The translations under genes and the position numbers were made by a program. A stretch of 64,000 nt of DNA from the NCBI RefSeq assembly GCF_003627155.1, contig NZ_CP032621.1, forward strand, positions 1,523,501 through 1,587,500, read 5' to 3'. Under the pieces are notes generated by a model. It made no database searches. It was not told the DNA's origin and saw only the letters and a list, made by a program, of their open reading frames with translations. The stretch comes from Streptococcus gwangjuense. GTDB lineage: Bacteria > Bacillota > Bacilli > Lactobacillales > Streptococcaceae. This document shows positions 1-64,000 of this stretch, piece by piece. Position 1 is the first letter of the stretch. Each line of letters begins with the position of its first letter.

Positions 1-714
1 GACAAGAATATCGCCATTCAGACCCTTGTAGCCATTCTCAGACTCACTTGTCCAGTCATCGTAGTCTGGTGCACGTCCATCATGCGGTTTACCATCTGGC
101 AACTCGCCACCGATACCAATCAAAAAGACGGCACCAAATTCTTTACAGATAGCATTTTCACGTTCTTTCGGTGTCAAGTCTGGGTAGCGTTCTACCAACT
201 CTTCCGTATGGATGAAAGTGATTTGTTTTGGCAAGACAGACTCGATATCATAGCGGGCTTCTACTGCTAGCTCAGTCAGGCGAATAGCCTTGTAAATCTT
301 CTCAACTGTTTCTTTTAGATAAGCGATATTGCGTTTACCATTTGGGATAACCTTCTCCCAGTCCCACTGGTCAACATAAACAGAGTGGGTCGCATCCAAC
401 GAATCTTCGTCTGGACGAAGGGCCTTCATGTGGACAAAAAGACCTTCACCTTCACCGAAACCAAAACGAGCCAAGGTATGGCGTTTCCATTTAGCAAGGG
501 AGTGCACCACTTCATAAGTAGCATCAGGGATTTGGAGAACTTTGACCGATACGGCATTCTCCACACCTGATAAATTATCCTGCATCCCGTCACCAACCCT
601 ACTCAAGATAGGACCTTGAACTTCGACAACTTCTAGTTTATCTTTCAAGTACTGGGTAAAAGTGTTTTTGACAAAGGAAATTTCTTCTTGTTGATGGATA
701 AAACTTTTCTTCAT
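1..714 (-). CDS. asnA: Aspartate-ammonia ligase AsnA (C-terminus outside window)
   Basis: The reading frame starts at the ATG at 714 behind a GAGGAGT Shine-Dalgarno and runs off the left edge, giving the first 238 residues. They align by eye with E. coli AsnA (330 aa): conserved runs QISFVK-like near residue 12, [46 protein letters not shown] and APDYDDW. AsnA is an ATP-dependent class-II-synthetase-fold enzyme that makes asparagine from aspartate and ammonia. The missing part is the last roughly 90 residues. A TATAAT-like -10 lies at about 750. Identification is secure. Confidence 0.96.
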
Positions 715-782
715 AAACTACTCCTCAAAAAATTAATTAAAAGCATTATACACCTATTTCCAAGAAAAGAAAAGAGCAAATA

Positions 783-813
783 TAAAAAAATCAGTGCTCC
801 TTCGAACACTGAT
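783..813 (-). terminator. Intrinsic terminator after the BI-1 gene
   Basis: On the minus strand an ATCAGTG/CACTGAT stem with a GAAGGA-type loop is followed by a run of T. It lies 13 bases past the BI-1 stop codon and before the asnA promoter. Confidence 0.75.
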
Positions 814-825
814 GTTAGGGACCTT

Positions 826-1509
826 CTAGTCATTGCGACCAAAGATACGTAGAATACTTAGGAAAAGATTGATAAAATCAAGATAGATACTGAGAGCCAT
901 TGACACAACCCAACCTGTCGCTACACGACCTTGTGATTGCTCATAGGCATAGCGAATCCTTTGGTTGTCCCAAGCAATCAGCCCAGAGAAGACCAAGACC
1001 ATGGCTACGCTAATCATATAATCAAAGAAACCACTAGCCAAGAAAATATTGACTACCATAGCAATCAGCAAACCGATAAGGGCAGCCATCATAGCACGAC
1101 CAAGTCCACTCAAATCTTTTTTAGTGAACATACCAACTGCCGCCATGACAAAGAAGAGAAGGGCGCTCGATACAAAGGCAGATAAAACTGTACCTGGAGT
1201 ATAGAAGGCCACCACAAAACTGAGGGTAAAGCCGTTTAATACTGAGTAAAGTAAAAATACTGGAAGAGCTGCTGGACTATTTCTTGAAGCCATACTACTG
1301 GCAACGAAAACCAAGGCCAACTCCGCAAAAGTAGCAATGGTCAACCAGAGACGTCCCTGCATCAAAAAGTAAACCAACTGAGATTGAAAGACCGTCAACA
1401 TAAGACCTGATACTAAAGCGGATAATCCAATCCCCAGACCAACAAAGGCATAAACCTTAGCGTAAAATTGATTGAGACCTGCGCGGTCATGAATAATAGT
1501 GTGATTCAT
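826..1509 (-). CDS. Bax inhibitor-1/YccA family membrane protein
   Basis: 227 aa. The protein has about seven hydrophobic segments and the family end signature SIYLDFINLFLSILRIFG, typical of the BI-1/YetJ/YccA (UPF0005) group. B. subtilis YetJ is a pH-sensitive calcium leak channel and E. coli YccA binds FtsH; the role in streptococci is not settled. The start at 1509 has an AAGGAG site 6 bases upstream. An extended -10 (TG-T-TATAAT, reverse strand 1542-1550) lies just upstream, so it is probably a single-gene unit ending at the hairpin near 800. Confidence 0.9.
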   Translation of the reverse strand: MNHTIIHDRAGLNQFYAKVYAFVGLGIGLSALVSGLMLTVFQSQLVYFLMQGRLWLTIATFAELALVFVASSMASRNSPAALPVFLLYSVLNGFTLSFVVAFYTPGTVLSAFVSSALLFFVMAAVGMFTKKDLSGLGRAMMAALIGLLIAMVVNIFLASGFFDYMISVAMVLVFSGLIAWDNQRIRYAYEQSQGRVATGWVVSMALSIYLDFINLFLSILRIFGRND

Positions 1510-1541
1510 CTTTTCTCCTTTTCTATGAACCTCTTTCCTTG

Positions 1542-1550
1542 ATTATAACA
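1542..1550 (-). promoter_or_regulatory. Extended -10 promoter for the BI-1 gene
   Basis: TGTTATAAT read on the minus strand, 33 bases upstream of the ATG at 1509. No good -35 is visible, as is common for pneumococcal extended -10 promoters. Confidence 0.6.
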
Positions 1551-1563
1551 AAGAAAGTTAAAA

Positions 1564-2304
1564 TTAGCTTAAATGGAAAATTAAAATACCAGCTGCAACG
1601 GCAACATTCAAACTCTCCGCCTGCCCCTTCATACTAATATGGACCAATTGATCTGCACTTTCAGCCATGAGGGGACTAATTCCTTGACCCTCATTTCCCA
1701 TGACTAGTACAAAATTTTCTATAGGGGACAGTTCTCTGTAATCAACAGAATCTTTAGATAGGGTTGTTGCCAACACTGGGATACCTGCCTCTTTAGCTTC
1801 CTCAAGCAGTGCTTGACTAGCCATACGATAAATGGGCAGATGGAAATGACTGCCTTGCATGGAACGCAATGTCTTGAGACTATAGATATCTGCCGATTTA
1901 TCTGAAACAATCACGCCAGTAAAACCTGCTGCATCCGCAGTCCGAATGATCGTTCCCACATTACCAGGATCTTGCACATCTTCCAAAAACAAGAACTTGC
2001 CCTGACTAAAATCAACTTGTCCTACTTCTTCTTTTTGAACCACCGCAACAATTCCCTGTGGAGTCTGAGAATCCGCCAAATCTAGCAAAATATCCTCTGA
2101 AACCCAGACAGTTTGCGGAAACGAGGCTAACTGATCTCGGTAATTTTCTAGGGCAAAGATTTTCTCAATCGTCACTCCAGCTTGAACAGCTTCTTCAAAC
2201 AAGTGCCAACCTTCAATCAAATAGGCAGACTTGCGGTATTTTTTTTTGTGTAATTTCTTGGCATTTTTTACCACAGAATTGGCTTTTGAGGTTATAATAG
2301 TCAT
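1564..2304 (-). CDS. SPOUT-family RNA 2'-O-methyltransferase (TrmH/RlmB-like)
   Basis: 246 aa from the ATG at 2304. It has an N-terminal substrate-binding domain (ISKxNxxVK-like opening, residues 1-90) and a C-terminal trefoil-knot methyltransferase domain with the three SpoU motifs: DPGNVGTIIRTADAAGF (about 110), VMGNEGQGIS (about 200) and ISMKGQAESLNVAVAAGILIF (about 225). It should use S-adenosylmethionine to methylate a ribose in rRNA or tRNA; the site is not predictable from sequence. An in-frame ATG six codons upstream exists, but the -10 box lies inside that stretch, which favours 2304. No Shine-Dalgarno precedes 2304. Confidence 0.88.
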   Translation of the reverse strand: MTIITSKANSVVKNAKKLHKKKYRKSAYLIEGWHLFEEAVQAGVTIEKIFALENYRDQLASFPQTVWVSEDILLDLADSQTPQGIVAVVQKEEVGQVDFSQGKFLFLEDVQDPGNVGTIIRTADAAGFTGVIVSDKSADIYSLKTLRSMQGSHFHLPIYRMASQALLEEAKEAGIPVLATTLSKDSVDYRELSPIENFVLVMGNEGQGISPLMAESADQLVHISMKGQAESLNVAVAAGILIFHLS

Positions 2305-2310
2305 AGAAAT

Positions 2311-2319
2311 ATTATAACA
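2311..2319 (-). promoter_or_regulatory. Extended -10 giving a probable leaderless methyltransferase mRNA
   Basis: TG-T-TATAAT on the minus strand ends at 2311. Seven bases further is 2304, the A of the methyltransferase ATG. With no ribosome binding site between, transcription and translation probably start at the same base. Confidence 0.55.
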
Positions 2320-2337
2320 CAATCAAAGGGGTTTGGT

Positions 2338-2616
2338 ATGCAAAAGGTTAGAATGATCGCCCAAGGTAGGGTGCAGGGAGTCGGCTTTCGTTGGGGTGTT
2401 TACAGCTTGGCACTTGAAATTGGTGGCATCACAGGTCGAGTCTGGAATAATGACGACGGCACAGTGGAAATTTTAGCCCAAGCAGACTCATCTACTATCA
2501 TGGCAAAATTTATCCAAGAAATCCGAAAAGGACCCACACCTTTTTCAAAAGTCAGCTACTTAGATGTCAAACTAAGTAACTTTCCTCCTTACCCTGACTT
2601 TAAAATCGCAAATTAG
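2338..2616 (+). CDS. acyP: Acylphosphatase
   Basis: 92 aa, the standard length. It has the phosphate-binding loop GRVQGVGFRWG (residues 10-20, catalytic Arg in GVGFR) and the NNDDGTVEI strand containing the catalytic Asn (about residue 38-45). It hydrolyses carboxyl-phosphate bonds such as acetyl phosphate and acylphosphate metabolites in the cytosol. It is divergent from the methyltransferase gene, with only 33 bases between the two start codons. AAAGGGG precedes the ATG, and a TATAAT box at 2293-2298 could serve as its promoter. Confidence 0.95.
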   Translation: MQKVRMIAQGRVQGVGFRWGVYSLALEIGGITGRVWNNDDGTVEILAQADSSTIMAKFIQEIRKGPTPFSKVSYLDVKLSNFPPYPDFKIAN

Positions 2617-2629
2617 GTCTCTAGAACTA

Positions 2630-2658
2630 TTGTATATTTTGTAAAAAAACAGTAGAAT
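2630..2658 (+). promoter_or_regulatory. Promoter for yidC2
   Basis: TTGTAT (2630-2635), 17-base spacer, TAGAAT (2653-2658). It lies 35 bases before the yidC start. Confidence 0.65.
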
Positions 2659-2693
2659 AGAAAGGTATAATTTTTAAAGAAGGAATAAAAACA

Positions 2694-3620
2694 GTGAAAT
2701 CTATTAAACGTTTTGCACTCTCAGCTATGGGAGTGGCTATGTTGCTAGTCTTGACTGGCTGTGTTAGAGTCGATAAAGCCACAGGAAAGCCAATAGGATT
2801 TATTTGGAATACGATTGGAGCGCCTATGGCTGAAGCTATCAAGTACTTCGCTACTGATCAAGGTCTAGGCTTTGGTGTCGCTATCATCATCGTAACCATT
2901 ATCGTGCGCTTGATTATCTTGCCACTTGGTATCTACCAATCATGGAAGGCAACGCTTCACTCTGAAAAGATGAACGCCCTCAAGCACGTCCTTGAGCCAC
3001 ACCAAACACGTCTCAAGGAAGCGACTACTCAAGAAGAAAAACTCGAAGCCCAACAAGCTCTCTTTGCCGCTCAAAAAGAACACGGCATCAGCATGTTTGG
3101 TGGTGTAGGATGTTTCCCTATCCTCCTTCAAATGCCTTTCTTCTCAGCTATCTACTTTGCTGCCCAACATACTGAAGGGGTTGCTCAAGCAAGCTACCTA
3201 GGCATTCCTCTAGGTTCTCCAAGTATGATTTTGGTTGCCTGCGCAGGTGTCCTTTACTATCTTCAATCGCTCCTTTCACTTCACGGAGTAGAAGACGAAA
3301 CGCAAAGAGAACAAATCAAGAAAATGGCTTACGTGAGCCCAATCACGATTGTTGTCTTCTCCCTCATTTCACCAGCCAGTGTCACACTTTACTGGGTTGT
3401 CGGTGGTTTCATGATGATTCTCCAACAGTTTATCGTCAACTATATCGTTCGTCCAAAACTTCGCAAAAAAGTCCGTGAAGAACTGGCAAAGAACCCACCA
3501 AAAGCAAGTACTTTCTCTACACCAAGTGGACGAAAAGACGTTACCCCTGGACAACCAACTGCTATCACAAGCAAGAAAAAACATAAAAATCGCAACGCTG
3601 GAAAACAACGTTCGAGATAA
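2694..3620 (+). CDS. yidC2: Membrane protein insertase YidC/OxaA (YidC2 type)
   Basis: 308 aa. It has a lipoprotein signal peptide with lipobox LTGC (Cys23), then the five-helix YidC core: IIIVTIIVRLIILPLGIYQSW with the conserved hydrophilic-groove Arg, a charged cytoplasmic hairpin (about 95-140), and MFGGVGCFPILLQMPFF. The last about 50 residues are very rich in Lys and Arg (KKKHKNRNAGKQRSR), as in the streptococcal YidC2 paralogue that can bind ribosomes like Oxa1. It inserts membrane proteins with or without SecYEG and SRP. The start at 2694 is read as GTG and is preceded by AGAAGGAATA. A second YidC normally lies next to rnpA elsewhere. Confidence 0.95.
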   Translation: MKSIKRFALSAMGVAMLLVLTGCVRVDKATGKPIGFIWNTIGAPMAEAIKYFATDQGLGFGVAIIIVTIIVRLIILPLGIYQSWKATLHSEKMNALKHVLEPHQTRLKEATTQEEKLEAQQALFAAQKEHGISMFGGVGCFPILLQMPFFSAIYFAAQHTEGVAQASYLGIPLGSPSMILVACAGVLYYLQSLLSLHGVEDETQREQIKKMAYVSPITIVVFSLISPASVTLYWVVGGFMMILQQFIVNYIVRPKLRKKVREELAKNPPKASTFSTPSGRKDVTPGQPTAITSKKKHKNRNAGKQRSR

Positions 3621-3624
3621 GAAG

Positions 3625-3697
3625 AAAAAGGCTTAGCTGATTTGCTAAGTCTTTTTGCAAGTCAAAAGCCCGATGTTTCCATCAGGCTTCTTTTTTA
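3625..3697. terminator. Two hairpins between convergent yidC2 and pflA
   Basis: The first (3625-3657) is AAAAAGGCTTAGC/GCTAAG-TCTTTTT. The second (3664-3697) is AAAAGCC-GATG/CATC-GGCTTCTTTTTT. Each is flanked by A and T runs, so the pair can stop transcription from both sides. Confidence 0.8.
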
Positions 3698-4489
3698 TCC
3701 ATGTACACGTTTCATATAGTCTTGATAACTTTCGGTATCCATGAGTTTTTTAGCGTTCTTGACGCGGTCTGCTGTTGGTGGTTTAACCCCTTCGAGCGAA
3801 TAAGGAATTCCCAATTCACGCCATTTGAACTCACCCATGGTATGATATGGTAGAATTTCAAACTTATCCACATTTTTGAGAGTCTTGACGAACTTACCAA
3901 GTTCAATCAAGTCATCATCTCTGTCTGTCAAACCTGGAACTAGCACGTGGCGAATCCAGACAGGTTTCCCGATATCTGATAGATACTGGGCACAGGCCAA
4001 GATATTTTTATTAGTTTGGCTAGTGACAATCTTGTGCTGTTCTTCGTTAATTTCCTTGATATCCAAGAGAACCAAATCAGTGACAGCCATGAGTTTGTCA
4101 AACTTCTCAAGGTAACGTGGTTTATTACGGAATGGAAGGGCACAGGTATCCAAGGTACAGTGGATTCCTTGTTCCTTTGCCTTGGTGAAGAGGGCAATCA
4201 GGAAATCAATCTGCAAGAGTGCTTCTCCTCCACTGACTGTAATCCCACCCTTATTTCCCCAGAAACCGCGGTAGCGCAAGGCTTCTGTCAAGACATCATC
4301 TACCGTCCGTTCACGTGATTTATTGGACTCCATAGCCCAAGTGTCCGGGTTGTGGCAATACTGGCAACGCATGTGACAGCCCTGCAAAAAGACAATAAAG
4401 CGAATACCAGGCCCATCTACTGACCCAAAGCTTTCTGTCGAATGCACCATTCCTGTCACTTGTCCATAATCAATTGTTTCTTCAGACAT
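3695..4489 (-). CDS. pflA: Pyruvate formate-lyase activating enzyme
   Basis: 264 aa radical SAM protein. The CxxxCxxC motif is at Cys38, Cys42 and Cys45 (GCHMRCQYCHNPDTW) and the glycine-rich SAM motif GGITVSGGEALLQ follows. It cleaves S-adenosylmethionine at a [4Fe-4S] cluster and puts the glycyl radical on pyruvate formate-lyase under anaerobic conditions, enabling mixed-acid fermentation. GGAAGG sits 8 bases before the ATG. A TATAAT box at 4524-4529 and a cre-like element right behind it suggest CcpA control. Confidence 0.96.
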   Translation of the reverse strand: MSEETIDYGQVTGMVHSTESFGSVDGPGIRFIVFLQGCHMRCQYCHNPDTWAMESNKSRERTVDDVLTEALRYRGFWGNKGGITVSGGEALLQIDFLIALFTKAKEQGIHCTLDTCALPFRNKPRYLEKFDKLMAVTDLVLLDIKEINEEQHKIVTSQTNKNILACAQYLSDIGKPVWIRHVLVPGLTDRDDDLIELGKFVKTLKNVDKFEILPYHTMGEFKWRELGIPYSLEGVKPPTADRVKNAKKLMDTESYQDYMKRVHG

Positions 4490-4502
4490 ATCGTTACCTT
4501 CC

Positions 4503-4529
4503 TTGAAAACGTTTTATAGTTTTATTATA
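4503..4529 (-). promoter_or_regulatory. pflA promoter with cre-like site
   Basis: An extended -10 TG-A-TATAAT (reverse of 4524-4532) is followed by TTGAAAACGTTTTATA (4503-4518), which matches the cre consensus WTGNNARCGNTWWCAW at 14 of 16 positions. The position over the start of the transcript would suit CcpA road-block repression. Confidence 0.5.
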
Positions 4530-4614
4530 TCACGACTTGAAGGAAAAACAAGATTTTTGCCTATTTTTTAGAAAGCAATCTGTTTTTCAATTTCATTTTC
4601 AATTACTTATCATT

Positions 4615-5865
4615 TTACTCTTCAAAATCAAAACCATACAAGGTTGCAAAATAGTCCTCAGGGCGCTCTGCACGGCGGATTTGGCGGGCTTTACCTTCTT
4701 CAGTATAAAGGATTTCCGCAGAACGAAGTTTGGCATTATACTGGTAGCCCATTGAAAAACCGTGGGCACCTGTATCATGAATTACCAGCAAATCACCGAT
4801 TTCTGTATGAGGCAGTTCGCGATTCACTGCAAATTTATCATTGTTTTCACAGAGTGAACCAACCACATCTACTACTTCAGCTGGTCCTTCTGGATGGGTC
4901 ACGTTAGTAATATGGTGATAGGCTCCATACATGGCTGGACGCATAAGGTTGACTGCTGATGCATCCACACCTAGATAGGTACGGTAAGTTTTCTTCTTAT
5001 GAGTGACTCTTGTGACCAAAGCACCGTGAGGTGCCAACATAAAACGACCCAATTCGGTGAAAATCTTAACCTGACCAAGACCTGCTGGCGTAAGAACCTC
5101 TTCATACACCTTACGAACTCCCTCACCAATCAAGGCGATATCATTTGGCTCCTGGTCTGGACGATAGTTGACACCAATACCGCCAGAAAGATTGATAAAG
5201 TCTAGCGAAATGCCCAACTTTTCCTTGATTTCAACAGCCAATTCAAAAAGCTGACGAGCCAACTCTGGATAATAGAGATGGGTAACAGTATTAGACGCTA
5301 GGAAGGAGTGAATTCCAAAAGTCTTGGCTCCTTTTTCCTTCAAGATGGCAAAAGCTTCAAAGAGCTGGTCCTTGGTCATACCAAACTTGGCTTCTCCAGG
5401 ATTGTCCATAATGTCTGTCCCCAGTTCAAAAACGCCTCCAGGATTGTAACGACAAGAAATAATTTCTGGAATGCCTGCTGCACGCTCCAGATGTTCAATA
5501 TCTTCAAAGGCATCCAAGTTAATAGTCGCACCCAATTCACGCGCATAGGCGTATTCCTTATCTGGCGTGTTGTTTGAAGAGAACATAATCTCAGAACCAG
5601 GAAAATTCAGTTTATGACTCATCAAAAGCTCTACATAACTAGAGCAATCCACGCCACAGCCTTCCTCTTGAAGAATTTTCAAGATAGCTGGGGTTGGAGT
5701 AGCCTTAACTGCAAAATATTCCTTAAAGCCCTTGTTCCACGAAAATGCTTGGTTGACGGCTCTTGCCTTCTCACGAATCCCCTTCTCATCATACAAGTGA
5801 AAGGGAGTCGGGAACTCGGCAACAATCGCTTCTAACTCTTCTCTATTGATAAATGGTGTTTTCAT
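4615..5865 (-). CDS. lysA: Diaminopimelate decarboxylase LysA
   Basis: 416 aa, fold-type III PLP enzyme. The PLP lysine is in YFAVKATP (about residue 54), with GVDCSS, the SGGIGVNYRP glycine loop, FTELGRFMLAPHG, and the C-terminal GSLCENNDKF and DTGAHGFSMGYQYN motifs that bind substrate across the dimer. It converts meso-diaminopimelate to lysine, the last step of lysine synthesis. The opening residues place it among LysA proteins; carboxynorspermidine decarboxylase (NspC) is a related but shorter family. Mitis-group streptococci use lysine in peptidoglycan, so this feeds wall synthesis too. Confidence 0.88.
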   Translation of the reverse strand: MKTPFINREELEAIVAEFPTPFHLYDEKGIREKARAVNQAFSWNKGFKEYFAVKATPTPAILKILQEEGCGVDCSSYVELLMSHKLNFPGSEIMFSSNNTPDKEYAYARELGATINLDAFEDIEHLERAAGIPEIISCRYNPGGVFELGTDIMDNPGEAKFGMTKDQLFEAFAILKEKGAKTFGIHSFLASNTVTHLYYPELARQLFELAVEIKEKLGISLDFINLSGGIGVNYRPDQEPNDIALIGEGVRKVYEEVLTPAGLGQVKIFTELGRFMLAPHGALVTRVTHKKKTYRTYLGVDASAVNLMRPAMYGAYHHITNVTHPEGPAEVVDVVGSLCENNDKFAVNRELPHTEIGDLLVIHDTGAHGFSMGYQYNAKLRSAEILYTEEGKARQIRRAERPEDYFATLYGFDFEE

Positions 5866-5892
5866 AAGCTTCTTTCTATTCTATTTGCAAAG

Positions 5893-5920
5893 AAAGGCTG
5901 GGACAATCGTTCCAACCTTT
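5893..5920 (-). terminator. Probable terminator after purR
   Basis: Imperfect stem AAAGG-TGG-AC/GT-CCA-CCTTT with two mismatches and a CTTT tail on the minus strand, between the purR stop and lysA. Confidence 0.45.
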
Positions 5921-5931
5921 AGTTCTATCTC

Positions 5932-6759
5932 TTATTTATCTTCGTCAAAGATATTACCAACCTCAACATCGATGGCTTGGTTCTTGACATCAATATTGGT
6001 TACCTTCAAGAGTGACTTGTAGTCAAACTGCTTTTCACGTTCTTCTTGAGCATTGTCCGCAAAGACCGCTACACCTGCCAGTTCTGAGTCGAACTCGCGC
6101 AAAAGACTAATCATCCCATTGACAGTTCCGCCGCCTTTCAAGAAGTCATCCACAATCAAGACACGGCTGCCTGCCTTGAGACTACGTTTTGAAAGGAACA
6201 TTTTCTCAATACGGTCACCACTTGAACCTGAAACATAGTTGACGCTGACAGTTGAACCTTCGGTAATTTTCAGGTCACGGCGCACAATGACAAAAGGAAC
6301 ATTGAGGACATTGGCAACTGCATTTGCAAGTGGAACACCCTTGGTCGCTACGGTCATAACCGCATCAATTTTTTGGTCCATAAAGCTCTTGGCAATAATA
6401 CGACCAATATTTTTCAAGATGGCTGGTGTGCTAAGCAAATCAGACAGGTAGATGTAACCACCTGGCAAGATACGGTCACTTTCTGACAACTTGTCACGCA
6501 AGTCCTCAACCATTTCCTTGGCATCATGGCTTGAGATTGATGGTGTGAAGATGACACCTCCACCAGCACCAGTTACTGTCTGGATATGACCAATTTCGAT
6601 TTCCTCAAAGGCACGTTTGATAATGACGATATCTTCTGAGATAGATGATTTAGCAGATTCATACTTTTCAGCAAAAGTATTAAGACTAGTTAGTTTATAA
6701 GGATTATTAATCAAATAGTTGGAAATGACAACCATCCGATCACTTCTTCTTAATTTCAT
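5932..6759 (-). CDS. purR: Purine operon regulator PurR
   Basis: 275 aa from the ATG at 6759, chosen because family members begin MKxRRSxR. It has an N-terminal winged helix (residues 1-70) and a phosphoribosyltransferase-type domain with the PRPP loop VLIVDDFLKGGGT (about 195-207). In B. subtilis PurR is a repressor released by PRPP; in Lactococcus the same family activates purine genes at PurBoxes, so the sign in this organism is open. It overlaps no neighbour. A PurBox-like sequence lies over its own promoter, suggesting autoregulation. Confidence 0.94.
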   Translation of the reverse strand: MKLRRSDRMVVISNYLINNPYKLTSLNTFAEKYESAKSSISEDIVIIKRAFEEIEIGHIQTVTGAGGGVIFTPSISSHDAKEMVEDLRDKLSESDRILPGGYIYLSDLLSTPAILKNIGRIIAKSFMDQKIDAVMTVATKGVPLANAVANVLNVPFVIVRRDLKITEGSTVSVNYVSGSSGDRIEKMFLSKRSLKAGSRVLIVDDFLKGGGTVNGMISLLREFDSELAGVAVFADNAQEEREKQFDYKSLLKVTNIDVKNQAIDVEVGNIFDEDK

Positions 6760-6797
6760 TTCTATTTCCCACTTCATTTAATTTTGATATTTTATCT

Positions 6798-6830
6798 ATT
6801 ATACCATATTCACATAAAAAAACGAACATT
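6798..6830 (-). promoter_or_regulatory. purR promoter with PurBox-like sequence
   Basis: An extended -10 TG-G-TATAAT (reverse of 6798-6806) sits about 39 bases before the ATG. AAAAACGAACATT at 6818-6830 matches the PurBox consensus AWWWCCGAACWWT at 12 of 13 positions and covers the -35 region. Confidence 0.55.
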
Positions 6831-6864
6831 CTTATCCTAAAAAATGCTCATTTTTCTTAAATTA

Positions 6865-7806
6865 TTAATCTAAATCTGGTTTATAGAAGGAACGATTGTC
6901 CATAGCGAAGATTTTATTGGTCATCTCTCCTTTATCCACCAAAGCCAGAGCTGTTGACATCATCATCATGCTTGCATCCAGATTATCAATCATATGGATA
7001 ATCTCTGCTTCCATAATGCGTGGACGGACTGGACTTCCATACTCAAGCAAGCCGTGGTGACTAAGGATGACGTGACGAAGCAGAACGACTTCTTCCTTGG
7101 TATCATCGATACCGAGTTCCATAACTGTTTTAGTAATTTCGCTATCAATCAAAGCAATATGCCCAAGGAGATTGCCTCGCACTGTATACTCGGTCTGGTC
7201 TGGTCCCGTCAACTCAATGACCTTAGCCAAGTCATGCAGCATAATCCCCGCATAGAGCAGGCTCTTATTGAGCTGAGGATAAACTTCGCTAATAGCATCT
7301 GCCAAACGCACCATGGTTGCAGTGTGGAAAGCCAAACCCGTTTCAAAGGCATGGTGGTTGGTCTTGGCTGCTGGATAGGAGTAAAATTCCTTATCATACT
7401 TGGTGTAGAGATTTCGGACAATCCGTTGCCAGACAGGATTTTCTATTTTAAAAATCATTTGCGACATATAGTCACGGATTTCCTTGACATCAACTGGCGA
7501 CTTGACCTTGAAATCAGCTGGATCATTGGGTTCACCAGGCTGAGGCAGGCGGAGGGTAATTTGATTGACTTGAGGGGTATTGTTATAAACTTCTCGGCGT
7601 CCTTTCATGTGGACAACCTTACCTGCGGTAAAGGCCTCAACGTTATGAGGTTGGGCATCCCAGAGTTTCCCTTCAATCTCGCCACTATCATCTTGAAAGG
7701 TAAAAGCTAGGTAATTTTTCCCAGCTCGAGTTTGCCTCAGGTCAGCTGACTTGATTAGGTAAAAGCCTTCAAATAGCTCATCTTTTTTCATGTGACTAAT
7801 CTTCAT
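6865..7806 (-). CDS. yhaM: 3'-5' exoribonuclease YhaM (Cbf1 family)
   Basis: 313 aa. It has an N-terminal OB-fold (residues 1-95, LAFTFQDDSGEIEGKLWDA) and a C-terminal HD phosphohydrolase domain with HHAFETGLAFHT, LHDLAK, HVILSHHG and IHMIDNLDA metal-binding motifs. YhaM trims 3' ends of RNAs in Firmicutes; in pneumococcus Cbf1 acts on small RNAs. The start at 7806 (MKISHMKK) has an AGGAAG site and overlaps the end of rmuC by 11 bases, so the two are translationally close. Confidence 0.92.
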   Translation of the reverse strand: MKISHMKKDELFEGFYLIKSADLRQTRAGKNYLAFTFQDDSGEIEGKLWDAQPHNVEAFTAGKVVHMKGRREVYNNTPQVNQITLRLPQPGEPNDPADFKVKSPVDVKEIRDYMSQMIFKIENPVWQRIVRNLYTKYDKEFYSYPAAKTNHHAFETGLAFHTATMVRLADAISEVYPQLNKSLLYAGIMLHDLAKVIELTGPDQTEYTVRGNLLGHIALIDSEITKTVMELGIDDTKEEVVLLRHVILSHHGLLEYGSPVRPRIMEAEIIHMIDNLDASMMMMSTALALVDKGEMTNKIFAMDNRSFYKPDLD

Positions 7807-9052
7807 ATTCTTCCTCATCTTCTTGGAAATGGAGTAGATCAAGCGCAGGCTCACCTTCTGACAACTCAATGTGACGGAGCGTCCGCTCGATAGCTGTGGT
7901 ACGACGGTTTAATAGTTCATCAATATTGCCAGAGGCATGTTGGAGGTGTTTTTGTGCCTTGACCAGAATGCCACCAAACTTGCCAAACTCGGTCTTAACA
8001 CTAGCAAGAGTCTTACTAATATGGTCAGCACTCTTTTGGATATTAAGGGTTTTGAAACCAACTGATAGGGAATTGAGAAGAGCTGATAGGGTACTTGGAC
8101 CTGCGACAATAATCTGCTCTTCCCGTCTCAAGTCATCAAAGAAGACCGGATTGCGGACGATTTCTGAGTAGAGACCTTCTGTCGGAACAAACAAAACTCC
8201 AAAATTGGTAGTCCGAGGCGGTGCTATGTACTTGCTCTTGATATCCTTGGCAAAGCGTTTGACGCTGGCTAGGAGCGACTTACGACAGCGTTCGATCTCG
8301 TCCTTGTCACCCGCTTCATAGGCTTCTTCTAAGCGGTAATAATCTGCCAGTGGAAACTTGGAGTCAATCGGTAAGTAGACATATTCCTGGTCACCCTGTC
8401 CAGGCAACTTGATGGCATACTCCACTCGTTCACTAGAGTTTTCAACCGTTGCGTATTCTCGTTCGTACTGGGCAGGTGTCATGATGTCTTCGATGATTTG
8501 CCCCAGTTGCAATTCTCCCAGAATCCCTCGCGTTTTGGTTCCAGAGAGAACCTTGTTGAGGGCTCCGACATCGCGGGCAACTGTCTGCATTTCTCCAAGA
8601 CCACGATTGACAGACTCCAGTTGTTTGGAAACTGTCTCGAAGGAGGCTTGTAAGCGTGTCTGCAAGGTCTTTTCTAGTTTTTCCTCGACTGTCTGGCGCA
8701 TTTGTTCCAAACGTTGCTCATTTGATTCCTGCAGGGCTTGGAGACGTTGGTCAGTCTTATCCCTGGTTTGGAGGAGATTCTCCGTCATTTCTTGACGGAC
8801 CTGAGTTAAGCCTTGGTGCAACTCGATTCGCACTTCTTGCAAACGGTCACTGACAGCCACTTCCAAATCTTTTTGGTCCAACTGACTGGCTTGTCGGGCT
8901 TGTTCAAAGCGGTAGTCCAACTGGTCTGACAAGTGATCTGCCTGATCCTCCAAGCTCTTGCTTAGGTGTTTCTCCTGCTTATCCTGCCTTTGCCAAATCA
9001 GAAAGAGGCCAGCAAGGTTGGCAATCAATAATAGAACAAGTAAACTTTCCAT
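7796..9052 (-). CDS. rmuC: DNA recombination protein RmuC
   Basis: 418 aa. One N-terminal transmembrane helix (residues 2-18) is followed by a long Gln/Glu-rich coiled coil (about 25-150) and the RmuC core (about 160-380) with LGELQLGQIIED and LPIDSKFPL. E. coli RmuC limits inversions at short inverted repeats and has a restriction-endonuclease-like core. It is one base from thiN and overlaps yhaM, inside one long operon. Confidence 0.92.
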   Translation of the reverse strand: MESLLVLLLIANLAGLFLIWQRQDKQEKHLSKSLEDQADHLSDQLDYRFEQARQASQLDQKDLEVAVSDRLQEVRIELHQGLTQVRQEMTENLLQTRDKTDQRLQALQESNEQRLEQMRQTVEEKLEKTLQTRLQASFETVSKQLESVNRGLGEMQTVARDVGALNKVLSGTKTRGILGELQLGQIIEDIMTPAQYEREYATVENSSERVEYAIKLPGQGDQEYVYLPIDSKFPLADYYRLEEAYEAGDKDEIERCRKSLLASVKRFAKDIKSKYIAPPRTTNFGVLFVPTEGLYSEIVRNPVFFDDLRREEQIIVAGPSTLSALLNSLSVGFKTLNIQKSADHISKTLASVKTEFGKFGGILVKAQKHLQHASGNIDELLNRRTTAIERTLRHIELSEGEPALDLLHFQEDEEEYED

Positions 9053-9053
9053 C

Positions 9054-9716
9054 CTACCTCCTGTCCTTGCTATGCAGCACGACTACATAGCCATCTGGGC
9101 AAGTCACCGACACTTCCCTATCTATATATTCGTTAGAAGCGTACACTTTTTTAAAGAAAAAATTTTCCTCAGTCAACTCATACTTAGCACCGAGAATAGT
9201 CAGCTGGCTATCCCGAACTGGCATAAAGGCTAGATAGTCATAGTCTAAACGAGGTTCTAACTGACTGGTCCCTTCTGGACAATAGGCAATCAAATTTTGC
9301 CCATCTTCAATCGCTATCTGGCGCATATAGGGAGCCAACTTAGGATTGCTAGGTAGAAAGACGTTAGCTAGCATATGATCAATACGACCACCCAAAGCAC
9401 CGAAAATAGTGACCGCAGCCTGAGGATTTTGCTCAAAGATGGTTAAGAGAGCCAGTTCCAAATCTGTATCATCTTTTTCTGGTCGGGCTTGGACAAAATG
9501 CTGGGCACGTTTTTGAATCACCTGTCGCTCTTCTTCCGTCACAGAATCAAAATCTCCGACTGCTAGAGCAAGAGGCAAATCTTCTTCCAAGACCCAGAGA
9601 GAACCTCGATCCACACCGACAAATCTATCAAAGTCCGTCCGGTAATGACCGCGGTCTCCGCCAGCAAAAACAGCAACCCTAGTCCAGTTGTTTTCTGAGA
9701 GTTTGTACTCGCTCAT
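9054..9716 (-). CDS. thiN: Thiamine pyrophosphokinase
   Basis: 220 aa from the ATG at 9716, behind GGGAGAAGTCA. Family signatures are FAGGDRG near residue 20, FVGVDRGSLWVLE, AVGDFDSVTEEE and the Asp-rich loop EKDDTDLELAL, then GALGGRIDHMLANV. The enzyme transfers pyrophosphate from ATP to thiamine to make the cofactor ThDP, allowing use of salvaged thiamine. Its first 38 bases overlap the 3' end of rpe, which implies translational coupling. Confidence 0.93.
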   Translation of the reverse strand: MSEYKLSENNWTRVAVFAGGDRGHYRTDFDRFVGVDRGSLWVLEEDLPLALAVGDFDSVTEEERQVIQKRAQHFVQARPEKDDTDLELALLTIFEQNPQAAVTIFGALGGRIDHMLANVFLPSNPKLAPYMRQIAIEDGQNLIAYCPEGTSQLEPRLDYDYLAFMPVRDSQLTILGAKYELTEENFFFKKVYASNEYIDREVSVTCPDGYVVVLHSKDRR

Positions 9717-10335
9717 TGACTTCTCCCTTAAAGACATAGGAACCTGCTACAAAAACAGTCGCACCAGCTTCTTTGGCCAGAGCAATAGTTTGGTCATCAA
9801 TCCCGCCATCCACTTCGATTTCAAAGTTCAAGCCTTTTTCCTTACGAAGTGCAACCAACTCACGAACCTTATCCATGGTTTCTGGCAGAAAGGCTTGCCC
9901 ACCAAAACCTGGATTAACCGTCATGACTAAAACTTGGTCAACTAGATGAAGGACGTGCTTGATAGCTTCAACAGGCGTACCAGGATTGATGACAACTGAT
10001 GGCTTGACACCGAGTGAACGAATTTTTTGGAGGGCACCATGAATATGGGGTGTTGCTTCCACATGGATGCTGATGATATCCGCTCCCGCACGCGCAAAGT
10101 CTTCTAAATGATGCTCAGGATTAGCTACCATCAAGTGGCAGTCAAAGACCATCTTGCTATGAGGGCGAAGAGCTTCGACCACACCTGCACCAAAACTGAT
10201 TTGTGGCACAAAGTGCCCATCCATGATATCGATATGGGCATATTCTGCCCCAGTTGCTTCTAGGCGTTTGATTTCACGTTCAAAGTTGGCATAATCTGCT
10301 GCCAGAATTGACGGAGCAATCTTGTATTGAGACAT
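9679..10335 (-). CDS. rpe: Ribulose-phosphate 3-epimerase
   Basis: 218 aa TIM-barrel enzyme. It has PSILAADYANF, HIDIMDGHFVPQISFG (metal-binding His and catalytic Asp), HLMVANPEHH, VMTVNPGFGGQAF and EVDGGIDDQT. It interconverts ribulose 5-phosphate and xylulose 5-phosphate in the pentose phosphate pathway. The start at 10335 has AAGGAG 6 bases upstream; the open frame extends further into rsgA but without a site. It lies in the order rsgA-rpe-thiN, common in Firmicutes. Confidence 0.96.
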   Translation of the reverse strand: MSQYKIAPSILAADYANFEREIKRLEATGAEYAHIDIMDGHFVPQISFGAGVVEALRPHSKMVFDCHLMVANPEHHLEDFARAGADIISIHVEATPHIHGALQKIRSLGVKPSVVINPGTPVEAIKHVLHLVDQVLVMTVNPGFGGQAFLPETMDKVRELVALRKEKGLNFEIEVDGGIDDQTIALAKEAGATVFVAGSYVFKGEVNERVQTLRKQLD

Positions 10336-10345
10336 AGGTTTCTCC

Positions 10346-11224
10346 TTATTTTGGAATTTTTTTGCTGACTTTTTTATAGGTTTCTCTGCGATTTTCAATC
10401 TCACTGAGGAATTGCAGGTAGTTGTCAAAACGGAAGGTGGCAATGGCACCCTCTTCTACTGCCGGCTTCACTGCACAGGACGGCTCATGGGTATGGGTAC
10501 AAGTGCGGAATTTGCAGTTTCGGCTGACACTAGCAATCTCTGGAAAGGCCTGATTGAGGTCTTCCGCCGTTGATACTTCATAATCCAATGATGAAAAACC
10601 TGGTGTGTCTGCGATTTTACCTCCATTGAGATTATAAAAACTAACTGCTCGAGTAGTGTGGCGCCCGCGACCCAGACTGTCTGAAATTTCTCCTGTTTCA
10701 AGATTGAGGTCTGGTGCGATTTTATTGAGAAGTGTTGACTTCCCAACACCTGTCTGCCCCATAAAGACCGTAACCTTGCCTGTCAATAAAGGCAGGAGTT
10801 CCTCTTTACTGGTCACAAAGTCATAGCCGATATCACCATAGGTCTGTTGGTAAAAATCCAGTTCCCCTCTATCTTCCAGTAGGTCCATTTTGGAAATATA
10901 AACGATAGGATGGATGCCCTTGTGCTCCAAAAGAACTAAGAAACGATCCAACAAATTGCTGTTAAAATCAGGTTCTTTGGCAGACATGATTACCACAGCT
11001 TGGTCAATATTGACAATAGGCGGACGGACCAGACTGTTTTTCCGTTCATGAATCTTGAGGATATAGCCTTCTGAATTTTCCTCGGCAGAAAAATCGACCC
11101 AATCCCCAACATAGGGTGTGTGCCCTTTTTTACGAAAATTTCCACGCGCCCGTGTCTGATAAACCTGGCCATCACTCTCTACATAGTAGAAGCCTGCCAA
11201 GGCTTTAATAATTTGTCCTTGCAT
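10346..11224 (-). CDS. rsgA: Small-subunit ribosome biogenesis GTPase RsgA
   Basis: 292 aa circularly permuted GTPase. The order is OB-fold (1-65), G4 SKMD (111-114), G1 GQTGVGKS (156-163), G3 DTPG (206-209), then a zinc finger with Cys237, Cys242, His244 and Cys250. It checks late 30S assembly and releases other factors on GTP hydrolysis. It starts 1 base after ksgA ends; both act on the 30S subunit, which explains the pairing. Confidence 0.96.
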
Positions 11225-11225
11225 T

Positions 11226-12098
11226 TTAGAGTCCTTGCCCTTTAAGCGCGTCTGCTAGACTGGCAAATTCTGCCAAGCTGAGAGCTTCCCCACGCACACT
11301 TGGTGACAAGCCTGCTTGGTCCAAAGCCTTGGTCAGTTTGTCCTTGACCTCTTCAGTCTTGCCAAAGTAACCTATCAAGTTATTCCACAAGGTCTTGCGG
11401 CGATGGGTGAAACTTGCCTTGGAAACCTTAAAGAAGAAGTTCTCGTCTTCCACTGCTACAGCTGGTTCTGGACGGCGCACCATTTTCAAAATAGCTGAGT
11501 CCACATTTGGCGCTGGCACAAAGACCGTACGAGGCACGATGAAGGCAACCTTGGCAGTCATATAGTACTGAACCGCAATCGACAAGCTACCATAAGCCTT
11601 GGTATTTGGTTGAGCCGAGATACGGTCTGCCACTTCTTTTTGCATCATGACCACAAACTCACTAAAAGGAATGCCACTCTCGATCAAGTGCATGAGAATA
11701 GGCGTCGTGATGTAATAAGGCAAGTTAGCCACTACCTTGATTGGCAGGTCAGGATTTTTAAAATTCTGGATATGTTGCGCCAAATCAACCTTAAGAATGT
11801 CCTCGTTGACTACGGTCACATTGTCAAAATCACGCAGGGTATCTGCCAAAATTGGTACCAAACGATGGTCAATCTCAAAAGCCATGACTTGAGCCGCACG
11901 CTCAGCCAAAAATTCCGTCAAGGCACCAATCCCTGGCCCGATTTCGATGACATTGACCTGATCATCAATCTCAGCTGTATCCACGATTTTTTGAAGGATA
12001 TTGGTATCCGTCAAGAAATTTTGCCCAAAGGACTTTTTAAAGGTAAAGCCGTGACGCTCCAGCACTGCCTTGGTCACGCTATAATCTGCAATTCTCAT
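11226..12098 (-). CDS. ksgA: 16S rRNA dimethyladenosine transferase KsgA
   Basis: 290 aa Rossmann methyltransferase. Motif [16 protein letters not shown], the acidic loop AFEID, and the target-base motif [11 protein letters not shown] are present, followed by the C-terminal helical domain. It dimethylates two adjacent adenines near the 3' end of 16S rRNA; loss gives kasugamycin resistance. It sits upstream of rsgA with nearly no gap. Confidence 0.97.
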
Positions 12099-12110
12099 CT
12101 ATTCTCTTTT

Positions 12111-12410
12111 CTAATCTATGCGACAATGTATCCAAACAAAATGACTCTCTCCTGAACTCTGGTACATCAGGTCTTTTAAATAGATATTTGGATTTGTCAA
12201 TTCTTTTGTTTTTGTATAATAAGTGGCCACTGTTTTTCCACCATGTAGGAGGTGCCATTCTGCCCAGTCTAAATTAGGCAAATATCTGTCCTTTTGAAGA
12301 AAACTACAAAGCTCCTCAACTGTCATATCCTCCGGGATATCAAGATCCATCTGATGAGAGAAAACATCATCCCCCATGCAGATCGAATCTCTGTCAACTT
12401 GTATTTTCAT
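12111..12410 (-). CDS. Conserved small protein, function unknown
   Basis: 99 aa acidic protein with a ubiquitin-like beginning (MKIQVDRDSI ... EDMTVEELCSFLQ) and two aromatic-rich stretches (NLDWAEWHLLHGG, SHFVWIHCR). I do not recognise a named family. It lies 12 bases upstream of ksgA on the same strand and is followed directly by it. An extended -10 (TG-T-TACAAT, reverse of 12484-12492) may give it and the genes downstream a promoter independent of tatD-rnmV. The start at 12410 is preceded by AAGGAAAGAGTGAA. Confidence 0.7.
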   Translation of the reverse strand: MKIQVDRDSICMGDDVFSHQMDLDIPEDMTVEELCSFLQKDRYLPNLDWAEWHLLHGGKTVATYYTKTKELTNPNIYLKDLMYQSSGESHFVWIHCRID

Positions 12411-12517
12411 TTCACTCTTTCCTTGTAAACATCTATTTAAATATTATCAAAGTGAAGCCACTGACATAAATCTACTTACTTCTATTGTAACACATTCCCC
12501 TTACATTTGGGGTCTGC

Positions 12518-13084
12518 TTAACTATTCTCATAAGATTTCATGGCTTCTTCTACTTCTGCCAAGGTAACCCCGAACAACTCTAAGCGTTTGAGGAGTTGCT
12601 TTCCGTTAGAATAGCCGATTCGGAGAGTCTCTCCCAGATATTCTCGTCGTTTACGGCTATCTGCCCCTGCTAGAAAACCAAGTCGAATCAAGTCGCTACG
12701 ACCGATATCAAACTGACTCTCATGTTCAAATTGTTCTGTAACCTGAGCTAGAGCTGTTTTCAGGTCTTCATAGCTAGCATGTTCGATTCCCAGAGAACGC
12801 CCCTTGGTCTTGGACTTGGGAACAGCTTCATCTCGTTTGAGGAAGGCATGCTGAACTGTTGGAATGGCCGTCATAATCATGCGACGAATCCGCTCCCCAT
12901 TAAAATCTGGGTCTGTAAAGACAATGACTCCATGGCGTTGGTGCAAGCGCTGAATACGCTCTATATCCTGATTATTAATGGCAGAACCTCGCGTTTCATA
13001 GGTCTCTACATCGAAGTAACGTTTGAGATTGGCCGTATCATCGCGGCCTTCTACCACGATAACTTGAGAAATTTTTTCCTTCAT
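12518..13084 (-). CDS. rnmV: Ribonuclease M5
   Basis: 188 aa. It has an N-terminal Toprim domain with VVEGRDD (residue about 10) and FTDPDFNGERIR (about 58-69), and a C-terminal M5 domain with GADSRKRREYLGE. It matures 5S rRNA precursors, usually with ribosomal protein L18. Its ATG shares one base with the tatD stop (TAATG), so it is translationally coupled to tatD and depends on transcription from upstream of tatD. Confidence 0.95.
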   Translation of the reverse strand: MKEKISQVIVVEGRDDTANLKRYFDVETYETRGSAINNQDIERIQRLHQRHGVIVFTDPDFNGERIRRMIMTAIPTVQHAFLKRDEAVPKSKTKGRSLGIEHASYEDLKTALAQVTEQFEHESQFDIGRSDLIRLGFLAGADSRKRREYLGETLRIGYSNGKQLLKRLELFGVTLAEVEEAMKSYENS

Positions 13085-13860
13085 TACTTGCTGTCCAATC
13101 CAAAAATTCGTTCTGCATTTGCAGTTGTTACTGCCGCTAGCTCTTCTGCCGTCATGCCACGCAAATCTGCGATAAAGTCCACTACATAACGAGTGTAGGC
13201 TGTTTTGTTTTCACGACCCCGTTTAGGAACTGGAGCCAGGTAAGGCGCATCCGTCTCCACCAAAATCTTGTCCAAAGGTAACTCTTTAGCCGCTTCTTGT
13301 ATATCAGTTGCCTTCTTGAAAGTCACCACTCCAGAAAAGGAAATAGTCATGCCCAGCTCGACAAACTTCTCTGCCCATTCAAGAGTCCCTGAGAAAGAAT
13401 GCATGATGCCACCACGTGGACCAACCCCCTCGCTCTTGATAATCTCATAAGTATCTTCCAGCGCATCACGGGTATGAACAACAAAAGGCAAATCTAAGTC
13501 CTTAGATAGCTGAATTTGACGACGAAAAACCTGCTCCTGCACCTCTTTTGGCGCTGTCATCCAATGGTAGTCTAAGCCAATTTCACCTAGAGCCACAACC
13601 TTGGGATGTTTTAACTTATCCAACAAGTAAACCTCGACTTCCTCCGTGTAAGTCCCTGCTTCTGTAGGATGCCAACCAATAGTCGCGTAAAGTTGGTCAT
13701 ACTCATCCACCAACTCCAAAGCACGCTCAATCGTCGGTTTATCAAAACCAACAATATTCATCTGTGTCACACTCATCTCAGCAGCCAAGGCAATCTCTTC
13801 TGCCTCACGACCTGCAAATTCTTCTACATTTAAGTGTGTATGTGTATCAAAAATATCCAT
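13084..13860 (-). CDS. tatD: TatD family metal-dependent deoxyribonuclease, start rebuilt by an inserted element
   Basis: 258 aa TIM-barrel hydrolase: DTHTHLN (metal His), GEIGLDYHW, PFVVHTRDA, MHSFSG and ETDAPYL. TatD enzymes are 3'-5' exonucleases or DNases. Codons 3-8 are the attL core of an integrated element. The start used now, MDIFDTHTH, with its AGAAGGAAA site, belongs to the element. The original start (ATG directly before ATTTTTGATACACAT) is left 8.4 kb away at 22295-22297. The protein is intact but its promoter has been replaced. It is the first gene of tatD-rnmV. Confidence 0.95.
   Translation of the reverse strand: MDIFDTHTHLNVEEFAGREAEEIALAAEMSVTQMNIVGFDKPTIERALELVDEYDQLYATIGWHPTEAGTYTEEVEVYLLDKLKHPKVVALGEIGLDYHWMTAPKEVQEQVFRRQIQLSKDLDLPFVVHTRDALEDTYEIIKSEGVGPRGGIMHSFSGTLEWAEKFVELGMTISFSGVVTFKKATDIQEAAKELPLDKILVETDAPYLAPVPKRGRENKTAYTRYVVDFIADLRGMTAEELAAVTTANAERIFGLDSK
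13838..13854 (+). repeat. attL core
   Basis: GTATGTGTATCAAAAAT, codons 3-8 of tatD on the minus strand. It is identical to 22278-22294, and the next base outside differs on each side. Confidence 0.85.
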
Positions 13861-13960
13861 ACTATATTTCCTTCTCTTTCCTCAATATTCCTTAACTACC
13901 AGAAGAAAAGAATTTCTTTCTTCTATACTTCCCTATATTTCCTCTAGTATCTATTCACTT

Positions 13961-13990
13961 TGGTTAGTACTTGGTTAGTTCTATGGTTAG
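13961..13990 (+). repeat. Left arm-type repeats (three TGGTTAG copies)
   Basis: TGGTTAG occurs at 13961, 13972 and 13984, about one helical turn apart, between attL and the end of int. The spacing and place fit arm-type binding sites for the integrase N-terminal domain. Confidence 0.6.
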
Positions 13991-13993
13991 CAT

Positions 13994-15133
13994 CTACAGA
14001 TGAATTTGATTAAGTTTCTCTCTCAATTCATCCTGTATATTTTTTGTTACATGACTATAGATCCTTAAAGTGATAGATTCATCTCTATGTCCAACTCGCT
14101 CCATAATAGCCTTTATGGGTATCCCTAGTTCAGCCAACAAACTAATATGAGAATGTCTAAGCATGTGAATATTATAGGATCTGTGCCCACCTAACACTAC
14201 TTCACAAATATTTTTGATAAATCTATATAACAAAGGTTGTCTCATAATGTTACCTTGCTCAGTCACAAAGATGAACTCCTCATCAAAACAGTTACTACGA
14301 AAGTACTCGATAATTTCCAAGCAACGTTCACTTAGTACTATCGTCCTTACAGAACCTATTGTTTTCGTTGTCTGTAATATTCTCTCATCATATCCATGAG
14401 CAACATAATCTATAGTATGATCAATTGTTAAAAGATTCGCTTTGAAGTTTACATCTTGATAGCGAACCCCTATAAACTCTGCGAAACGAAGACCAGTTAA
14501 AAAGATAAATTCCATTGCCAAAGCATAACGCTTATCTTTATTGTGACTTTCACAATACGATAGAACCTGTCCTAGTTCCTCTCTACTAATGAAATTAGCC
14601 TTAGCTTTTTGCAACTTCTCGTAGTCCGCTTTCTGCTTCGGAATTACCACCCCTTTAACTGGTGAGTCAGAAATATATCCGACCTTTACAGCATAATCAA
14701 AGATACCATTCAAGTAAATTTTTCGATTTTTTCTTGTTGAATTTTGAACATTCAAATTCATTAGATATGTTTGAACTAGCTGAGTGGTGTAATCTGATAT
14801 TCTCAAATTTCCTACTATTCCCATGAAAAGCTCTAAACTTTTCACCTCACTTCTATAACTAGAAGATTTTATCTCACTGGAACGAATAGTTTTCCATTCT
14901 TCCAATAGTTGACTGAAATTCATTTCTTCTAGTTGTTTCTTTTCAACTTCCTCTTTTGTAGGGGCGGTTAGAAGTTTTTCAATTTTTAGCGCTAAACGAC
15001 GTTTTGCTTCTGCTTGAGAAACTCTAGATTTTGATTTTAGAGTCACAGAGACTTGTTTCCACTTTTCCTCTCGTTCATGATAGAATTTCTCATAATAACG
15101 GTATTTCCCATTATCCAATTCTTTAAAAAACAT
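13994..15133 (-). CDS. int: Tyrosine recombinase/integrase
   Basis: 379 aa. It has an N-terminal arm-binding domain (1-75), a core-binding domain (about 75-170, SAM-like), and a C-terminal catalytic domain with Arg216 (TGLR), the box II motif HMLRH (His323, Arg326), His349 (VGHR) and nucleophile Tyr359. It is of the Tn916/phage Int type. It should exchange strands between attP and the 17-bp attB in tatD. The start at 15133 has AAGGAG 6 bases upstream. It is the gene nearest to attL, transcribed towards it. Confidence 0.95.
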   Translation of the reverse strand: MFFKELDNGKYRYYEKFYHEREEKWKQVSVTLKSKSRVSQAEAKRRLALKIEKLLTAPTKEEVEKKQLEEMNFSQLLEEWKTIRSSEIKSSSYRSEVKSLELFMGIVGNLRISDYTTQLVQTYLMNLNVQNSTRKNRKIYLNGIFDYAVKVGYISDSPVKGVVIPKQKADYEKLQKAKANFISREELGQVLSYCESHNKDKRYALAMEFIFLTGLRFAEFIGVRYQDVNFKANLLTIDHTIDYVAHGYDERILQTTKTIGSVRTIVLSERCLEIIEYFRSNCFDEEFIFVTEQGNIMRQPLLYRFIKNICEVVLGGHRSYNIHMLRHSHISLLAELGIPIKAIMERVGHRDESITLRIYSHVTKNIQDELREKLNQIHL

Positions 15134-15166
15134 TTTTTCTCCTTGTACTTTTAAAGCAAAGGAAAG

Positions 15167-15205
15167 CTATGTAGCATAGCTTAATTATAACATAACTACA
15201 TAGCT
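15167..15205. repeat. Inverted repeat between xis and int
   Basis: AGCTATGTAG and CTACATAGCT are perfect 10-base arms separated by about 20 bases that include TATAAC. The right arm covers the last codons of the Xis-like gene. It may be a terminator/attenuator limiting int expression or a protein binding site; no long T run is present. Confidence 0.5.
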
Positions 15206-15405
15206 TCCTCATATTTCTTTTGTTTATACTGCAAAAATTCCTTATAGCCTTCAACATCTATATAGACTCTCTTATGAGAAGGCTTTAAAATGTATCCTTG
15301 GAATTTTTCATTTCGTCTCATCTCTGTTAGATCATTATTTAAGGTTTTTAGCGGAATATCAAATAATTCCGTAATCCCTCTCTTACTTTTATATATATTT
15401 CCCAT
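15196..15405 (-). CDS. Excisionase-like small DNA-binding protein
   Basis: 69 aa, basic (many Lys/Arg), with a probable helix-turn-helix (KRGITELFDIPLKTLNNDL, residues 8-26) followed by a wing-like part, as in MerR-type excisionases. Its place directly upstream of int and its size fit Xis, which steers Int to excision. The start has AGGAG 6 bases upstream and lies 51 bases past the stop of the Rep gene. No database call was possible. Confidence 0.65.
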   Translation of the reverse strand: MGNIYKSKRGITELFDIPLKTLNNDLTEMRRNEKFQGYILKPSHKRVYIDVEGYKEFLQYKQKKYEEAM

Positions 15406-15456
15406 AAAATTCTCCTATTTTGATATAATAGGGATGATAAAAGACAACTTCTTTTA

Positions 15457-16308
15457 TTACCTACTTAGCTTGTCAGTTGCTCCGATAAAAGTATCTGACA
15501 GGCTTTTTAAGTTGTCATAAAACTCCGTAGTATATTCTTTCACACCATAAGGAGTTTCATGTTTTGTGGTCCGTGAAAATGTAGGAGGGCTGTTAATTTT
15601 ATAAGTTTCTATAAGCTCACCCTTTGTTGTTGTAATTTCCAAAGGCTTTTTAATTCCTCTGCTAGTCCGATAAATTCTAATACCCTTGGGATACATGTAT
15701 AGGCGCGCACCTTTTATAATTGCTTTGTTTTGTGAACCCTCATCACCTATCTGTAAATTAGATAAATAAGCAATCAAATAATTCCCAACCTTATCAGCTC
15801 TCTTTAACCTCTTGGTCTTTGTAAAACCTTTCCTCCACATCTTAGCAAGGTCATTGTTAGGAATTGTTAGTTCGGAATCGTTCTTTAATAACACATGCAA
15901 ATGCCACCTTCCACTAGCTTGTGGTTCAATGACCGTAATATAATCAACATTTCCAAACTGATTACGAATGCGTCGAATGAACGCTTTGAAATCCATGTAA
16001 ACTATAGCAGGATCGGTAACATGGTCTCGATAAGTCAACGTTATCCATAACTGGTTGATACCTCCCGTAAAATTATGAGCTACTAGACGGCGTAGTTTTT
16101 TCATAGTCTGTTTAGTAGACTTCAAATTATCGAGTCGTGTACTACTGGAAGTATCCATGTCATGAATTTCTCCCGTCTCCAGATTTACATAACGTTTTCC
16201 AGATATTACCTTGATAGTCTGCTCCTGTTGTCCATTCGCAGTTGTCATTTCTATCGTATCACCATACAAGTAGCTCTTAACAAGTTTAGTTGAATCTATT
16301 TTATACAT
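15457..16308 (-). CDS. HUH endonuclease, Rep/relaxase-like
   Basis: 283 aa. The three rolling-circle motifs are in order: LWITLTY (87-93), the HUH motif WHLHVLL (His136, His138), and YLIAY with two candidate nucleophiles (Tyr177, Tyr181), preceded by Lys173. Such enzymes nick one strand at a hairpin origin and stay bound by a 5'-phosphotyrosine, starting rolling-circle replication or transfer. The element has no other relaxase candidate, so this may do both. The ATG at 16308 has no clear Shine-Dalgarno. The origin-like region lies directly upstream. Confidence 0.72.
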   Translation of the reverse strand: MYKIDSTKLVKSYLYGDTIEMTTANGQQEQTIKVISGKRYVNLETGEIHDMDTSSSTRLDNLKSTKQTMKKLRRLVAHNFTGGINQLWITLTYRDHVTDPAIVYMDFKAFIRRIRNQFGNVDYITVIEPQASGRWHLHVLLKNDSELTIPNNDLAKMWRKGFTKTKRLKRADKVGNYLIAYLSNLQIGDEGSQNKAIIKGARLYMYPKGIRIYRTSRGIKKPLEITTTKGELIETYKINSPPTFSRTTKHETPYGVKEYTTEFYDNLKSLSDTFIGATDKLSR

Positions 16309-16334
16309 ATATATTTATACTTATCGTGCTTTTG

Positions 16335-16506
16335 TTTGACGCTTATCAAGTTAATAGCGTCAAAATTACGATGATTAAATTCAGATTTATTCCATGATTT
16401 ATTGATAATAGGTTCCCTAAGACAATTGAGCTGATTGTGTCGGCGCGGCGAAAAAAGTTCGACCGCACCGCCCCAACCAGTCTAATCTATCTTAGCCTAT
16501 TATCAA
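16335..16506. other. Putative origin (dso or oriT) of the element
   Basis: This 228-base gene-free region upstream of the HUH gene holds a perfect hairpin TTTGACGCT/AGCGTCAAA (16335-16364, 12-base loop). It also has a perfect 11-bp inverted repeat TTGATAATAGG (16402-16412)/CCTATTATCAA (16496-16506) around a GC-rich core at 16440-16475 that stands out in AT-rich DNA. Hairpins beside an HUH gene are typical of nick sites. The nick site itself cannot be named. Confidence 0.45.
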
Positions 16507-16536
16507 CAACTTTCACGGCATAAAGAATTTAACCAT

Positions 16537-17103
16537 CTAAGACCACGGATGTTTCAATTTGAACAACGCCCCTTTAATCGTTCGTTTATCTGATTCATTA
16601 CATATGATGAATACTAGATAGCGCAACCCATTCTTTACATATAGATCAGCGAGACCATGAAGAGCATATTTGTGCAAATAAAAGATCCAAGTATCCTTTA
16701 TTCGTAATAGAACGTCTGAATCTATCTCTCCAAAAATTTGAAACCGAAAAACTACACACCTAGCTCCAAATTCTCGAATCCCATGGTTGCCCATTGTACA
16801 TATAGGAACTCTTTCATCTGCTACGTGCACTCTCTGTATTGACTTACTCCCATCAGCTTGATCAACTTTCTTATCTTCGTAAATTGGAACTAGTGTATAT
16901 GCGAACTGATTTTCCTGAATATTTTCTTTCACTAATTCTAACAATACATTTTGCGTAGAAGCTAGAAATCTATTCCAGTTTTTTTGATTTTCTTCTATCT
17001 GGACTTTCCTCTGGTACTCCTGAAGTTTTCTACTACAAAGACGATAAACTTCCTTAATACCTTTATAAAGCTTCATAGGTATTTCTTCGATGATTGATGG
17101 CAT
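16537..17103 (-). CDS. Element protein of unknown function (188 aa)
   Basis: The start at 17103 is fixed by AAAGGAGG six bases upstream. The N-terminal half is helical and charged (RKLQEYQRKVQIEENQKNW); the C-terminal half is rich in beta-type hydrophobic stretches (CVVFRFQIFG, WIFYLHKYALHGLADLYV). I recognise no family. It lies between the 121-aa gene and the HUH gene, the slot where Tn916-like elements and small IMEs keep replication helper genes, so a role in replication or mobilization is possible but unproven. Confidence 0.65.
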   Translation of the reverse strand: MPSIIEEIPMKLYKGIKEVYRLCSRKLQEYQRKVQIEENQKNWNRFLASTQNVLLELVKENIQENQFAYTLVPIYEDKKVDQADGSKSIQRVHVADERVPICTMGNHGIREFGARCVVFRFQIFGEIDSDVLLRIKDTWIFYLHKYALHGLADLYVKNGLRYLVFIICNESDKRTIKGALFKLKHPWS

Positions 17104-17114
17104 ATTTGCCTCCT

Positions 17115-17480
17115 TTAAAGTTCGACAACTTCAATGACTTTTGCAGTCAAACTAAGCTGATTACGGTACTCTCCGTATACAACTGCCTTCTCAATGTCTA
17201 CAATTTCTATAGCTGTGAGCATCGGTTGAAACGAGTCAAAATCCTTCATCGATGCAAACGGCACTTTTACAGTAAGTTGCTCTCCAATGTTGTTTTTTTC
17301 GTTTGGATAGTCACTTTCATCAGAATAGATGAGTACTCCCACTTTTACTCCTTTTTCAGTCTCTGAACCAGTCTCATTTCTTTCTATCCACCTTGTAGCC
17401 GAAATAAAGCGTAACTCTTTTTGAGCAAGGAATAACGAAGCATTGAACTCTGTAAAATGTGATAAATTTTTAAGTGCCAT
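17115..17480 (-). CDS. Element protein of unknown function (121 aa)
   Basis: The start at 17480 (MALKNLSHF) is chosen for its AAGAAGG site; an open frame runs 12 codons further upstream without one. The protein is mostly beta-strand-like with the pattern TVKVPFASMKDFDSFQPMLTAIEIVDIEKAVVYGEY. The size, the position before the Rep gene and the strand-rich C-terminus recall the DUF961-type Orf22/Orf23 proteins of Tn916, but the similarity is too weak to assign. It ends 11 bases before the 188-aa gene, so the two are surely cotranscribed. Confidence 0.65.
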   Translation of the reverse strand: MALKNLSHFTEFNASLFLAQKELRFISATRWIERNETGSETEKGVKVGVLIYSDESDYPNEKNNIGEQLTVKVPFASMKDFDSFQPMLTAIEIVDIEKAVVYGEYRNQLSLTAKVIEVVEL

Positions 17481-17600
17481 AATTAAAACCTTCTTTCTAG
17501 CTAGACTTAAAAGCAAATCGTCTACTTTTAATCAAATAAACACTGTGACGATTACAGATAACAACATTTAAAATTACCTCCTCAAGTATAAGGAGAAATT

Positions 17601-18032
17601 TCAGCAAAATTCGGAGGATATTATGAATTTTTTTATTCTCTCTATAATACGCTCATACTGTCTTTTGACAGTTTTGTCACTAAGTCCAACTTCTTTTGCA
17701 AGACTCGAGTACGATCTACCTTCAACCACTCCAAACAGAATTTCTCTGTCTTTGTCACTCAACAAACTCTCAATAGCATCATTTATAATAGCAATTTCTT
17801 CTTTTTTAATTAAGAGAGACAATGGGTCATTATAATCTGCTATCGTATCTAATAAAGAACCTTTATCAATAGAACTACTGTCTAAACTACACAGACCGTG
17901 CGATCTATCTTTTCTACATAAATTCTCATAAGACTGATTTAATAAGTTTTCTACCTTATCCCAATCACCAGATAATTTAGCTTTTTTAATTGCTTCTTCT
18001 CTACGTTGTTCTACTTTTGTTAAATCTACCAT
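17601..18032 (-). CDS. Sigma-70 region 4-like regulator
   Basis: 143 aa from the ATG at 18032, which has AGGAGG 9 bases upstream. Residues about 92-135 form a sigma region 4 helix-turn-helix (LLSDKDREILFGVVEG, then SYSSLAKEVGLSDKTVKRQ). The N-terminal part is helical and lacks regions 2 and 3, so it is not a full sigma factor. Tn916 Orf7 is a comparable short sigma-like protein controlling excision and transfer genes. Its Shine-Dalgarno lies in the loop of a hairpin. It is first in line before the replication and integration genes, so it is a good candidate for the element's switch. Confidence 0.75.
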   Translation of the reverse strand: MVDLTKVEQRREEAIKKAKLSGDWDKVENLLNQSYENLCRKDRSHGLCSLDSSSIDKGSLLDTIADYNDPLSLLIKKEEIAIINDAIESLLSDKDREILFGVVEGRSYSSLAKEVGLSDKTVKRQYERIIERIKKFIISSEFC

Positions 18033-18034
18033 AT

Positions 18035-18063
18035 GTTGGTACCTCCTGCTGGGGTTTACCAAC
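18035..18063 (-). promoter_or_regulatory. Hairpin enclosing the ribosome binding site of the sigma-like gene
   Basis: On the minus strand GTTGGTA (18063-18057) pairs perfectly with TACCAAC (18041-18035); the 15-base loop contains AGGAGG. The start codon follows two bases after the stem. A second small stem (GGCT/AGCC) lies upstream near 18080. Confidence 0.55.
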
Positions 18064-18148
18064 ACTACCCAAAGGGGCTCCATAGCCTCTCGTCAGTGGA
18101 AACTTACCTTATGTGATTTTAAAAAGAACATAGTAAGATGCATAAAAA

Positions 18149-18180
18149 AATAGCAGTTATACAAAATCGTATAACTGCTA
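18149..18180. terminator. Strong hairpin ending the three-gene cargo operon
   Basis: ATAGCAGTTATAC/GTATAACTGCTAT, 13 perfect pairs with a 6-base loop, and A/T runs on the outer sides. It separates the 131-242-176 aa operon from the sigma-like gene. Confidence 0.8.
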
Positions 18181-18289
18181 TGCATTTTAATCACTATATA
18201 TATCATAAAAAATTCATAATCATTCACCAATTTATGGACTTTCACATATCACTGACTGGTTAACTTACACATGAATATATTATATTCAA

Positions 18290-18820
18290 TCACTGAAAAA
18301 CATTCTCACTATCGAGCACTAATTCTGAATAAAAAACATCAGGTGTTTGTTTAATAATTTTTAAATGATTTGTTCTTTGTGACTGTGTAAATTTAATTTG
18401 TATTCCATGTTTACTATTATAATTAACAAAGTGTGTTTCTGAATTCTCTGCTAAACATTCTAACGTACTTAACTCAGCCATGATTATTCTGATTTTTCTT
18501 TTTTCCTCTTGACTATCAACAAATACAAATGAAACTGCTGGGATCATCCCTAGCATGTTAGCTGTATCTTTCAATTTGTTTATGTTGTTCCTATCAAAAT
18601 CAAACGATTTACTTTCTGTGTCTGGAAAATTCCTTCCCTTTACAGAAATAGCTAATCTTTTCGAATCTCCTCTCCTCCTGACTGCAACAACATCAGCACC
18701 GACGTGATCAATAAGAGCAACTGACCAATTATTTAATCCTAAAATATACATTACCAAAGATTCTGAAAAATCACCGAATTGTTTTGGGAAACGAAGATCT
18801 CTTTCATCTAAACTACTCAT
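18290..18820 (-). CDS. PD-(D/E)XK-like nuclease-fold protein (176 aa)
   Basis: FGDFSESL (Glu20), GADVVAVRRR (Asp43) and LAISVKGR (Ser59-Val60-Lys61) form the E...D...(E/S)xK pattern of restriction-endonuclease-like enzymes, with Ser in place of the usual acidic residue. The strand-turn-strand spacing fits Holliday-resolvase-like and Mrr-like folds. It may cut or bind nucleic acid. The stop is followed by the hairpin at 18149-18180, and the start is 3 bases past the stop of the 242-aa gene. Function is inferred from the motif only. Confidence 0.6.
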   Translation of the reverse strand: MSSLDERDLRFPKQFGDFSESLVMYILGLNNWSVALIDHVGADVVAVRRRGDSKRLAISVKGRNFPDTESKSFDFDRNNINKLKDTANMLGMIPAVSFVFVDSQEEKRKIRIIMAELSTLECLAENSETHFVNYNSKHGIQIKFTQSQRTNHLKIIKQTPDVFYSELVLDSENVFQ

Positions 18821-18823
18821 AAT

Positions 18824-19552
18824 TTACCTCGACTCTAACTCCCAGTCCGAGAATGGTTTAGCAATTTTTTTATAAATAGATGCTCCTGAAATACTATCTT
18901 TAATATGATGGAAAAATAAAGAAATCACTCCATTTTCACCATAATAAGTAAATTGATCCTTTTTTAAACGAATATAGATAGTTGGGTGTCTTTTCTCATC
19001 ATAATCTATAGTTATGTTTTGGATATTTTCGAATGAAAATTTTTGAATTTGCGACAATTCAGCGTTCTCTTTTCCAAAATTATGAATGAACGAGATAATA
19101 AATTTAGATTCACAAACCGTAATCGAACATACTCTCCCATGAAAATCCGTAAATAATTCAAAATCCTTAAATTCAAATTCTTGAATTATATTATTTCGTA
19201 AGTACCATTTTATAATAGCTCTCTCATACTTATTACGAATCTTTAGAGGAGCTTCATTTTTATTTTCTTTAGCTATCATCCAATCAATAAATGTAATATT
19301 TTGATCATATGTTCCTTTAGGAAAAGCTGATATGAACTTATGTAAGTCATCTTTTTTTACTGGATTATATTTAATATCTGTGTTTGCTACTGAATAGCCT
19401 TGAAGAATTGCCGATACTCGACCACCATCTGAACTCCCATAGTATTCTTCCGTAATTCGTCCTCCACTTACACCATTATAATATCGAAATAAAACTTCTA
19501 CACGTTCATCATTATTTGTTTGTAAAAAAACATTCAACAAGGCAAAACTCAT
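18824..19552 (-). CDS. Cargo protein of unknown function (242 aa)
   Basis: I recognise no family. The N-terminal part carries a Gly-rich stretch (YNGVSGGRITEEYYGSSDGGR, residues about 25-45), the middle is helical (KYERAIIKWYLRNNIIQEF), and the C-terminal third (about 145-235) alternates short beta segments and ends in a helix, a pattern compatible with a PH-like domain. It is the middle gene of a packed operon (16 bases after the 131-aa gene, 3 bases before the nuclease-like gene), so the three probably act together. Confidence 0.6.
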   Translation of the reverse strand: MSFALLNVFLQTNNDERVEVLFRYYNGVSGGRITEEYYGSSDGGRVSAILQGYSVANTDIKYNPVKKDDLHKFISAFPKGTYDQNITFIDWMIAKENKNEAPLKIRNKYERAIIKWYLRNNIIQEFEFKDFELFTDFHGRVCSITVCESKFIISFIHNFGKENAELSQIQKFSFENIQNITIDYDEKRHPTIYIRLKKDQFTYYGENGVISLFFHHIKDSISGASIYKKIAKPFSDWELESR

Positions 19553-19568
19553 ATTATTTACTTACTTT

Positions 19569-19964
19569 CTACTTTTTAACTTTCCACATTGTAACACCAT
19601 TTTTATAATTATATTCTGCTTTATACCCAGCAGCTTTTATTAATGTTATAGTTCTTTTACATATTGTTTCTACATCTTTTCCAGTATTAAAATAAAGCCA
19701 AGTAGGTAATTTATCATATAAAGGCGTATCTCTGAAATATCTAGATTGATAAAAACTATAAAAACTAGCATTAAATACATTTCTAGAGAAAAATTTAGTT
19801 CTTCCATCATAGTTATAACTCATTAACTTTTCTGTTCTTTTAAACTCCTCTATAGCATACTTTTTAAAAGCCCTATATAATTGTTCTTTTTGACTGGTAC
19901 TCATAACTTTAGTTTTATGGTAAACACTATACGATTTTGCAGTTGCAGCAGAATATACTAACAT
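19569..19964 (-). CDS. Cargo protein of unknown function (131 aa)
   Basis: Small basic protein, rich in Tyr, Phe and Lys (SFYSFYQSRYFRDTPLYDKLPTWLYF), with no signal peptide and no motif I recognise. The start at 19964 has an AAAAGGAGTG site 9 bases upstream. It opens the three-gene operon and is transcribed divergently from the XRE regulator, whose operator-like repeats lie between them. That arrangement often marks a regulated toxin-like or defence operon; this is inference from layout only. Confidence 0.6.
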   Translation of the reverse strand: MLVYSAATAKSYSVYHKTKVMSTSQKEQLYRAFKKYAIEEFKRTEKLMSYNYDGRTKFFSRNVFNASFYSFYQSRYFRDTPLYDKLPTWLYFNTGKDVETICKRTITLIKAAGYKAEYNYKNGVTMWKVKK

Positions 19965-20009
19965 AAGACCACACTCCTTTTGTATTGTTTTTTATCTATT
20001 TTAACACAA

Positions 20010-20059
20010 AATTGTACAGTTTGCTATCCAATATCTTATTTTTGGATAGTTAATTGTAC
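20010..20059. promoter_or_regulatory. Operator-like repeats between the XRE gene and the cargo operon
   Basis: An inverted repeat CTATCCAA (20024-20031)/TTGGATAG (20042-20049) is flanked on both sides by direct copies of AATTGTAC (20010-20017 and 20052-20059). An extended -10 for the minus-strand operon (TG-T-TAAAAT) lies next to it at about 19999-20007. It is the natural binding site for the XRE protein. Confidence 0.6.
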
Positions 20060-20110
20060 TTAAAAAATCATATAAAGGATAGTAGAATAGTATAAAAGAG
20101 GAAATTACGG

Positions 20111-20443
20111 ATGGAAGCTAATCAATTACAAAAATACATAGCAGAGCGTATACGAGAATGTAGAAAAGAACAGAATCTTAGCCAAGAACAATTATCCAAT
20201 CAAGCCGGGTTAGGTGTTAAAGCAATACAAAACATCGAGAATATGAAATACGATTTTAAAATACGCACACTTGAAAAGGTTCTTACAGCTTTAGGTATGA
20301 CCGTAGAAGACTTCTTTAATTTCCCGCTTTCAAATAATTCCGTCCCTATAACTACATTGATCGATAACATCTCAGATTTATCACACACAAAAAAATCTAA
20401 AATCATTTCTTTGTTCAATGAAATTGTCAAAAACATAGATTAA
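20111..20443 (+). CDS. XRE family transcriptional regulator
   Basis: 110 aa. The Cro/C1-type helix-turn-helix fills residues 8-62 (RIRECRKEQNLSQEQLSNQ, then GLGVKAIQNIENMKYDFK, LEKVLTALGMTVEDFF). A short C-terminal tail may dimerize. It is the only plus-strand gene of the element and faces the three-gene cargo operon across an operator-like region. It probably represses that operon and itself. GAGGAAATTACGG precedes the ATG. Its transcript ends at the hairpin 20444-20473. Confidence 0.88.
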   Translation: MEANQLQKYIAERIRECRKEQNLSQEQLSNQAGLGVKAIQNIENMKYDFKIRTLEKVLTALGMTVEDFFNFPLSNNSVPITTLIDNISDLSHTKKSKIISLFNEIVKNID

Positions 20444-20473
20444 AAGAGGAACTCTCAATGAATTCCTCTTTTT
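20444..20473. terminator. Terminator between XRE and DUF6575-like genes
   Basis: AAAGAGGAA/TTCCTCTTT stem with T run on the plus strand and A run reading as T on the minus strand, so it serves both convergent genes. Confidence 0.75.
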
Positions 20474-20474
20474 G

Positions 20475-20506
20475 TATGCTACTTTAACCTTCTTTTGATT
20501 AGTTTT
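20475..20506 (+). repeat. Element-end repeat, inner copy
   Basis: This 32-base sequence starts TATGCTACTTTAAC and contains TTAGTTTT. It matches 22186-22217 with three substitutions. Each copy directly follows a terminator-type hairpin. Together they bracket the DUF6575-like two-gene cassette. Confidence 0.7.
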
Positions 20507-20520
20507 TTACTTTATAGATA

Positions 20521-21705
20521 CTAACTATTCTGATTAAAATTTAAAATTTCATATTTTTCAGAAATTACATTTCTATTTTTATCCAAAAAAGTTTGCTTTA
20601 TCCACCTTCCTCGTATTTCACTTGACACCGAAATGGTTCTATTCATTCTCTTAATTTCCCTAAATAATTCACTTGAAAACTTTGCCTTTACTATGCCAGA
20701 TAAAGTTTTTATAGAGACATTATTTCGAGCATTGGATGCACTAGACACTATTCCTTCAAAATAGAATTCTTCTGAAAATACTTCCGCATCATCTTGCTTT
20801 TGAACTAGAGAATTTAAGTCTTGAATAAATTTATCACTTTGTTCATTAACAATAATAGTGGATAGCTTTTTCTTGTCCTTTTCCAAAGTTACAGTAAGGC
20901 CGTTTTCTTTTATGACATTATAAAATTCAACGAAAGATTTTACTATTTTATTATTCTCAAAAATTACATCTGAGTAGACATCCGACGCCTCTTTGTAATT
21001 TATAGATTCTGTAAAAACAATAAAGTCATCAAAATAAAGTTCAAATTCATCCTCAAAAAGAGTAACCTCTTCCGGACGAACTATTTCAAAATTTATATTG
21101 AATGAACCGGGGGTAAATGGTGTTAGTACAAGTTTCCCATTAGTAAATATATTATGTTCCTTTAAAAATACTTTTGATCCCTCTATAAAATTTTCCATCA
21201 AATTTATCGCTTTAGCAACGACATCTAAATCTGCTGAGTGTGAATTATAAGAATCAACTAGCTTTATTGTCAGTTGTTTATTATTTAAAATATCTGAAAA
21301 TGTTGTGGTATATTCACTACATAGCATATTAAAACTTTTTCCACTAATCAAATCCCGCTCAAATTTTGAATCGTCCTCAGGGAAATATTCACTCGCATTA
21401 ATGTTATTCTCTAATTCGAAAATTTTAACACCATATTTAACAAAGATATTATTATTTTCTCTTTTTAGAATGGAAAAGTCATCTTCTAAATAAAACTCTT
21501 GAAGAAGTGTATTCGTAGAAATATCAGAAAATAGAGTTTTCAAATTCTTAATAGAAAGAGGTTTTACAAAAAATGTATCAAAATCAATTGCATATACAAA
21601 ATAATATTTATCATCGATCTTCTTAGTAATAAATGACAATGGAATATCATAGTAATCAAAAATATAAAGATATTCTACTGATTCAAAATCCAAAATACTA
21701 CTCAT
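20521..21705 (-). CDS. DUF6575-like protein (394 aa), partner of a 123-aa gene
   Basis: The N-terminal 110 residues (LYIFDYYDIPLSFITK, YYFVYAIDFDTFFVKPL) look like the DUF6575 domain as I remember it. The long remainder is acidic with mixed helix and strand, and the last 70 residues (about 325-394) form a beta-rich small domain. No catalytic motif or membrane segment is visible. The start codon at 21705 overlaps the end of the upstream 123-aa gene by 8 bases, so the two are coupled. The cassette has its own promoter and terminator. A defence role is plausible from location only. Confidence 0.7.
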   Translation of the reverse strand: MSSILDFESVEYLYIFDYYDIPLSFITKKIDDKYYFVYAIDFDTFFVKPLSIKNLKTLFSDISTNTLLQEFYLEDDFSILKRENNNIFVKYGVKIFELENNINASEYFPEDDSKFERDLISGKSFNMLCSEYTTTFSDILNNKQLTIKLVDSYNSHSADLDVVAKAINLMENFIEGSKVFLKEHNIFTNGKLVLTPFTPGSFNINFEIVRPEEVTLFEDEFELYFDDFIVFTESINYKEASDVYSDVIFENNKIVKSFVEFYNVIKENGLTVTLEKDKKKLSTIIVNEQSDKFIQDLNSLVQKQDDAEVFSEEFYFEGIVSSASNARNNVSIKTLSGIVKAKFSSELFREIKRMNRTISVSSEIRGRWIKQTFLDKNRNVISEKYEILNFNQNS

Positions 21706-22069
21706 TTTCTAAACCTCCTTCCTGAGCATCAAGAAAATTCACATCCTGAAACTCCCACAAATTTAAATGTTCTCCTTCTAACAGTCCCACACCATGACTA
21801 GGTAAAATATTTATCAACACAGCAACTTTATCTTTAAATTTAGGATAACGTTTTTTTAGTTTTTCAATTGCTTGCTCTGATGCAAAAAACGATAAAGCTT
21901 TGGCCTCACATAATTTTGGGGGCGGAAAATTCAAACCTAAATCTACGTGGGTTTTAAAATCATCTTTTTCAGGAACCTCACTATTACATATTCTATAAAA
22001 CGAACCTTCCATCTCTTTTGCTTCAGATGGCGGACAAGCATCTGGATAATCTTCACCATACTTCAACAT
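21698..22069 (-). CDS. Small conserved-looking protein with Cys-Pro-Pro motif (123 aa)
   Basis: The start at 22069 (MLKYGEDYPDACPP) has AAGGGGAATTAT upstream; a start five codons earlier is possible. It is acidic, with the N-terminal pattern GEDYPDACPPSEA (residues 5-17), YRICNSEVPEKDDF (25-38) and a C-terminal HLNLWEF. I recall widespread unassigned small proteins with a CPP..A....YR......DF pattern, but cannot name them. It lacks a signal peptide. It overlaps the DUF6575-like gene by 8 bases and is the first gene of the cassette. Confidence 0.65.
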   Translation of the reverse strand: MLKYGEDYPDACPPSEAKEMEGSFYRICNSEVPEKDDFKTHVDLGLNFPPPKLCEAKALSFFASEQAIEKLKKRYPKFKDKVAVLINILPSHGVGLLEGEHLNLWEFQDVNFLDAQEGGLENE

Positions 22070-22103
22070 ATAATTCCCCTTCAAATTAAAACCAACTATT
22101 ATT

Positions 22104-22132
22104 ATTTTACTCTATGCAAAGTAAGTTTTCAA
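22104..22132 (-). promoter_or_regulatory. Promoter of the two-gene cassette
   Basis: TTGAAA (reverse of 22127-22132), 17-base spacer, TAAAAT (reverse of 22104-22109), 35 bases before the ATG at 22069. Confidence 0.7.
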
Positions 22133-22152
22133 GTATCTACAAATATTATAGT

Positions 22153-22183
22153 GAAATAAAAAGAGAGATTTATCTCCCTCTTC
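22153..22183 (-). terminator. Terminator shielding the cassette from the chromosome
   Basis: On the minus strand AAGAGGGAGAT/ATCTCTCTT followed by TTTTATTT. It would stop transcripts entering from the captured tatD promoter at attR. Confidence 0.65.
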
Positions 22184-22185
22184 GT

Positions 22186-22217
22186 TATGCTACTTTAACT
22201 TTCCTTTGGTTAGTTTT
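22186..22217 (+). repeat. Element-end repeat, outer copy
   Basis: Counterpart of 20475-20506. It contains the first of two right arm-type sites. Confidence 0.7.
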
Positions 22218-22225
22218 ATGGTTAA
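22207..22225 (+). repeat. Right arm-type repeats (TGGTTAG, TGGTTAA)
   Basis: TGGTTAG at 22207 and TGGTTAA at 22219, 12 bases apart, the same sequence and spacing as the three copies near attL. Confidence 0.55.
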
Positions 22226-22273
22226 TTTATGCCTTAATAATGTCATGAGTCCTTAAACTGTACTCCAAACACT

Positions 22274-22330
22274 CTAAGTATGTGTATCAAAAATCATCTC
22301 TTCTAACCTCGTTTTCTATCTACTATTATA
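22274..22330 (-). other. Displaced native tatD promoter and start
   Basis: An extended -10 TG-C-TATAAT (reverse of 22325-22333) is followed by GAGG and an ATG at 22297, then ATT TTT GAT ACA CAT ACT TAG: a seven-codon stub MIFDTHT. The shared core shows that this was the start of tatD before insertion. Confidence 0.8.
22278..22294 (+). repeat. attR core
   Basis: GTATGTGTATCAAAAAT, identical to attL. Beyond it lies the old tatD start region. Confidence 0.85.
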
Positions 22331-22455
22331 GCAAAAAAACTGACCTCTCTCCTCATCTGAAAAAAATATTCTAAAACCCATTATCATCTCTTGATGCTAT
22401 TTTCCCCAAAGCAGTATAATAGCTCTTTTTAAAATTCTCATTAAAGGAAATAACC

Positions 22456-22739
22456 ATGTTTACAAAATTAAAACAGACTTTTATCGATTGATCTCTCAAG
22501 TCCTTAACTGAATGCGAGAGGAGACAGCTGGGAAAAATGCAGGCATTTGCCATCTTGTCAAGCGACGCTCTGTCTTCTATTGCCAATGGACCTGAGCAAG
22601 TAGTCCTCATCCCCAGTTTATTATTAGTAAAGCTTGGCAACATATTCTACACAATCAGATGAGTCTCAAACTCAAATATGCCCTCCGTTGGCACCAAGAC
22701 GTCGTTGTCGCTAGCTATTCCTATCACTTAAAAGAATAA
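22456..22739 (+). pseudogene. Remnant of an APC-type amino acid permease
   Basis: The frame from the ATG at 22456 reads MFTKLKQTFID, stop, SLKSLTECERRQLGKMQAFAILSSDALSSIANGPEQVVLIP: the N-terminus of a large APC-family permease as I remember it in streptococci. After about 50 residues it jumps to a C-terminus-like MSLKLKYALRWHQDVVVASYSYHLKE and a stop at 22737-22739. So it has an in-frame stop and has lost nearly all of the middle (a full protein would be around 600 aa). GGAAATAACC precedes the ATG. It is non-functional. Confidence 0.65.
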
Positions 22740-22741
22740 AG

Positions 22742-22785
22742 AAAAGGCCCTACCAGAAGCAAGAAGCTCTGGTAAGGCCTTTTTC
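22742..22785. terminator. Bidirectional terminator after the permease remnant
   Basis: AAAAGGCC-TACCAGA/TCTGGTA-GGCCTTTT with a 10-base loop and one mismatch; A and T runs on both sides. Confidence 0.8.
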
Positions 22786-22805
22786 TGAATCCAGCCACTA
22801 TGCTT

Positions 22806-23000
22806 ATACTCAATGAAAATCAAAGAGCAAACTAGGAAGCTAGCCGCAGGCTGCTCAAAGCACTGCTTTGAGGTTGTAGATGAAACTGACGAAGTCAGCT
22901 CAAAACACTGTTTTGAGGTTGCAGATAGAACTGACGAAGTCAGTAACATACCTACGGTAAGGCAACGCTGACGTGGTTTGAAGAGATTTTCGAAGAGTAT
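22806..23000 (-). repeat. BOX element, boxA-boxB-boxB-boxC
   Basis: 195 bp, reverse orientation: boxC starts at 22806 (ATACTCAATGAAAATCAAAG), two boxB units of about 45 bp follow (TGACGAAGTCAG repeated near 22886 and 22933), and boxA ends at 23000 (TTCGAAGAGTAT). It is the classic repeat of S. pneumoniae and S. mitis. It sits just past the stop codon of the ali-like gene. Confidence 0.95.
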
Positions 23001-23025
23001 TAACTGAAAAGCATGACTAGGAATA

Positions 23026-24990
23026 CTATTGAATATGGTTAGCTAAATCTTCCTGAGCTTTTTTATTTGACTCAGCTTTTTCTTTTAGCCATTTTTCATA
23101 AAGCTCTTGGTACTGTTTAGCAGTTACTGGTTCTTTTTGCAGTTCAACATATTTATAGTTGTCTGCATTTCCCTTATGACCAACGAATGAGAATGGACCT
23201 GTAAACGGTACAGTCTTACGGAAGATTGGGTTAGCTCCACCACTTTGAACTGGTAGGAAGAGGGCGCTATCTGTCAACCAAGCCTGGGCTTCAGCATATT
23301 TTTCATAGCGAGCTTGAGTATCTGTGATTTCCGCATCAGCCTGATCCAAGAGTTTCTTGTAGTCAGCAAGACCAATCTTGTCCTTGACTTCCTTGTCTTT
23401 TCCTTCAGACAAGCCCATGTTTTTCAACTGAGAACCTGTCTCTGGATCAAGGATGGCTAGGTAAGTCTTCGGATCTGAGTAATCTCCACCCCATCCTGAG
23501 ATGTCAATATCGTAGTCTTTTTGTTCTGCTGTATCTGCAAAGTAGGTTGCCTGGTCTTTTTCATCCGGAGATAGTTGGATAACATCGATAACCACATTAT
23601 CCTTACCAAGGGTTTCTTCCACTGTTTGTTTGAAAGATCCGGCCTGTTGCACATCTAATTTAGCAGTCTGGTCAACTGGCATATCCAAATGAATTGGGAA
23701 GGTTACTCCCTGTGCTTGCAGACTTTCTTTGGCCTTGGCAAACTTCTCTTTGGCCTTGTCAGGGTTCAAGAAGGCTTGCTTACCATCGTTTAGGTTAATA
23801 TTTGTCCAATCTTTACCGTAGTTGACAATTTTTTCATTGACAATGTCACCGAAGTTCTTATCGCCAACTTGGACAAAGTTACTTGGTGTAATCGTATTAC
23901 GCAAGATACGGTCTGCTCCATCTTCACCATTTGTCTGTGCTGCATAAGCATGACGGTCAAAGGCAAAGTTGATAGCCTGACGGAAATCCTTATTTTGCAT
24001 AGCTGCGCGTGAATCTGTCTTTTCCTTATCAGACTGTTTCATAGTCTGCTTGTAGCTTTGACGATTCACGTTGAAAAGATAATAGAAAGTAACTGAGTTT
24101 TGCGGTGTGTAGGTAATCTTGTCCTCATTCCCCTTCTTGAGTTCAGCAAAGACTGAACTTGTTGGGAAGATACGACCATCTGTATAGTTACCATCCAAGA
24201 AACCTCTAGCAATGCTGTCTTGGTCAGAACCGTCAAAGAAAGAGAGTTTCACTTTCTCGATTTTAACATTATCCTTATCCCAGTAATTAGGGTTTTTATC
24301 AAATTCAATCAAAGATTTTGATGTGAAGGATTTAAACAAGTAAGGACCATTTGACAAAATACTTGATGGTGTCACACTTCCAAAGTCATCTCCCTGAGAC
24401 TTCAAGAAGGCTTCATTTACAGGACTAAGGATACTTGCTGTTGTTTTAGAGTTCCAATAAGTCTCAGGTTGGTTGAGGGTGTATTGTAGTGTGTAATCAT
24501 CCACCGCCTTAACACCAACAGTTCCAAAATCAGATGATTTCCCTTCAACATAATCTGCTAGCCCCTTGATAGAGTCTTGTACCAAGTACAAGTTTTCAGC
24601 TTTTTTATCAGCCGCATACTTAAGTCCTGTCACAAAGTCATGAGCGGTTACGTCCGCATACTCTTCTCCTTCAGAAGTGTACCATTTAGCTCCCTGACGG
24701 ATCTTATAAGTGTAAGTCAAGCCATCTTTTGACACTGTCCATGACTCAGCCATAGATGGGATGAGATTGCCATACTGGTCATTTTCCAACAAACCATCAA
24801 TCAAGTTGGTTGTGATACTAGATGTAGAATCTCGTGTAGAGGTAATATAATCCAAGGTATCAGGGTTGCTGACAAAGATATAAGAGTATGTCTTGTCTGC
24901 ATTGCTTGATTGGGATGACCCGCATGCCGCTAGAGCTAGACCTGCTGTCAAAGCCATAGCTCCAAAAAGCATAACTTTTGATTTCTTCAT
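23026..24990 (-). CDS. Oligopeptide ABC transporter substrate-binding lipoprotein (AliA/AliB/AmiA family)
   Basis: 654 aa. Signal peptide with lipobox LAAC (Cys23), then a family 5 solute-binding protein: LDYITSTRDSTSSITTNLIDGLLENDQYGNLIPSMAESW opening, split here by reading as several conserved blocks, FRQAINFAFDR, and the end EKWLKEKAESNKKAQEDLANH shared with AliA and AliB. It binds peptides outside the cell and hands them to the Ami permease; no permease genes lie nearby, as for other Ali orphans. Ali proteins can also signal in competence. GGAGA precedes the ATG; the -10 is TATAAT at 25023-25028. Which paralogue it is cannot be told by eye. Confidence 0.9.
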   Translation of the reverse strand: MKKSKVMLFGAMALTAGLALAACGSSQSSNADKTYSYIFVSNPDTLDYITSTRDSTSSITTNLIDGLLENDQYGNLIPSMAESWTVSKDGLTYTYKIRQGAKWYTSEGEEYADVTAHDFVTGLKYAADKKAENLYLVQDSIKGLADYVEGKSSDFGTVGVKAVDDYTLQYTLNQPETYWNSKTTASILSPVNEAFLKSQGDDFGSVTPSSILSNGPYLFKSFTSKSLIEFDKNPNYWDKDNVKIEKVKLSFFDGSDQDSIARGFLDGNYTDGRIFPTSSVFAELKKGNEDKITYTPQNSVTFYYLFNVNRQSYKQTMKQSDKEKTDSRAAMQNKDFRQAINFAFDRHAYAAQTNGEDGADRILRNTITPSNFVQVGDKNFGDIVNEKIVNYGKDWTNINLNDGKQAFLNPDKAKEKFAKAKESLQAQGVTFPIHLDMPVDQTAKLDVQQAGSFKQTVEETLGKDNVVIDVIQLSPDEKDQATYFADTAEQKDYDIDISGWGGDYSDPKTYLAILDPETGSQLKNMGLSEGKDKEVKDKIGLADYKKLLDQADAEITDTQARYEKYAEAQAWLTDSALFLPVQSGGANPIFRKTVPFTGPFSFVGHKGNADNYKYVELQKEPVTAKQYQELYEKWLKEKAESNKKAQEDLANHIQ

Positions 24991-25076
24991 GATTATTCTC
25001 CATTTTTTACAGTATGTGAAATATTATACACTATTTGAGCAAAAATATAAAGCCTTTTTGAACTTTTTTACAAAAA

Positions 25077-25112
25077 TAAAAATCAGTAGACTCGAGTTCC
25101 TACTGATTTTTG
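25077..25112. terminator. Terminator after rpmH
   Basis: AAAAATCAGTAG/CTACTGATTTTT, 12 perfect pairs with a 10-base loop, between rpmH and the ali-like promoter. Confidence 0.85.
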
Positions 25113-25128
25113 ATATAGTTCGTTTGGA

Positions 25129-25263
25129 TTATGCAGCCAAAACTTTGCGTCCTTTACGACGACGAGCTGCCAATACGCGACGACCGTTTTTAGTTGACAT
25201 ACGGTTACGGAATCCGTGTTTGCGCGCACGACGAAGTTTACTTGGTTGATAAGTACGTTTCAC
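25129..25263 (-). CDS. rpmH: 50S ribosomal protein L34
   Basis: 44 aa, full length and very basic: starts MKRTYQPSK and ends GRKVLAA, with the conserved HGFRNRM and GRRVLAARR blocks. The start is GTG at 25263 behind GAGGAGGT. In most bacteria rpmH sits next to rnpA at the origin; here, as in S. pneumoniae, it stands alone with its own promoter and terminator. Confidence 0.97.
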
Positions 25264-25337
25264 GATGAATACCTCCTCATAGATTTTGTATTCGTTTAGC
25301 CGGCTATAAAGTGATCAGTTACTAAACATACTTTACT

Positions 25338-25366
25338 ATTCTATCTGATTCTTTCACTTTTGTCAA
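25338..25366 (-). promoter_or_regulatory. rpmH promoter
   Basis: TTGACA (reverse of 25361-25366), 17-base spacer, TAGAAT (reverse of 25338-25343). A leader of about 65 bases follows. Confidence 0.8.
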
Positions 25367-25407
25367 TAGCTCAAGGCAAATGTTTCCAGCTTTTTCGAAT
25401 GTAAGCC

Positions 25408-26622
25408 CTATCTACGATACTGTTTCAAGAATCGAGTCATCTTTTCTTGGATTTGGGCCAGTTCATCGACACGAGGAAGGTAAACAATACGGAAGTGGTC
25501 CGGTTCCTGCCAGTTAAAGCCTCGACCATGAACCAAGAGAACCTTTTCCTGCTTCAAGAAATCAAGGACAAACTGTTCATCATCATCGATACGGTACATA
25601 TTGCGGTCGATTTTAGGGAAGATATAGAGTCCAGCTTTAGGTTTAACCGCAGACAAACCTGGGATATCTTGAATGGCATTGTAGATGAAGTTTCTTTGCT
25701 CGTAAATTCGTCCACCAGGAAGGAGCAATTCATCGACTGATTGGTGACCACCCAAGGAAGTTTGTACGACTTGTTGAGCCAAAACGTTAGAGCAAAGGCG
25801 CATATTAGACAGCATATTGAGACCTTCGATATAGCCTTTAACATGTGTCTTAGGTCCAGACAAGACCATCCAACCCACACGGAAACCAGCGATACGATGC
25901 GATTTAGACAGACCATTCATGCTGACACAGAAAACATCTGGTGCCAAGCTCGCCACAGGCGTATGCACATGTCCATCCATTATCATGCGGTCGTAAATTT
26001 CATCCGCAAAGATAATCAAATCGTTTTGACGGGCAATCTCAATAATCTCCAACAAGAGTTCCTTAGGATAAAGGGCTCCAGTTGGATTATTTGGATTGAT
26101 AAGGACGATTGCCTTGGTATTGGAAGTGATTTTTGACTTGATATCGTCAATATCTGGATACCATTCTGCAGCTTCATCACAGATATAGTGAACGGCATTT
26201 CCCCCAGCTAGGCTGACAGCTGCTGTCCAGAGAGGATAATCTGGCATTGGCACTAAGACTTCATCCCCGTTGTCCAAAAGCCCCTGCATGGACATGACAA
26301 TCAGTTCACTAACACCATTTCCAAGGTAAATATCATCAATATCTACGTTTGGGAATTTCTTCAATTGGCAATACTGCATGATGGCCTTACGGGCTGAGAA
26401 AATCCCTTTGGAATCAGAGTAACCTTCACTGTCACGCGCATTCATAATCAAGTCATGAATGACCTCGTCTGGCGCTGTAAAACCAAATTCTGCTGGATTT
26501 CCTGTATTCAGACGTAAAATCTTTTCTCCGTTTGCTCGCATCCGCATGGCTTCTTCCAAAACAGGACCACGGATATCATAAGCAACATGCTCTAACTTAC
26601 TAGATTTGTTATATTCTTTCAT
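25408..26622 (-). CDS. Pyridoxal-phosphate aminotransferase (AlaA/AlaT type)
   Basis: 404 aa, class I/II fold-type I. NPNNPTG (about residue 178), ADEIYDRM (PLP Asp/Tyr), the PLP lysine in MNGLSKSHRIAGFRVGW (about 240) and the substrate Arg near HFRIVYLP are present. The opening KLEHVAYDIRGPVLEEA is that of glutamate-pyruvate (alanine) transaminases rather than AspC. It probably makes alanine, needed for protein and peptidoglycan. It is a single gene with AAACAAGATG-type weak ribosome site. Confidence 0.88.
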   Translation of the reverse strand: MKEYNKSSKLEHVAYDIRGPVLEEAMRMRANGEKILRLNTGNPAEFGFTAPDEVIHDLIMNARDSEGYSDSKGIFSARKAIMQYCQLKKFPNVDIDDIYLGNGVSELIVMSMQGLLDNGDEVLVPMPDYPLWTAAVSLAGGNAVHYICDEAAEWYPDIDDIKSKITSNTKAIVLINPNNPTGALYPKELLLEIIEIARQNDLIIFADEIYDRMIMDGHVHTPVASLAPDVFCVSMNGLSKSHRIAGFRVGWMVLSGPKTHVKGYIEGLNMLSNMRLCSNVLAQQVVQTSLGGHQSVDELLLPGGRIYEQRNFIYNAIQDIPGLSAVKPKAGLYIFPKIDRNMYRIDDDEQFVLDFLKQEKVLLVHGRGFNWQEPDHFRIVYLPRVDELAQIQEKMTRFLKQYRR

Positions 26623-26778
26623 CTTGTTTCCTCAATTCATCGAGATAGTAACATTATACCACTAGAAAGGGATTGCGACAAGTTTACTGAAATGTGTTAT
26701 TAAAATCCCACAGAAGAAAAACCTCACTAAGAGCGAGGCCAAGACAGGGGAGATAGCAGGTATTTTGCGAAAGTCACA

Positions 26779-27081
26779 TCACATACCAAAAGATAAACCT
26801 AGAAAAAGCAGGCCTAAAAAGGAGTCATAAAGAAGATTGAACATGAGGAAAAGTCCCCATATCATCAAGTAATCCCAACGCCCACTTCGTTTAGCGACTA
26901 GGAATAATACCAAATGATAGAGTAAATGAAAGACTAAAAAGCCAACAAAACCTGGATAGAGAAGCGGAATTAGCTTCTCTAATTGCCAGACCATGATAAC
27001 TTCTAGCAAGACTGAAACTAGGATGATTTCATAATAAAGGAAATTTGATTTTTTTGCTTCTTGAAAAGAGTGATTCATCAT
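26779..27081 (-). CDS. Small membrane protein of unknown function
   Basis: 100 aa from the ATG at 27081 (second of two adjacent ATGs is equally likely); GGGAGGG lies just upstream. Three or four hydrophobic helices: YEIILVSVLLEVIMVW, LLYPGFVGFLVFHLLYHLVLFLV and MIWGLFLMFNLLYDSFLGLLFLGL. No family recognised. It is divergent from the universal stress gene. Confidence 0.65.
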   Translation of the reverse strand: MMNHSFQEAKKSNFLYYEIILVSVLLEVIMVWQLEKLIPLLYPGFVGFLVFHLLYHLVLFLVAKRSGRWDYLMIWGLFLMFNLLYDSFLGLLFLGLSFGM

Positions 27082-27242
27082 TCTCCCTCCCTTCACTTCT
27101 TTCCTGCTATCCTTTCTTTTATTTTATCATATATTTATATAGATTTTAAGCGCTAATATTCTTTTGAAAAATACTTTTTTTACTTTACTTCTATAGTGAA
27201 AAGGTTTACAATTATAGTAAGAAAATTTCAGGAGGTTTCATT

Positions 27243-27695
27243 ATGGCACAACGTTACCAAAATATCATGGTCGCAATCGATGGTTCTAAAGAAGCGGACT
27301 TGGCTTTTGTCAAGGGAGTTCATTCTGCTCTACGAAACGACGCTAAACTCACCATCGCACATGTCATTGACACACGCGCTCTCCAAAGCGTATCCACCTT
27401 TGATGCTGAAGTTTACGAAGAACTCCAAGTTGACGCTGAAAGTCTGATGAAAGAGTACGAAAAACGTGCTAAAGATGCTGGTGTGGTAGATGTTCACATC
27501 GTCATTGAAATGGGAAATCCAAAGACCCTACTAGCGCGTACCATTCCCGATGCTGAAGAAGTGGACCTCATTCTCGTTGGTGCCACTGGTCTCAACGCCT
27601 TTGAACGCCTTTTGGTCGGTTCTTCATCTGAATACATCCTCCGCCATGCTAAGGTTGATTTGCTGGTTGTGAGAGAACAAGAAAAAACCTTATAG
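27243..27695 (+). CDS. Universal stress protein UspA family
   Basis: 150 aa. It has the opening NIMVAIDGSKEADLAF, the middle GNPKTLLARTIPDAEEVDLILVGATGLNAFERLLVGSSSEYILRHAKVDLLVVR seen in short blocks, and the ATP-binding Gly pattern G-ATG-(9)-G(S). Members bind ATP and help under starvation or acid stress. AGGAGG 7 bases before the ATG is strong. It is a single gene ending at the hairpin 27704-27727. Confidence 0.93.
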   Translation: MAQRYQNIMVAIDGSKEADLAFVKGVHSALRNDAKLTIAHVIDTRALQSVSTFDAEVYEELQVDAESLMKEYEKRAKDAGVVDVHIVIEMGNPKTLLARTIPDAEEVDLILVGATGLNAFERLLVGSSSEYILRHAKVDLLVVREQEKTL

Positions 27696-27703
27696 TCACG
27701 AAG

Positions 27704-27727
27704 AAAAGGAGCCCAGAGCTCCTTTTT
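27704..27727. terminator. Terminator between usp and the HAD fusion gene
   Basis: AAAAGGAGC/GCTCCTTTTT hairpin, usable in both directions. Confidence 0.8.
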
Positions 27728-27729
27728 GT

Positions 27730-29118
27730 TTACGATTTATTTCTCTCTTTATGACGTTCATAAGCCTTGAGTTGGCGCTGCAGTTCCTTTTTAATAGCAG
27801 GTTCTGGAGCATATTTTTCTTCCCAATCATCTGGCTTTAAGATTTTATGGGTAACTGGATCAAAATGAGCCTTGCCATCTGGAAAAATTTTACCCATATT
27901 AGCCTGATGGACAATATCAAAAATACGTTCTGGGTCCACTCCCATCAAGACAAAACTACCATAAGTGAAGTAAAGTGTGTCAATCAAGGCATCCACCTGC
28001 CCTATCAAATCTTGCTGAGCAGGCGTCTTCTTAGCCACTTTATCTGCTGCCTTATCAAGAGCCTGATGAAGTTGCGATAGAGCCTGATCAAAGTCCTCTT
28101 CAGAGGGACTGGCTGCTCGAACAAACTCCACCAATTCTTCTATTTTAAAGCCAGCCCTGTGGGTTGCACCTTCTAAATCCCAAGCTCGAGGTTCTTCTTG
28201 GGTTCGCTCATCCATCATGTGGTGGAAGGTCTTGACCTTATTGAAATGATAGTCACGGCTGACAAAGACTTTTTCTGAGGCCAGAACACCAAAATGTTCC
28301 AAGGCCTTGTGGATTCCGTCTTGCTGATTGCTGGTGGTAATGTGCTTAGCAACTTCCTTAACACTGCTACTACCATTTCCCATAGCGACCGACATACCGA
28401 CACCCGCCAGCATTTCTAGGTCGTTATCTGAGTCACCAAAGGCCATCACTTGGTTGAGATCAAAACCATATTCTTTCCCAACTCGGCGAATACCTTCCAA
28501 CTTAGAGATTCCTTGATTGATGACATCCGCTGCAAATGGATTGCTACGTGTTAATTTCAAGTCTTCAAAATCAGCTGCCGCCTTCTCAGATTCTTCTGGC
28601 GTCATCAGCATCAAAACTTGGTAGATAGGCTGATTCATCAGGTGAAGCAGGTCTTCTTCCTTTTGGGGAACAACCTTGCTGACCATACGATTAAAGGAAT
28701 GACTCACCGTCCGAGTTAAAACAGAGGGAATGAAGCGACTGATTCGTTGAGAAAAAGAACCCAAACCAAAGGACATGATTTTAGAACCCAACATGGCATC
28801 CTTGGTCCCTAGGGCAATCTCCTTGCCCTCTTTTTTAGCATAGGTAATTAGCTGGCGCAAATGTAACTTGGAAATAGGACTCGTGAACAAGACCCTGTCT
28901 TTATTAAAGATATACTGGCCATTATAGGTTACTGCGAAATCTAGATCTAAATCGTCCATCAATTCCTTAACAAAAAAAGGTCCTCGCCCTGTCGCTACAC
29001 CGACAAGCACCCCTTGCTCTTTGACAATCTTAATCGCGTCCTTAGTGGATTTCAAAACACTCTTGCGATCGTTGACCAAGGTTCCATCGATATCAAAAAA
29101 AACAGCTTTGACTTCCAT
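27730..29118 (-). CDS. Cof-type HAD phosphatase fused to a MazG/PRA-PH-like domain
   Basis: 462 aa from the ATG at 29118. Residues 1-270 are an HAD-IIB phosphatase: FFDIDGTLVN (motif I), VATGRG (II), and FGDSDNDLEML (IV). Residues about 285-462 are helical with EELVEFVRAA and a second acidic helix (QVDALIDTLYFTYGSFVLMGVDPE), resembling all-alpha NTP pyrophosphohydrolases (MazG, PRA-PH). A nucleotide-sanitizing enzyme with two linked steps is plausible; the substrate is unknown. I recall a gene of this length at the same place in S. pneumoniae, so the fusion is not unique. Confidence 0.82.
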   Translation of the reverse strand: MEVKAVFFDIDGTLVNDRKSVLKSTKDAIKIVKEQGVLVGVATGRGPFFVKELMDDLDLDFAVTYNGQYIFNKDRVLFTSPISKLHLRQLITYAKKEGKEIALGTKDAMLGSKIMSFGLGSFSQRISRFIPSVLTRTVSHSFNRMVSKVVPQKEEDLLHLMNQPIYQVLMLMTPEESEKAAADFEDLKLTRSNPFAADVINQGISKLEGIRRVGKEYGFDLNQVMAFGDSDNDLEMLAGVGMSVAMGNGSSSVKEVAKHITTSNQQDGIHKALEHFGVLASEKVFVSRDYHFNKVKTFHHMMDERTQEEPRAWDLEGATHRAGFKIEELVEFVRAASPSEEDFDQALSQLHQALDKAADKVAKKTPAQQDLIGQVDALIDTLYFTYGSFVLMGVDPERIFDIVHQANMGKIFPDGKAHFDPVTHKILKPDDWEEKYAPEPAIKKELQRQLKAYERHKERNKS

Positions 29119-29183
29119 CCTATCCCAATCTCCCCTTTTGTGATACAATGATTATACCACATTTCAGAAAGAGTGAGTAAATC

Positions 29184-30146
29184 ATGCCTAAGAAAATCCT
29201 TGTTTTACATACAGGTGGGACTATTTCCATGCAGGCCGATGCCTCTGGCGCTGTTGTGACGAGTTCAGATAATCCCATGAATCATGTGTCCAACCCACTT
29301 GAAGGAATCCAAGTCCACGCCTTAGATTTTTTTAATCTGCCAAGTCCCCATATCAAACCCAAGCATATGCTGGCCCTCTACCAGAAAATTGAAGAGGAAG
29401 CTGCTAACTACGATGGAGTGGTGATCACACACGGGACCGATACTCTAGAGGAAACAGCCTATTTCCTTGATACCATGGAAGTTCCCCATATGCCTATCGT
29501 TCTAACAGGGGCCATGCGCAGCTCTAACGAACTCGGTAGTGACGGTGTTTATAATTATCTGAGTGCTTTGCGGGTAGCTAGCGATGACAAGGCTGCTGAC
29601 AAAGGAGTTTTGGTTGTTATGAACGATGAAATCCACGCTGCCAAGTATGTCACCAAAACACATACGACCAACGTCAGCACCTTCCAGACTCCAACACACG
29701 GGCCACTTGGCCTCATCATGAAACAGGAAATCCTCTACTTCAAAACAGCTGAACCTCGTGTTCGCTTTAACCTTGATCACATACAAGGATTGGTACCTAT
29801 CATCTCGGCTTATGCTGGTATGACAGATGAGCTGATTGATATGCTGGATTTGGAACAATTGGACGGTTTAATTATCCAAGCCTTCGGAGCTGGTAATATT
29901 CCCAAAGAAACAGCTCAAAAATTAGAAAGCCTTCTACAAAAAGGAATCCCAGTCGCCCTGGTTTCACGATGCTTTAACGGTATCGCGGAACCTGTTTATG
30001 CCTACCAAGGTGGGGGCGTGCAGTTAAGAAAATCTGGTGTTTTCTTTGTTAAAGAACTCAACGCCCAGAAAGCCCGCTTAAAACTCCTCATCGCTCTCAA
30101 TGCCGGACTAAAAGGGCAAGCTTTGAAAGACTATATGGAAGGCTAA
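29184..30146 (+). CDS. ansA: Asparaginase (cytoplasmic type I)
   Basis: 320 aa. Both threonine motifs are present: LHTGGTISM (residues 8-16, nucleophile Thr) and ITHGTDTLEETAYFL (about 83-97). The missing signal peptide points to the cytosolic low-affinity AnsA. It hydrolyses asparagine to aspartate and ammonia. AAAGAGTGAG precedes the ATG. It ends at a hairpin shared with ccpA. Confidence 0.95.
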   Translation: MPKKILVLHTGGTISMQADASGAVVTSSDNPMNHVSNPLEGIQVHALDFFNLPSPHIKPKHMLALYQKIEEEAANYDGVVITHGTDTLEETAYFLDTMEVPHMPIVLTGAMRSSNELGSDGVYNYLSALRVASDDKAADKGVLVVMNDEIHAAKYVTKTHTTNVSTFQTPTHGPLGLIMKQEILYFKTAEPRVRFNLDHIQGLVPIISAYAGMTDELIDMLDLEQLDGLIIQAFGAGNIPKETAQKLESLLQKGIPVALVSRCFNGIAEPVYAYQGGGVQLRKSGVFFVKELNAQKARLKLLIALNAGLKGQALKDYMEG

Positions 30147-30164
30147 GCCTCTTCTCCAGAAAGC

Positions 30165-30199
30165 AAAATCAGGAAATCTTCACGATTCCCTGATTTTTT
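30165..30199. terminator. Terminator between convergent ansA and ccpA
   Basis: AAAATCAGG-AATC/GATT-CCTGATTTTTT, near-perfect, with A and T runs on opposite sides. Confidence 0.85.
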
Positions 30200-31210
30200 C
30201 TATTTACGTTTTCGTGTTGAGCGACGCTCTGTCAAACCATGAGGTAAGAGAACTTCACGTTCTTCCAATTCTTCCTTGTGCATAATCTTAGTCAACATAC
30301 GCATGCTAATAGCACCAAGGTCATAAAGAGGTTGAGCAATAGTTGTCAAGTTTGGACGGGTAAAGCGTGAGATTTGTGAATCATCACTAGTAATGATTTC
30401 AAACTCTTCTGGCACAGATACACCGTGATCAGCCAAACCATTCAAGACACCTGCTGCCAATTCATCACCTGTCACAACTGCTGCAGTTGCATTTGATGAA
30501 ATCAAGCGTTCTGCCAAGGCATAGCCATCCTCATAAGTGTATTTAGATTCAAATACCAGTCCTTCGCTATAAGAAATACCTGCTTTTTTCAAGGCTTCCT
30601 TGTAGCCAACCAAACGAACCTTACCATTGATATCATCCACTAGTGGACCGCTGACAAAAGCAATGCGCTCATTTTCTTTAGCAAGGTAGGTCACTGCATC
30701 AATCGTAGCTTGTTTGTAGTCAATGTTGACACTTGGAAGCTGATGTTCTACGTCCACTGTCCCTGCAAGAACAACTGGTGTCCGAGAGCGAGAAAACTCT
30801 GAACGAATTTTTTCAGTCAAGTGGTACCCCATAAAGATGATACCATCCACTTGCTTAGAAAATAGTGTATTGACAACTGAAACTTCCTTGTCATCATCCT
30901 CATCACTATTGGCAAGGACGATATTGTACTTGTACATTTCAGCGATATCATCAATCCCTTTAGCAAGCGTTGAGAAATAGCCATTGGTAATATTTGGGAT
31001 CACGACACCGACAGTGGTTGTCTTTTTACTTGCAAGACCACGCGCCACGGCATTTGGACGGTAATCCAAACGATCAATCACCTCAAGCACTTTTTTACGG
31101 GTGTTCTCTTTTACATTCTTATTGCCATTGACTACACGGCTAACCGTCGCCATTGAAACTCCTGCTTCACGGGCGACATCATAAATCGTTACTGTATCGT
31201 CTGTATTCAT
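30200..31210 (-). CDS. ccpA: Catabolite control protein A
   Basis: 336 aa LacI/GalR regulator. The DNA-binding domain (VTIYDVAREAGVSMATVSRVVNG, residues 6-28 in blocks) with hinge helix NAVARGLA is followed by a periplasmic-binding-protein-like core. With HPr-Ser-P it binds cre sites and controls carbon use globally. The single-copy type lacking a nearby sugar operon, the length and the hinge fit CcpA. A cre-like site overlaps its own -35, indicating autoregulation. Confidence 0.96.
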   Translation of the reverse strand: MNTDDTVTIYDVAREAGVSMATVSRVVNGNKNVKENTRKKVLEVIDRLDYRPNAVARGLASKKTTTVGVVIPNITNGYFSTLAKGIDDIAEMYKYNIVLANSDEDDDKEVSVVNTLFSKQVDGIIFMGYHLTEKIRSEFSRSRTPVVLAGTVDVEHQLPSVNIDYKQATIDAVTYLAKENERIAFVSGPLVDDINGKVRLVGYKEALKKAGISYSEGLVFESKYTYEDGYALAERLISSNATAAVVTGDELAAGVLNGLADHGVSVPEEFEIITSDDSQISRFTRPNLTTIAQPLYDLGAISMRMLTKIMHKEELEEREVLLPHGLTERRSTRKRK

Positions 31211-31295
31211 TCTATTTCCTTTCTATATCATACCTCACGAGACTCCAAAAAAAGAGACGGTATGAAAATTTCGTTTTCATGATTCTACTTATTCC

Positions 31296-31324
31296 ATTTT
31301 ATCACTATTTGTAAACACTTTCAA
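31296..31324 (-). promoter_or_regulatory. ccpA promoter with cre-like site
   Basis: TTGAAA (reverse of 31319-31324), 17-base spacer, extended -10 TG-A-TAAAAT (reverse of 31296-31304). The sequence TTGAAAGTGTTTACAA (reverse of 31309-31324) matches the cre consensus at 15 of 16 positions and covers the -35. Confidence 0.7.
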
Positions 31325-31448
31325 GTATTTTTTGAAGATTATTTGAAAAAAATTTCATAGAAAACTATGTTTATAAAGAAAAAAACACCTTTTCTTGATT
31401 TTTAATCCTATTTGCTGTATGATAAGGGAAAAGAAAGGGGGCAGAAAT

Positions 31449-31766
31449 ATGGCTTTTACCAATACCCACATGCGATCGGCTAGTTTTGGCATTGTTACCA
31501 GCTTGCCTGATGATGTGATTGACTCTTTTTGGTATATTATTGACCATTTCTTAAAAAATGTCTTTGAATTGGAAGAAGAACTCGAGTTTCAATTGCTCAA
31601 TAACCATGGAAAAATCACCTTCCACTTCTCAAGTCAACACCTCCCTACAGCTATTGATTTTGACTTTAACCATCCTTTCGACCCTCTTTATCCGCCAAGG
31701 GTACTGGTTTTAGACATGGACGGTAGAGAAACGATACTCCTCCCAGAAGAAAATGACCTATTTTAA
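31449..31766 (+). CDS. DUF960 family protein
   Basis: 105 aa from the ATG at 31449, with GGGGGCAG just upstream. FTNTHMRSASFGIVTSLPD and the WYIIDHFLKNV helix are the start of the DUF960 family as I remember it. It is a small soluble protein of unknown function found in streptococci and staphylococci. It is the first gene of the block that, in S. pneumoniae, lies on the other replichore. Confidence 0.75.
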   Translation: MAFTNTHMRSASFGIVTSLPDDVIDSFWYIIDHFLKNVFELEEELEFQLLNNHGKITFHFSSQHLPTAIDFDFNHPFDPLYPPRVLVLDMDGRETILLPEENDLF

Positions 31767-31813
31767 AAACTCTAGCCTTCAGTTACAAACGACTGAAAAC
31801 TAGAGTTTTTCTA
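31766..31813. terminator. Terminator between DUF960 and folBK
   Basis: Outer stem AAAACTCTAG/CTAGAGTTTT and inner stem TTCAGT/ACTGAA, with T run to 31813; convergent genes share it. Confidence 0.85.
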
Positions 31814-32623
31814 TTTTTTCAAAGCATTATACAAGTTACGGATAGGTTGCTTTAAGGTAGGATGGATAAAATGAGGCGCAAGTTCTTGTAATGATTCAAG
31901 GACAAAAAGACGTTCTGCTATGTAAGGATGAGGCAAGATAAGGTCGTCTGTATAAATGACCTGGTCCTCCACAAAGAGCAAATCCAAATCAATCAAACGA
32001 GGCCCCCAATGTACTTCTCTCACCCGTCCCATCTCTAACTCAATGGCTAACAAGGTATCTAATAAAACTGGGGCGGGCAACCAGGTTTCCACCTCAACCA
32101 CTTGATTGGCAAAACTATCCTGCTCCACGCCACCCCAAGGCTCCGTCGTCAAGACACTAGACTCTTTGAGAATATGGATACCACGAGATCGCAGTTTCTC
32201 AATGGCTTGTTTCAAGTTTGCTTGCTTATCCCCCATATTGCTTCCTAGGGCGATAAAGGCCCGTTGCTTACGGCGATGAATGGTTACTGAGCAAGTATCT
32301 AGTGGCAAATGCACTGGCGCCCAAGGTTTTTTCAGTTCCAACTTCATTTCTTGGACAAGAGGATAGGCCTCAAAGGTACGTTCTACCAGTTTGTAGGCTA
32401 CCGTTTCAATCAAGTCCTCAGTTGTTTCCTGAAACCAAGCAGTCCACTGCTGGCACAATTCTCCGTAATGGACAGAGGCTGTTAAATCCAAATCTGTCGC
32501 CGCCTTGGTCATATCATAGGATAGGATTGCTGAAACGACAAACTTTTGCCCCAATTCTTTTTCACTAGGAAAAAGACCATGATAGGCAAAAATTTCCAAA
32601 TCCTTAATCTGCAGTTGATCCAT
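31811..32623 (-). CDS. folK: Bifunctional dihydroneopterin aldolase / HPPK (SulD)
   Basis: 270 aa fusion. Residues 1-118 are dihydroneopterin aldolase FolB ([22 protein letters not shown]); residues 120-270 are 6-hydroxymethyl-dihydropterin pyrophosphokinase FolK ([33 protein letters not shown]). It carries out two consecutive steps before dihydropteroate synthase. It is called SulD in pneumococcus. A hairpin with T run separates it from folE, so its level may be lower or separately set. Confidence 0.95.
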
Positions 32624-32639
32624 AATGATTCCTTTCTAG

Positions 32640-32664
32640 AAAAATCCGCTTCAAGCGGATTCTT
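32640..32664 (-). terminator. Hairpin between folE and folBK
   Basis: AATCCGC/GCGGATT with TTTTTC on the minus strand, three bases after the folE stop. It looks like an intrinsic terminator or attenuator inside the operon. Confidence 0.65.
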
Positions 32665-32665
32665 T

Positions 32666-33220
32666 TTATAGTCCCATTAAACGATAAGCCTGGTCTCGGA
32701 GGTCCTTATCTGTTTCAAATAAGCCTCGAGCTACTGTCGTCAAGGTTGCAGTTCCCGGCTTTCTGACACCACGCATGCTCATACACATATGTTCCGCTTC
32801 AATGACAACAAAGGCTCCTTTAGCACCTAGGTAGTCCATCAAGGCATCGGCTACTTCGATATTCAATCGTTCTTGAATTTGCGGCTTTTTCGAATAAACT
32901 TCAACCGTACGGGCTAGCTTAGACAAACCTGCCACACGACCATCTGGAATGTAGGCAATATGCGCTCTACCATAAAATGGCAAGAAGTGGTGTTCACACA
33001 TGGTATGGAAAAAGATATCCTTTTCTACCACCATATTATCATCAATAATCTCAAAGGATTTTGACAAATGTTCCTCCGCTGTTTGACCAAGACCTGAAAA
33101 AATCTCTTGGTACATACGAGCCACACGAGCAGGTGTTTCCTGCAAGCCCTCGCGGTTAGCGTCCTCTCCGACAGCCTCGATAATCATTTTTACTGCTGCT
33201 TCAATCTTTTGTGTATCCAT
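32666..33220 (-). CDS. folE: GTP cyclohydrolase I (SulC)
   Basis: 184 aa. Zinc and catalytic residues are in [22 protein letters not shown] and in [24 protein letters not shown] is also present. It converts GTP to dihydroneopterin triphosphate, the entry to folate synthesis. The ATG lies 20 bases inside the end of folC, so the genes are coupled. Confidence 0.97.
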
Positions 33221-34523
33221 TCTCGTTCTTCCTCTCCATCAGATAGGCTCTCACTTGGCTCAAGAAATACAAGGAACCCGTGACAATCCTAACTGTTTTT
33301 TTCTCTTCTTTTTTATCTGTAAATTTCTGCTCTAGAAAATCCTGCCAACTTTGGAAGCTGAGATTTCTAGACTTAGCTGCCTCTTTCAGCACGCTTTCAT
33401 CCGTCGCCCGACTATCGTCAAAATGTGTCAGGGTAAGCTCGGTATCTGGCATGGTCCCCAGCAAGTCCAACATATCCTCCAAAGCCTTGGTTTTGATACA
33501 AGTAAAGAGGATTTCCTTATGATAATCCGCAAAGCGTTCTTGCAAGGTTGCTACTAAAGCCTTGATGGCATGAGGATTGTGAGCCCCATCCAAAATCATC
33601 AAGGGGTCTCTTGACACGATTTCCAAACGCCCTGGCCACCTTGTTTCTTCCAGAGCTTGAGCAAGCAAGTGATTGCTTGCTAGTTCTCGGCCATCCTCCT
33701 GACAAAAAGTATCAAGTAAAGCTATGGCCATCCCAGCATTCTCTATTTGGTACAAACCAAGCAGGCCAGTCTGGAAACGACCTTGTCTGACAGCACTGGT
33801 ATAGTCAAATACTTCACCCGTTACCACACTCTCTTGGTGACTGACATGATAATTTGCCCCGTAGGCAAGTCTCGACGCATCTTTCCCTTCCGCAATGCGG
33901 TCAATCACAGCCAAAGCTTCTGGAAAAATGCGACCTGTCACCAAGGGAATACCTTGTTTGATAATACCAGCTTTCTGCTCTGCTATGGCTTCCAAGGTGT
34001 CCCCAAGTAGGGCTACATGGTCCAGTCCAATGGTTGTGATGCCTGTTAAAACCGGCTGGCAAACATTGGTACTATCCAAGAGTCCACCCATGCCCACCTC
34101 CATAATGGCCACATCTACTTGCTCTGTGGCAAAGTAGTCATAGGCCAGAGCTGTGATAATCTCAAACTCGGTTGTTCCTTGTAAAGCAAGGCCCTTCTCC
34201 CCCTCAAGCAAAGACTCATAGTCTGCCATGAGGGCTTCTAGTCTAGCCTCGGGAATGGATTCCCCATTGATACTAATCTGGTCTGTGTAATGAATGAGAT
34301 AGGGGGAGTTGAAAACACCAACTCTCATCCCTAGCTTTTCTAGCATATTTTTCAAAAAAGCAATGGTAGACCCCTTGCCATTGGTCCCTCCGATATGGAT
34401 GACCTTGAGTTTTAGATGGGGATTGCCACGCAAAGCTAATAGTTCCACCATTCGTTCCAAACCAAAATGCGGTTGGTCCGTCCGGTAGTTAGCAATCCAC
34501 TGATTGTTTTCAATTTCTTTCAT
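33201..34523 (-). CDS. folC: Dihydrofolate/folylpolyglutamate synthase (SulB)
   Basis: 440 aa Mur-ligase-type protein: [10 protein letters not shown]-loop (about residue 45), [24 protein letters not shown] and LDGAHNPHA (about 312). It joins glutamate to dihydropteroate and to folates. It starts 1 base after the folP stop and overlaps folE. Confidence 0.96.
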
Positions 34524-34524
34524 C

Positions 34525-35508
<984 letters not shown>

Positions 35509-35510
35509 CT

Positions 35511-35519
35511 ATTTTACCA
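35511..35519 (-). promoter_or_regulatory. Extended -10 for the folate operon
   Basis: TG-G-TAAAAT on the minus strand, 42 bases upstream of the folP ATG. Confidence 0.6.
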
Positions 35520-35592
35520 TAAAAAGAAAAAGATGGACACGATTGCATTCATCTTTCTCCCAATAGAAACAAGTAAGCAATTGTCAAAAATC

Positions 35593-36300
35593 TTAAACAG
35601 AAATACCTAATGTCCGACTCACGATTACCACAAGAGCCAACAAACAAAAAGCAACCCCATTCACAATCATGTGAAGCAAAATAGACATTTCCAGACGTTG
35701 GGTCTTATAAGCCGTCCAAGATAGCACCGTGGACATACCTCCATAAATCAATAAAGAAGGTAAATTACTTGGTTGGTGCAATAAGGCAAATACAATGGTA
35801 CCTACTATAAATCCCAAGTTCTCCTTGCCTCGGAAAATCTTTTTAGGAACAATCCCACGGCACAAGATTTCCTCACAAATCGGAGCAAGCAAGGCCAGCA
35901 AGAAGAAACTGGAAATTAAAGAACTATTTTGAACCATATCATTAATCTGAGACTGATTCCCTGTTGTCGTCTCATTTGACAGTTGCAACAAGATAGAACC
36001 AAGTATATTTGAACAGATAATGACTAAATAACTTAATCCTAAACGTGCTAGATCCTTAGCTCTAAAAAAAGAAAAATTAAAACTTGCTAGCTGCGTTTTA
36101 CGAGCTCCAAAAATAAATAGTACTAAAACTACAATTGAAATACCAGCAACTATCAGTCCTGACTGTAACAATGGTACTGCATTTAAAGTTAAAATAGCAG
36201 TAACCCCTATAGGAATCTGATATAAAATTGTCGCTAGCAGAAAGATTAACAGCCAACCTGCACGATTCAATAATTCTTTCCAGATACTTTTCTCTTTCAT
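35593..36300 (-). CDS. CPBP family intramembrane metalloprotease
   Basis: 235 aa with about eight hydrophobic helices. Motif 1 APICEEILCRGIV (EExxxR, about residue 145) and motif 2 FALLHQPSNLP (His, about 178) are the metal-site motifs of the CAAX protease/bacteriocin-processing family. Such proteins often guard against or process bacteriocins, but no bacteriocin gene is adjacent. The ATG at 36300 has AAGGAG 7 bases upstream; a GTG just before it is also possible. Confidence 0.88.
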   Translation of the reverse strand: MKEKSIWKELLNRAGWLLIFLLATILYQIPIGVTAILTLNAVPLLQSGLIVAGISIVVLVLFIFGARKTQLASFNFSFFRAKDLARLGLSYLVIICSNILGSILLQLSNETTTGNQSQINDMVQNSSLISSFFLLALLAPICEEILCRGIVPKKIFRGKENLGFIVGTIVFALLHQPSNLPSLLIYGGMSTVLSWTAYKTQRLEMSILLHMIVNGVAFCLLALVVIVSRTLGISV

Positions 36301-36320
36301 CACCTATCTCCTTTGTATTA

Positions 36321-36343
36321 AAAAAGGGGGAAAGTCCCCCTGG
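36321..36343 (-). terminator. Terminator after the purine permease gene
   Basis: GGGGG/CCCCC stem with a 5-base loop and TTTTTT on the minus strand. Confidence 0.8.
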
Positions 36344-36352
36344 GTTATCCTA

Positions 36353-37771
36353 TTATAAGGCCATACTAATATAGTTAAGGATAAACAAGGCATCCAAAAT
36401 CCAAATCATTACATGAACATCTTTAGCTTGACCTTTGACAAGCTTAGTCAAGGTGTAAGTCAAGAAACCAACTGCAATCCCTTGAGTGATAGAGTAGCTG
36501 AATCCCATAAAGATAGATGTGAAGAAGGCAGGAACCGCTTCAGCCATATCATCCCAATGGATATTTTTCAAGCTAGCCAACATCATAATCCCAACGATAA
36601 TCAAGATTGGAGCTGTAGCAGCTGTTGGTACGATAGCTAGAAGTGGGCTAAAGAAACTTGAAATTGCAAAACAGATTGCCACAACCAAAGCTGTCAAACC
36701 AGTACGTCCACCTGCACCGATACCAGCAGCAGACTCAACATAAGTCGTTACGTTTGAAGTACCGGCGATAGCACCAATTGAAGTACCAATCAAATCAGAG
36801 TAAAGAGCCTTGTCCAACTTAGCTGATTGATGATTTTCACCATTTGTCGCTACGATACCAACTTTTTCACCAGTACCGATCAAAGTACCAATTGTATCAA
36901 AAATATCTGTCAACGAGAAGGCAAGAATAGCCATAAGAGTTTCAGGCAAGCGAGCTGTATCTGAAATCAAAGCTCCCAAACCTTCTGAACCAAGAGCTGC
37001 ACCAAAGACTCTCTTCAAGTCTTCAAAGGCTGCACCAACATGGTTGTTAGCAAAATCGATACTAGACAAATCTACCAAACCAACTGCAATAGCAAGAACA
37101 GTTGTTGTCAAGATAGAGAGAATAATTCCCCCTTTAATCCCTTTGATAACAAAGAAGATAGTAATGGCAAGTCCTGCAAGAGCCACCAAAACAGCTGGAT
37201 TATTAAAGCTGACCAATCCTGGAACTGCTGAAGAGTTTGCTGCAATCGTTGCTTGAGCCTTGTCAGCCCCTTCTCCTACAACAGTATAGTTGCCTGGATC
37301 AATCGTAAATTTCAAAAATCCAGCATTCTTAATTCCCACGTAGGCAAGAAAGACACCGATACCAGCTGAAATAGCTGAACGAAGAGCATTTGGAATCGAT
37401 TCAATGATCATTTTACGAACATTTGTCAAGGTAATAATCAATGAGATAATTCCACAGATGAAGACCATAGCCAAGGCTTCTTGCCATGAATAACCAAGCC
37501 CGAATACAACTGTAAATGTAAAGAAGGCGTTAAGACCCATACCTGGTGCTTGAGCATAAGGTAAGTTGGCGTAGAAGGCCATCATCAAGGTACCTGCTAC
37601 TGCACCAATAATCGTTGCGAGAAACACACCCTGAGCAGGCATCCCTGTTTGCGAAAGAATTTGTGGGTTTACAAAGAGAATATAACTCATTGCAAAGAAA
37701 GTTGTTAAACCAGCGAGAACCTCTGTACGAACGTCTGTACCGTTCTCTTTTAGTTTAAATAATTTGTCCAT
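36353..37771 (-). CDS. NCS2-type hypoxanthine/guanine (AzgA/PbuG-like) permease
   Basis: 472 aa from the ATG at 37771, with AAAAGGAG 7 bases upstream. About 12-14 membrane segments are present, with AzgA-type signatures: TEVLAGLTTFFAMSYILFVNP, APGMGLNAFFTF, FSLTDIFDTIGTLIGTGEK and TYVESAAGIGAGGRTGLTALV. It takes up purine bases by proton symport. No purine riboswitch is evident in the short leader, but a clear promoter is. Confidence 0.9.
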   Translation of the reverse strand: MDKLFKLKENGTDVRTEVLAGLTTFFAMSYILFVNPQILSQTGMPAQGVFLATIIGAVAGTLMMAFYANLPYAQAPGMGLNAFFTFTVVFGLGYSWQEALAMVFICGIISLIITLTNVRKMIIESIPNALRSAISAGIGVFLAYVGIKNAGFLKFTIDPGNYTVVGEGADKAQATIAANSSAVPGLVSFNNPAVLVALAGLAITIFFVIKGIKGGIILSILTTTVLAIAVGLVDLSSIDFANNHVGAAFEDLKRVFGAALGSEGLGALISDTARLPETLMAILAFSLTDIFDTIGTLIGTGEKVGIVATNGENHQSAKLDKALYSDLIGTSIGAIAGTSNVTTYVESAAGIGAGGRTGLTALVVAICFAISSFFSPLLAIVPTAATAPILIIVGIMMLASLKNIHWDDMAEAVPAFFTSIFMGFSYSITQGIAVGFLTYTLTKLVKGQAKDVHVMIWILDALFILNYISMAL

Positions 37772-37808
37772 TATTAATCTCCTTTTAATTTTTACGAACA
37801 ATAACAGA

Positions 37809-37837
37809 ATTATATCATTTATCATTCACTTTTTCAA
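37809..37837 (-). promoter_or_regulatory. Promoter for the purine permease gene
   Basis: TTGAAA (reverse of 37832-37837), 17-base spacer, TG-A-TATAAT (-10 reverse of 37809-37814), 38 bases from the start codon. Confidence 0.8.
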
Positions 37838-37913
37838 CATCTTTGTTTAATTTATTTAAGAAATTGATGGAATTTCATTTTTTGTTTGGAATCTGCTTTT
37901 CTGTCTGCTTTTT

Positions 37914-37921
37914 GTTATAAT
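37914..37921 (+). promoter_or_regulatory. Extended -10 for the HAD gene
   Basis: TG-T-TATAAT, 39 bases before the ATG at 37961. Confidence 0.6.
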
Positions 37922-37960
37922 AGTAGACATCTTATCTGGAAAGACACTAGAAAGGTTTAT

Positions 37961-38773
37961 ATGACGAAAAAAATTATTGCAGTTGACCTAGATGGAACCC
38001 TGCTCAACTCAGACAGTCAGATTTCTGACTTTACCAAAGAAACTATTAAAAAAGTTACTGAAAAAGGGCATCAGGTTATTATTACGACAGGTCGCCCTTA
38101 CCGCATGTCAAAAGATTTCTACCGTGAATTAGGCTTAGACACTCCTATGATTAATTTCAACGGCTCCCTTACTCATTTACCAGACCAAGCTTGGGACTTT
38201 GAAAAGTGTTTGACCGTAGACAAAAAATATCTGCTCGATATGGTTCAACGTTCAGAAGATATTCAAGCCGATTTTATCGCTGGAGAATATCGTAAAAAAT
38301 TCTACATTACAAATCCCAATGAAGAAATTGCCGATCCTAAACTATTTGGTATAGAAGCTTTCCAGCCTGAAGATCAATTCAATCCTGAATTGGTGACCAA
38401 GGATCCTAACTGTATTCTGTTGCAGACCAGAGCTAGTGACAAGTATGCCTTGGCAAAAGAAATGAATGCCTTCTACCAGTATCAACTTTCTATTAATACT
38501 TGGGGTGGTCCGCTCAATATCCTTGAGTGTACCCCAAAAGGAGTCAATAAGGCCTTCGCCTTGGACTACTTGCTCAAGGTAATGAACCGCGACAAAAAGG
38601 ATTTGATTGCCTTTGGAGATGAACACAATGATACCGAAATGCTCGCTTTTGCTGGGAAAGGTTATGCCATGAAAAATGCCAATCCTGAGCTACTCCCCTA
38701 TGCAGATGAGCAAATTTCCTTGACAAATGACCAAGACGGGGTTGCCAAAACCCTGCAAGATTTATTCTTATAG
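37961..38773 (+). CDS. Cof-type HAD-IIB phosphatase
   Basis: 270 aa from the ATG at 37961 with GAAAGG upstream. Motif I AVDLDGTLLNSD, motif II ITTGRP, and motif IV AFGDEHNDTEMLAFAG are present, with a C2B cap between. Such enzymes dephosphorylate sugar phosphates or flavin/pyridoxal precursors; the substrate is not predictable. It ends at a perfect hairpin. Confidence 0.9.
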   Translation: MTKKIIAVDLDGTLLNSDSQISDFTKETIKKVTEKGHQVIITTGRPYRMSKDFYRELGLDTPMINFNGSLTHLPDQAWDFEKCLTVDKKYLLDMVQRSEDIQADFIAGEYRKKFYITNPNEEIADPKLFGIEAFQPEDQFNPELVTKDPNCILLQTRASDKYALAKEMNAFYQYQLSINTWGGPLNILECTPKGVNKAFALDYLLKVMNRDKKDLIAFGDEHNDTEMLAFAGKGYAMKNANPELLPYADEQISLTNDQDGVAKTLQDLFL

Positions 38774-38781
38774 TCCATTCT

Positions 38782-38810
38782 GACCAGCTTGCAAGCTGGT
38801 CTTTGTGCTC
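38782..38810 (+). terminator. Terminator after the HAD gene
   Basis: Perfect 20-base palindrome GACCAGCTTGCAAGCTGGTC followed by a T-rich tail. Confidence 0.75.
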
Positions 38811-38866
38811 TTTTCACAGTCTCATCAACCAGTTAATCGATTGTTCTACTTTTTGCCTCCAAAACC

Positions 38867-38895
38867 TTGGAAAAGGCTTTCTTTTGTGATATAAT
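38867..38895 (+). promoter_or_regulatory. adhP promoter with about 95-base leader
   Basis: TTGGAA (38867-38872), 17-base spacer, extended -10 TG-A-TATAAT (38890-38895). The leader to 38997 has no clear riboswitch fold. Confidence 0.75.
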
Positions 38896-38997
38896 TCACA
38901 TATAAATACAAGAGAGCTCGTCATACTCGACTCTGTTGACACAAAATCAATCCAGTCCCGTTATCCCTGTTCTCGGTCAATATCAAGGAGGATAGCT

Positions 38998-40017
38998 ATG
39001 AAAGCTGTTGTTGTAAATCCAGAAAGCACTGGTGTTGCTGTTGAAGAAAAAGTACTCCGTCCACTTGAAACTGGGGAAGCACTTGTAGAAATTGAATACT
39101 GTGGTGTTTGCCACACTGACCTCCACGTTGCCCATGGTGACTTTGGTCAAGTACCAGGACGTGTTCTAGGACACGAAGGTGTTGGTATCGTTAAGGAAAT
39201 TGCACCAGATGTGAAAAGCCTTAAAGTCGGTGACCGCGTCAGCGTTGCTTGGTTCTTTGAAGGATGTGGCACTTGCGAATACTGTACAACTGGTCGCGAA
39301 ACCCTTTGCCGTACAGTAAAAAATGCCGGTTACTCAGTAGATGGTGGTATGGCTGAACAATGTATCGTAACTGCAGATTATGCTGTTAAAGTTCCTGACG
39401 GACTTGATCCAGCCCAAGCTTCTTCTATCACATGTGCTGGTGTAACAACCTATAAGGCTATTAAAGAAGCCAAAGTTGAACCAGGTCAATGGGTTGTTCT
39501 TTACGGTGCTGGTGGACTTGGTAACCTCGCAGTTCAATATGCTAAAAAAGTTTTCAACGCTCATGTTATCGCAGTTGATATCAACAATGACAAACTTGCC
39601 CTTGCAAAAGAAGTAGGCGCTGACATTGTGATTAACGGTCTAGAAGTTGAAGATGTACCAGGACTTATTAAAGAAAAAACAGATGGCGGAGCTCATTCAG
39701 CTGTCGTAACCGCTGTATCTAAAGTTGCCTTTAACCAAGCTGTTGATTCTGTACGCGCTGGTGGTCGTGTCGTTGCTGTTGGTCTTCCTTCTGAAATGAT
39801 GGAACTCAGCATCGTCAAAACCGTTCTAGATGGAATCCAAGTCATCGGTTCTCTGGTTGGAACTCGTAAAGACTTGGAAGAAGCCTTCCAATTTGGTGCA
39901 GAAGGTTTGGTAGTCCCAGTTGTCCAAAAACGTCCAGTAGAAGATGCGGTAGCCGTTTTCGACGAAATGGAAAAAGGTCAAATCCAAGGACGTATGGTAC
40001 TCGACTTCACCCACTAA
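38998..40017 (+). CDS. adhP: Zinc-dependent alcohol dehydrogenase AdhP
   Basis: 339 aa. It has catalytic zinc ligands in CGVCHTDLH (Cys36 region) and GHEGVG (His), structural zinc cysteines [15 protein letters not shown], and the Rossmann [14 protein letters not shown] (about 172). It interconverts acetaldehyde and ethanol (or other primary alcohols) with NAD. Strong AAGGAGG ribosome site. It is a single gene between the HAD gene and manLMN. Confidence 0.94.
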
Positions 40018-40036
40018 TCTAATAAAAACCTATTTT

Positions 40037-40066
40037 AAAAGTTGGAATGCGCTTCCAACTTTTTTA
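40037..40066 (+). terminator. Terminator after adhP
   Basis: AAAAGTTGGAA/TTCCAACTTTTTT with a 5-base loop. Confidence 0.85.
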
Positions 40067-40173
40067 TATTAAATTTTAATATCAAAAATTACTATGTCTT
40101 CTTGAAACCTTATTATATCAATATCATTAAATACACTATTTAAATGTTTTCTTGAATATTTTATATCAAATAG

Positions 40174-40202
40174 TTGCTTTTTATATGAAAACGGTTTATA
40201 CT
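40174..40202 (+). promoter_or_regulatory. manLMN promoter with overlapping cre-like site
   Basis: TTGCTT (40174-40179), 17-base spacer, TATACT (40197-40202). ATGAAAACGGTTTATA (40185-40200) matches the cre consensus at 14 of 16 positions and covers the spacer and -10, so CcpA bound there would block RNA polymerase. Confidence 0.6.
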
Positions 40203-40263
40203 TATTTAGTCTTAAAGTTTTCTTAAATGAAGACTGAAACAACAAAAAGGAGGAATGACAATA

Positions 40264-41253
40264 ATGAGTATCGGAATCATTATTGCGAGCCACGGCGAAT
40301 TTGCTGCGGGTATTCATCAGTCAGGATCTATGATCTTTGGTGAACAAGAAAAGGTTCAAGTTGTAACCTTTATGCCAAATGAAGGTCCTGATGATCTATA
40401 CGCTAAGTTTAATAACGCTGTTGCTGCATTTGACGCAGAAGATGAGGTTCTAGTTTTGGCTGACCTTTGGAGTGGATCTCCATTCAACCAAGCTAGCCGC
40501 GTGATGGGAGAAAATCCTGAGCGTAAGTTTGCTATCATCACAGGACTTAACTTACCGATGTTGATTCAAGCCTATACAGAGCGCCTGATGGACGCTGCTG
40601 CAGGTGTAGAAAAAGTCGCTGCTAATATTATTAAAGAAGCCAAAGATGGCATCAAAGCTCTTCCAGAAGAGCTAAATCCAGCTGAGGAAGTTGCAAGTGC
40701 TGCAGCTGCTCCAGTTGCCCAAGCTGCTATCCCAGAAGGAACTGTTATCGGAGATGGAAAACTCAAGATTAACCTTGCCCGTCTGGACACTCGTCTCCTT
40801 CACGGTCAGGTTGCCACCGCTTGGACTCCAGATTCAAAAGCAGACCGTATCATCGTTGCTTCAGACAATGTCGCCAACGACGACCTTCGTAAAGAATTGA
40901 TTAAACAAGCAGCTCCAAATAATGTCAGAGCCAATGTGGTTCCAATTCAAAAATTGATCGAGGTTTCAAAAGACCCACGCTTTGGAGAAACACATGCCCT
41001 TATCTTGTTTGAAACACCTCAAGATGCCCTTCGTGCAATCGAAGGTGGCGTGCCAATCAAGACCCTTAACGTAGGATCAATGGCTCACTCAACAGGTAAA
41101 ACAATGGTCAACAACGTTTTGTCTATGGATAAAGACGACGTTGCAACATTTGAAAAAATGCGTGACCTCGGTGTTGAATTTGACGTACGTAAAGTACCAA
41201 ACGACACCAAAAAAGATTTGTTTGATTTGATCAGCAAAGCCAACGTTCAATAA
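40264..41253 (+). CDS. manL: PTS mannose-family EIIAB component ManL
   Basis: 329 aa from the ATG at 40264; an ATG at 40255 lies only one base from GGAGGA and is unlikely. The EIIA domain (1-130) has phospho-His10 in [10 protein letters not shown] linker rich in Ala and Pro (about 140-158) joins the EIIB domain, phospho-His180 in [13 protein letters not shown]. It passes phosphate from HPr to the sugar. ManLMN is the main uptake system for glucose, mannose and amino sugars in pneumococcus and a class IIa bacteriocin receptor. Confidence 0.96.
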
Positions 41254-41329
41254 TAGACATCAATAACTATCGAAGAATTCAAAGAAAATTTTTCACTTTA
41301 TTATCATAAAATAGAAAAGGAATAAAACC

Positions 41330-42142
41330 ATGTCAGATATTTCAATTATTTCTGCTATCTTGGTTGTAGTTGTTGCCTTCCTTGCAGGTCTTGAAGGTAT
41401 CCTCGACCAATTCCAATTCCATCAACCAATCGTCGCATGTACCCTTATCGGTCTTGTAACAGGTAACCTTGAAGCAGGGGTTATGCTTGGTGGATCACTT
41501 CAAATGATCGCCCTTGGCTGGGCAAACATCGGAGCTGCCGTAGCTCCTGACGCTGCTCTTGCATCTGTTGCCGCAGCAATCATCTTGATCAAAGGTGGTA
41601 ACTTTACTACTGAAGGTATCGCCGTTGCAACAGCAACAGCTATCCCTCTTGCCGTAGCTGGACTTTTCTTGACAATGATTGTTCGTACAATCTCAGTTGG
41701 TTTGGTTCACACTGCAGACGCAGCTGCTAAAGAAGGAAATATTGCAGCTGTTGAACGTGCTCACTTTATCGCACTTCTTCTTCAAGGTCTTCGTATTGCT
41801 ATCCCTGCTGCCTTCCTTATCGCTATCCCTGCTTCTGCCGTTCAAGATGCTCTTAAATTAATGCCAGACTGGTTGAATGGTGGTATGGCTGTAGGTGGTG
41901 CTATGGTCGTTGCCGTTGGTTACGCTATGGTTATCAACATGATGGCAACTCGTGAAGTATGGCCATTCTTCGCACTCGGTTTTGCCTTTGCTGCCATTTC
42001 TCAATTGACTTTGATTGCACTTGGTGTAATCGGTGTTGCCCTTGCCTTCATCTACCTTAACCTTTCAAAACAAGGTGGTAACGGTGGCGGAGGAGCTGCG
42101 ACTTCTAACGACCCAATCGGTGATATCCTAGAAGACTACTAG
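41330..42142 (+). CDS. manM: PTS mannose-family EIIC component ManM
   Basis: 270 aa. Hydrophobic throughout, with the EIIC-Man signature AGLEGILDQFQFHQPIVACTLIGLVTGNLEAGVMLGGSLQMIALGWANIGAA in consecutive blocks and GNFTTEGIA. It forms the sugar channel with ManN. The Gly-rich C-terminus (GGNGGGG) is usual for this family. AAAAGGAATAAAACC precedes the start; 76 bases separate it from manL. Confidence 0.96.
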   Translation: MSDISIISAILVVVVAFLAGLEGILDQFQFHQPIVACTLIGLVTGNLEAGVMLGGSLQMIALGWANIGAAVAPDAALASVAAAIILIKGGNFTTEGIAVATATAIPLAVAGLFLTMIVRTISVGLVHTADAAAKEGNIAAVERAHFIALLLQGLRIAIPAAFLIAIPASAVQDALKLMPDWLNGGMAVGGAMVVAVGYAMVINMMATREVWPFFALGFAFAAISQLTLIALGVIGVALAFIYLNLSKQGGNGGGGAATSNDPIGDILEDY

Positions 42143-42156
42143 AAAGGGGAACAATC

Positions 42157-43068
42157 ATGACTGAAAAACTTCAATTATCAAAATCAGATCGTAAAAAAGT
42201 TTGGTGGCGTTCACAATTCCTTCAAGGTTCTTGGAACTACGAACGTATGCAAAACTTGGGTTGGGCTTATTCATTAATCCCAGCTATCAAAAAATTGTAC
42301 ACTACTAAAGAAGACCAAGCTGCTGCTCTTGAGCGTCACCTTGAGTTCTTCAATACTCACCCATACGTAGCTGCTCCTATCATGGGGGTTACTCTTGCAC
42401 TTGAAGAAGAACGCGCTAACGGTGTTGAAATCGATGACGCTGCTATCCAAGGGGTTAAAATCGGTATGATGGGACCTCTTGCTGGTATCGGTGACCCAGT
42501 ATTCTGGTTTACAGTTCGTCCTATCCTTGGAGCTCTTGGTGCATCACTTGCTGCATCTGGTAACTTAGTTGGGCCACTTCTCTTCTTCTTCGGATGGAAT
42601 GCGATCCGTATGGCCTTCCTATGGTACACACAAGAGTTTGGTTACAAAGCTGGATCTGAAATCACTAAAGATATGTCTGGTGGTATCTTGAAAGACATCA
42701 CTAAAGGTGCTTCTATCCTTGGTATGTTCATCCTTGCCGTTCTTGTACAACGTTGGGTATCGATTAACTTCACTGTTAACCTTCCTGGTAAACAATTGGC
42801 TGAAGGTGCCTACATCAAATTCCCAGAAGGACCTGTATCAGGTGCTGAATTGAAAGGTATCCTTGGTCAAGCACTTGGTGGATTGAGCTTGGATAGCGTT
42901 CAACCACAAACCCTGCAAGGTCAGTTGAACTCATTGATTCCAGGATTGATGGGACTTCTCCTTACTTTCCTTTGCATGTGGTTGCTTAAGAAAAAAGTAT
43001 CACCAATCTCAATCATCCTTGCACTCTTTGCAGTAGGTATCGCAGCTCGTTTCTTCGGTATCATGTAA
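42157..43068 (+). CDS. manN: PTS mannose-family EIID component ManN
   Basis: 303 aa. The family marks are NYERMQNLGWAYSLIPAI, HLEFFNTHPYVAAPIMGVTLALEEE, MMGPLAGIGDPVFWFTVRPILGALGASLA and WNAIRMAFLWYTQEFGYKAG. It makes up the membrane complex with ManM and is bound by class IIa bacteriocins. AAAGGGG is 7 bases before the ATG, 14 bases after manM. Confidence 0.96.
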   Translation: MTEKLQLSKSDRKKVWWRSQFLQGSWNYERMQNLGWAYSLIPAIKKLYTTKEDQAAALERHLEFFNTHPYVAAPIMGVTLALEEERANGVEIDDAAIQGVKIGMMGPLAGIGDPVFWFTVRPILGALGASLAASGNLVGPLLFFFGWNAIRMAFLWYTQEFGYKAGSEITKDMSGGILKDITKGASILGMFILAVLVQRWVSINFTVNLPGKQLAEGAYIKFPEGPVSGAELKGILGQALGGLSLDSVQPQTLQGQLNSLIPGLMGLLLTFLCMWLLKKKVSPISIILALFAVGIAARFFGIM

Positions 43069-43080
43069 TCAAGCAACTTA

Positions 43081-43115
43081 AAAGGAACCAGGTTCTAAAC
43101 CTGATTCCTTTTTCT
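43081..43115. terminator. Terminator between convergent manN and pepC
   Basis: AAAGGAACCAGG/CCTGATTCCTTTTT with one mismatch and a 7-base loop. Confidence 0.85.
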
Positions 43116-43121
43116 ATGCTT

Positions 43122-44456
43122 TTATTCAGCCAAAGCTCCCATTGGATCCCAAGGTGCTAACACGATTGGTTCTGCCTCATAAGCAGCTTGTTCTTCTGCT
43201 GTCAGCAATTCTTTGCGAACAACGATTTGGTATGTGTATTCGTCCATCCAAGCGTCTGAGGCAACGAAGTAACCATCAGTACCGACCTTGTCTCCCCATG
43301 AGTTTTCAACCTTCCACTTGGTTGACTTGCCATTTTCGTCCAAATCCACACCTGTCAAGACCATGGCGTGGGTCATCAAGCTCTCACTGTAGTCCAAACG
43401 TCCAGCCTTGTCTTGAGTAAGTTTAATGTCCATGCTTGATTCAAAGTCATAAACATCTGTCGCAAGGATTCCAGCTTTACGGTTGCTGAGCTGACCGACA
43501 TCAGAACCAAACCAAACAGTCTCACCTGCTTGCATTTGAGCAATTGCCAATTCTTTCAAGCGATCCATCGGCACGTTGATGTAACGAACTGCACGGCTAC
43601 CAACCACATTCCCCAACATCTCAACTGTGTACGATTTGCCGTATGGTTTATCAGCAGTTGGAGCATTGATAACAGAAACATAGTCCTCTAGAGGAAGATT
43701 GACATATTTCTTGTAAAACTCTTGTGGTGTAATGTCCTTTTCGCTTTGGTAGTTGTTATCCTTATCGCGATAAGCAAAGTTAAACTGACGTGGTGGAAGA
43801 CCCAATGACATAGCAAGGAAGTTAAAGATTTCTTGCAAGAGGTCTTCTTTCTTAGCTTGAACAGTCGCTTGGTCTGCGCCAGAAGCGAGTAAGTCACGCA
43901 AGATTTGAGCATCTTGACGAAGCAATTTGTTGAGAATGGCATTGAGCTCACGACTACTGCTAGATGAAACAGACTCAGGGTAAACTGACTTAGGCACGAC
44001 ACCGTATTTCTCAAAGAGGGCAACGACCATATCCCATTGACCGCCATCTTGTTGTGGAGTTTGAAGTAGGAATTTAACCTTACGGCTCGTCAAGTCTTGG
44101 TCTGCAGTCGCAATGACTTGCTCCAAGAACCAGTTTGATTTCTCATACTTGTCCCAGAAGAAGGTGTGGGCCTGTGATAACTCAAAATTTTCCAGTTTGT
44201 ATTGTGAGATGAGCTTGTGGCGGAAGGTGTTGAGAGCTGCAAACATCCAGCAACGACCAGACGCTTTCTGGTTGGTTACCTTGTCCTTGGTCAAATCCAA
44301 TGAGAAAACAGGTGTATTGTCTACATGGCTCTGACGACGTTCTAGAGCTGCAAAAATTCCATTATGGCTGGCAGCATTTTCAATCGCTTGGTATTTGACA
44401 TTTGCTTCATAGTTGGCAAATAGTTTATCAGTAAATGATTCTTGAATCGCGTTCAT
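43122..44456 (-). CDS. pepC: Aminopeptidase C (bleomycin hydrolase family)
   Basis: 444 aa C1B cysteine peptidase. The catalytic triad is in KASGRCWMFAALN (Cys69 region), SLMTHAMVLTGVD (His) and VENSWGDKVG (Asn). It forms hexamers in the cytosol that trim imported peptides from the N-terminus. AGGAGG-type site precedes the ATG. It is a single gene. Confidence 0.97.
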   Translation of the reverse strand: MNAIQESFTDKLFANYEANVKYQAIENAASHNGIFAALERRQSHVDNTPVFSLDLTKDKVTNQKASGRCWMFAALNTFRHKLISQYKLENFELSQAHTFFWDKYEKSNWFLEQVIATADQDLTSRKVKFLLQTPQQDGGQWDMVVALFEKYGVVPKSVYPESVSSSSSRELNAILNKLLRQDAQILRDLLASGADQATVQAKKEDLLQEIFNFLAMSLGLPPRQFNFAYRDKDNNYQSEKDITPQEFYKKYVNLPLEDYVSVINAPTADKPYGKSYTVEMLGNVVGSRAVRYINVPMDRLKELAIAQMQAGETVWFGSDVGQLSNRKAGILATDVYDFESSMDIKLTQDKAGRLDYSESLMTHAMVLTGVDLDENGKSTKWKVENSWGDKVGTDGYFVASDAWMDEYTYQIVVRKELLTAEEQAAYEAEPIVLAPWDPMGALAE

Positions 44457-44567
44457 AGATTCCTCCTTTTATTCTACAGTCTATTATAACTCTTTTCACA
44501 AAGGAAGCAACTGAAAAACATAAAAGGCAAAGACATTCTCCCTCACCTTTTTCGAATATAAACCAAA

Positions 44568-45290
44568 CTAAGCGATACTAGCAAGGAGAACCTCTAATTC
44601 TTCCTTGGTCAAGCGACGCCATTCTCCTCGCTGCAAGTTCTCATCCAATACTAGCGTTCCCATAGTCAAACGTTGCAAGTCTACTACTTCCTTGCCACAG
44701 TAGCCCACCATACGCTTGACCTGATGAAACTTCCCTTCTGCAATGGTCACACGAATTTGGCTTTGATTCTTTTCTGAATCTATGGACACAAGTTCCAGTT
44801 TAGCAGGCTGACAAGTAAAGTCTTTGAGAGGAATTCCCTTGGCAAATGTCTCCACATCTTCTTGGGTCATGATTCCCTTGACTTGTGCCAGATAAGTCTT
44901 GTCCACATGACGCTTGGGTGAAAGAAGAGCATGGGCAAGCTTGCCGTCATTAGTCAAGAGCAAAAGACCATGCGTATCGATATCCAAGCGCCCTACTGGG
45001 AAAACTTCCTTGCTCCGAGCAATATCATCCAGCAAGTCCAACACCGTTCTGTGCTTGGGATCCTCAGTCGCTGAGATAACTCCTTTGGGCTTGTTCATCA
45101 TGTAGTAGACAAATTCTTCATACTCCAGCACTTGCCCATCAAAGCGAATCTCATCTATTTTTTTATCAATCTGCAATTTAGCTGATTTCTCTTTTTTACT
45201 ATTTACCGTCACGCGCCCAGCCTTGAGCATGTTTTTGACCTCAGTCCGACTCCCCACAGCGCAGGCAACTAAAAATTTATCTAATCTCAT
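44568..45290 (-). CDS. rsuA: 16S rRNA pseudouridine516 synthase RsuA
   Basis: 240 aa. It has an N-terminal S4 RNA-binding domain (MRLDKFLVACAVGSRTEVKNMLKAGRVTVN, residues 1-30 in blocks) and the catalytic domain with VGRLDIDTHGLLLLTNDG (catalytic Asp, about residue 102). The pair KPKGVIS and EGKFHQVKRM are typical of RsuA. It isomerizes one uridine in 16S rRNA. Confidence 0.92.
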   Translation of the reverse strand: MRLDKFLVACAVGSRTEVKNMLKAGRVTVNSKKEKSAKLQIDKKIDEIRFDGQVLEYEEFVYYMMNKPKGVISATEDPKHRTVLDLLDDIARSKEVFPVGRLDIDTHGLLLLTNDGKLAHALLSPKRHVDKTYLAQVKGIMTQEDVETFAKGIPLKDFTCQPAKLELVSIDSEKNQSQIRVTIAEGKFHQVKRMVGYCGKEVVDLQRLTMGTLVLDENLQRGEWRRLTKEELEVLLASIA

Positions 45291-45350
45291 ATCACTATTA
45301 TATCACACTCAAAAGGAGGCTGTCTCAATGACCAACCTCCTTTTCGTTTC

Positions 45351-45545
45351 ATACTCTTCAAAAATCTCTTCAAACCGCGTCAACGTCGCCTTGCCGTATA
45401 TATGTTACTGACTTCGTCAGTTCTATCTGCAACCTCAAAACAGTGTTTTGAGCTGACTTCGTCAGTTCTATCTACAACCTCAAAACAGTGCTTTGAGCAG
45501 CCTGCGGCTAGTTTCCTAGTTTGCTCTTTGATTTTCATTGAGTAT
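45351..45545 (+). repeat. BOX element, boxA-boxB-boxB-boxC
   Basis: 195 bp in forward orientation: boxA from ATACTCTTCAAAAATC at 45351, two boxB units (TGACTTCGTCAG near 45410 and 45454), boxC ending in TTTCATTGAGTAT at 45545. It lies between rsuA and the GlsB-like gene. Confidence 0.95.
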
Positions 45546-45558
45546 CAGATTTAAGAAA

Positions 45559-45789
45559 TTAACTTCCTCGTCTCCAGAAAATCGCTAAGACAATCATGGA
45601 ACCTAGTACTGCCGGAATAATGGCAGTTCCTGCTATTATCGGTCCCCAAGTCCCAAAAAGCAAATGCCCTATAAAGGCACCAATCCAGCCTAGAAACATT
45701 TTCCCAAAACATCCCATTCGCTCTCCACGATTAGTCAGAGTACCTGCTAAAAATCCCACTAGGAGGCCAACGAACATACTTCCTAACAT
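45559..45789 (-). CDS. GlsB/YeaQ/YmgE family membrane protein
   Basis: 76 aa with three hydrophobic helices and the Gly-rich family pattern (MFVGLLVGFLAGTLT, GCFGKMFLGWIGAFIGHLLFG, IIPAVLGSMIVLAIFWRR). This family of small transglycosylase-associated or general stress proteins has no proven function. GGAGATAAT precedes the ATG; it lies 9 bases after the pepS stop, thus cotranscribed. Confidence 0.8.
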   Translation of the reverse strand: MLGSMFVGLLVGFLAGTLTNRGERMGCFGKMFLGWIGAFIGHLLFGTWGPIIAGTAIIPAVLGSMIVLAIFWRRGS

Positions 45790-45798
45790 ATTATCTCC

Positions 45799-47040
45799 TT
45801 AATTTGCCCAATCTCCGTTACGGAAGAGTGGTACACGTGTCCCATCCTCACGGATACCATCGATATCCATTTGGTTCGAACCAATCATAAAGTCTACGTG
45901 AACATCTGAACGGTTAAGCCCCGCAGCTTCAAGCTCCTCTTCGCTCATCTCCGCTCCACCAACAACACTAGTTGCATAGGCTGCACCAATAGCCAAGTGG
46001 TTTGAAGCATTCTCATCGAAAAGGGTGTTAAAGAAGGTAATGCCTGACTGAGAAATTGGGCTTGGATCTGGCACCAAGGCACATTCACCCAAGGCACGCG
46101 CACCCGCATTTTCAAAGACAAGGTCTTTCATGACCTGATCGCCTTTTTCTGCAGTGATATCCACAATTTGTCCATCCTTAAAGGTTACCTTAATACCTTC
46201 AATGATATTTCCGTTATAGCTAAGCGGTTTTGTAGAAGTGACATAACCATCTGCACGACGGAAGTCAGGCGCTGTGAAGACTTCCTCTGTCGGCATATTT
46301 GGCAAGAATCCTTCGCCCTGTGCATTGATAGCACCAGCTGATTCCCAAACATGGTTTTTCGGCAAGCCGAGTGTCAAATCTGTTCCTGGCGCTGTGTAGT
46401 GAAGGGCTGAAAATTGTTCTTTATTGAGCATATCAGCTTTACTCTTAAGGATAGCTGCATGCTCTTCCCAAGCCTTAACAGGATCTTCTTCGTAAACACG
46501 GCAAGTTTTGAAGATTTGGTCCCAAAGGAGATCAACTGCTTCCTCGTCGCTCGTAGCATTTGGGAAGACTTTCTTAGCCCACTCAAGTCCAGCAGCGGCT
46601 GCTACAGTCCAGCTAACCTTGTTGGATTGAGTTGCGATTCTCATTGGCTTCATGGCAAGTCCCATAGCCTTAGCAGAAGCTGAAAGCTTATCAGCGTCCA
46701 CTCCGTTCAAGGCACCTGGATCAGATGAACGAACTCCAAGACGGCTAGCCTTGTTCTCCAAAAGATAGTTCATCTCAGCAATCTTGTATTCTGGCACATT
46801 GTCCAGACGCTCCATCGGCGCATGGAGGAATTTCTCACGGTTAATGACATCATCTGTCCACTGAACAATAACCTCATGCGCACCCAAAGCATAAGCTTCT
46901 TTGACAATCAAATGCGCCAATTCACGTTGCTCCACATCGATAGAAAGAGCCAAAGTGTGACCAGGCTGAACGTTAATTCCGTTCGCAACCAACAATTTCG
47001 CATATTTCTCTAGATTTTCTTTAAAATTTGGTAAAACCAT
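45799..47040 (-). CDS. pepS: Aminopeptidase PepS (M29 family)
   Basis: 413 aa. M29 metallopeptidase marks include AHEVIVQWTDD, EVFTAPDF (metal Glu), ARALGECALV (Glu) and SNHLAIGAAYA (His), IDGIREDGTRVPLFRNGDW at the end. It releases N-terminal residues such as Arg and aromatic residues from peptides in the cytosol. AGAAAAGAGAAAACAGA is a weak ribosome site. Confidence 0.93.
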   Translation of the reverse strand: MVLPNFKENLEKYAKLLVANGINVQPGHTLALSIDVEQRELAHLIVKEAYALGAHEVIVQWTDDVINREKFLHAPMERLDNVPEYKIAEMNYLLENKASRLGVRSSDPGALNGVDADKLSASAKAMGLAMKPMRIATQSNKVSWTVAAAAGLEWAKKVFPNATSDEEAVDLLWDQIFKTCRVYEEDPVKAWEEHAAILKSKADMLNKEQFSALHYTAPGTDLTLGLPKNHVWESAGAINAQGEGFLPNMPTEEVFTAPDFRRADGYVTSTKPLSYNGNIIEGIKVTFKDGQIVDITAEKGDQVMKDLVFENAGARALGECALVPDPSPISQSGITFFNTLFDENASNHLAIGAAYATSVVGGAEMSEEELEAAGLNRSDVHVDFMIGSNQMDIDGIREDGTRVPLFRNGDWAN

Positions 47041-47061
47041 TCTGTTTTCTCTTTTCTATTT

Positions 47062-47214
47062 TTATTTTTCTTTCAAAGCAGAGAATAATCCTGCTAAAGC
47101 AATAGCACCTGACAAGAGTGCTGTCGATAGAAGTATTGTCTGGTCAGCAAGTTCCAATTGATATTCAAATACCTTCTCAGCCGGCTTATCTTCCGCAAAA
47201 ATTCTTAGTTTCAT
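47062..47214 (-). CDS. Small hypothetical protein (50 aa)
   Basis: The frame starts at the ATG at 47214, MKLRIFAEDKPAEKVFEYQL, and ends GLFSALKEK at 47064. It is an acidic half followed by one hydrophobic helix (TILLSTALLSGAIALAGLF), so a single-span membrane peptide. GGAGGGAAATAG precedes the start. It lies 18 bases after the polC stop and upstream of pepS on the same strand. I recall a similar small gene here in pneumococcus but no function. Confidence 0.6.
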   Translation of the reverse strand: MKLRIFAEDKPAEKVFEYQLELADQTILLSTALLSGAIALAGLFSALKEK

Positions 47215-47232
47215 CTATTTCCCTCCAAGACC

Positions 47233-50200
47233 TTAAAACAACTCATCAAACAAACTGAGCTGGTTATCTTCTGGCATATTGCCCAGAATCCCCATTTCAT
47301 CCATCTTTTCAACCAAGGTTGATGAGAGCCCACCACGCTTACGTAGTTCTGTTTTAGAGAGGAATTCTCCCTCTTCACGCGCTCGCACCAATTGCTTGGC
47401 AACGTTCTCTCCCAGACCATCCATTGCTACAAATGGCGGGATAAGGGTGTCCTCGTCGATGAGGAACTCTGTCGCCTGACTACGGTAGAGATCGAGTTTG
47501 CCAAATTTGAACCCACGTTCCCACATCTCATTGACAATCTCAAGAGTTGTATAGAGATCGATTTCCACATTGGAGGCTTCATTGTTCTTACGTTTTTCAG
47601 AGATTTCTTCCATTCTACGCTTGATGGCATCCAAGCCCGCACCCATGGTCTTGATATCAAAAGCCTTAGCGCGGATTGAGAAGTAAGCACAGTAATAATA
47701 AATTGGATGGTGAACCTTGAAATAAGCTACACGCAAGGCCATCATAACATAGGCTGCCGCATGGGCTTTCGGGAACATGTACTTAATTTTCCCACAGGAC
47801 TCGATATACCACTCTGGCACCTTATTGGCCTTCATGGCTTCAATATAGCCATTTCGCTCCTCTTCGGAAATCTTTAGCCACAAGCCCTTACGTACTCGTT
47901 CCATGATGGTAAAGGCCATCTTAGGTTCGAGACCAGCATGCATGAGGTAAACCATGATGTCGTCCCGACAACCGATAACAGTCGATAGGTCTGCTATTCC
48001 TTGCTTAATCAGATCTTGAGCATTACCCAACCAAACATCGGTACCGTGGGACAATCCAGACAGCTGAAGTAACTCCGCAAAAGTCGTTGGATGGGTTTCA
48101 TCTACCATCCCACGTACAAAGTTAGTTCCAAATTCTGGAATCCCCAACATTCCCGTCGGCGTACCAATTTGCTCAGATGTTACCCCTAGCACATCCGTCC
48201 CAGAAAAGAGAGCCATAACTCCTTCATCATCCATAGGAATTTCATTGGGATCAATACCAGACAAATCCTGAAGTTTCCGAATCATGGTCGGATCATCATG
48301 TCCCAGCACATCGAGTTTGAGGACGTTCTCGTCGATATCATGGAAGTTAAAGTGAGTCGTTTGCCATTCAGCCGTCACATCATCCGCTGGATACTGGACA
48401 GGCGTAAAGTCGTAAACATCCATGTAGTTCGGAATAACAACGATTCCCCCTGGGTGTTGACCTGTTGTCCGCTTGACACCAGCTGCACCTTGAGCGAGGC
48501 GTTCTACCTCTGCATCACGATAAAACTTGCCATAATCTCGCTCGTAACCCTTGACAAATCCATAGGCAGTCTTAGCAGCCACCGTACCAACCGTTCCTGC
48601 ACGAAAGGCATATTCTTCACCAAAGATATCACGCACATCCAAGTGGGCGCTAGGCTGGTCTTCTCCCGAGAAGTTCAAGTCAATATCGGGAACCTTGTCC
48701 CCATCAAAACCAAGGAAGGTCTCGAAAGGAATATCTTGCCCGTTTTTGCTGAGTTTATGACCACATTTAGGACAGTCCTTATTGGGCATATCAAATCCTG
48801 AACCATAAGAACCATCTGTGATAAACTCACTGTACTGACACTGATCACAGACATAGTGAGGAGAGAGAGGATTGACCTCAGTAATCCCAATCATGGTCGC
48901 AACGAAACTAGATCCGACAGACCCACGAGAACCAACCAAGTAGCCCCGTTCATTGGAGCGTTGCACCAACATCTGGGAAGCTAGATAAATCACAGCAAAT
49001 CCATTCCCCAGAATAGAGGTTAGTTCTTTTTCAATCCGCAAATCAACAATATCTGGCAGCGGATTTCCATAAATCTCAAAAGCTTTCTTATAGGTCAACT
49101 CAGCAACTGTTTCTTCAGCCTTGTCGATGAAAGGCGTGTACAAGTCACCCTTAACAACCTCAACGGGTTCAAAGATTTCTGCCAAGGCATTGGTGTTTTC
49201 AATAACCAATTTACGTGCCAGTTCCTCTCCCAAGAAGGCAAATTCATCCAACATTTCATTAGTCGTTCTAAAATGGGCTTTTGGCAGAGGAGCTGGTTGA
49301 GCATGTTCCCCATGACCGATAGTTCGGTTAATCATAGCCCCCTGTCCCAAACTACGGACAATAATTTCACGGTAAATCTCTTCTTCTGGTTCGATATAGT
49401 GGACATTCCCCGTAGCCAGAACGGGCTTGCCAAGGCGGTCTCCCACCTCTATCAAACTCTTGATAATGGTCTGGAGTTCTTCCATATCCTTGACCTGCTC
49501 CTTGGCAACCAAGGGGGCATAGATAGCTGGTGGCATGACCTCGATAAAGTCATAATACTTGGCCACCTCAACCGCCGCATCCACACCTTGGGAAACGACT
49601 GCATCAAAAACTTCACCTTCAGAGCAAGCTGAACCTAAAATCAAACCTTCCCGATGGGCATCTAGAACTGTTCTCGGAATTCGTGGCACCCCTTCAAAAT
49701 ACTTGGTATTAGACAATGAAACCAGCTTAAAGATATTTTTTAGACCTACCTGATTCTTGACATAAATAGTTGCATGCTTAATCCGAGCTTTTTTGTAAGA
49801 ATCTGGACTAATCAAATCAATGTTGAGTCTAGCTAGATCGGTCACACCATGTTTTTCTGCTACTTCTTTGATAAAAATAAAGAGCAGGCGACCTGTAGCT
49901 TCCGCATCGTAGTTAGCCATGTGGTGATGTTCCAAAGCCACACCAAAACGCTTGGTCAAAGGCCCCAAACCATGACGTTTATACTCAGGATAGAGGTTTC
50001 TAGCAAACTCCAGCGTATCAATAACTGGCTGACTAATCTTTGGCAGACCATGACGCTCATAATTGGCATTCATAAAGCCAACGTCAAAGGTAGCATTATG
50101 GGCAACTAAGACTGTATCCTTACAGAATTCTTGGAATTCTTGCAAAACTTGTTCCAGTGGCTTGGCATTTTTGACATGGTCATCTGTAATTCCAGTCAAC

Positions 50201-51624
50201 TCAGTAGTAAAGGCTGATAATGGATGCCCGGGATTAATAAATTCATCAAATTCAGCAATGACATTCCCCTTGTACATCTTAGAAGCTGCAACCTGAATCA
50301 AGTCATTATAGATGGCTGATAGCCCCGTCGTTTCCACATCAAAGACCACATAGGTTGCTTCGGACAAGTCCATCTCCACTTCGTTATAGACGATAGGGAC
50401 ACGGTCCTCCACGATATTGGCTTCCATACCATAGATCAGCTGGATTCCCGCTTTCTTAGCCGCCTTATAGCCATGTGGGAAGGACTGGACATTTCCATGA
50501 TCCGTGATGGCAACCGCCTTGTGTCCCCACTTAGCAGCTGTAGCAACGATTTCTTCGACCTCGGGTAGAGCATCCATGGTCGACATATTAGTATGAGCAT
50601 GAAACTCAACCCGACGCTCACCTTCTGGCATCAAATCCTTCCGCTCATAGTGAACAACTTCCTGCACATCCTGCACGTTCATAGTCAAATCGCGTGTGAA
50701 GTTATTCATCTCCACATTCCCACGAACTCGGAGCCAAGAATTTTTCTTGATTAGGTCAAACTTCTGAGCCTCTTCCTCATTCTTAACCCACTTTTGCATC
50801 GAAAAACTGGAAGTGTAATCCGTCATTTTAAAGTTGATCAAAACACGCCCTGTTCTGGTCACTTTTTGCTCCACATCAAACACAACCCCTTCAAAGACCA
50901 GACGATTCTCCTCCGTCGTGACTTCGATCATCGGAGTAATCTCTGCCTTATCTAGCTTGGGTTTAGCTGCAGCTTTTTTGGCTTGAAAATCAAAGGCTGG
51001 TTTCTCTTCTGCTGGAGGAGGTGCCATCTGTTCTAGTTGTTCCATAGCACGGAGCGCTTCCTCATTGGCAGCTTGAACAATCTGCTCATTTTCAGCATGA
51101 AAGGCCTCTTCCTGCTCTTGTGTCAGCACATCATTTTTCTCGACTTGACAATTAAAAGTTGGAAAGCCAAACTTTTCAAGTTGTTTCGCTAAATTAGGAA
51201 GATGATTCTTCTTAAAGTGTTCTTTATCAATCGCCTCAGAGCCCTCAATAAAGAGTTGGTTCCCCTCCGCACGAACTTGCAGATTTTGATAAAGGGACTT
51301 AAAACCTTGACTAGCACATGGCCCTTCAGAAAAAGCCTCTCTATAGTAGGACTGCAAGAGTTGATTTGAAAATTCTTGAGACAGAGCCTTGATTTCGAAA
51401 ACAGCTTTATTACCTGTCTTAGAAAATTCTTCCCTCAAACCTTTCTTTAATTCTAAAAAGATTTCAATCGGTAAAATATTAGAAAATACGAAATGAAACT
51501 CCCATACCTTACTAATTTTATGAACCACAACTCGCTCAATATCGGCCTGTGCTAAAGCAGGAGCCTGTCTCATTTCAGTAGGTATCCCCAATTGATTCAT
51601 CAAAATTTCAAAACTATTTGACAT
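47233..51624 (-). CDS. polC: DNA polymerase III alpha subunit, Gram-positive type PolC
   Basis: 1463 aa, normal for PolC. The order is: N-terminal domain (1-220), OB-fold (about 230-330, [29 protein letters not shown]), PHP domain ([16 protein letters not shown], about 338) split by a 3'-5' proofreading exonuclease ([17 protein letters not shown], about 423; [20 protein letters not shown]), then the palm with [12 protein letters not shown] (catalytic Asp pair, about 970), a zinc-binding insert CDQC...CPKC, and the C-terminal duplex-binding part. It is the main leading-strand replicase of Firmicutes. GAGGAAAGTGA precedes the ATG. Confidence 0.98.
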
Positions 51625-51954
51625 TCACTTTCCTCACATTATTCTCCTACTATTTTACCATACTTAGAGGTGTTTTCTAAAGACAAAAGGAAGCCACTTC
51701 AAGACAACAAAGAATTTTCTTATGTATATCCTTACTCCTCATTTAAGGATATTTACCTAGGGAAATTAAAAAATCTTCCAAACAGTACTCCCTCCCAAAA
51801 AAGTTAGATGAATCATTTATCCAGAGAATGTAGCTCTGTTTTACACATAACGAAAACACCCCGAAAGTTAGGCGGAAAAAATCTAACTTTTGGGGTGCAA
51901 TTTATTCTTTATAAAACCTGAAAAGAAATCAGTCTTTAACTCCTGCTTTCTCTC
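51625..51954. other. Gene-free interval at a rearrangement junction, with IS-like inverted repeats
   Basis: This 330-base gap between polC and nagA has no ORF worth calling. It holds a palindrome CACCCCGAAAGTTAG (51857-51871)/CTAACTTTTGGGGTG (51883-51897) with one mismatch and an 11-base loop, and a third related stretch CCCAAAAAAGTTAGAT (51794-51809). Such CCCAAAAGTTAG ends are typical of IS3-family elements, so an IS remnant is likely. The palindrome may also act as terminator. Confidence 0.5.
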
Positions 51955-53106
51955 TTATGCTTGATAACGTTTCACGCCATCTAGGTAGGTTGCTACCAAT
52001 TCCAAATCTTTATCTAGTACGATAAAGTCCGCGTCATAGCCTTCACGGATTTGACCACAGACATCGTCAATATGAACGGATTTAGCTGGGTTGAAGCTTG
52101 CCATCATAACTGCTTCATGCGGATTCGCAATTCCCCATTCGACAACATTCTTCAAACCGTCTTTGAGTTTGAGAATAGAACCCGCCAAGTTACCTGTAGA
52201 TTTGAGACGAGCAGTTCCATTTGCAACGACAACTGGGAATTCTCCCAACATGTAGTCGCCGTCTTCCAATCCACCCGCTGTCATACAGTCTGTGATAAGG
52301 GCAATATTTTCAGTTCCTTTTTGTTTGATAAGAATTTCGCAGGCTTTTGGATCCACGTGATGGCCATCACAGATCAACTCTGCATAGGTATGTGGCAATT
52401 GGTACATGGCCCCAACCATACCGAGTTCGCGGTGAGTTAAGCCACGCATTCCATTGTAGGCGTGTACCCAAACACTCGCTCCAGCATCGACTGCTTTTTT
52501 AGCTTCATCAAAAGTCGCGTTTGAGTGCCCAAGAGCAACCGTCACACCTTCGCCCGTAACCGTGCGAACAAAGTCTTCTACACCTTCACGTTCTGGCGCA
52601 AGGGCAATTTTATTTAGCAGGCCATTTGCTGCTTTTTGCCAAGCACGGAACTCATCCATACGAGGATCTTTCATATAAGCAGGATTTTGAGCGCCCTTGT
52701 ATTTCTCTGTGAAATATGGGCCTTCAAAGTAAATTCCACGAATCTTAGCTCCACTTGCTTCCTTGTAGCGAGCTCCGATATTCTCTGTTACTGCAAGCAG
52801 TTGCTCATAAGAAGATGTCAAAGTAGTTGGTAAGAAGCTTGTTACCCCCATGCTAAGAAGTCCTTTACTCATAGTATGAAGAGTGCCTTCAATGTTATTA
52901 TCCATAACATCCACTCCACCAAATCCGTGAATGTGGGTATCTACAAGTCCTGGAGCAATGCTATAACCTGTATAGTCAATGACGTCAGCGCCTTCAGGAA
53001 TTTGTTCTACATGTTTTCCAAACTTGCCGTCCACAAGTTCCAGGTAACCTCCACGACGAACTCCGTGTGGGTAGAAAAACTGATCCGCTTTAATATAGTT
53101 AGGCAT
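51955..53106 (-). CDS. nagA: N-acetylglucosamine-6-phosphate deacetylase
   Basis: 383 aa amidohydrolase. It has APGLVDTHIHGFGGVDVMD (metal site HxH), YFEGPYF, ALGHSNATFDEA, HAYNGMRG and LICDGHHVDP, and the catalytic Asp in LITDCMTAGG. It deacetylates GlcNAc-6-P, directing amino sugars to glycolysis or wall synthesis. AAGGAGG is 8 bases before the ATG. It is probably single, with nagB elsewhere. Confidence 0.96.
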   Translation of the reverse strand: MPNYIKADQFFYPHGVRRGGYLELVDGKFGKHVEQIPEGADVIDYTGYSIAPGLVDTHIHGFGGVDVMDNNIEGTLHTMSKGLLSMGVTSFLPTTLTSSYEQLLAVTENIGARYKEASGAKIRGIYFEGPYFTEKYKGAQNPAYMKDPRMDEFRAWQKAANGLLNKIALAPEREGVEDFVRTVTGEGVTVALGHSNATFDEAKKAVDAGASVWVHAYNGMRGLTHRELGMVGAMYQLPHTYAELICDGHHVDPKACEILIKQKGTENIALITDCMTAGGLEDGDYMLGEFPVVVANGTARLKSTGNLAGSILKLKDGLKNVVEWGIANPHEAVMMASFNPAKSVHIDDVCGQIREGYDADFIVLDKDLELVATYLDGVKRYQA

Positions 53107-53257
53107 AATGTTAACCTCCTTAAAAGATTGATTCTACAATTTATTATGTCAATTACATTATAAACCTTTCTTTTTTATTTGTAAATGGTATAGACCTATT
53201 TTCTAAAGATATTTTAAAAGAGCTGGATTTCTCCAACTCTTCTCTTTTTAATACAAG

Positions 53258-55075
53258 TTATTTTGATTTGACTGGCTTGTCTTGAGCTGTTTGCAAGGCT
53301 GTGGCAATGGTATCTGCATACAATTTAGCTCCTGCTTCAATCTTACTATTGTCACTTCCAAAATGGACTTGGTCTGTCCCAGTCCAAATTTCTGGATGTT
53401 CCTTAGCAGCTTGATTCCAATCTGCTATCGTGATGTAAGGAGTCTTCTCTGCCAATTCTCTCATATAGGCAGCCTCTTTCTCAACGATTGCATAGGTCTC
53501 TTTTGTCTTATCCCCCTCATAAGGAGTCACCAAAACCATATGGTGGCCCTTAGGAAGATTTTTTACGATACTATCCCAGTCTTCCTTGTAATTTTCAGGA
53601 TTATTTACCCCAGTTGCAATAACCACCATCTTTGGTAGAAATTTATTCTGGCTATTGTTGAGCATGATTTCGTTGGCAGTCTTGGTTGTTCTGCTGACCT
53701 GCGCGTTAATCTGTGCTCCAGGAAGAGCTGTCTGCAGAGCTGTATTAGCTCTTAGTGCTACCGAATCACCAATTAACATAGTGCCATCAGCAATTCCTAA
53801 ACTATCAGCTTCTGCTCGTTCTGTCATTACCTTGGTCTGGCTAATATTTGTTGCAGCTTGCTTCAAGCCATTGACAGTTAAGTCTGTCTCAAAAGCTCCC
53901 ACTTGTGGTGCCAACAGAGTTACTAAGAAGACAATGAAGGCCAAAATTCCAGTACTTGATGCAAGGATTATGTGAATATGAGGCAGGGGACGGAGGGTTT
54001 GTATAATAGGTGTGTCCTTTCCTGCAATCCAAGGTTCCAATACATAAAATGACAGACTGGCAAATCCATAAGAAAAAATCAGAGTCAGTAACACAGCAAG
54101 AAGATTTGATGTCAACTGTGAAAAAATGATATAGAAAGGCCAATGGAAAAGATAAACCGCATAGCTAGTATCCGCTAAAAAGCTGATAATCTTTGGCTCC
54201 TGCATGTTAGGAGTCTTTTCATGTAAGACACGCGCCGCCAGAATCATAGCAAGAGCTGCAAGACTGGCAAGCAAGAAGCCCATAAGATAGGCAAAGAGAT
54301 AGGTAAATTTGACAAAGAAAGTCAAAATGAGTAGGAAGCCAAAACCTCCTCCAAAAACTAAAAGGGTCTTTCGTAAATCCCAGATTTTATCCAATTGCTT
54401 AATTAGGGAAGTCGTCTGACGAACGCCTACGATCGTTGCTAGGATACTTCCCAAAAAGAATGGATAGACATGAGTTAAACTGGAGAAGTAAACAGAGGAA
54501 TAAGAGGTTACTAGAAAACTACCAATAAACATGGAGAAGAAGCTGATCAAGAAGGCAGCAGCAGATAAGAGAAAGACCATTCCCTTCAACTGACCATTTG
54601 ATTTAGCCTGCTTAGATAAGAACCAAACTGCCAACCCCCAAAGAATATAGTAGTGCACCTCAACAGCCAGACTCCAATTATGAACAAACAAATGAGGAAT
54701 GAACTGAGATTCATAACTTCCTCCTGTTAGAAGTTCATAGAAGTTGGTCATGAAGCCTAAGACACCCGCAATTTGACCCCCAATTCCAGCCACATAATCT
54801 TGGCGAACTAGAAAGGTAAAGGGCATGGTTACCAAGACCATCAAAACCACAGGTGGTACGATACGATAAAAGCGTCTCCTAAAAAATCCAACCAAATCAA
54901 TTTCATGATTTTTAGAAAATTCTTCGATAAGTAGAGCTGTAATCAGGAAACCTGAAAATGTAAAAAAGACATCTACCCCGAAAAATCCTCCAGGAAAGAT
55001 CGTCTGAAAGAAATGATACAAGAGTACCAAAAGTAAACCTGTAATCCTAATCAAGGAAAACCATTTAATGCGCAT
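53258..55075 (-). CDS. OatA-like acyltransferase with SGNH domain
   Basis: 605 aa. Residues 1-380 form an acyltransferase-3 membrane domain with about 11 helices (LLYHFFQTIFPGGFFGVDVFFTFSGFLIT near the start; FFRRRFYRIVPP). Residues about 430-600 form an extracellular SGNH esterase-like domain: MLIGDSVAL (Ser), ATGVNNPENY and DQVHFGSD (Asp, His). This is the design of OatA, which O-acetylates peptidoglycan and protects from lysozyme. S. pneumoniae has a related protein (Adr) at another place, so this may be a second copy or a different wall or glycan acyltransferase. Confidence 0.85.
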   Translation of the reverse strand: MRIKWFSLIRITGLLLVLLYHFFQTIFPGGFFGVDVFFTFSGFLITALLIEEFSKNHEIDLVGFFRRRFYRIVPPVVLMVLVTMPFTFLVRQDYVAGIGGQIAGVLGFMTNFYELLTGGSYESQFIPHLFVHNWSLAVEVHYYILWGLAVWFLSKQAKSNGQLKGMVFLLSAAAFLISFFSMFIGSFLVTSYSSVYFSSLTHVYPFFLGSILATIVGVRQTTSLIKQLDKIWDLRKTLLVFGGGFGFLLILTFFVKFTYLFAYLMGFLLASLAALAMILAARVLHEKTPNMQEPKIISFLADTSYAVYLFHWPFYIIFSQLTSNLLAVLLTLIFSYGFASLSFYVLEPWIAGKDTPIIQTLRPLPHIHIILASSTGILAFIVFLVTLLAPQVGAFETDLTVNGLKQAATNISQTKVMTERAEADSLGIADGTMLIGDSVALRANTALQTALPGAQINAQVSRTTKTANEIMLNNSQNKFLPKMVVIATGVNNPENYKEDWDSIVKNLPKGHHMVLVTPYEGDKTKETYAIVEKEAAYMRELAEKTPYITIADWNQAAKEHPEIWTGTDQVHFGSDNSKIEAGAKLYADTIATALQTAQDKPVKSK

Positions 55076-55175
55076 ACGAGTTTATTCTCCCTTTCATTAT
55101 ACACTTTATTCTATCAAAAAAAGAAGAAAAATCCCAAGAGAAAACTTAGGATTTTTAGCTTATATCAATTCCAGT

Positions 55176-56321
<1,146 letters not shown>

Positions 56322-56384
56322 TTACCTCCGAAGCTAGGAAAGACAGTCCCAGTTCATACTTTGTGCCCAAGGGCATACTGTATG

Positions 56385-56413
56385 ATTTTATCAAAAAAAG
56401 CTGGAACTGTCAC
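56385..56413 (-). promoter_or_regulatory. tgt promoter
   Basis: GTGACA (reverse of 56408-56413), 17-base spacer, extended -10 TG-A-TAAAAT (reverse of 56385-56390). It overlaps the divergent promoter of the DUF975 gene. No preQ1 riboswitch is clear in the leader. Confidence 0.65.
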
Positions 56414-56419
56414 GAACTA

Positions 56420-56428
56420 TGGTATAAT
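56420..56428 (+). promoter_or_regulatory. Extended -10 giving a probable leaderless DUF975 mRNA
   Basis: TG-G-TATAAT ends at 56428; seven bases further, 56435, is the A of the ATG. No ribosome site lies between. Confidence 0.55.
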
Positions 56429-56434
56429 GAGAGA

Positions 56435-57292
56435 ATGAAATACCCAAAAATTGATTTAAAAACCGTTCGTCTGCAAGCCAGACAATTTCAGGCTGAAAAT
56501 CCCCGCCTCTTTCTCGTCTATCTCTTACCTAGCATGCTGGTCATCTTGTCTGGCTTCCTCAATCCCTTAGAGCGTATCAACGAAGCAATTTTAGAACAAC
56601 CCTTTTTAAGCGTGTTTGGCCATGTATTCCAAGCCTACCTCTTTCCATTATTAGTTTCCTTTATCGGAACAATACTTCTAACCAGTTCAGTCTATACAAC
56701 ACTGAAACTCATCAAGAATCCTGATACAGGACTATCCGTCAAAAATAGTCTCACACTCTTTAACGAAGAGCACTTTTCACAAACCTTTTTGACTCTCCTT
56801 CTCAAACGTTTCTATCTCTTCTTATGGAGTATTCCTAGTTTGCTTGGAATTTACTTTCTTTTTTACAGTAGCTTTCTAGCAAAGAAATTCGTTGTCCTTC
56901 ATCCTGAATTTCCCAATCTGGATCTCACGTCAATTGAAACCGAGCGTTTCCTCATGACCTTTGGTCTTTACTTTCTAGCAAGTATCCTCTTGATGATTGT
57001 CGGAAATAGTCTCTATATTCCACAATACTATGCCTATTCACAGGTAGAATTTCTCCTCTGTGACACCCTAGACTTGGGACAAGCCAAACCAGGGCAAATC
57101 CTAAAAACCAGCCGTTTCCTGATGAAAGGCTACAAATTTCAGCGCTTTGTCCTAGACTTACAACTCCTTCCTTGGTACTTCCTCAATTGGATTACCTTTG
57201 GAATTGCTAGTTTCTCACTCCTACCCTACATTCAAATCAATAAAATGATTTTTTACCGAGCAGTACTGGCTCGAAAACGTCCAAAAGCTTGA
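56435..57292 (+). CDS. DUF975 family membrane protein
   Basis: 285 aa from the ATG at 56435; a longer open frame upstream runs through the promoters and lacks a ribosome site. A short soluble head (KIDLKTVRLQARQFQAENP) is followed by about six long hydrophobic segments (LFLVYLLPSMLVILSGFL, LFPLLVSFIGTILLTSSVY). The layout and the start fit DUF975, integral membrane proteins of unknown role. Its stop codon lies inside the terminator stem. Confidence 0.8.
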   Translation: MKYPKIDLKTVRLQARQFQAENPRLFLVYLLPSMLVILSGFLNPLERINEAILEQPFLSVFGHVFQAYLFPLLVSFIGTILLTSSVYTTLKLIKNPDTGLSVKNSLTLFNEEHFSQTFLTLLLKRFYLFLWSIPSLLGIYFLFYSSFLAKKFVVLHPEFPNLDLTSIETERFLMTFGLYFLASILLMIVGNSLYIPQYYAYSQVEFLLCDTLDLGQAKPGQILKTSRFLMKGYKFQRFVLDLQLLPWYFLNWITFGIASFSLLPYIQINKMIFYRAVLARKRPKA

Positions 57293-57315
57293 AGGGTTTC
57301 CCTCAAGCTCTTTTT
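57287..57315. terminator. Terminator between DUF975 and pcp genes
   Basis: GCTTGA-GGG/CCC-TCAAGC followed by CTTTTTC; A-rich on the other side. Confidence 0.75.
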
Positions 57316-57318
57316 CTA

Positions 57319-57963
57319 TCAATGAGTTTCTCCGCCTACCAACTTGAGGTCCTGATCTCCATATTCTATCATGGCTCCGATTGCTGCTTCTATCCCTCGC
57401 CTAATGTCCACTAAACTCATAGCTGGAGTAGTCGGTCGATTCACCACCTGTTCCATCATATAAGGAATGTGCATAAAACCTGCCTTAACATGTGGAAATT
57501 TCTTTTCTACCAAATAGAGAGCCTGATACATCAAATGATTGCAGACAAAAGTCCCTGCCGTATTGGAAACAGAGGCCGGCAAGCCCTCTTTTTTTATAGC
57601 TTGGACCATCGCTTTAATCGGCAAACTACTAAAGTAGGCCGGAGCACCATCTGGACGAATAGGAAGATCAATCGGTTGATTACCTTCGTTATCAGGAATG
57701 CGTGCATCGTCTTGATTAATGGCTACTCGCTCAGGTGTCAAGCTGGTTCTTCCACCTGCTTGGCCGATACAAAGGACAAAGTCAGGTTGATAGCGGTTCA
57801 TCTCTTCTTCCAATACTTGAGCCGATTTGTGAAAGACTGTTGGCACTTCTAACCAACGGACCTCAGCACCATGGATTTCAGCTGGTAAACCTTTAACGGC
57901 CTCCAAAGCTGGATTGACCTTTTCCCCTCCAAAGGGCTCAAAACCTGTCACTAATACTTTCAT
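57319..57963 (-). CDS. pcp: Pyrrolidone-carboxylate peptidase
   Basis: 214 aa, C15 family. [13 protein letters not shown] opening, [17 protein letters not shown] (catalytic Glu about residue 80), [14 protein letters not shown] (Cys about 143), and MHIPYMMEQ (His about 166). It removes N-terminal pyroglutamate from peptides in the cytosol. TTAGGAGTTAGAA-type ribosome site. Confidence 0.96.
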
Positions 57964-58075
57964 TTCTAACTCCTCAAAACAAATTCAATGAGACTTTTTT
58001 CTTAAAAACAAGTATAACATATTTCCCTTATTCTGGAGTGAAAATGACTAGAGAGACTAAGATTGACCTTTGAAC

Positions 58076-58438
58076 TTATTTAAAGAGAAAAATACTAATC
58101 AAGGTCAAAATAGCTGGTCCGCCTTGCTTTAAAATAATTTTTTTATCTGCTGTGAGAGAGCCATAAGCCGCAGCACCAATCACAAATAAAACAAAAATAG
58201 TCACAATTTCTAAATTCTGTGAGAAATAAATCCCATACAAGAGAAAGACTCCTAGCAGAGCATTATAAATCCCTTGATTTTTTAACAATGAACTTACAGA
58301 CGGACGAGACAGTTCTTCCTTTTCCATGTTAAAGACACGACTAGTCGCATCTGATTGCGTTGCGATAGTTTCCAAATAAAAAATGTAAAAATGCTCCAAA
58401 GCAACAATCGTTGCTAAAATGATTGTAATAATTGACAT
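58076..58438 (-). CDS. DUF1304 family membrane protein
   Basis: 120 aa with four hydrophobic helices and the family start ATIVALEHFYIFYLE and QGIYNALLG. Its function is unknown. It lies 10 bases after a MarR gene, so it is probably the target of that regulator, as is often seen for this family. Confidence 0.85.
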   Translation of the reverse strand: MSIITIILATIVALEHFYIFYLETIATQSDATSRVFNMEKEELSRPSVSSLLKNQGIYNALLGVFLLYGIYFSQNLEIVTIFVLFVIGAAAYGSLTADKKIILKQGGPAILTLISIFLFK

Positions 58439-58448
58439 CTATTTCTCC

Positions 58449-58874
58449 TTAAATTTCTATATTCTCAATACCCAAAACCAATTTGTTTACTAAACGGCTG
58501 AGTTCTGTTCTTTCAGACTCTGTTAAGATACTTTCCATCGCTTCTTTAACCTTGATATGTTGCAGAGGGGGATTCACCACTAACTGCTCCTTGGCATACT
58601 TCGCAGCCTCTACCAACACTTCTCGCTGATTTTCAGGATTGCGATGACGCTCCACCAAACCTTCCTTTTCTAAAATCTTGAAATGTCGTGTTAAAGCAGC
58701 CTGATCAATCTTCAAACGCTCCTGAACCGCTATTTGATTACAAGGAGAATGCTTCAGCAAAAATAATAAAATCTGATACCGTGTCAAACTAATCCCAAGC
58801 CTTTTTTCAAACAATTGCGTACTCGCTTGCTCAGACAAGCGGAGTTGATAAAGTAAATCTTGAATCTCTATCAT
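58449..58874 (-). CDS. MarR family regulator
   Basis: 141 aa winged helix (QRLTRYQILLFLLKHSP-type start, then NQIAVQERLKIDQAALTRHFKILEKEGLVERHRNPENQRE in blocks with the DR/NQRE wing). It probably dimerizes by its terminal helices and represses its own two-gene operon, with DUF1304, when no ligand is bound. Palindromic sites lie at its promoter. AAGGAGAAAGAA precedes the ATG. Confidence 0.92.
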   Translation of the reverse strand: MIEIQDLLYQLRLSEQASTQLFEKRLGISLTRYQILLFLLKHSPCNQIAVQERLKIDQAALTRHFKILEKEGLVERHRNPENQREVLVEAAKYAKEQLVVNPPLQHIKVKEAMESILTESERTELSRLVNKLVLGIENIEI

Positions 58875-58887
58875 TTCTTTCTCCTAT

Positions 58888-58943
58888 ATTGATTTATCAA
58901 TAGTTGACTAATCAAGTATAATACAAAGTAAAATAGATTGCAA
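58888..58943 (-). promoter_or_regulatory. MarR operon promoter and palindromic operators
   Basis: TTGCAA (58938-58943), 17-base spacer, TATACT (reverse of 58915-58920). Right behind lie two palindromes: TTGACTAATCAA (58904-58915) and ATTGATTTATCAAT (58888-58901), placed to block elongation. Confidence 0.7.
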
Positions 58944-58996
58944 GAATGTTGCTTAAATCATTACAAAATGGTAACTTCCATTTTCCATTCATATTG

Positions 58997-59100
58997 ATAC
59001 TCAATGAAAATCAAAGAGCAAACTAGGAAGCTAGCTGCAGGCTATACTTGAGTACGGCAAGGCGAAACTGACGTGGTTTGAAGAGACTTTCGAAGAGTAT
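58997..59100 (-). repeat. Short BOX element, boxA-boxC without boxB
   Basis: 104 bp: boxC from ATACTCAATGAAAATC at 58997, then directly boxA to TTCGAAGAGTAT at 59100. The middle unit is missing. Confidence 0.9.
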
Positions 59101-59180
59101 GACAAAGAAAAACGAACGAGACTTACTTCCAATCATGAAAGCTAGATCTCATTCGTCAAAATGATATTACAAAGTCTGGT

Positions 59181-60386
59181 TTATCCATTCATTGAAACGT
59201 GAACGTGGTCATAGTGGTTCTCTGTCACGCTACCACGGTCCGGCATTGGATTCCAAGTGTTGGCTGGTCCATATATACTATTGAATGGAGCATAGAAACG
59301 TTGTTTCCAAATAATGTAACTAATTCCACGACTAGCCATGTTTTGAATAGCATATTCCGCAATCTTATCCCCTAATTCTGAGCTTTCTGGTACCATAAAG
59401 TCGATAGCCAAACCTTTTCCGTGATCTCCACTGTCTCCTGGACGGTAACCACTAAAGGATGTGATGCCAAACAAGTTAGCAATTTCTTCTTTAAAGGCAG
59501 CTGTTTGTGGTTGAAGGCCTGCATTTTCAGATTTCGCTACCGCAAGTCCAGCATAATCGGGCGCTGCTGGAGCCGCGTAAGTTGTTGAAACTGTTTTCGC
59601 CTCTTCTGGTTGATAAGTAGAAACTGCTGCTGTAGCTTCACTTGATGATGCTACTTCTTTTGCTTCTTCTGAACTTGTTGTAGTTGTTTCAGGTGCTTTT
59701 TCTTCAACTGGTGTTGCAGTTGCTTCCACTGCTGATTCAGCTTGAGTGCTTGCTTGTGTTTCCTGCTTCTCAGCTGGACTCGTTGCCTGAGGAGCTGCTT
59801 CTGCAACTGCACTACTTGTTTCGGCTGTTTGCTCCTCTGACGTTGAAGTATTTGTAGATGGTGCCACTTCTTCTGCAGTAGCAACTGTCTCTGCAACTTC
59901 TGAATTTGTTGCTACTTCTTTTGTACTTGTAGTTTCTACCGCTTTTGGCGCTTCTGCAATCGGTTGAGAAAGGTCTGCAACCTGAACAGTTTGATCATCA
60001 ACCGTCACTTGATTGGTTGTCAAATCTGCTGTCGCAGTTGTCACTTCTTCACTAGAAGCTGCTTGAGGTGTTTGGATTTCAACTTCCGTTACTTCTTCTG
60101 CTTCATTGACAGTCGTTGTCAAAACAGTTTCTGGGAAAATCAAGTCCATATTCGTGATTTTATTCAAATTCGCAAGAACTGTGACATCTACACCCAAGGC
60201 TTCTGCAATGGTGCTCAAGGTATCACCATACTGAACGGTATAACTTGTTTTGTTATCCGTTTTAGTCAAATCATTTTGGATTTGCTCAACACTACGTGCA
60301 GTCCAAAGAAGTTCTTCTGCTTGGGTTGCCAATACTGGGGCAAACGACAAGGCTACTGTTGAGGCTAATAATATTCTTTTCTTCAT
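59181..60386 (-). CDS. LysM wall-binding protein with M15-like C-terminal domain
   Basis: 401 aa. Signal peptide (1-23, cleavage after TQA), LysM (about 48-92, YTVQYGDTLSTIAEALGV), a 180-residue low-complexity linker of Thr, Ala, Glu and Val (about 93-285), and a C-terminal domain (about 295-401) with GDHGKGLAIDF and HYDHVHVSMNG. The His/Asp pattern is that of DD-carboxypeptidase-like (M15/VanY-related) metal sites. It is probably a wall-bound murein-modifying protein; I recall a WalRK-controlled pneumococcal counterpart. It lacks LPxTG and choline repeats. Confidence 0.85.
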   Translation of the reverse strand: MKKRILLASTVALSFAPVLATQAEELLWTARSVEQIQNDLTKTDNKTSYTVQYGDTLSTIAEALGVDVTVLANLNKITNMDLIFPETVLTTTVNEAEEVTEVEIQTPQAASSEEVTTATADLTTNQVTVDDQTVQVADLSQPIAEAPKAVETTSTKEVATNSEVAETVATAEEVAPSTNTSTSEEQTAETSSAVAEAAPQATSPAEKQETQASTQAESAVEATATPVEEKAPETTTTSSEEAKEVASSSEATAAVSTYQPEEAKTVSTTYAAPAAPDYAGLAVAKSENAGLQPQTAAFKEEIANLFGITSFSGYRPGDSGDHGKGLAIDFMVPESSELGDKIAEYAIQNMASRGISYIIWKQRFYAPFNSIYGPANTWNPMPDRGSVTENHYDHVHVSMNG

Positions 60387-60440
60387 TCTTTCAAATTCCT
60401 TTCAAATGAGTACCTGTCTATGATAACACAAAAAATGCAG

Positions 60441-60460
60441 AAAAAAAGCCCTCTCGGGCC
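60441..60460 (-). terminator. Terminator after the HAD gene
   Basis: GCCC-GAGA-GGGC followed by seven T on the minus strand, between the HAD gene and the LysM gene. A possible extended -10 for the LysM gene (TG-T-TATCAT) is at 60420-60428. Confidence 0.6.
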
Positions 60461-60548
60461 TATTTAACAGAACTGTCCATTCCTTGTAACAAACTCGATT
60501 ACTTGAAATAGTTTGTTAGGTCTCTGTCACAAAACTGACACAATCTTT

Positions 60549-61172
60549 TTATCGCTCAGCCTTAAAAAAACGGGAAATATCTGCTAACGCTTGAATCCTG
60601 TGATTGCCTTCATAAGACGACTCTAAAAAATTAATGCTTTGAATCTTACTATTCTGCGCAAATTCCACATCCAGCGTCCGATCCCCTATATAATAGGTCT
60701 TCTCAGAATCCAACTGATACTTGTCTAACAGATAGGTAGCTGCTTCTGAACTAGGTTTACGCGCAAAGCCACTCTGACTAGTTAAAATCTCCATAAAATA
60801 GGACTCCAAACCCAAATCTCTGAGAATGGTAAGAGCATTGTCTCCCTTATGAGTGTAAACAAACTGCTGAATTCCTGATGCCTCTGCCCAAGCTAGCACA
60901 TCACGCGCACCTGGCATCAAAACTACCTGAGCATTCTTCTCAGCCAAACTCTGGGCACGCACCTGATTTAGCATTTCCACATCCAGCTTTCTCTCTTCTG
61001 CCGCCTGCACAAGTAAATCCTGCACAGAAAACTTGAGGATAAACTCTCTCACCTGCTCCTTTTCATAAGGAATAGAAAACTGAGCAAAAGTTTCCTCAAT
61101 CCCTGACAAAATCGCTTCGTAAGAGTCCAATAAAGTCCCGTCTAAATCCCAAATAAAAGCTGTTTTTTGCAT
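60549..61172 (-). CDS. HAD-IA hydrolase (phosphoglycolate phosphatase-like)
   Basis: 207 aa. Motif I IWDLDGTLLDSYE, motif II VYTHKG, the Lys in GFARKPSSEA (motif III) and motif IV YIGDRTLDVEFA are present. It is a small-molecule phosphatase; substrate unknown. It begins 3 bases after the MATE gene, so both share a transcript. Confidence 0.9.
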   Translation of the reverse strand: MQKTAFIWDLDGTLLDSYEAILSGIEETFAQFSIPYEKEQVREFILKFSVQDLLVQAAEERKLDVEMLNQVRAQSLAEKNAQVVLMPGARDVLAWAEASGIQQFVYTHKGDNALTILRDLGLESYFMEILTSQSGFARKPSSEAATYLLDKYQLDSEKTYYIGDRTLDVEFAQNSKIQSINFLESSYEGNHRIQALADISRFFKAER

Positions 61173-61175
61173 TTC

Positions 61176-62456
61176 CTATCCTTTCAAGCTCATATAACGC
61201 TGGTAACGGTAACGTAGAAATAACCAACGAAAACCATTATCCAAAAGGGTTCCGGCCCAAATACCGGGCAAGCCCCAACCAAGCACAATCCCCATCATAT
61301 ATCCTGTTCCAATGCGGATACACCACATTCCTATACTTGTCGCATAAAAGGGAAGTCGAGCATTGCCCAAACCCTGCCAGACTGCTGTATAGATGACTGT
61401 TCCTATCGTCATAGGAGTACCAAGTAGTGAAAAAAGTGTCACTAGCACACTAGCCTCCACCGCTAGAGAATCATTCGTATAGAGATGAGTCAGTGGTATG
61501 CCCAAGGCATAGACACTAAGCGTCAAGGGCAACATGAGAAGCAGAGAAAGCCAAAAGGTTTGCTTGCTCAAATTAGCTACTTTTTTCCAATTATCCTCCC
61601 CAACTGCTCGAGCCACCAGCATGACCGTTGCCGTAGCGACGCCAAAGGCAGGCATATAGTTAAACTGGGTCAAGACTTCTCCGACTGCATTTCCAGCCAC
61701 TGCCTCTGTCCCGAAAGACACAACCAAGGCAATGATTACTACATCTCCAGCCCGCATCATAAGCCGCTCTCCAGCTGCTGGCAAAGCTAAGGTCAATAGT
61801 TCCTTATCTAAACCAAAAGTCGGTTTCTCAAAAGGCAACTTTAATTGCGACCATAAAATCACAAGACCTACCAAACGAGACAGAATTGTCCCCCAAGCAA
61901 CACCAGCTATCCCCATATCCAGAACAAAAATAGCTAGACTTGAAAAAAGAATATTCAAGGCATTGGATAAAAGACTAACATAGAGAGGCAGACGTGGATT
62001 ATGCGTTGCACGAATCAAGGCACCCAGACTGGTCATCAAGCCCAAAAGAACAATCGATCCGCCTACCAAGGATAGGTAGAGTCCACCACTCTCAGCTACA
62101 TCTCTCTCCGTCCCCAAAAATCCTATCATCTCTTTTCCAGCGAAGATGGACAAAAATCCTAAAAGGAAACTTACTAGTAAGGTAATCTTCAAGGACTCAG
62201 TCACATGATAGGCTAGCATAGATTGATCCTTCTGCCCCAAACTTTTTGAAATAACACTAGAAATAGCAGCTCCCAGAGCGATGAAAATCGCCTGGTAAAT
62301 CGTGATAATATTGCCAGCTACTGATACACCCGAAATAGCCATCAAGCCCAAGTGGGCTACCAAGTAACTATCCACCATCCCCATGAGCATCTGCAAAAAG
62401 TTTTCACCCATAGCTGGCAAGGCAATATTAAGAATGTCTTTATTTTTCTTAAACAA
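61176..62456 (-). CDS. MATE family efflux transporter
   Basis: 426 aa with 12 hydrophobic helices in two repeats (each starting near IALPAMGENFLQMLMGMVDSYLV and LALPAAGERLMMRAGDVVIIALV). MATE pumps export drugs or cationic compounds by ion antiport. AAGGAGGAAGGATTG precedes the ATG, and it lies 60 bases after thrC on the same strand, so readthrough from thrC is possible. Confidence 0.93.
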   Translation of the reverse strand: MFKKNKDILNIALPAMGENFLQMLMGMVDSYLVAHLGLMAISGVSVAGNIITIYQAIFIALGAAISSVISKSLGQKDQSMLAYHVTESLKITLLVSFLLGFLSIFAGKEMIGFLGTERDVAESGGLYLSLVGGSIVLLGLMTSLGALIRATHNPRLPLYVSLLSNALNILFSSLAIFVLDMGIAGVAWGTILSRLVGLVILWSQLKLPFEKPTFGLDKELLTLALPAAGERLMMRAGDVVIIALVVSFGTEAVAGNAVGEVLTQFNYMPAFGVATATVMLVARAVGEDNWKKVANLSKQTFWLSLLLMLPLTLSVYALGIPLTHLYTNDSLAVEASVLVTLFSLLGTPMTIGTVIYTAVWQGLGNARLPFYATSIGMWCIRIGTGYMMGIVLGWGLPGIWAGTLLDNGFRWLFLRYRYQRYMSLKG

Positions 62457-62516
62457 TCCTTCCTCCTTATGAAAAGAAACTCAGTTAGTTTCCCAACCGA
62501 GTTTACTCCCTCTGTC

Positions 62517-64000
62517 TTAAAGTTCTAGATAAGCCTCAACCGCTACTTGCATGTCTGTTGCTGCAACAGTTGTCTTATGACGAACAGGAGCTGTTTCAAG
62601 CCCGTCAACTGCTGGCGGCACTGCCACTCCTGAAATATCATGTAATTGAGCCAAAGCTTCAAAGTCGCCAAGCCCTGATTTTCCAGTTACAGCTTCTACT
62701 GCAACCACTGGGAACTTGTATGGACTCGCTGTTGAAGCAATCACTGTCTTAGTCACATCGCCAGTAGCCGCTTGGTATTTCTTATAAACTGCCGAGGCAA
62801 CCGCCGTATGTGGATCCTCGATATAAGAATCTGCCTCATAAACACGCTTGATTTCTGCCGCTGTTTCTTCCTCAGTCGCATATTCAGCTGCAAAGAGGTT
62901 AAGAATCTCTGCATCAAAGTCTGTCAATTCATATTGACCTTGGCTATTCAAGGCATTCATGAGCTCAGCTGTTTTAACCGCATTATTACCCAAAAGGTGG
63001 AAAATGAGACGCTCCAAGTTTGAAGATACCAAGATATCCATAGATGGGCTAGTTGTTACCTTAAACTCACGTTTCTTGTCGTAAACACGTGTCTTGAAAA
63101 AGTCTGTCAAAACATTGTTGTCATTTGAAGCACATATTAATTTGCCAACTGGTAGGCCAATTTGCTTAGCATAAAAGGCAGCCAAGATATTTCCAAAGTT
63201 TCCTGTTGGTACTGTGAAGTTGACCTTATCACCAGCCACAATCTCACCAGTCTTAACAAGCTGAGCGTAGGCATAAACATAATAAACAATCTGTGGCACC
63301 AAACGACCGATATTCATAGAGTTTGCAGATGAAAATTGCAACTTGTTGGACGATAATCTTTCACGAAGAGCCACATCGTTAAACATATGCTTCACATTTG
63401 TTTGGGCATCATCAAAGTTACCATCAATAGCGATAACATGAGTATTGTCACCAGTCTGAGTGGTCATTTGCAACTCTTGTACCTTGCTGACACCATCCTT
63501 TGGATAAAAGACGATAATCTCAGTACCAGGAACATCCGCAAACCCTGCCATAGCAGCTTTCCCAGTATCCCCAGATGTCGCTGTTAAGATGACAATCTTG
63601 TTCTCCAAACCATGCTTCTTAGCAGCTGTTGTCATAAAGTATGGCAAGATAGACAAAGCCATATCCTTAAAGGCAATTGTTGAACCATGGAAAAGCTCCA
63701 GATTGTATTGCCCGTCTAATTTCACTAATGGTGCGATAGCTGGATTATCAAACTTGCTATCGTAAGCATTGTTGATACAGTAGTCCAACTCTTCAGCTGT
63801 AAAGTCATCTAAAAATGCTGACAAAACAATCTTAGCAACTTCCTGATAAGATGCATCTTTCAATTTGTCAAAGTCCAAATCTACCTTTGGATAAGTAAGC
63901 GGTGTAAACAAACCACCATCCGTTGCCAAACCTTGCAAAATTGCTTGGCTAGCAGTTACTGTATTGTTGGCATCACGCGTTGATTGATAAACTAATGTCA
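62517..64000 (-). CDS. thrC: Threonine synthase (all but the first base inside the window)
   Basis: 494 aa: the first two bases in the window (TG at 64000-63999) must complete an ATG beginning at 64001, giving TLVYQSTRDANNTVTASQAIL. The PLP lysine is in HGSTIAFKDMALSILP; ILTATSGDTGKAA, TVPTGNFGNILAAFYAKQIG and LICASNDNNVLTDF are also present. It converts phosphohomoserine to threonine. It is the yeast-like long type found in streptococci. Confidence 0.96.
   Translation of the reverse strand, partial: TLVYQSTRDANNTVTASQAILQGLATDGGLFTPLTYPKVDLDFDKLKDASYQEVAKIVLSAFLDDFTAEELDYCINNAYDSKFDNPAIAPLVKLDGQYNLELFHGSTIAFKDMALSILPYFMTTAAKKHGLENKIVILTATSGDTGKAAMAGFADVPGTEIIVFYPKDGVSKVQELQMTTQTGDNTHVIAIDGNFDDAQTNVKHMFNDVALRERLSSNKLQFSSANSMNIGRLVPQIVYYVYAYAQLVKTGEIVAGDKVNFTVPTGNFGNILAAFYAKQIGLPVGKLICASNDNNVLTDFFKTRVYDKKREFKVTTSPSMDILVSSNLERLIFHLLGNNAVKTAELMNALNSQGQYELTDFDAEILNLFAAEYATEEETAAEIKRVYEADSYIEDPHTAVASAVYKKYQAATGDVTKTVIASTASPYKFPVVAVEAVTGKSGLGDFEALAQLHDISGVAVPPAVDGLETAPVRHKTTVAATDMQVAVEAYLEL

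Follow-up and report, generated by a model that had tools for sequence, protein, structure and literature searches.

The window, a stretch of 64,000 nucleotides of Streptococcus gwangjuense DNA, contains two genes, hereafter A and B, located at the right-hand extremity of an integrative element of 8.46 kb that occupies the tatD site (13838-22294; Table 1). A precedes B on the same strand, and the two reading frames overlap by eight bases, as the initial annotation had it. The product of A displays the motif P..CPP..A...YR...C.A.A.S...G...H.NLW. As read from the sequence, AAGGGG provides A with a good ribosome site, and GGAAGGAGG, embedded in the 3' end of A, provides B with a strong one.

The promoter that had been attributed to the pair corresponds to a plausible site upstream of A; such sites are, however, not enriched around the pair, with 11 seen against 11.2 expected from shuffle controls. 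The pair does lie between terminators, as had been proposed: two terminator-like hairpins were found in 20400-22400, against 0.5 expected. The hairpin upstream of A possibly shields the pair from chromosomal read-through. Immediately outside each hairpin is located a copy of a 32-base element-end sequence. With its bounding hairpins and end copies, the pair is confirmed as a real feature of the locus.

Table 1. Features of the gene pair A-B and of its carrier element (positions in the window)
Feature	Position	Strand	Basis or remark
Left att core	13838-13854	+	17-base exact repeat; at the 5' end of the presumed tatD-like gene 13084-13860
Tyrosine integrase of the carrier	13994-15133	-	PHROG phrog_1 integrase, 6.7e-73
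XRE-type regulator adjoining the cargo slot, marker of related elements	20111-20443	+	HTH_3, 8.6e-12
Terminator-like hairpin downstream of B, common to the convergent XRE gene	20442-20472	-	Terminator scan
Inner copy of the element-end sequence	20475-20506	+	34 bases past the last XRE codon
Gene B, 394 aa, predicted toxin	20521-21705	-	ORF, ATG start
Gene B parts: N-terminal, PD-T4-10_B/DUF6575-like; C-terminal, modelled OB fold (residues 309-394)			
A stop/B start overlap, 8 bases, ATGAGTAG	21698-21705	-	Sequence
Gene A, 123 aa, predicted antitoxin (PD-T4-10_A-like)	21698-22069	-	ORF, ATG start
Candidate A-B promoter, TTGAAA-17-TAAAAT, 10/12	22104-22132	-	
Terminator-like hairpin upstream of A	22160-22183	-	Terminator scan
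Outer copy of the element-end sequence	22186-22217	+	92 bases from the att core
Right att core	22278-22294	+	17-base exact repeat

The tatD-site carrier element

The ends of the element are marked by a 17-base exact direct repeat, GTATGTGTATCAAAAAT, at 13838 and 22278; the gene in which the left copy lies is taken to be tatD-like. Besides the integrase, the element encodes a replication protein with a REP_ORF2-G2P match in Pfam (15457-16308). The two features expected of an integrative and mobilizable element (IME) at tatD, a tyrosine integrase and direct repeats, are both present. The text of Coluzzi et al. (2017, PMC5357655) includes tatD among the integration sites of streptococcal IMEs, and the tatD IMEs that it describes resemble the carrier in having a tyrosine integrase, a small size and an insertion site at a gene's 3' or 5' end. 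They differ from it in that no relaxase family was recognised in the carrier among the proteins scanned, a subset of its genes, and in that the terms defense, abortive and toxin are absent from the main text of that paper, unlike the defence cargo read here.

The motif GGTTAG/A occurs at 13962, 13973 and 13985, beside the integrase gene, and again at 22208 and 22220, in or next to the outer end copy; the inner end copy of the window harbors a degenerate GATTAG instead. These motifs are candidate arm sites of the integrase. As to the arm-type Int site that the initial annotation had placed in the outer copy, the motif is there, at 22208, and its role is putative.

The region 15457-18820 also encodes a sigma-70-like protein of 160 residues and a 176-residue protein with a weak match to Holliday-junction resolvases. 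To the left of the XRE regulator, at 18290-19964, the genes vary among related elements (products of 131 and 242 residues here, others in L002 and L018), and these differences suggest a second cargo slot. Beyond the right end, 22457-22739 is the relic of a gene, presumably permease-like, whose counterpart next to this element in L017 and L016 has 623-635 codons; judged by eye, the relic retains stretches resembling the start and the end of that gene alone, which points to an internal deletion. The host sequence beside the element also contains two adjacent 45-base copies that are 82% alike (22845-22934).

Relatives of the pair and their context

Among 284 Streptococcus genomes, six contain A, and these six are also the ones that contain B. 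Four of these carry near-identical copies in the same slot, and the remaining two are S. cristatus, with a tatD-type att, and S. mitis DD26 (L019, L107). Weak matches of B to L007 and L008, which we take to be ArgR-like and SecA-like regions, were rejected as unrelated. In S. mitis DD26, a phage-satellite-like element has the pair at one of its ends and encodes integrase, Abi_2, Rha and replisome-organiser proteins, the Abi_2 gene scoring 116.5 bits for a cut-off of 25.6. A run of N separates this element from a neighbouring gene that is presumably ctsR-like, part of a ctsR-clpC-like pair. The integrase and Abi_2 occupy one end and A-B the other (L107:1470-3914 and L019:6001-7546), so arranged that the element would carry two defence candidates, one per end.

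A search of 368 Bacilli genomes with DUF6575 returned four genomes, three of them over the cut-off, and an A-type gene stands directly upstream in all four. The A profile finds six genomes in the same set, every one with B alongside; five of the six were already in the profile, and in the single new one, G864 (L106), the B beside A is fragmented. Scanning genome contigs with A recovered the streptococcal group alone (4 loci). The PD-T4-10_A model found none of 398 Bacillota genomes but also none of 14 controls, and is hence uninformative. The gene adjoining the pair in L099 reads as a chromosomal neighbour, presumably rlmH; L097-L100 and L106 were placed neither inside nor outside a mobile element.

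A first scan of viral contigs with A found none, and scans with B and with wider A/B alignments found prophage relatives. In L020, the pair follows an amidase lysin. A Staphylococcus prophage group comprises seven contigs with both genes, 0-1 base differences apart, and one further contig (L035) that ends in A; the lysin region of L022 matches Staphylococcus phages exclusively (9 of 9 records). In L028, the pair is found between genes that we take to be lysin-like and integrase-like, and further prophage pairs are those of L046, L056, L057, L065 and L066, the flank of L057 giving one Bacillus phage match, over 93 bases only. In tblastn searches, window B, L021 A, L028 B and L098 B had no match among phages, and L021 A and L028 B none among plasmids. 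L098 B matches four plasmid records, one of which is also matched by L098 A. A lies upstream of B in the Oscillatoria, Arthrobacter and Rhodococcus plasmid records; in the Mycobacteroides record (L110), which encodes a short B of 134 residues, A was not found alongside by profile.

Counting near-identical copies once, B is present in 20 lineages from Bacilli, unassigned prophages and actinobacterial and cyanobacterial plasmids (the window group, L018, L019, L020, the L021 group, L028, L046, L056, L057, L065, L066, L097, L098, L099, L100, L106, L108, L109, L110 and L111). A or a remnant of it stands directly upstream on the same strand in 19 of them, L110 being the exception; the remnants counted are the frameshifted A of L065 and the fragment of L066. 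Most of these lineages were recovered via A or B themselves and form a biased sample; the least biased count is that of DUF6575 over 368 genomes. The lineages with a readable context are mostly in mobile elements, often in an end slot, and the prophage pairs come after the lysin, near a contig end or an integrase. Both the co-occurrence and the mobile context anticipated for a defence cassette are therefore borne out. B is short or broken beside an intact A in L097, L099 and L106; the opposite case is found in L065 alone (4604-6113), where B is intact and A is split by a frameshift, which is odd for a toxin and may be a sequence error.

Homology to PD-T4-10 and predicted function

PD-T4-10 was described in E. 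coli as two overlapping ORFs (Vassallo et al. 2022, PMC9519451). According to the text of that study, its B protein is toxic and is neutralised by A, A could not be deleted, and deletion of B abolishes resistance to T4, the defence being abortive infection directed against T-even phages. In the literature collection searched for DUF6575 and PD-T4-10, this was the one paper found. The initial annotation knew of no named function for either protein of the window; a toxin-antitoxin abortive-infection function is on record for distant relatives.

Scans of the window proteins against Pfam, NCBIfam, PHROGs and PADLOC return nothing firm. A matches PD-T4-10_A of PADLOC over nearly its full length at E 0.015 (13 bits), and B has no match in Pfam, DUF6575 included, or in PADLOC, with weak ones in NCBIfam and PHROGs. 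The pair being nearly silent in direct scans, its identity has to be drawn from bridging homologues. Their A proteins match PD-T4-10_A at 8.3e-11 (L056), 1e-10 (L028), 4.7e-8 (L057), 4.2e-7 (L046) and 1.3e-5 (L021); at E up to 1, the model is matched by 8 of the 10 members of alignment A7, the window included, and the A proteins of L019 and L020 gave no match. Among ten B proteins scanned, one matches PD-T4-10_B (L056, 1.9e-7) and four exceed the DUF6575 (PF20215) cut-off (L056, L057, L046 and L028), L056 with 32.2 bits for a curated cut-off of 26.6; B of L097, L098 and L099 is likewise above it in the search of 368 Bacilli. The "DUF6575-like" label initially given to B does not hold for the window protein by itself, but it does for these homologues.

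Profile comparisons connect the streptococcal to the bridging group, at E 2.1e-24 for A (probability 99.6, 112 columns) and 7e-22 for B (probability 99.4, 368 columns); they are rough, each group having been aligned separately with five sequences per side. The link to E. coli PD-T4-10 runs via the PADLOC models (PDLC04023/PDLC04024) and the bridging prophage pairs rather than by pairwise protein comparison, and extends over nearly the full length of A and the N-terminal part of B. Both systems consist of two overlapping ORFs with A before B. They differ in that the streptococcal sequences are too divergent for the PADLOC models, and in that the streptococcal pair is IME-borne and its activity predicted.

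A second system enters the comparison through the B proteins of L021 and L065, which, instead of PD-T4-10_B, weakly match PDC-M63B (1.5e-3 and 6.8e-5, respectively); these matches suggest that PDC-M63 may be one branch, and PD-T4-10 another, of a common family. The window proteins have no match to PDC-M63 in PADLOC. PDC-M63AB is a PADLOC candidate made of two prophage genes in E. coli NILS69, and it is reported to have given no detectable defence there (PMC12409345).

Seven residues of A are invariant in 13 diverse members (P9, C12, P13, C54, S60, H101 and W105), and six of B in 12 (P22, F25, P109, S201, G318 and Y385). Over larger distances (dS >1, unsaturated), B has a dN/dS of 0.22-0.40 and A one of 0.25-0.28, saturation affecting 4 of 10 comparisons for A: both genes are under purifying selection at this range. 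Among near-identical copies of A, the ratio is 0.43-0.82 and rests on 4 to 13 changes. A structure model and fold comparison, informative for residues 309-394 alone, assign an OB fold to the C-terminal part of B, a hint that the target may be a nucleic acid. Searching solved structures by sequence gave chance-level matches only. An ADP-ribosyltransferase-like fold for A, an assumption of ours from reading its sequence, is not claimed.

Within the PD-T4-10/DUF6575 family of toxin-antitoxin defence systems, the pair is probably a divergent Gram-positive representative that occupies, as cargo, the end slot of a tatD-site element, the homology to PD-T4-10 designating A as antitoxin and B as toxin. 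Gene order, overlap, co-occurrence, mobile context and homology form the observed basis of this assignment, and the homology lends support to the defence module first put forward from the locus; nothing seen here speaks for the anti-mobile-element activity offered as its alternative. By analogy with the E. coli relative, B would be toxic and A would neutralise it. A would be made first from a single promoter, translation of B would start at a strong ribosome site embedded in the terminal part of A, and in a healthy cell A would hold B inactive. When a phage infects, B would be freed by host shut-off, by loss of A or by a phage product, and would arrest growth via a target that its OB fold may bind, such as single-stranded DNA, RNA or nucleoprotein; the arrest would lower phage yield, that is, act as abortive infection. 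The post-lysin slots in prophages and the position opposite Abi_2 in the S. mitis element argue for defence, and the leaning of broken copies towards B, with A intact, argues for a toxin-antitoxin pair; the purifying selection seen at larger distances likewise counts in favour of the assignment. Against this assignment stand the failure of window B to match either PD-T4-10_B or DUF6575 and the marginal score of window A, the small share of B proteins that match these models (1 and 4 of 10), the silent A proteins of L019 and L020 and the two B proteins that resemble PDC-M63B instead. The intact B beside a frameshifted A in L065, the short B of L110, for which the profile finds no A, the dN/dS of 0.43-0.82 among near-identical A copies and the five loci unassigned to a mobile element also count against it.

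Toxin-antitoxin homology would serve equally well as evidence for an addiction module that mainly keeps the integrative element in the chromosome, phage protection being a side effect. The location of the pair at an element end agrees with such a role, as does its nature of optional cargo, deduced from its absence in nine of 14 related elements. This alternative is nonetheless unlikely: positions after prophage lysins and opposite Abi_2 are typical of defence genes, phage protection was what the E. coli relative had been selected for, and the three lineages that keep A beside a short or broken B indicate that addiction is not strong there. Still less probable is that the pair is part of a wider DUF6575 family and acts like PDC-M63 or otherwise, not as toxin-antitoxin; the B proteins of L021 and L065 and the intact B next to a frameshifted A in the latter would fit, but A of L021 matches PD-T4-10_A, and A precedes B on the same strand wherever A was found.

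Insertion of the cassette and duplication of the end sequence

The inner and outer end copies are identical at 29 of 32 positions, the three differences being those initially reported; in a Markov control, the best 32-base match reached at most 25 in 200 generated versions of both 401-base regions. Related elements were collected with the XRE protein, which matches 51 of 284 Streptococcus genomes at E<=1e-20; 30 loci were fetched, and the comparison covers the 14 with at least 76% identity, the 16 below 76% (L081-L096) being left out.

Nine of the 14 elements lack the cassette and display the order XRE terminator, end sequence, att core. In eight of these, a single end copy is located 34 bases from the last XRE codon, and the att core follows 92 bases further on; the remaining one, L079, has its att in place but a repeat so diverged that a pattern search misses it. 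The cassette is present in the window, G076, G170, G201 and S. cristatus (L018/L078). All but the last possess two flanking end copies, the inner one 34 bases from XRE, and these are identical at 28 of 28 positions in both G170 and G201. The outer copy is 92 bases from att in the window, G170 (L016) and G076 (L002); in G201 (L017), the att core was not found within the slice examined. S. cristatus harbors the outer copy alone, likewise 92 bases from the att core. One copy in empty elements and two in four of the five carriers show that insertion of the 1.7-kb cassette entailed a doubling of the end sequence, which bears out the end duplication proposed at the outset.

As the likely route of insertion, two tatD elements would have joined by accretion and then undergone a deletion, a process described in the text of PMC5357655 as a route of module exchange in streptococcal IMEs. 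Two related elements would have recombined and thereby placed the cassette in its slot, with an end sequence remaining on either side. That the likeness of the ends is due to chance or driven by terminators, the cassette being an ordinary old part of the element, might be read from the hairpins abutting both copies and from the lone outer copy of S. cristatus, but is barely credible in view of an identity above all 200 controls, of single copies at both diagnostic distances in eight of nine empty elements and of the two perfectly matching copies in G170 and in G201.

A further-reaching proposal is tentative and rather unlikely as a whole. The pair would be a discrete, exchangeable cassette, captured from or lost to sister elements by recombination between the 28-base end copies, which contain presumed integrase arm sites, so that one IME family would turn over its phage-defence cargo with the element staying put; B would be an OB-fold toxin acting on nucleic acid, a type not described in the text of the PD-T4-10 paper.

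If the assignment of the pair to PD-T4-10 is true, a system known from one E. coli study is also present in integrative elements of streptococci, in prophages of Staphylococcus and in further mobile DNA. The conserved residues of A and B are candidates for mutation, and the OB fold is a first modelled fold for part of B, the predicted toxin. The end copies would, if correctly read, represent a precise insertion footprint showing how small IMEs gain defence cargo.
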